Shown here: positions 1 through 20,924 of the stretch, piece after piece | Numbering within the stretch: position 1 is the first letter of the stretch | Layout of the letters: each line of letters starts with the position of its first letter | Virus record (IMG/VR): IMGVR_UViG_3300032092_000315 | Span: 1 to 20,924 of that record | Strand: one strand, 5' to 3' | Length of the DNA stretch: 20,924 bases | Source of the DNA: a virus | Translations under genes and position numbers: made by a program | Notes under the pieces: model-generated | Databases searched by the model: none | What the model was told of the DNA's origin: nothing | What the model saw: the letters and a program-made list of their open reading frames with translations, nothing else

Positions 1-71
1 CTAAGTCTGTGCAGCTTGATCCAAACAATCCACAGCACCAAAAAACCCTTAAAATCTTAGGAGAGTTTTAA
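1..71 (+). CDS. C-terminal end of an unidentified upstream gene (partial)
   Basis: Reading from base 3, the phase gives 22 residues (KSVQLDPNNPQHQKTLKILG then EF) and a TAA at 69-71. The stop shares its last A with the ATG at 71, a TAATG overlap like those at 3318 and 18836, which is why I think this is a real gene end. The other two forward frames are closed by TAA (2-4), TGA and TAG (58-60). Too little remains to name a product. By position before the neck genes it would be a head or head-proximal protein; that is inference only. Confidence 0.6.
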   Translation, partial: KSVQLDPNNPQHQKTLKILGEF

Positions 72-568
72 TGAGCGTATATTCTGATTTAGCACACGAA
101 GTTTTTTCTGTAGAGTTTGGCTCTGACACTGGCACAACCACTTTCACTCAAATCAGCGGTTGGTTTTCGACTAATTTAGGGCTTCTTAATAATTTGCTTT
201 ATACAAATTTTAGTGGTTCTGATCCCTCCTTGGGAGAAGAAGAGAAGTCTATTTTCAAAGAGCTTTATTTAAGCAATTTTTATTCACGCCAAGCTCGAAA
301 TGCTCTTCGCGGCATCTTGGCATCTAGTAATAATGGCGACAATATTCTTTCTGTTTCTGATGGCGATAATTCAATCACGTTTGTTAATCGCAACGAAGTG
401 AGTAAAGTTTATCGCGGTTTATCTACAGATTCTCAGATGAAACTTAAAGACCTTGTTTATGCTTATAACAGCTACAAGGCTGAACCTCGTCAACTTGGCG
501 GCATTGAGGCTGGCTACCAGTCTGGGAGTGGGTTTCCGTATTCCTATTATCCTGGCGGTTATCTATAA
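71..568 (+). CDS. Probable neck / head-tail adaptor protein (165 aa)
   Basis: A 165-residue protein with no signal peptide or membrane segment. Residues 20-60 are beta/aromatic-rich with a W-F-S core; residues 60-90 are helical with acidic start (GEEEKS) and a YSRQARNALRG stretch; residues 105-140 form a second helix pair. The C-terminus is Gly/Tyr-rich and ends in PGGYL. The start is supported by AGGAG at 59-63, seven bases before the ATG. It lies on the plus strand directly before a cassette of neck and tube genes on the minus strand, and size and helical content fit an adaptor of the HK97 gp6/SPP1 gp15 kind. No diagnostic motif proves this, so the role is inferred from position. The gene ends 25 bases before a strong terminator. 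Confidence 0.55.
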   Translation: MSVYSDLAHEVFSVEFGSDTGTTTFTQISGWFSTNLGLLNNLLYTNFSGSDPSLGEEEKSIFKELYLSNFYSRQARNALRGILASSNNGDNILSVSDGDNSITFVNRNEVSKVYRGLSTDSQMKLKDLVYAYNSYKAEPRQLGGIEAGYQSGSGFPYSYYPGGYL

Positions 569-592
569 AGCGAATATTGAAAGCGTAAACAA

Positions 593-623
593 AAAACCCC
601 GCTCCTTTTGGGAGCGGGGTTTT
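593..623. terminator. Bidirectional rho-independent terminator
   Basis: Perfect stem CCCCGCTCC (597-605) with GGAGCGGGG (611-619), loop TTTTG, flanked by AAAA (593-596) and TTTT (620-623), which extend the pairing and provide a T run in both directions. It sits between the convergent ends of the adaptor gene (stop 566-568) and the tail tube gene (stop 637-639), so it can stop both transcripts. Confidence 0.95.
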
Positions 624-636
624 ATTTTATTGAGTG

Positions 637-1779
637 TTAGAACGCTCTAGCAGAAGCGCCAGAGAAGTAGATGCCGTGAACAGTATCGTTAGGACCACCA
701 ATTTGAGTGGAGAAGCTAAGATCAACACTCTTGTTAGAGCCGATGTCAGAAGAGTAGCTTTCGCTATCAAGACGAGCGGCTGCAAAAGTGTATTTCACAG
801 CAGGAGTATTTGTGCCAGGAGCTTTGATGGTAAGAGTGATGTCTCTTTCGGCTCCGTCATCAATCATGTCAGCAAGGTTACGGGCTTGAACTTCATTGAC
901 AAGAGCGTTCACTGTCATTGTAGCGGTTACAGGGAAGTCAGTCACGCGAGCGAACGCGAAACGGCTACCAAGACGCTCAATTGGAGTGCGGCTCATTGGA
1001 AGTGAAAGGCTAACACTTTGAATGTTGATTGAATCTGGACCGCTGAGTGTGGAGGTTGGGGTTCCGCCTGTGCCAGTGAATCCACCAAAATCTAGTGTAA
1101 TATCACCAGGGCGAAGAGCGGTTACTCCATCACCTGTAGTTGGAAGAGGAAGCTTGATATAGTCTCCAGTGCCAGTGAATAGCTTAACTCCTAGTTCTGG
1201 GTTAATTGCTGGAGTATTAAAACCAGTAAGGTTACCATTTACGGTGTAGCTAGAGGCATTGAAGCCAAGACCTTCAACAGAGACGGAAACAGTTGGTAGA
1301 TCACCTACAGCAGCGTTAAGAGTATAGTCTGTGATGAAACCATTACCAATACCAATAACACCTTTACCACTGAGAGCAGTAGCTGGAGTATTGTCATAGT
1401 TAAGGTCAATGCCTTCGCTATCGGTTACGATAAAGAAGTTAACGCCAGAGGAGCTAACCATTTGGCCAGAGGCAAAGTTAGCAACAGTTGTTGGGCCAGC
1501 AGGAGCGCCAGTGCCTTGCACATAGAAACCAAGAGCGGATTCATTGAATCCGTCAGCGAGGTAGTATGAGAGGTCCAAGCTCACAGTCGGAGATTGTAGA
1601 ACAAGAGCATCAATACGAGCAAGCTGCCCAAATTGGTTTACGTCTTGACGAGTGATTTCAAAGCTGTAGTTAGCGCTTTGCACACGTTTTAGCTGCTTGT
1701 GTTCAGCAGCACTTTTAGATGAGAGTCCGCTGCTTACAAACAGCCCTTCAGATTGATAGATTACGCGATTTCTTGCCAT
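637..1779 (-). CDS. Major tail tube protein, two tandem tube domains (380 aa)
   Basis: Likely the structural subunit of the tail tube, the channel that carries DNA from capsid to cell. Two halves look alike: residues about 30-172 and 250-362. Each opens with an inner strand (VQSANYSFEITR; IQSVSLSLPMSR), then FGQLARIDAL or LGSRFAFARV, then a long strand pair (PTVSLDLSYYL; FPVTATMTVNAL), and closes with a strand-turn-strand (LNAAVGDLPTVSVSVEG; ARLDSESYSSDIGSNKSV). The linker is Gly/Thr/Pro-rich. The same plan and related phrases occur in the 669-aa protein at 16247-18256. Phage T5 pb6 is a known tube protein with a doubled fold that makes three-fold rings. The gene is last in a leftward operon and ends at the 593-623 terminator. 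No clear Shine-Dalgarno precedes the ATG at 1777-1779. An additional surface-domain role for the linker cannot be excluded. Confidence 0.75.
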   Translation of the reverse strand: MARNRVIYQSEGLFVSSGLSSKSAAEHKQLKRVQSANYSFEITRQDVNQFGQLARIDALVLQSPTVSLDLSYYLADGFNESALGFYVQGTGAPAGPTTVANFASGQMVSSSGVNFFIVTDSEGIDLNYDNTPATALSGKGVIGIGNGFITDYTLNAAVGDLPTVSVSVEGLGFNASSYTVNGNLTGFNTPAINPELGVKLFTGTGDYIKLPLPTTGDGVTALRPGDITLDFGGFTGTGGTPTSTLSGPDSINIQSVSLSLPMSRTPIERLGSRFAFARVTDFPVTATMTVNALVNEVQARNLADMIDDGAERDITLTIKAPGTNTPAVKYTFAAARLDSESYSSDIGSNKSVDLSFSTQIGGPNDTVHGIYFSGASARAF

Positions 1780-1795
1780 AAATAGAAAGTTTGCT

Positions 1796-1813
1796 TTATT
1801 TACATTTAAATAA
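1796..1813. promoter_or_regulatory. AT-rich inverted repeat upstream of the tube gene
   Basis: TTATTTA (1796-1802), spacer CATT, TAAATAA (1807-1813) form a perfect 7-bp palindrome in the 46-base gap before the tail tube start on the minus strand. It could be an operator, part of a late promoter, or chance in AT-rich DNA. The tube is the most abundant tail protein, so a private promoter would make sense, but no clear -35/-10 pair is visible. Confidence 0.25.
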
Positions 1814-1825
1814 GATGAATGAGAA

Positions 1826-2698
1826 CTATATTCTAGGATACCTCATAATAGAAACGTCAAAATCAATAAATCCAACATATAAATCATTAACTAATGACTT
1901 TCTTGGTTTATCATTCATTTTGGAAGTTTTAACTCTTTCAATAAAATATTTATTGTTGTTTTGGTATTGGGTTTTTAAATTCTGATAGTTATAATATCCA
2001 CTTTTTAAATCTCCATATTCAGTAAAAGGATAGTTATCAAAAGGAACATCAACAATACTCTCATTTCTTGAATCAGCAAAAATAGACAAAACTCCATCAA
2101 GTTGATAAGGAGTTTCGGCGATTACTACTGCATTTAAATTGGTAGTTGTTTGATCCATGCCGCCAAATGCAAAAGGCTTATTATCGAATGCAGCATTGCA
2201 GATATAAATTGCGGGAACAACTTGATCGTATGGTTGAATGTATGTGGGGCTTAGATTTGTGCCTATCTTACTTTGCGGAATGAATTTGTTTTCAATCAAC
2301 AAATCTTCCTCTGTTTCATTGCTATAGTAAACACTGAAATCTTTAGTGGCGAAAGCTCCTGTGATAACTGCTCCAGTTGCAGCGCCACTAATTAAGGCGC
2401 GGCCATTGTCAAAGTCAAGAATTCTTGAGCTTGTGCTATTGTTTGAACCAGTAGCGCGGCCAGAAAATGACCCGTTAATAAAAACTCCAGAAGGAATTGT
2501 TGCGCCAGTAATAGAATAGTCGGAAACCCATTGTTTATAAGGGCTGCCAAAAACTTTGTATGTGTTAGGGACTCTTTCATCTTGATAATAATAAAAACGA
2601 CCAGTTGTATTGGTGTATGCTTGACCTTTGGTTAATAAATAATTATCAAACCACAAGAGAAAAGACGATGATAGTTTATGTTGAAATTGAGGAATCAT
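1826..2698 (-). CDS. Structural protein in the tail-terminator position (290 aa)
   Basis: A 290-residue, aromatic- and beta-rich protein with no signal peptide or membrane span. The N-terminus (residues 1-30, MIPQFQHKLSSSFLLWFDNY) is helical and amphipathic; residues 45-125 are rich in Ser, Gly and Tyr; residues 160-240 look like alternating strands (VVPAIYIC, NAVVIAETPYQLDGVLSIFA); the end is FIDFDVSIMRYPRI. The start overlaps the upstream stop in ATGA (2695-2698), so translation is coupled to the neck gene before it. Lying between a neck protein and the tube gene, it is in the usual place of a tail terminator or tail-completion protein. Its length exceeds the 130-200 residues of lambda gpU-like terminators, so the role is inferred only. 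It ends in TAG. Confidence 0.5.
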   Translation of the reverse strand: MIPQFQHKLSSSFLLWFDNYLLTKGQAYTNTTGRFYYYQDERVPNTYKVFGSPYKQWVSDYSITGATIPSGVFINGSFSGRATGSNNSTSSRILDFDNGRALISGAATGAVITGAFATKDFSVYYSNETEEDLLIENKFIPQSKIGTNLSPTYIQPYDQVVPAIYICNAAFDNKPFAFGGMDQTTTNLNAVVIAETPYQLDGVLSIFADSRNESIVDVPFDNYPFTEYGDLKSGYYNYQNLKTQYQNNNKYFIERVKTSKMNDKPRKSLVNDLYVGFIDFDVSIMRYPRI

Positions 2699-3318
2699 AG
2701 AATGCCCGTGAGTACGACACTTTTGTCGATTTGCTGGAATTTTTTGGCGTATTTACTTAATAGCGCAGAAATGTATGCAGTATTTTTAAACTTACCTTTT
2801 CTAATTACACCTTGCGCTTGAACGCCTGCGCTAGAACGACTCAAGTTTGAGTCTGTATTTAAATAAGAGCCAAAGCCAGATATTCCTCGCTCTATGCCTT
2901 CTGCCCAAGAGCGACCACTTGCCCAAGGCATAGGAGTAACAGAAAAAACTTCCTCTTTTGAAGGTAAAAAAATCTTCATTAAAAACCCAGATTCAGTATC
3001 TCGACCATCTTCTATCTTGCTTGATTCAATCAAGTCAATAATTGACTGTAGCGGCGAATCTCCCTCATTAAAACCAATAAAAGAAAATAAATTGCCGTAA
3101 CCTCCCAAAGTTTCACTGGTATTTTGAGCGTTTGGTCCTCCAAGAATTTCAACAGAAACAGGGTGCGCCAAAAACTCTTCAAGCATTTCTTTTTTGATTT
3201 TTTCAAAAGCAGCTATGATTCTTTGCTGGAAAGCTTTGCGATTTTGCTTTACAACTGCGCGAACAACAAATTTTTGTAATTCTTTTGCGAAAGATTTTAT
3301 AGAAACTTTTTTTGCCAT
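2695..3318 (-). CDS. Probable neck / tail-completion protein (207 aa)
   Basis: A basic N-terminal helix region (residues 1-50, many K/R and hydrophobic positions) is followed by HPVSVEILGGPNAQNTSE and a Gly-rich segment with GGYGNLFSFIGF, then a predicted helix-strand core with MKIFLPSKEEVF and the motif SGRSWAEGIERGISGFGSYL (about 133-152). The mix of N-terminal helix, central beta region and a compact C-terminal domain is reminiscent of HK97 gp10-like tail-completion proteins, but I see no diagnostic signature. The start overlaps the upstream stop by one base (TAATG on the minus strand, 3316-3320), and its own stop overlaps the next gene by four bases. It acts, by inference, at the head-tail junction. 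Confidence 0.5.
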   Translation of the reverse strand: MAKKVSIKSFAKELQKFVVRAVVKQNRKAFQQRIIAAFEKIKKEMLEEFLAHPVSVEILGGPNAQNTSETLGGYGNLFSFIGFNEGDSPLQSIIDLIESSKIEDGRDTESGFLMKIFLPSKEEVFSVTPMPWASGRSWAEGIERGISGFGSYLNTDSNLSRSSAGVQAQGVIRKGKFKNTAYISALLSKYAKKFQQIDKSVVLTGIL

Positions 3319-3770
3319 TATTCGTCCATTGGGATTAAAATAAATTCATAATACTGCGGCCCAAACATGCCAAGAGGTTTGCCGTCGCTTTTGATTGAAA
3401 AACGCCGCCCATCCAATTCAACTCTCTTAGCTTCGCGAACATATTCGTAGCCTTCTAAATTTACTTTAATTTTAACAGTTCCCGCAGGAAGAATGATTTT
3501 ATCTTGGCCAGATGAGTTCGATTGAGATTCTTGCAAGAATGTTTCGCTCATCTCAACATATTTAATTCGCGCTTGAAAAGTCTGTGAGACTTCTGTTGTT
3601 TCTGTATTAGCAGACTGTTGGCGATAAAGAGCGTTATAATTAGCAGAAGAAGAGATTACAGTTCTTTGACCAATTTTGAATACAGTGATCTCGCGAGCAA
3701 AAGTGTCGTGGATTTGATCAATGATTGATTTGATGTTAGTTTTTTGGTTTTCTGATAAAAATCCAGCCAT
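3318..3770 (-). CDS. Probable head-closure (stopper) protein (150 aa)
   Basis: First gene of the leftward neck-tube operon. After an N-terminal helix (residues 1-25) comes FAREITVFKIGQRTVISSS, a beta hairpin typical of small stopper proteins, then a flexible Tyr/Gln-rich loop (about 44-60), FQARIKYVEMSETF, and a second beta unit with PAGTVKIKVNLEGYEYV and RVELDGRRFSIKSDGKPLG, ending in a YYEFILIPMDE strand. A small beta barrel with a long loop, about 100-150 residues, matches the SPP1 gp16/HK97 gp7 type of head-closure protein, which seals the portal and joins the tail. This is a fold-level judgement from the strand pattern and position. The start has no good Shine-Dalgarno; the 5' side faces a 48-base divergent gap. 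Confidence 0.5.
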   Translation of the reverse strand: MAGFLSENQKTNIKSIIDQIHDTFAREITVFKIGQRTVISSSANYNALYRQQSANTETTEVSQTFQARIKYVEMSETFLQESQSNSSGQDKIILPAGTVKIKVNLEGYEYVREAKRVELDGRRFSIKSDGKPLGMFGPQYYEFILIPMDE

Positions 3771-3818
3771 GTTATTTATTTTTACACTTTTTCTTTTATT
3801 ATAATAAAGGTATAAGGC
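3771..3818. promoter_or_regulatory. Divergent intergenic region with a symmetric -10-like element
   Basis: This 48-base, strongly AT-rich gap separates the leftward neck-tube operon from the rightward chaperone-tape measure operon. It contains the palindrome ATTATAAT (3798-3805), which gives a TATAAT hexamer on both strands. No good -35 hexamer is found at 16-18 bases on either side, and on the plus strand the start point would fall only a few bases before the ATG at 3819, so the leftward promoter is the more believable. AAAGG (3806-3810) is a possible ribosome site for 3819. Confidence 0.35.
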
Positions 3819-4109
3819 ATGAACGCAAAAAAAATCTTATCTCGTCACTATAACGAAAACACTAAGCATCTTTTTAAACAATTTTTAAGAATTGTGGAAG
3901 AGCTAAAACGGGATCACGATGATGCCCATAAGAAAATGCGTGAAAATTTGCCAGAACAATATTCTTCCATTTTAAATATGGGAGACTATCTTGATGATGA
4001 TAAAATGTCTTATATCAGAAAGAAGATTTTAGATTTGGGCAATGAGACTATGCGCTCCTCAGATTCAGAATTAAATAATTTTACTGTAAGTTTCGTTTTT
4101 AAAGATTAA
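3819..4109 (+). CDS. Small helical protein of unknown function (96 aa)
   Basis: Ninety-six residues, mostly helical and charged: a basic N-terminus (MNAKKILSRHYNENTKHL), a helix with FLRIVEELKRDHDDAHKKM, a short acidic loop (GDYLDDDKMS) and a helix RKKILDLGNETM, closing with a strand FTVSFVFKD. No membrane span or cysteine. Start supported by AAAGG at 3806-3810, eight bases upstream. It opens the rightward operon, 15 bases before the first chaperone gene. I do not recognise the family; by position it may help tail assembly or belong structurally to the tube end, but nothing in the sequence decides this. Confidence 0.6.
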   Translation: MNAKKILSRHYNENTKHLFKQFLRIVEELKRDHDDAHKKMRENLPEQYSSILNMGDYLDDDKMSYIRKKILDLGNETMRSSDSELNNFTVSFVFKD

Positions 4110-4124
4110 TATATAACAAGGAAT

Positions 4125-4949
4125 ATGGAATTCAAAGACATCTACAATTTTACTGTTTATGAAACAGTCGAGAAACCTGTTGAGTCCGTCTCAAACGACG
4201 AACAAGGCAATGAAGTGAAGGTAACTAAAAAAGTAAGCGAGAAATCTCCCATCAAGGTGTTTCTCAAGAAGCCTTCGCGCCGTCAAATCGAAGAAGCTGA
4301 TTTGGAATATAGCGTGGAAATGTCCCGCTGTATTAAAAAGGGCATTCTTACCAAAGCAATGCTTGTCAAAAAGTATTCTGACACTGGCGGCTTGATGAGC
4401 GAAACAGAAGCAAAGACTCTTTACCAGAACTATCAAAAGCTCTTGGAACTACAGAGAGAATATACTGAAAACGAAACCATCAACAAGGCTGACGATAATC
4501 GCAAAAAGAAAACTGAAGCTCTTTCTCTTGAGATGGCTCAGGTTCGCGATCAAATCGTCAAGACTGAAATGGCTTATCAGTCTCTCTTTGATCACACTGC
4601 TGATATGAAGGCTCAAAATCGTCTTCTCATTTGGTACATCATCAATCTCACCTATATTCAAAAAGAGAATCAAGACAAGCCAAAGCCATATTTTAGCGGC
4701 GAAGACTTTGAAGATCGTCTTGAAGACTACTATCAAAAAGAAGAGCAAGAAGACCCTCTTTATTTTGAGATCGCCCGAAAGGTTTCCAATGTTGCTGCTT
4801 TCTGGTTTTATAACCAAGCTGCCAATAAAGAAGATTTCGATGGTTTGTTTGAAGACAAAGGAGATTCGGAAACTCCCCAGAAAGAAGAGTCCCCAAAAGA
4901 AGAGTTGCCAAAAGAAGATTCGCCAAAAAAGAAAAAAGCTAAGTCTTGA
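4125..4949 (+). CDS. Probable tail assembly chaperone, first of pair (274 aa)
   Basis: In siphophages one or two chaperone genes normally lie between the tube and the tape measure and keep the tape measure soluble while the tube grows on it. This protein is in that place and looks right: soluble, strongly charged, no membrane span. Residues 1-45 hold beta strands (YNFTVYETV, PIKVFLKKPSRRQ); 48-170 are long charged helices with coiled-coil character; 170-240 continue helical with a WYIINLTYIQ patch; the last 30 residues are a Lys/Glu/Pro tail (repeated PKEE, PKED, then KKKKAKS). AAGGA at 4118-4122 lies close to the ATG. The stop TGA (4947-4949) overlaps a TTG start of the next gene. The chaperone call rests on context, not on a family motif. 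Confidence 0.6.
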   Translation: MEFKDIYNFTVYETVEKPVESVSNDEQGNEVKVTKKVSEKSPIKVFLKKPSRRQIEEADLEYSVEMSRCIKKGILTKAMLVKKYSDTGGLMSETEAKTLYQNYQKLLELQREYTENETINKADDNRKKKTEALSLEMAQVRDQIVKTEMAYQSLFDHTADMKAQNRLLIWYIINLTYIQKENQDKPKPYFSGEDFEDRLEDYYQKEEQEDPLYFEIARKVSNVAAFWFYNQAANKEDFDGLFEDKGDSETPQKEESPKEELPKEDSPKKKKAKS

Positions 4950-5926
4950 ATGACAATTTTTACATAGAGATTGTTAACGAGATTTTTGATGGATACACAC
5001 GGTTTGATTTTAAAGATCAAACCGTGTTTTTGCGCCATTTTTCATTAAAGGATCAAGAGTTCTTAAATAACAATTTCGAACAACACAAAAATCGAGCCAT
5101 TGCAAAAGGTATTCAAGAAGAAAAAGATGTATTAGCCCGACTAGACAGAGATGGCACTTGGAGCAAAGATGATGAAACTAAAATCTTAGAGCTAGAAAAT
5201 TTCGTGCAAAACCTAGAGAAGACAAAGAGCAAACTGATGCTTCCTTCTCAAAAAGAAAGTCATCAAAAATTAATTGATGAAGAAAAATTTAAACTTTTTG
5301 AATTAAAAAGTCAAAAAAAACAACTTGTAGGCAAGACTGCCACAGAGTATGCTAACAACCGATCCAACGAAGATTTTTTAAGAAATCTTTTATACAGCGA
5401 CGAGCAAACCACAAAACTACTTTTTTCAGACGAAGACTTTGGCGAACTAGATGACAGTGAGCTTTCATCGCTCATGAACTCTTATTACAAGATCATGAAT
5501 AAATTCTCTGACGAGAATATTCAGCACGCTGTTTTACAAGACTGTTTTAGCTTGTATTTAAGCCACTGCGAGAAGCCGTGGGATTTTTTCGCCAAGCCTT
5601 TGATTAGGCTTTCGCTGTATCAACTCAAAGTTATTGCTTATGGCAGAATGTTCTTAAACATTTTCCAAAACGTTGACAAGATTCCAGATTCTATTCGCAA
5701 AGACCCAAAAGCCCTCATAGATTTCGCCGAAAGCAGCCGAAACAAAACAAAGCTCTCAAACTCTGCAAAAGATAATTCTGCCACTGCTCTCTTTGATGCT
5801 AAAAAAGAAGATTTAGATTTTGTTGATCCAGAAGCTAAGAAAGTTTCGCTTTCGGAACTATTGAAGAAAAATAACGGGCAATTAAATATGGAACAAATGA
5901 TGGAAGTTATGGGACAAAAGGTGTAA
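4946..5926 (+). CDS. Probable tail assembly chaperone, second of pair (326 aa)
   Basis: A 326-residue charged helical protein directly before the tape measure gene. Residues 15-35 form a small beta unit (YTRFDFKDQTVFLRHFSL); 36-135 a long helical, coiled-coil-like segment (DVLARLDRDGTW, then LENFVQNLEKTKSKL); 140-260 a helical bundle with FLRNLLYSDEQ, LQDCFSLYLSHCEKPWDFF and YQLKVIAYGRMFLNIFQNV; the C-terminus is acidic then ends MEQMMEVMGQKV. No ATG is available at the 5' end: the frame is closed by TAA at 4940-4942 and the first good start is TTG at 4946, which overlaps the upstream TGA. This suggests coupled reinitiation rather than the lambda G/GT frameshift. A GTG at 5024 would remove the first beta unit, so I prefer the TTG. 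A terminator-like hairpin lies at 4997-5031. Confidence 0.65.
   Translation: MNDNFYIEIVNEIFDGYTRFDFKDQTVFLRHFSLKDQEFLNNNFEQHKNRAIAKGIQEEKDVLARLDRDGTWSKDDETKILELENFVQNLEKTKSKLMLPSQKESHQKLIDEEKFKLFELKSQKKQLVGKTATEYANNRSNEDFLRNLLYSDEQTTKLLFSDEDFGELDDSELSSLMNSYYKIMNKFSDENIQHAVLQDCFSLYLSHCEKPWDFFAKPLIRLSLYQLKVIAYGRMFLNIFQNVDKIPDSIRKDPKALIDFAESSRNKTKLSNSAKDNSATALFDAKKEDLDFVDPEAKKVSLSELLKKNNGQLNMEQMMEVMGQKV
4997..5031 (+). terminator. Intragenic terminator-like hairpin (candidate attenuator)
   Basis: ACACGGTTTGAT (4997-5008) and ATCAAACCGTGT (5016-5027) are perfect reverse complements, giving a 12-bp stem with a 7-base loop (TTTAAAG) followed by a T run (5027-5031). It has the shape of a rho-independent terminator for rightward transcription, yet sits about 50 bases inside the second chaperone gene, just before the tape measure. 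The stem is less GC-rich than that at 593-623, so it may attenuate rather than stop. It could also mask or pace translation after the TTG start. Confidence 0.55.
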
Positions 5927-5947
5927 TAACCTTTTAAGGAATAAGGT

Positions 5948-8900
5948 ATGGCTATAAATGTCCCTCTTAACGCACAGCTTCAAAACGCTACCCAGTTACA
6001 ACAGCAAATTCAAAATGCTGTTAACTCTGTTAGAATTAATTTGGGTGGCCAAAATGGCGCAAGAGCATTAAGCTCTCTTTCTCAACCTCTTGGTCGTTTA
6101 ACTGGTCAAGCAGACGAGTTCACAAAGTCTCTTGACGCTGCAAATGCTCGCGTTCTTGCTTTCGGCGCTTCTGTTGGCGTTGTTAATGCAGTGACTAGCG
6201 CTTTCAAAAGTCTTGTTAGCTCCACAATTGAAGTGGAGAAGGCTATTACTGCAATCTCTATTGTTGGTGATAAATTCACTGGTAAAACAAAAGAACTTGG
6301 TCAAGGTCTTTTTAAAATTGCAAAAGAGACTGGTCAAAGCTTTAGCGAAGTTTCTAAAGCTGCTCTAGAATTTTCTCGACAAGGCTTGCTGTTAGAGGAC
6401 ACTTTAAGCAGAACTCAAGACGCTCTTGTTCTTACTCGTTTGACTGGTCTAGATGCTGCGAAATCAGTTGACGGTTTGACTGCTGCTTTTAATGCTTTCT
6501 CAAAAGCTGGATTATCAACTACTCAGATCGTTAATAAACTAGCCGCTGTTGACCAAGCGTTTGCTGTGTCTTCTGCTGATTTGATTGAAGGCTTTAATCG
6601 AAGCGCTGCTGTTGCGCAAAACGCTGGAGTAACATTTGATGAGCTTGCTGGCATTATTACCGCTCTCCAACAAGAAACTTCTCGCGGTGGCGCAGTTATT
6701 GGTAACGCCCTTAAAACTATTTTTACTCGTTTGCAAGATACTAGCACTCTTAATAACTTGCAAAATCTTGGCGTTGCAGTGCAAGACTTACAGGGAAATA
6801 TTCTGCCTGCTAGACAAATTTTACAAAATCTCGCTACTGATGTTGAAGGATTAGGTCAGATTACTAAAGCTGGCATTTTTAAAGACGTAGCTGGCACTTT
6901 CCAAATTAACCAATTAATTTCTCTCGTTGGAGACTTAAATAAAGAAAACAGCATAGCTGCTAAAGCCACACTAGAATCTGCTGGTGCCACAAATCAAGCT
7001 TATGTTGCTAATGAAAAATTAAATCAATCGCTTGATGCTATTCTTAATAAGGTTGCTAATACTGGTAAGCAATTAGGAAGCATATTAGGAGAATTAGGAT
7101 TAACTGATAATCTTAAAGGTCTTTTAGATGGAATTAATTCTTTCTTAGAGGGCGCGAGCAGCCTCTTGCAAGGAGACGATCTTGGCTCTAATTTTGCCAA
7201 GGGTTTTGTTAAAGGTATTGGTGCTGTGTTAAGCGGTCCTGGTCTTGGAATTTTCTTGGCGATTATTGGTAAGCTGTCTCTTGATTTAGCTAAATTTGGC
7301 GCTCAAAGCTTAAAAGCATTTTTTGGTATTGGAAAAGCTGCTGCTGATCAAAAACAAGTACAAGAATCCATTGTTCAAACTTTGTTAAAAAATCAAAGTG
7401 TTTTAAGTACTATTTTAAATACTCAGGGTGGACAAAATGCACAAGCGTTAAAATTCTTAGGGCTTTTGAATCAACAGGCCGCTGCCATGCAATCTATTCA
7501 GAGTTTAGCTGGTGGTATTGCTTCAACAGTTTATGCTGGAGGGTTTCGCGCAACTGCTGGAGGTTTGCAGCGTAAAGCTGCTGGTGGATACTTGCCAGCG
7601 CAAGAAGCGTCAGATGTTCGTCGTGGCGTAGGCGGAGCTTCGCCGAGTTCTAAAGTTGTTTCTATTCCAAACTTTGCGTTTGGTGGCGGCAAACGCGGCA
7701 CAATGATTGCCAACACAAGCGAGTATATTGTTCCTAATTATGCTGGCGGTGGTTCTGCCATCTTTAATCAAGACATGGTGAAGAGCATGGGCTTACCAGC
7801 GGGAGCAAAGAAGATTTCTGCGGCTGGTGGGTTTGTGCCTAATTTTGCAGATCAAATTAAAGATGTCAGTAATAAATATGCACTTATTGTTAATGAGGCA
7901 ATAGGTACGCAACCTATTATTGCTTCACATAAATCTAAAGACGGTGACCGTATTGATTACAAAGCTAATGCTTACGGTATTGATTTAAGTAAATTAAAAA
8001 ATCCAACCGCTTATAGTAAAAAATTCTCTCAAGAAGCATTGGTTAAAAAATATCAAAATTTTGCACAGAGAGACGCTGCGAGATTTGCTGACACTGCTAT
8101 TGGGCGACCAATATCCCCAGTTTCGGTTCAAAAATTAGCTAATGCTGGATCAATACCAAGTTTAGTTGGAACTATTTTTGAGAGCGCGATTGAATCCATT
8201 ATTCAAGACCCTGAATATTTAAATGCTTTTAAATCGGGTGGACAAAACGCTCTTTTTGATTTTGTTAACGCTGGTGAAGTTAATGATTTTTTTGGAATTC
8301 CTAGGGGCGTAAAATATGTTGAAGCAAAATATCGAGCGTCTGGTGACGCTTTAAAAAGTTTTGGTAGTAAAATTTATAAAGAAGAAGTGTTTGGAGCTTC
8401 TACGGCTGGAGTTGCGAGACAAAAGTTTTTATCTGGAAAACCCTTAGTCATAAGACAAAGTAATTTTGCTAATCAATTGCAAAGAGTTAGTGGAAAAAAT
8501 TTCCAAGCCAATAATTTAACTTCTGATCAAATTTCTTTATTAAAGAAAGCTGGCGGAATATTGACTTCTAGTTCTGCTTCTGGCTATGTTCCAAACTTTG
8601 CCGCCGCAGCTTTGCAGCAAGCTATTGCTCGCGAAAAAAGCGCTGGCCTTTCAGATTCACAAATTTATGTTGACCAAAATTCATCATTAAAATCATCCAT
8701 GAACCCAATGGGGTTAATGGTGGCCAATCGAAGAGATGAGCCTGCTGGCGGTTTCCAAGGCATCGCTCGCGCACGCAAGGAAGGCATGAATCCAAAACTT
8801 TATGGTGCGGCAAATGGATTTGTGCCGAATTATGTTAGCGGTACTGGAATTGCGCAAAGCTATGGTCTTCAACAAGCTCAACCATCAAGTGATAAAATAA

Positions 8901-11900
8901 ATAAAAGTTTTGCCGATACTGCTGGTAAAATTTTCCTATTACAAAGCGCTTTATCATTTTTACAAGGTGCCGTTGGAGACACAGAAAACTCTTTTGCAAA
9001 AGTAACTAATACACTTGTAAGTGCAGGTGGCAATATAACTTCTTTAGCTTTATTAGGAAAAGAAATTCAAGGAATCAAAATTGATGGAACTGGTTTAGCT
9101 GCTGGTTTCGGAAAATTTGCAAAAGGTTTAGGTATTGCTGGCGTGGCTTTTGGAGTTGTTACTGAAGGTTTTAAATTTGCTAATTTTGCTATTAAAGAAT
9201 TTTCGGGAGAGAATGCAAAAGCTGCATTAGCAACTGCTAAACTCGCAGACGCTTCTGATAAATTATCAATCAAATTTGATTCATTGTCGAAAACAAGACA
9301 AACTGAAATCTCAACTCAGGCGGAACAAATTCTTGGATCGGCTGGTTATGAAGGATTTTTTAACGGGATTGCAAACTTTTTTAGAGAACAAAAAATTGGT
9401 GGTGGAGATATTGGTAGTGATCCAGCAGTGAAACAAGGCGTTGCTCAATTATTAGCTTTGGGAGCTTCGAAACAAGAAGTGCAAGGAGTTCTTGAAAGCG
9501 GACGAAAATTTAAAGAAGAAAAGGTCTATACTGCTGGCTTTAGCGCGGGTAATCAAAGTCAAACATCTTATATACGCACAACGGATGTAACACAAAAATC
9601 AGATATTACTGCTGGCATAGAAAGCTCCATGACTAGCGGCTTGGGTAAAGAGTTAAGTGATAAGTTTCTTAAATTTTCTTCCGAAATAGAAAATATAGAT
9701 TTTAATGCTGACTCAGCAAAAGTCCAAGAAGCAATTAAAAAAATTCAAACCGCAATTTATGGTACAGGCGAAATTTCTCCAGAATTGGCTAAAACAATTG
9801 AGGGAGAAACGAAAAAACAAGAACAAGATTTTAAAATCAAAGCCGCCAAACAAGCTATTGAATTCAATAAACCTATTAATGTTTTAAAACGATCCCTAGA
9901 AAAAATTATTTCAGATGGAGGGCTAGTTGTTGAAAATGTAGCCAGAGAACTAGAGCGTCAATCAAAATTAATAAGTGCAATTTCTTCTAGTAAAAGTTTT
10001 GCTTCTCTATCGGATAGTTCGAAACTTGTTTTTGAAATTGATTCTTCATCTAGACAGTTAGCAAAAGAATTAGAAAATAGAGTAGCTAAATTTGGCAACG
10101 ATACACAAGCTGATTTGTTAAAATTTGTTCCAGAATTGGGACTGAGCAAAAAAGTAGGCACATCTTTAACTAAATCATTTAAAAATTTAGGACAAGTAAA
10201 AACAGAAGAAGATGTAAAGACTAATTTAAATTCTTTTAATGAAGCTGTAAAAAAAGCAGGACAAACTGTTGATAAAACTAAGTTTGCTGAGTTGACAAGA
10301 AAAATTACAGAAGTTAATAATAGTTTTGGAAATTTACAAAAAGAAATTGAAGTAGAAAAAGCTGTTTTAGCTTTAAATAATTCAGAAAAATTATTGGAAG
10401 CCCGCGCTTATGATACTTATAAAAGTAAATTAGCTGGATTTGTTGAAGAAATAATCAAGGGGCAAACAAGTCTAATTCAAATGCGCGGCGATCTTGACAG
10501 AATTGACATTAAAAAACAGGGAGATATTGAAATCGCAACAGCTAACGCTCGTTCTAGCAGAGAAGCAATGCTATTGCGTCAAGATATTGAGTCGAAAGCA
10601 TTTCAAAAAAAGCAACCAACAGAACAAAAAATACTATTGCAGGAAAAAGAATTGGCCGCTAAAAGAGAATTCTTTACAAAAGACAACATTGCTGGATTAA
10701 ATAGAAACACTGAAGCTCTTAATAATTTAACGAGGCTTTTGGCGTCTGATTTTATTAATAAAATTGATGAATCAATAAAGTTTGTTCAAGACATGCGAGC
10801 CTCTTCGGGTCCAAGTCCGTTTGGAGGTGGACCAGTACCTTTAACCACGGGCATCACACTACCATCAGGAATAAAAGATTCACAAGATGCCGTAAATTAT
10901 CTCCAAAATTTAAAAGGCGTTTATTCTTCTTCTGCAAATCTTCCAATGGCAAGTTCTGGTGGTAATTTACAAACTGCTAATTCATATTTAGAACGAATTG
11001 GAAATAGCGTTACTAAAGGATTGACTTTCGCACAGATTCAAGATGAAATTGGGAAATTTGGCGTTACGCCAGAAATGCAGGACAGATTTACCGAATACGC
11101 CCAACAATTATTACTAGCTTATAAAGAGTCATCTGAGGTTTTTAATGATAAATTAAACACACTAAAAGCTCAGCAGGAAACCGAAAAAGACATATTTGAT
11201 TTGCAGAATAGTTATGCTATAAAATTAAAAGCCCAAATTAGAGCATTAAACGATTCGCTGACTGATCCTCAAACCGCTGGAGAATATGCTTCCAAACTAA
11301 GACAAAGAGCAAGAGATGCTACAGAAGTAGGTAAAGGATCGGATGCTGAAAGACGAGCTTATCGTTCATCTTTTGGATATGGATTAGATCAAGGACTTGA
11401 AGAGTTGGAGAAAAGAACTTTAGACTATAAGCAAGAATTAGGAGTGGAGATTCCACGTTTGTTCTCTTCTAATCTTGCTCAAGGACTAAACGATGCAATC
11501 AGTGGCGCGAAAGACCTTAAAACAGCGCTCACTGATGCTGCCACAAGTTTCTTCCAAGAAATCTCACGCAAGAACATCTCTAACCTTGCTGACATGGTTA
11601 CTGGCGGCACTGGTAATTTCATACAATCTTTATTTAAGCCAAGCATTCCTAAAGCTTTACCTGTCAATGAATTAGCTTCTGGTGGCTTCATTAAAGGCGG
11701 TTCTGGCACCAAGGACGACGTTCCAGCAATGCTCATGGGCGGCGAATATGTTATGAAAAAATCCGCCGTAAATAAATACGGCAAAGGATTCCTAGACGCT
11801 CTCAATAACGGCAAAATGCGCGGCTACGCCACTGGCGGTTTAGTTGACCCAGAAACATTCCCAACACAAACTGGCCGCAGTGGATTCTTCACTCCTGGCG

Positions 11901-13165
11901 ACTATGGTCAAGGAGCAATCACTGGCAAAAATGAACTTCTCACTTTTGCAACCCAAAGCTTTACTGGTGGTCAATATGACTACATGGGCGGCTTTGGAAT
12001 GAGTGGTGCAAGCGTTGGCTTGGAGCCAGAAAGCGCTCGACTCTCTTCTTTCGGCAGAGAGAACAGCCCAATGTTTGAAAGAGTTCAGCAGTCAAAAGAT
12101 GAGGCTTTTGGAGTTTATCTACAAGGATTACAAAAAGAAAAAGAATATTCTCAATTATTGGATCAAATTGCCAAAGATAAAAAAGCTCGTAAAAAACAAT
12201 TACAAATGGCAATCATTTCAGCAGTTGCATCTACTGCTCTTAATTTTGCTGGTAGCGCCATGTTGTCTGGAGCAAAAAATGGTATTGCTGCTGGTGCAAA
12301 AACCGCTGCCGCTAGTGGAAAAACCTTTGGCTTTGGAGCAAAATTCATGGCTGGAGCAAAAGGTATGTTCACTGGTGCAGGTGGTCAAGGTGGATTAGCT
12401 AATATTTTTAAAGGAACAGGAACTCAGCTTTCTGATTTAGCTATCGCTAGGCAAAATGCAATGAGTGGGAATATAGCAAGCCAGTCAGTTCAAGGAGCAA
12501 TGTCATCTCCACAAATGGGAAATCAACCAGGGTTAACACTGCCGATGACCGCCACAGACTCCATGAATTTAGAAGATAACATTAAGTTATTTAAAAAATA
12601 CAATTTTTCAAGTCTTGTCAAAAGTTTGTCCAATCAAAGTTCAGGCCCGAAAGCTCAGGGCGGCGGCTTCAACAATCCTCTTCTACCGCAAATGACACCA
12701 GAGATAATGAAACAAATGGGATTGCGTGATTTTGGATCAGATGGTAATTATAATCCATATATAAAACGCGCTTCTGGCGGTTTAATTTCTGGCGGCTCTG
12801 GAACCAAAGACGACATTCCAGCAATGCTTACTGGTGGCGAATTCGTCTTGAATAATCGCGCCACTCAACGCCTTGGTGTTCAAAACCTTAATAAGTTAAA
12901 CAACGGTCAATCAGTTGGCAGCGAAGGCTCTTCTGCTGAAATGACTCAAGCTTTAATTTCCAAACTTGACGAACTGATTCAAACAACTTCAAACTCTTCT
13001 CAGAGCAATGTGGTTGTTAATGTTTCATCCACTGATCAACAGGAAGAAAACCCTGCGGACATGAATGAAAGAGATAGAGAGCTTCAAAAGAAAATCCGCC
13101 AAGCTGTGCTAGATGTTATCGCTCAAGAAAAAAGACTAGGAGGATCGCTTGAAAAATCACGATGA
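5948..13165 (+). CDS. Tail tape measure protein with embedded nuclease-like segment (2405 aa)
   Basis: Sets tail length and is ejected ahead of the DNA. Residues about 115-330 are a TP901-type tape measure core (TGQSFSEVSKAALEF, LTRLTGLDAAKSVDGL, AVSSADLIEGFNRSA, QQETSRGGAVIGNALKTIF). Hydrophobic stretches lie near 419-443, 995-1060 and 2085-2105. Residues 540-965 are Gly-rich with PNF(A)-type motifs at 573-577, 595-599, 630-634, 881-885 and 959-963. Between 634 and 881 is a segment with a PD-(D/E)XK-like signature (E745, D771, E792-x-K794). Residues about 1290-1760 are helical and coiled-coil-like. GGSGTKDD(V/I)PAML motifs occur at about 1917 and 2282, flanking the last hydrophobic part. AAGGA at 5936-5940 supports the ATG; the stop overlaps the next start in ATGA. 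At roughly 0.15 nm per residue the upper length estimate is about 360 nm, less if the inserted segment does not stretch. Confidence 0.95.
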   Translation: MAINVPLNAQLQNATQLQQQIQNAVNSVRINLGGQNGARALSSLSQPLGRLTGQADEFTKSLDAANARVLAFGASVGVVNAVTSAFKSLVSSTIEVEKAITAISIVGDKFTGKTKELGQGLFKIAKETGQSFSEVSKAALEFSRQGLLLEDTLSRTQDALVLTRLTGLDAAKSVDGLTAAFNAFSKAGLSTTQIVNKLAAVDQAFAVSSADLIEGFNRSAAVAQNAGVTFDELAGIITALQQETSRGGAVIGNALKTIFTRLQDTSTLNNLQNLGVAVQDLQGNILPARQILQNLATDVEGLGQITKAGIFKDVAGTFQINQLISLVGDLNKENSIAAKATLESAGATNQAYVANEKLNQSLDAILNKVANTGKQLGSILGELGLTDNLKGLLDGINSFLEGASSLLQGDDLGSNFAKGFVKGIGAVLSGPGLGIFLAIIGKLSLDLAKFGAQSLKAFFGIGKAAADQKQVQESIVQTLLKNQSVLSTILNTQGGQNAQALKFLGLLNQQAAAMQSIQSLAGGIASTVYAGGFRATAGGLQRKAAGGYLPAQEASDVRRGVGGASPSSKVVSIPNFAFGGGKRGTMIANTSEYIVPNYAGGGSAIFNQDMVKSMGLPAGAKKISAAGGFVPNFADQIKDVSNKYALIVNEAIGTQPIIASHKSKDGDRIDYKANAYGIDLSKLKNPTAYSKKFSQEALVKKYQNFAQRDAARFADTAIGRPISPVSVQKLANAGSIPSLVGTIFESAIESIIQDPEYLNAFKSGGQNALFDFVNAGEVNDFFGIPRGVKYVEAKYRASGDALKSFGSKIYKEEVFGASTAGVARQKFLSGKPLVIRQSNFANQLQRVSGKNFQANNLTSDQISLLKKAGGILTSSSASGYVPNFAAAALQQAIAREKSAGLSDSQIYVDQNSSLKSSMNPMGLMVANRRDEPAGGFQGIARARKEGMNPKLYGAANGFVPNYVSGTGIAQSYGLQQAQPSSDKINKSFADTAGKIFLLQSALSFLQGAVGDTENSFAKVTNTLVSAGGNITSLALLGKEIQGIKIDGTGLAAGFGKFAKGLGIAGVAFGVVTEGFKFANFAIKEFSGENAKAALATAKLADASDKLSIKFDSLSKTRQTEISTQAEQILGSAGYEGFFNGIANFFREQKIGGGDIGSDPAVKQGVAQLLALGASKQEVQGVLESGRKFKEEKVYTAGFSAGNQSQTSYIRTTDVTQKSDITAGIESSMTSGLGKELSDKFLKFSSEIENIDFNADSAKVQEAIKKIQTAIYGTGEISPELAKTIEGETKKQEQDFKIKAAKQAIEFNKPINVLKRSLEKIISDGGLVVENVARELERQSKLISAISSSKSFASLSDSSKLVFEIDSSSRQLAKELENRVAKFGNDTQADLLKFVPELGLSKKVGTSLTKSFKNLGQVKTEEDVKTNLNSFNEAVKKAGQTVDKTKFAELTRKITEVNNSFGNLQKEIEVEKAVLALNNSEKLLEARAYDTYKSKLAGFVEEIIKGQTSLIQMRGDLDRIDIKKQGDIEIATANARSSREAMLLRQDIESKAFQKKQPTEQKILLQEKELAAKREFFTKDNIAGLNRNTEALNNLTRLLASDFINKIDESIKFVQDMRASSGPSPFGGGPVPLTTGITLPSGIKDSQDAVNYLQNLKGVYSSSANLPMASSGGNLQTANSYLERIGNSVTKGLTFAQIQDEIGKFGVTPEMQDRFTEYAQQLLLAYKESSEVFNDKLNTLKAQQETEKDIFDLQNSYAIKLKAQIRALNDSLTDPQTAGEYASKLRQRARDATEVGKGSDAERRAYRSSFGYGLDQGLEELEKRTLDYKQELGVEIPRLFSSNLAQGLNDAISGAKDLKTALTDAATSFFQEISRKNISNLADMVTGGTGNFIQSLFKPSIPKALPVNELASGGFIKGGSGTKDDVPAMLMGGEYVMKKSAVNKYGKGFLDALNNGKMRGYATGGLVDPETFPTQTGRSGFFTPGDYGQGAITGKNELLTFATQSFTGGQYDYMGGFGMSGASVGLEPESARLSSFGRENSPMFERVQQSKDEAFGVYLQGLQKEKEYSQLLDQIAKDKKARKKQLQMAIISAVASTALNFAGSAMLSGAKNGIAAGAKTAAASGKTFGFGAKFMAGAKGMFTGAGGQGGLANIFKGTGTQLSDLAIARQNAMSGNIASQSVQGAMSSPQMGNQPGLTLPMTATDSMNLEDNIKLFKKYNFSSLVKSLSNQSSGPKAQGGGFNNPLLPQMTPEIMKQMGLRDFGSDGNYNPYIKRASGGLISGGSGTKDDIPAMLTGGEFVLNNRATQRLGVQNLNKLNNGQSVGSEGSSAEMTQALISKLDELIQTTSNSSQSNVVVNVSSTDQQEENPADMNERDRELQKKIRQAVLDVIAQEKRLGGSLEKSR
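7661..8836 (+). repeat. PNF(A/V)-type motif array in the tape measure
   Basis: Five copies of (I/V)-P-N-(F/Y)-(A/V) at codons starting 7664 (IPNFA), 7730 (VPNYA), 7835 (VPNFA), 8588 (VPNFA) and 8822 (VPNYV), most preceded by a small residue, Gly and an aromatic (GGF, SGY, NGF). They separate unlike segments: a 20- and 35-residue Gly-rich spacer, the 246-residue nuclease-like domain, and a 73-residue module. The even motif but unrelated spacers suggest domain boundaries or processing sites. Confidence 0.7.
7850..8587 (+). other. Embedded PD-(D/E)XK nuclease-like domain in the tape measure
   Basis: Codes for tape measure residues 635-880, lying between two VPNFA motifs. The visible signature is VGTIFESAIESII with E745 in a helix, ALFDFVN with D771, and KYVEAKYRAS with E792 and K794, spaced 21 residues from D771 to E792. 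Helix-E, strand-D, strand-ExK is the order of the restriction-endonuclease-like core. The segment is soluble and globular in composition, unlike the neighbouring Gly-rich and coiled-coil parts. Nuclease activity, metal binding and target are inferred; a degenerate or purely structural copy is possible. Confidence 0.55.
11681..12856 (+). repeat. Two GGSGTKDD motif copies in the tape measure C-terminal region
   Basis: Copy one at 11681-11758 (residues 1912-1937) and copy two at 12776-12853 (residues 2277-2302) share SGG(F/L)I then GGSGTKDD(V/I)PAML and GGE(Y/F)V, followed by a basic helix and LNNG. Similar GGE(Y/F)V motifs are common near the ends of tape measure proteins. The 365 residues between them include the hydrophobic Ala/Gly-rich segment 2085-2140. 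Confidence 0.75.
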
Positions 13166-13965
13166 GCATAGACCGATCACTTTCAGTTCAACCATACGAT
13201 CAAGTTTTTGTTGTTAATGGCTATCAGCTTTCTGGAGTTGAAAGCATCAGTATTAATTACAGTGTCCCATTAGAAAATTCTTTAACACTAGGATCAACTT
13301 ATGGCTATAATCTCAACAATCCAATCCAAGCCGAAATATCTTTACAGCGCAGCATGTTGTACCAAGACCCGCTTTTGGCTTTTACTGGCGACTCTAGTTT
13401 TTCTGGCAGTTTAAGTTATAACGGAAAATCTTATGGATTTACAAGCGGCTTCTTGAATCAATATGGTATTTCCTGCACAGTTGGCGAGATTCCTTCAATC
13501 TCTTGCAGCATCACTGTTTATGGAAAATTAGAACCATCGCTAGAAGTTTTAAAAACACAAGAGCATCCAAGTCTTTTTATTCCTAGCCCACGGTCAATGA
13601 CTATTTCTGGGAATAACACTGCCAACAATCGCGTAAAAAGTTTTTCTTTCGAGTATTCAATTAATCGCCAAGGAATTTATTCTCTTGATAGCGCAAAAGA
13701 GGTTGATGAGGTGGTATTTTTGCCGCCAGTTAACGTCTCTGCTTCGCTCACTTTTGATGCTTCTAATATGACTTTAGAAAACCACGAATTCTTTTTAACT
13801 AGCGCAGAACAAAAACAATTTGATATTTCAGTCAAAAACAGAGATAATAATAGTGAAATGATTCATTTAACTATTCCTAATATTCAGGAAATTTCTCAGC
13901 AGCTTTCCTCAAGCTCTGATAGTTCACTAAGTATTGTTAACAATTATATAGGATATTTATCATGA
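13162..13965 (+). CDS. Tube-like distal tail protein, two tandem domains (267 aa)
   Basis: All-beta protein built like the major tube protein but more compact. Half one (about 20-125) runs VESISINYSVPLENSLTLGS, NPIQAEISLQRSM, then YGISCTVGEIPSISCSITVY; half two (about 156-267) runs VKSFSFEYSINRQGIYSLDS, PPVNVSASLTFDAS, KQFDISVKNRD and a final strand. The phrase VGEIPSISCSITV mirrors VGDLPTVSVSVEG of the minus-strand tube protein. The gene starts in ATGA overlap with the tape measure stop, the usual slot of a distal tail or tube-adaptor protein. I infer that it forms the ring joining the tube to the tail tip. There is no membrane span or signal peptide. An AGGAGG at 13138-13143 is rather far upstream to be the sole ribosome site. 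Confidence 0.65.
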   Translation: MSIDRSLSVQPYDQVFVVNGYQLSGVESISINYSVPLENSLTLGSTYGYNLNNPIQAEISLQRSMLYQDPLLAFTGDSSFSGSLSYNGKSYGFTSGFLNQYGISCTVGEIPSISCSITVYGKLEPSLEVLKTQEHPSLFIPSPRSMTISGNNTANNRVKSFSFEYSINRQGIYSLDSAKEVDEVVFLPPVNVSASLTFDASNMTLENHEFFLTSAEQKQFDISVKNRDNNSEMIHLTIPNIQEISQQLSSSSDSSLSIVNNYIGYLS

Positions 13966-16250
13966 CCTCAACTAATTATGAGATTAATCCAATATATTTT
14001 TACAACAGGGATAGAAATATAACTGGCGCTGCTCTATTAAATTCTTTTGAGTTTAATCCCAACTACGGTTCATCAATCAACTTTGTTTGCAAAACAAACA
14101 AGTATATGTATAACAATAATACATACGCGATGATTCCAATCACGCTGAATAATGTTGTTGCTGAATGTGATTTTAATTTTACTGTGAACGAAAACAATGC
14201 ACAGCAAATTATCAATTTCTTTGAAAGCCAAAGTGGAACAGGCGCTTTTGCAATTAATGATTCTTCTCAAATATATAGACCCTTAACTGGATTTGCCGAT
14301 AATTTTAACATTCAGATGCTGCAAAATAATTTGTATGGCATCAATTTAAAATTTTCAGTTGAAAGAAATTCTTCGTTCTTGAATTGGAGCGGCATGTCGT
14401 TTTTGAATTATGATTTTGTTCCTTGGCAAACTGGACAGTTTTATAAAAAATATCAACCAGTATATTTTGAGATTCAATCAGAAAGCCAATTTGATAATTT
14501 CTTTTATGCTAAAGAAGACCATTTGAGCGCAGTCAATAATTCTCCAGTAGATGAAACTATCTGGACTCAAGAATTCTTTTACGAAAATGAATTGGGACTA
14601 CCTGTTGACACCAAGCCAAAAATTACAAAAAATGAATTCAAAAACTCTTTTGCTCAAAGAATCAAAGACAATCAAAACATTCATTCAATAGAATCTTTAA
14701 CGCTAGAGTATAAAAATATATCTGATTTTCAACTCAAGTCAATGCTTCATTTTATTGAAAACAAACTTGGGTATAGAAAATTTGTTTTTAATTTGCCGAA
14801 AATTTACAATCGTCCGAAAATATTCTATGCAGAGAGTTGGTCGCATTCTTGGAATTACGAAGACTCTAATAATTTTAGAGTCACGCTTGTTGAAGACCCT
14901 CTTGGTCTTAAAAAAATCAGCGACTCTCCAATGTTGATTTTGTCTCAGTCACGCTCTTCAAGCAATTTTTCCATGCAGTTAGCCCCACAAAATGAAATTT
15001 GTGTAGTTTCATCATCAGGAGAAAACTTGCTCTCTACTGGTGATCCAATTAATGTTAATTGGTCAGGTTGGCCGTTAAGAAACATTAAGGTTTATCGTCC
15101 AGTATCCAATTTAGATTGTCAAGATCAAAACTTGTCAAATGTTTATTTTGCTAGAACAAGCAAGATTAATCAAATAAATGTGAGCTACAACTATATCACT
15201 GATATTAGTTTTAATGGTGCAAGAAATATTAGCAGTCTTGATGCTGGTCATAATTTGCTGACCGAGTTTAATTGTAGTGGGACGACTGGTTTGCAGAATC
15301 TTAACCTAGAAGCTAATCTACTAACCAAAATCAATATAGATAATTGCCCTTTTATAACAGGCTTAAATTTAAGATCAAATAACATTAATCAATCTGATTT
15401 TACTCAAGCTTTAGAAGCGCTAGCTTTTGGCTCTGGGCGGTCTGGACTGATTGCGATAGATAGTGATATTAATTTTGCCGTAGTAAATCCAACGCCGCAA
15501 TCTGGCATTGATTATAAATATATTGCCTCGATTGATTATCGCAATTGGACGCAGCTTTATAAAAATTTACAACTTCCAATTGTTCCGACAGGTTATATCA
15601 ACACTGCGGTTTTCCCAATCTGGCTAAGCAATTCGTTTAGCGGTTTAACTGGAGCTGGCTCTAACGGTTTTTGGAATTCTTCATTTAATAATTATTCAGT
15701 TGTACAAAATAATTCTCCTTTTGATTCTACTTGGGTCAAGAAACAAGACTATGAAATAGCAGCAAGGCCAACCTACTCATTCAATAACTCTATCATGACT
15801 GGTAGCGGAATCAATAACACTGGAGACTATTTATCAGCTTTTGTAGTTGCAAAATTTAACAATACTGGCAATCAGTGTTTGATTAACTTTTCGCCAAATA
15901 AAGATTATGGATTGTTCTATAGCGGCGGAACCGTTTCATTTAGAGATGGTGCAAGCGTTAGTGTTTTAACAAGCAATGTCGCAGTGAATGAATATCATTC
16001 TATTGGCTTTATTCGCAACTCAACTCATTTTACTGGTTATTTAAATGGCGTAGTTGGTAATTCTGGAACTCTTGCTGTTAGCAATTTGAATTCAATCAAA
16101 CTCTCTGTTGGTGCAGCAGAAGGTTCAGCACCAAAATATTTTGGGGGCAACTTGGGTGAAGTTTTAGTGTTCTCCAACAACGCACCTTTCAATTTAAACA
16201 CTGGTTTTCACAAACCTTTTAACGCTAGATTTGGAATATTTATGCCATGA
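13962..16250 (+). CDS. gpM-like distal tail protein fused to LRR and lectin-like domains (762 aa)
   Basis: Residues about 26-146 and 214-315 are two copies of a lambda gpM-like domain (minor tail protein family). The second is clearest: a KNEFKNSFAQRIKDN hairpin, IESLTLEYKN, SMLHFIENKLGYRKFVF, NRPKIFYAESWSHSW and NFRVTLVED follow the gpM strand order. Between them, residues 155-207 hold a small carbohydrate-binding-type module (W155, KKYQPVYF, FFYAKEDHLS, W201). Residues 372-487 are about four leucine-rich repeats of 21-23 residues (INQINVSYNYITDISFN, LNLEANLLTKINIDNC). Residues about 570-756 resemble a LamG/concanavalin-like lectin (FVVAKFNNTGNQCLINF, VNEYHSIGFIRN, GYLNGVVG, GNLGEVLVFSN). 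Both neighbours overlap in ATGA. It likely sits at the tail tip, with the C-terminal domains pointing outward to bind host surface sugars or proteins. Confidence 0.75.
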   Translation: MTSTNYEINPIYFYNRDRNITGAALLNSFEFNPNYGSSINFVCKTNKYMYNNNTYAMIPITLNNVVAECDFNFTVNENNAQQIINFFESQSGTGAFAINDSSQIYRPLTGFADNFNIQMLQNNLYGINLKFSVERNSSFLNWSGMSFLNYDFVPWQTGQFYKKYQPVYFEIQSESQFDNFFYAKEDHLSAVNNSPVDETIWTQEFFYENELGLPVDTKPKITKNEFKNSFAQRIKDNQNIHSIESLTLEYKNISDFQLKSMLHFIENKLGYRKFVFNLPKIYNRPKIFYAESWSHSWNYEDSNNFRVTLVEDPLGLKKISDSPMLILSQSRSSSNFSMQLAPQNEICVVSSSGENLLSTGDPINVNWSGWPLRNIKVYRPVSNLDCQDQNLSNVYFARTSKINQINVSYNYITDISFNGARNISSLDAGHNLLTEFNCSGTTGLQNLNLEANLLTKINIDNCPFITGLNLRSNNINQSDFTQALEALAFGSGRSGLIAIDSDINFAVVNPTPQSGIDYKYIASIDYRNWTQLYKNLQLPIVPTGYINTAVFPIWLSNSFSGLTGAGSNGFWNSSFNNYSVVQNNSPFDSTWVKKQDYEIAARPTYSFNNSIMTGSGINNTGDYLSAFVVAKFNNTGNQCLINFSPNKDYGLFYSGGTVSFRDGASVSVLTSNVAVNEYHSIGFIRNSTHFTGYLNGVVGNSGTLAVSNLNSIKLSVGAAEGSAPKYFGGNLGEVLVFSNNAPFNLNTGFHKPFNARFGIFMP

Positions 16251-18256
16251 TTATCAAGAGTAATTCAATCATTTTAGCTTCTGATCTAAGTCCAGCTTTT
16301 CAAGCAGTTGAGGATTTTGTACCATATAAGAGGGGCTTGTTTCCCATTGCTTTTGTGGACAATCTTGCATTTGATGTTCAAGGTAATCGCATTCGCTCAA
16401 AACAAGTTGGAGGTCAAGAATTCTCAGTGGAGAGCTTGGCTTTTTCGCCAAGTGTTTCTCTTTCTTTTGATTATATTTCTTCGCTAACATTTGATAATGA
16501 AAACTTGCTGGGAATGTTTTTTAAAGGATGGGGAGATTTCCAATCTGTGTTTAAAGGCAGCAATGGCCAATCTTGCAATCTTTATTTTATCTTGAGCGAT
16601 CTTTTTGGTCTTGATTTAATCCAACAAATTAAGGATCGAGGTAATTTCAATGGTTTAGAAGTCATCTCATTTGGTAACTGCACTCTTAACAATTATAATT
16701 TAGCAATCGCTGCTGCAACTATTCCAAAAACTTCTATTCAAATGGAAGCAGTTAACATGGAAATGCAGGTTGTTTCATCGAACTTGATTCAAATTCCAGC
16801 CATTAATCTGAGTGTTGGCAATAAAGATGGTGCTACTCAATTAATGATCGACAATTCAGAATTTATTACTAATCTTAATACTTTAAAGAATTCGTCTAAT
16901 GGCCAACCAATTTTGCCAACATATCAAACAACAGCGTTTAACATAGTCACAGAAAATCCGCAAGTTCCATCAATTAAAATCTCTCCTTGGGCAGATGCGG
17001 CGATTTCCTCGATTGGTTTTTCAATTGCAATTGAGCGCGAAGCGAGTTATGGATTTGGCAGCGATTTCATTTACGATAAAAAAATCAAGTTCCCAATTGT
17101 TGGTAATTTAAATATTTCTGCAACAGCTTTGGCGCTCAATTCTGGAGTGCCGATTCTTACTGGAGCCATGAGCAATGAGCCATCATACTCTCTTGAGCTT
17201 CAATTTATCGACCCTAGTGAGTTAAAATACATTAACCAATCCATTCAGACTCTTTCTGGTTATGCTAATCAAAACTACAAAGGCTTTTTAACAAACAATA
17301 AATATTTAAAAATCGACAATGCCAAACTAGAATCTCATAGCCATAGCATTGACTACGCCTCTAATCTTACTGTTGAGTTTGGTTTTTCTTTTACCTGCAA
17401 TGAGCAGAATGGTTTGCTAATGAAGTGGGGTCAAAGATCAGAAAAAGAAGGTGCGCAGTTGTTCACTTATGAAGGGTTAAAATTGCAGTCAATTGATGGT
17501 TCTGGCATTGATCTTGACAATTATCTTTATTTTAATGACGCAAGCACTCCAATCATTCCTTCTATCTGCGCAAGTCCAGGACTTTCAAGCGACGGCTTGA
17601 TGTTGCTAACAAGAGATAATACAGCAGATTTTATAAATTATTGCGATTCTCCAGAAGCGAGTCCATCAACAACAACGACCACAACACAGCCGCCAGCACC
17701 GCCACCTCCAGCACCGCCACCTCCACCGCCGCCACCGCCGCCATCAACGACACCGCCGCCACCAACATCAACAACACAGCCTCCAGAATCACCAACGATT
17801 TATTCTCACATGGGAACAAATTGTGCCGCTAGTGCTTTAACAATTTATACATTCGTTAGTCCTTTTAACGTTAGTGATTTTGCTTATTCTGATATAAATG
17901 CGACAGTGCCCTATACTGGATATTTTGTATATAATGGTGAAACGTATTATTATAGTGATGGTTATGGTTCTGCAAGCACTTGTCCAATCTCGGTTGGGTC
18001 GTTTACTTTCACAGCGGTAGCTGTTAATGGTGGTGGATATGGCGAGATTAGTTGGACTTCAGCAGCTAATGCTGTTTCGTATTCTGTTTATCGTTCTGAA
18101 GATAGTGTTATTTATTCTCAAATTTTTAATGGTTTAACTAATAGCTATCAAGATTTCTCCGCATTAGGTGGAGGAAATTATTACTGGTATAATGTTGCTG
18201 CATTTAGTGGAGGTTATTCTTTTAGTGGCTCTCCGCAAATGGTTTATTTCTCATGA
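16247..18256 (+). CDS. Tube-like tail tip protein with Pro-rich linker and Fn3-like end (669 aa)
   Basis: Residues 45-385 are a doubled tube-like region and a clear relative of the minus-strand tube protein: SCNLYFILSDLFGLDL versus GVNFFIVTDSEGIDL, YGFGSDFIYDKKIKFPIVG versus RLGSRFAFARVTDFPVTA, and NAKLESHSHSIDYASNLTV versus AARLDSESYSSDIGSNKSV. Residues 472-517 form a Thr then Pro linker. Residues 518-582 are a small Cys-pair module (NCAAS, FAYSDI, PYTGYFVYNG, TYYYSDGYGSASTCP). Residues 584-669 look like fibronectin type III (GEISWTSAANAVSYSVYRS, YYWYNVAAFSGG). The ring-forming part probably stays in the tail tip while the linker projects the last two domains to the outside, for host contact or decoration. 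ATGA overlap with the 762-aa gene indicates coupled translation. Confidence 0.7.
   Translation: MIIKSNSIILASDLSPAFQAVEDFVPYKRGLFPIAFVDNLAFDVQGNRIRSKQVGGQEFSVESLAFSPSVSLSFDYISSLTFDNENLLGMFFKGWGDFQSVFKGSNGQSCNLYFILSDLFGLDLIQQIKDRGNFNGLEVISFGNCTLNNYNLAIAAATIPKTSIQMEAVNMEMQVVSSNLIQIPAINLSVGNKDGATQLMIDNSEFITNLNTLKNSSNGQPILPTYQTTAFNIVTENPQVPSIKISPWADAAISSIGFSIAIEREASYGFGSDFIYDKKIKFPIVGNLNISATALALNSGVPILTGAMSNEPSYSLELQFIDPSELKYINQSIQTLSGYANQNYKGFLTNNKYLKIDNAKLESHSHSIDYASNLTVEFGFSFTCNEQNGLLMKWGQRSEKEGAQLFTYEGLKLQSIDGSGIDLDNYLYFNDASTPIIPSICASPGLSSDGLMLLTRDNTADFINYCDSPEASPSTTTTTTQPPAPPPPAPPPPPPPPPPSTTPPPPTSTTQPPESPTIYSHMGTNCAASALTIYTFVSPFNVSDFAYSDINATVPYTGYFVYNGETYYYSDGYGSASTCPISVGSFTFTAVAVNGGGYGEISWTSAANAVSYSVYRSEDSVIYSQIFNGLTNSYQDFSALGGGNYYWYNVAAFSGGYSFSGSPQMVYFS
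17666..17796 (+). repeat. Thr/Pro low-complexity tract
   Basis: Codes for six Thr, then a run of Pro interrupted by Ala, then Ser/Thr/Pro. At DNA level it is ACA/ACN and CCG/CCA-rich, far more GC-rich than its surroundings, and includes an exact tandem 15-base repeat GCACCGCCACCTCCA at 17696-17710 and 17711-17725. It forms an extended, stiff linker and is prone to length change by slippage. Confidence 0.9.
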
Positions 18257-18257
18257 C

Positions 18258-18473
18258 ATGACAACTAACTTTAATTATCCAATCGTTGAAATTTCATCAT
18301 CTTCTGAAGTCTTAAAATCAGAAGACGGGGAGATTTATAATTTTTTATTTTCTGGAGGAAATTATTCAGATTCAGAATTGTGCATTCCTTCCGAAGAAGA
18401 AGGCTCAAATTATTATTTTTATTCAGGAGATGGGCAAATTTCTGCTGTTGAAGTAAAAAACTCTTCTATTTAA
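18258..18473 (+). CDS. Small acidic protein of unknown function (71 aa)
   Basis: I place the start at ATG 18258, one base after the TGA (18254-18256) of the 669-aa gene; a start at 18168 in the same frame would read through the Fn3-like coding region and adds a hydrophobic stretch of no coding character. The product starts MTTNFNYPIVEISSSSEV and is rich in Ser, Glu, Asp and Tyr (SEEEGSNYYFYSGDG), with strand-like segments and one Cys. It resembles no family I know. Placed between tail-tip genes with tight spacing, it may be a small tip or fibre-associated protein or a chaperone. The preceding bases read ATGACATGAC, see findings. Confidence 0.6.
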   Translation: MTTNFNYPIVEISSSSEVLKSEDGEIYNFLFSGGNYSDSELCIPSEEEGSNYYFYSGDGQISAVEVKNSSI

Positions 18474-18488
18474 AGTGTAATTCTATAT

Positions 18489-18836
18489 ATGGCAGCAGGC
18501 ACATATAATTTAACTGGTTCAAATGCACTAGAGAGGGGCGCATGCTATTCTTATTCTGTTGATTTAAGCACTTCAACAGGAGAATACTCTCTTTCTGGCT
18601 ACAGCGTGTCTGGATATTTACGACGAAAATGGGACGGCTCTTTTGGCCCAAATTGGACAGCCACAATTTTAAGCACAGGCTCTGGCATTATTAATCTAGA
18701 ATTAGATGGTAGCCAAACATCTCAATTGTCTTATGACGCTTACGAGCAAGAAATTTTTATTTATCCACCTAGCAGCGGTTGTCCCGTGAGAATCATCAAG
18801 GGTGATGTAGATGTTCAAGGAAGGGGATTTGAATAA
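18489..18836 (+). CDS. Ig-like baseplate/fibre-base protein, BppU-like (115 aa)
   Basis: A single beta-sandwich-like domain of 115 residues: ERGACYSYSVDLSTSTGEY, LSGYSVSGYLRRKWDG, GSGIINLELDGSQTSQL, YDAYEQEIFIYPPSSGCPV and RIIKGDVDVQG. The order (a drive strand, LsGy.v...irrk, then a turn, an Ile-rich strand, S-x-x-T/S-S-x-L, tyrosine strand, and a closing G.v.v) is common in small proteins encoded just before phage tail fibres and in the Ig-like domain of baseplate upper proteins. Function inferred: attachment of the fibre to the tail tip. Its TAA overlaps the fibre ATG by one base (TAATG at 18834-18838). Confidence 0.6.
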   Translation: MAAGTYNLTGSNALERGACYSYSVDLSTSTGEYSLSGYSVSGYLRRKWDGSFGPNWTATILSTGSGIINLELDGSQTSQLSYDAYEQEIFIYPPSSGCPVRIIKGDVDVQGRGFE

Positions 18837-20924
18837 TGGCTTCTGATATTTCTGTAACAATCAATCCTCCAGCGCAGATTGGAGTCACAATTTCTGACGG
18901 CGTTCCTAAGCATTCTGCAACGCATGCTCCAGAAGGAAGTGATTCTCTTTCTGCTTATTATGTTACTGGTTCAGTGGTGCGCCCAAGCGAAACTGGAAGT
19001 TTTATTACAACTTCTCAAACGGGTGGGTTTGTTACCACTGGACAAACAGGATTTTATACTGGAGTTTTTTATCCTTATTCATCCAATCCTAATGGGTATG
19101 TGCAAGGTTCTGTTGTTCGCCCCTCCAATACTGGCGCATTTTTGGACACTGGCAGTAGTCAAACAATTAATTCATTAAAGAACTTTTTAGTTCGCCCAAC
19201 AGTTAACGGCACTGGAGTTTTATTAAGTGGCGAATCTGCTGGTACGACCAATACAGGATCATTAACTGGAGCTTTTTATCCTTTAAATTCTAACCCTAGT
19301 GGTTATATTACTGGAGTTGATTTAACCAATTATGTTACAAAGTCTTCAACAGGAGTTTTTGTAACCACTGGACAGACTGGCAGTTTCATTACAACCTCCC
19401 AAACTGGACAGTTTGTAACGACTGGACAAACAGGGACTTTTGTTGTCTCATCTCAGACAGGCGCATTTCTTACTACTGGCGCTGCTGATGGCCGTTATGC
19501 TTTGCAGTCAGCTACGGGAGTTTTTGTAACAACTGGGCAGACTGGTTCGTTTATCACAACTTCTCAGACTGGACAATTTGTTGGAACAGGATCAACTGGC
19601 TCTTTTGTGACTGGTTCTGTAGTGCGCCCAAGCGAAACAGGAGCATTTTTAACAACTGGTGCAACTGGTAATTTTATTACGTCGAGCCAAACAGGGCAGT
19701 TTGTTTCTACTGGAGCAACTGGTTCTTTTGTTACAGGTAGCGTAGTTAGACCAAGTGAGACTGGTAATTTTATCACTTCTTTTCAAACGGGACAATTTGT
19801 GAGCACAGGAGTAACTGGCTCTTTTGTTGTTTCATCTCAAACAGGAGCGTTTTTGACCACAGGCGCGGCAGATAGTCGTTATGCTCTTCAATCTGCTACT
19901 GGGGCTTTTGTTACCACTGGACAGACTGGACAATTTGTTACAGGTTCTGTTGTGCGTCCAAGTGAAACAGGTATTTTTATTACTACTGGGCAAACTGGTT
20001 CTTTCATTACAGCTTCTCAAACTGGAGCATTTTATCCAAATAGTAATCCATCTGGATTTATAACAGGAGTTGATCTAAGCAGTTATGCAACAATAAGTTA
20101 TGTTACTGGAGTAAGCGGATATTTACAGTATCAAATAAGTAACTTTTCAGGTTCTAGTTCAACTGGCAGTTATGTTTCTTTAACGGGTAATGAAACGATT
20201 TCTGGGATAAAAAATTTTATATCTAGGCCAACCGTTAACACTACAGGAGTTTTAATAAGCGGCGATGCTGTTGATACCATTCATTTGTATGGTAAAAATG
20301 ACGAACCTTTTACTTTAAACAAGGGTAGGCCAGTTTATATTGGCGGAGCAAATGGCGCAAATCCTTTAATAAAAGCTGCCGCTAATACTGGAGAATTTTC
20401 ATCTTCAAAAACTATTGGTCTTCTAGCTCAAGACTTGTCAGTTAATGCTCTTGGTTATGCAATAACCGAAGGGATTTTAGAGGGTTTTGACACTAGCGCT
20501 GGCGCTGCTGGTGATCCTATGTGGTTAGGGTCAACGGGACAAATACTTTATGGCACTGGCAATAAACCTTATGGTTTAAATAATTTAGTTTATCTTGGCG
20601 TTGTTTTGCGTTCTCAGTCAGTCAATGGCAAGGTCTATGTTAAAATTCAAAATGGATTTGAAATAGAAGAGTTGCATAATGTTTACGCAAACAATCCACT
20701 TAATAAAGACTCGTTGTTCTACAATTCTGGAAGCGGAGCTTGGTTCGCTAGACAAGTTAATACTGGAGACGTATCAGGAATTTCAGCTTATGCTTTGGCC
20801 GCAGATACTGGTTCGTTTATTACAGTCTCACAAACTGGAGCGTTTGCCGCTTCCGCGCTCACGGGCGCGTTCCTAACCACGGGCGCGGCAGATGGCCGCT
20901 ATTACGGTTTGAGTAACGGCCAAT
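18836..20924 (+). CDS. Repetitive tail fibre, N-terminal 696 codons (runs off the window)
   Basis: Open from ATG 18836 to the right edge with no stop, so the C-terminus and receptor-binding tip are missing. The start MASDISVTINPPAQIGVTI and HSATHAPEGSDSL are typical of fibre bases. Residues about 45-160 hold mixed modules (SVVRPSETG, FYPxxSNPxGY, INSLKNFLVRPTVNG). Residues 169-399 are mostly nine-residue repeats of the form F-(V/I/L)-T-(T/S)-(G/S)-(Q/A)-T-G-x, interrupted by GSVVRPSETG and AADGRYALQSATG units, and look like a beta-spiral shaft. Residues 450-480 contain LTGNETISGIKNFISRPTVN. Residues about 499-645 are a globular module ending VYVKIQNGFEIEELHNVY then FYNSGSGAWF, a motif I associate with fibre and head-fibre domains. 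Residues from 650 return to shaft repeats. Trimerisation is assumed from the fold class. Confidence 0.85.
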   Translation, partial: MASDISVTINPPAQIGVTISDGVPKHSATHAPEGSDSLSAYYVTGSVVRPSETGSFITTSQTGGFVTTGQTGFYTGVFYPYSSNPNGYVQGSVVRPSNTGAFLDTGSSQTINSLKNFLVRPTVNGTGVLLSGESAGTTNTGSLTGAFYPLNSNPSGYITGVDLTNYVTKSSTGVFVTTGQTGSFITTSQTGQFVTTGQTGTFVVSSQTGAFLTTGAADGRYALQSATGVFVTTGQTGSFITTSQTGQFVGTGSTGSFVTGSVVRPSETGAFLTTGATGNFITSSQTGQFVSTGATGSFVTGSVVRPSETGNFITSFQTGQFVSTGVTGSFVVSSQTGAFLTTGAADSRYALQSATGAFVTTGQTGQFVTGSVVRPSETGIFITTGQTGSFITASQTGAFYPNSNPSGFITGVDLSSYATISYVTGVSGYLQYQISNFSGSSSTGSYVSLTGNETISGIKNFISRPTVNTTGVLISGDAVDTIHLYGKNDEPFTLNKGRPVYIGGANGANPLIKAAANTGEFSSSKTIGLLAQDLSVNALGYAITEGILEGFDTSAGAAGDPMWLGSTGQILYGTGNKPYGLNNLVYLGVVLRSQSVNGKVYVKIQNGFEIEELHNVYANNPLNKDSLFYNSGSGAWFARQVNTGDVSGISAYALAADTGSFITVSQTGAFAASALTGAFLTTGAADGRYYGLSNGQ
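19340..20036 (+). repeat. 27-base codon-level repeats of the fibre shaft
   Basis: About twenty nine-codon units encode F-(V/I/L)-T-(T/S)-(G/S)-(Q/A)-T-G-x in tandem. Larger units recur: SVVRPS(E/N)TG near 18971, 19109, 19616, 19739 and 19946; GAAD(G/S)RY near 19481, 19864 and 20885; FYPxxSNPxG near 19067, 19273 and 20029. The copies use different synonymous codons, so the DNA repeats are imperfect although the protein repeats are close. Confidence 0.9.

Follow-up and report, generated by a model that had tools for sequence, protein, structure and literature searches.

The window analyzed here, a 20,924-base stretch from an IMG/VR virus record, codes for a tape measure protein (TMP) of 2405 aa, which matches PF10145 (PhageMin_Tail; residues 125–316, E 1.8e-27) and several PHROG tape measure families (down to 2.7e-51). 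The genes around it include those for tail tube-like and minor-tail-like proteins. The protein coded after the TMP and a tube-like gene (window 13962–16250) has a minor-tail domain as well as weak matches of leucine-rich-repeat and lectin-like type, and may be a candidate receptor-binding protein. Within the TMP, residues 635–880 (window 7850–8587, plus strand) coincide with a swappable cassette flanked by GFVPNFA and GYVPNFA separators; it is the one enzyme cassette of this TMP. The layout of the gene is as follows, with L002 and L003 denoting two relatives:

5948..13165, plus strand: TMP gene, 2405 aa (open reading frame; PF10145 PhageMin_Tail; PHROG tape measure families)
7190..7297, plus strand: glycine-rich hydrophobic stretch, residues 415–450, upstream of the cargo slot (Kyte–Doolittle)
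7829..7849, plus strand: separator 1, GFVPNFA, residues 628–634 (sequence; identity to L002/L003 stops at 7846/7848)
7850..8581, plus strand: putative PD-(D/E)XK-like nuclease cassette, residues 635–878 (motifs, alignment, pattern test, dN/dS, model)
8582..8602, plus strand: separator 2, GYVPNFA, residues 879–885 (sequence; identity to L002/L003 is back at 8576/8577)
8600..8758, plus strand: conserved 53-aa module after the cargo, residues 885–937, ...NPMGLMVANRRDEPAG... (alignment A2)
8816..8836, plus strand: separator 3, GFVPNYV, residues 957–963 (sequence)

The glycine-rich stretch is a candidate membrane-inserting segment: its Kyte–Doolittle peak of 1.85 falls at residues 423–441, and a comparable position was found in 7/7 relatives inspected.

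Separators, cassettes and the conserved module

A search with the TMP N-terminus recovered 29 related loci. The relatives that are complete in this region carry G[FY][VI]PN[FY] separators past residue ~600, with differing sequence between them. Across the phage group the cassette boundary takes the consensus form G[FY][VI]PN[FY]A; a flanking A-A/S-G and a trailing A were observed across 301 distinct separator contexts, in which the P and N are fixed and the G is favored by the search pattern itself. In the stretch that runs from the first separator to the module, these TMPs hold up to six cassettes (>100 aa). The PD-(D/E)XK-like type is the commonest in the relatives, and the rest are P-loop or other enzyme-like versions. 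The 53-aa module, which comes after the last cassette, has 15 invariant columns in alignment A2 and the consensus PLxxAIxRExxAGLxxxQIRVxQDGKLxxSxNPxGLAVxNTRDEPxG.

Scanning IMG/VR with this module returned 271 viral stretches, and 80 of these module-bearing relatives were retrieved for analysis. The module is also present in four metagenome-assembled contigs (Flavobacteriaceae, Verrucomicrobiales and Halobacteriovorax), which are too few and too uncertain for us to name a host. Neither the nuclease cassette nor a related P-loop cassette was found in any annotated phage of INPHARED, and the conserved module was not found there either. Likewise, viral contigs scanned with the window segment alone gave no match, and genome contigs scanned with the nuclease subgroup gave no stand-alone relatives. 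Two variant layouts were also seen. In L080–L083, an 893-aa open reading frame starts near the conserved module, as though the TMP had been split into two genes. In the distant TMPs L073, L079 and L087, the module lies near residue 570 with no cassette ahead of it; thus, cargo-free forms may exist.

Catalytic motifs and predicted structure of the cassette

The first-pass annotation had placed E745, D771 and E792-x-K794 inside TMP residues 635–880 and read them as the core of a PD-(D/E)XK nuclease-like domain. The residues are present at these positions, and the cassette displays four motifs:

8168..8182, plus strand: motif I, GTIFE (G741, F744, E745), invariant in alignment A1; helix 101–117 of the model
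8258..8260, plus strand: motif II, D771 (LFDFV), invariant; just before a short strand, model residues 138–139
8321..8329, plus strand: motif III, E792-A-K794 (VEAKY), K invariant and E/D at 792; model strand 156–160
8357..8371, plus strand: motif IV-like S804 and K808, at least 90% conserved; helix 165–181, after motif III

Alignment A1 comprises 23 divergent cassettes that are 13–44% identical to that of the window. Only five of its columns are invariant, namely G741, F744, E745, D771 and K794, while F782, S804 and K808 are almost so; position 792 is occupied by E in 16 sequences and D in 7. A set of 68 held-out TMPs was searched using a profile with the six motif columns masked. This recovered 23 domains, all of which (23/23) possess the D and [ED]xK residues, with GxxFE at motif I in 18/23. 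The deviants at motif I are L035, with Q for E745; L108, with Y for the F; and L103 and L106, with L for the F; the L102 domain is truncated short of motif I.

The combined pattern GxxFE..D..[ED]xK was found in 72 of the 164 bounded cassettes. By comparison, the same pattern had a mean of 0.66 and a maximum of 3 occurrences over 200 shuffles, and was found in 0 of 589 non-cassette pieces of 250 aa from the same TMPs. At least 70 of the 82 TMPs possess one or more cassettes with this pattern; this is a lower bound, as several of the 12 misses are those of the regular expression (motif II reads RADFPL in L003 and L005). Because of the invariance in A1 and the enrichment of the pattern over both shuffles and other TMP pieces, the motif set lies beyond chance, and the residue signature is strong. 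Further, the dN/dS values of the nuclease-like cassettes (mostly 0.1–0.35; 0.47 for the window and L004, a distant, near-saturated pair) indicate that purifying selection acts on the cassette. Relatives retain the acidic residues and the lysine; their loss would have spoken against the earlier reading.

An AlphaFold2 model of the segment, built from a 23-row alignment, had a mean pLDDT of 80, with values of about 90 or more across much of residues 1–180. The predicted fold is mixed α/β, as opposed to the helical or non-sheet fold that would have undermined the first-pass annotation. In the model, E745 is in helix 101–117, D771 is just ahead of a short strand, E792 and K794 are on strand 156–160, and helix 165–181 with S804 and K808 comes after the motif III strand. 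This predicted order, helix(E)-strand(D)-strand(ExK)-helix, agrees with that of the motifs in the PD-(D/E)XK superfamily. The D...(D/E)xK configuration of motifs II and III that typifies the superfamily is found throughout A1 and in all 23 held-out domains, and the acidic residue of motif I in the first core helix corresponds to E745 in helix 101–117, with a Q in one homolog outside A1. The E is modeled on a helix and the ExK on a strand, but core strand 1, which the superfamily would have after the motif I helix and before the motif II strand, is not predicted.

A comparable arrangement is known from Hjc, whose motif positions are E9, D33, E46 and K48 (PMC1913061). As in the PD-(D/E)XK/Hjc enzymes (PMC1913061), the segment has an acidic residue in the first helix, a D that precedes a strand or lies on it, (D/E)xK on the strand after that and polar residues in the subsequent helix; the spacing in the segment is E-26-D-21-E, as against E9, D33, E46 and K48 in Hjc. 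Unlike known members of the superfamily, it displays no detectable sequence family or fold match, and the model joins motifs I and II by a helical region and has a β-meander N-terminal to the core.

Searches for a known family were negative. The window segment had no match in Pfam, PHROGs, PADLOC or PDB sequences. Foldseek searches with the model found no convincing match in the PDB (best E 0.089) and none among the viral folds of BFVD, and VIA-align returned no row above Z 4.0; rows for Rab, septin and dynein in the fold searches were weak and were set aside. The hhalign comparison of the segment with UPF0102 and Mrr_cat carries no weight, since its positive control, UPF0102 against Mrr_cat, gave no match either. 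The nuclease reading is well backed by the sequence evidence (invariance of the catalytic set, the masked profile and purifying selection), but finds no counterpart among solved or viral folds. We accordingly describe the segment as PD-(D/E)XK-like by residue signature, with membership of the fold only putative.

This lack of a positive family match, whether from fold searches or sequence libraries, would suit a domain that is catalytically dead, with only its fold retained in a structural or DNA-binding capacity. However, the conserved columns constitute a catalytic set rather than a core or surface set, residue 792 is only ever E or D, and the pattern is retained in the held-out divergent cassettes, leaving this explanation a very slim chance of being correct. 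An active version would be expected to function as a metal-dependent nuclease.

Cassette exchange and other occupants of the slot

Comparison with close relatives revealed abrupt replacement of the cassette. The window DNA is 94.6% identical to that of L002 and L003 from base 3 to 7846/7848, shows no similarity to them within the cassette, and matches them again from 8576/8577. Similarly, the identity of L038 to L040 is 99.6% across 3.9 kb ending two bases beyond separator 1; the two have no common cassette, and they regain their likeness three bases ahead of the final separator that precedes the module. We also considered 27 TMP pairs with 90–99% identity over the 400 aa preceding the first cassette. 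In this band, 9/27 pairs have no cassette in common (the L038/L040 pair, whose identity rounds to 100%, is counted among the 9), and 16/27 have an unmatched cassette. Closely related phages thus exchange whole cassettes, we propose by recombination at the separators. At the sequence level, a combination known from polymorphic toxins, a conserved delivery region with exchangeable unrelated cassettes, is present in these TMPs, and the exchangeable cassettes lend weight to the earlier suggestion that the tape measure has a built-in cargo.

The records of L038 and L040 around the TMP are colinear and mostly 93–99% identical despite their unlike cassettes. Identity is also interrupted at a few more TMP sites and in short flanking stretches upstream and downstream. 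Since the flanks are colinear though the cassettes differ, no adjacent immunity-like gene tracks the cassette: none varying with it was found next to the TMP in the comparisons of the window with L002/L003 and of L038 with L040, though one may lie farther away. The TMP downstream of the cassette is mosaic as well; hence, the cassette is the sharpest variable part of the protein rather than the sole one.

Breakpoints at the cassette edges would also suit a selfish homing-type nuclease, lodged in frame within the TMP gene and itself driving the exchange, and there is precedent both for nuclease genes at phage exchange boundaries and for TMP genes interrupted by homing nucleases (PMC10448857). 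We consider this quite improbable: the reading frame is continuous through the cassette, which ends at separators, no intron or intein signs were seen, other cassettes are devoid of the nuclease pattern, and the slot is always filled in close relatives, with no empty alleles.

Several further cassette types occupy the slot. Additional families that cannot be aligned by BLAST with the first show, on inspection by eye, the E-D-ExK spacing (L065 1027–1188 and L045 965–1225, in protein residues). P-loop cassettes, with a Walker A motif APAGAGKST followed by DILSGA, are found in L004 (11482–11991), as the first cassettes of L012 and L015–L017, and in L002 (12419–13594); in many relatives they adjoin the nuclease cassette, and at times both occur in one cassette. 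Clear motifs are confined to the nuclease-like and P-loop cassettes, and the remaining labels are leads.

Among these leads, the cassettes of L046, L055, L058, L067 and L071 (alignment A6) share GSGxxxxFxxLG...VGVKKF...DLHGSNY...IDPG and are kinase-like by motif; an AlphaFold model of this type was discarded (pLDDT 50). Cassettes in L051 (1219–1554), L049 (984–1480) and L076 (1391–1621; all in protein residues) show further enzyme-like motifs: zincin-like (TLFHEASH), HAD-like (YDWDGT), nucleotidyltransferase-like (LAYGAFSPSTKGH) and ADP-ribosyltransferase-like (LYRGQ...SFSTS). Sequence searches for the kinase-, HAD-, ADP-ribosyltransferase- and nucleotidyltransferase-like cassettes gave no firm match, and these labels are therefore kept as motif-level leads. 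A short cassette in L003 (13082–13414) opens with an EF-hand-like calcium motif (DLDGDGIVTQEDG).

The variety of occupants bears on whether a real, virion-borne nuclease might serve the phage's own DNA, be it in packaging, head-tail completion, DNA passage or end processing. T4-type gp4, a virion-associated nuclease with a restriction endonuclease fold (PMC7824862), is a precedent for such a role, and a domain that is near-universal in these TMPs suits a step required in each infection. Against this, near-identical phages have non-homologous nuclease cassettes in the same slot, which also houses cassettes devoid of the nuclease pattern. Turnover of this kind is not what a fixed function in packaging predicts, and we regard this role as unlikely.

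Proposed delivery and relationship to known systems

We consider it fairly probable that the segment represents a PD-(D/E)XK-type nuclease that occupies a TMP cargo slot, is exchanged at the separators, is delivered at infection and cuts nucleic acid. The cargo slot would be the region after the glycine-rich hydrophobic segment, between the separators and before the 53-aa module, and recombination at the separators would trade entire cassettes among closely related phages. At infection, the TMP would exit the tail ahead of or together with the DNA, and the nuclease part would cross with it and fold or be released inside the cell, presumably becoming active only after delivery. The hydrophobic segment before the slot would suit membrane passage. 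Once inside, the nuclease would most likely cut the host chromosome or competing DNA. The turnover of cassettes among near-identical phages argues for diversification driven by conflict, and the near-universal presence of the nuclease-like cassette argues that a nuclease cargo is useful in most infections; other enzyme-like signatures in the slot, such as the Walker A P-loop, are as expected of a payload. Counting against this reading are the negative family and fold searches, the missing core strand, the lack of an immunity-like gene beside the TMP that varies with the cassette, and the Q of L035. The sequences show the catalytic residue set, its conservation, the cassette layout and the exchange, whereas metal-dependent nuclease activity, delivery, activation after delivery and the target are inferred.

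Siphophage TMPs leave the tail during infection. This exit is discussed in the accessible text of PMC11126660, which presents Tme, a TMP-related endonuclease effector of the contractile injection system of Streptomyces davawensis. As described there, Tme resembles the arrangement proposed for the segment in having a nuclease domain fused to a tape-measure-like protein and a proposed release from a tail-like machine. In contrast to the segment, the Tme nuclease is EndA-like (DRGH/H-N-N) and C-terminal, its machine is a contractile injection system and not a phage that carries DNA, and that text reports no cassette exchange (PMC11126660). Glycine zippers are reported to be common to TMPs and the T6SS DNase effector Tde1 (PMC10240207).

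The TMP of mycobacteriophage TM4 (PMC1796659) has, as proposed here, an embedded enzymatic domain used at infection, but its motifs are those of a peptidoglycan hydrolase directed at the cell wall, whereas the signature here is nuclease-like. These TMPs would be comparable to the polyvalent proteins of phages and conjugative elements (Iyer et al. 2017, PMC5512222), which are large, combine several unlike enzymatic domains and are proposed to enter the host with the DNA. The two differ in that the carrier here is a TMP, which that paper does not mention, and in that the domains are split by a fixed short motif and exchanged singly. Polymorphic toxin systems share the conserved delivery part, the swapping of unrelated enzyme cassettes at a fixed junction and the frequent use of nucleases; unlike them, the cassettes here are internal rather than C-terminal and, in the comparisons made, no neighboring immunity gene varies with the cassette. 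Published precedents exist for enzymatic domains in TMPs (TM4), for TMP-related nuclease effectors (Tme) and for multidomain proteins that are injected (polyvalent proteins). In the open-access literature searched, we found no PD-(D/E)XK domain in phage TMPs and no VPNFA separators or separator-bounded exchange.

A broader proposition, whose chances we regard as evenly balanced, is that the TMPs of this uncultivated phage group, which is widespread, act as polymorphic carriers of effectors, with a bay of rapidly exchanged enzymes, mostly DNases but also kinase-like and other types, delivered to disable the host or competitors. If so, many tailed phages would have in their largest tail protein at once a ruler, a channel and a loading dock for early-infection enzymes, and the separator motifs would make it simple to list unstudied phage effectors by sequence, in their hundreds. 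Phage tails would also be linked to the effectors of contractile injection systems, such as Tme, and a testable question would arise, namely how an internal nuclease spares the phage's own DNA during assembly. The structural ruler of the tail would then double as a diversifying device for effector delivery.
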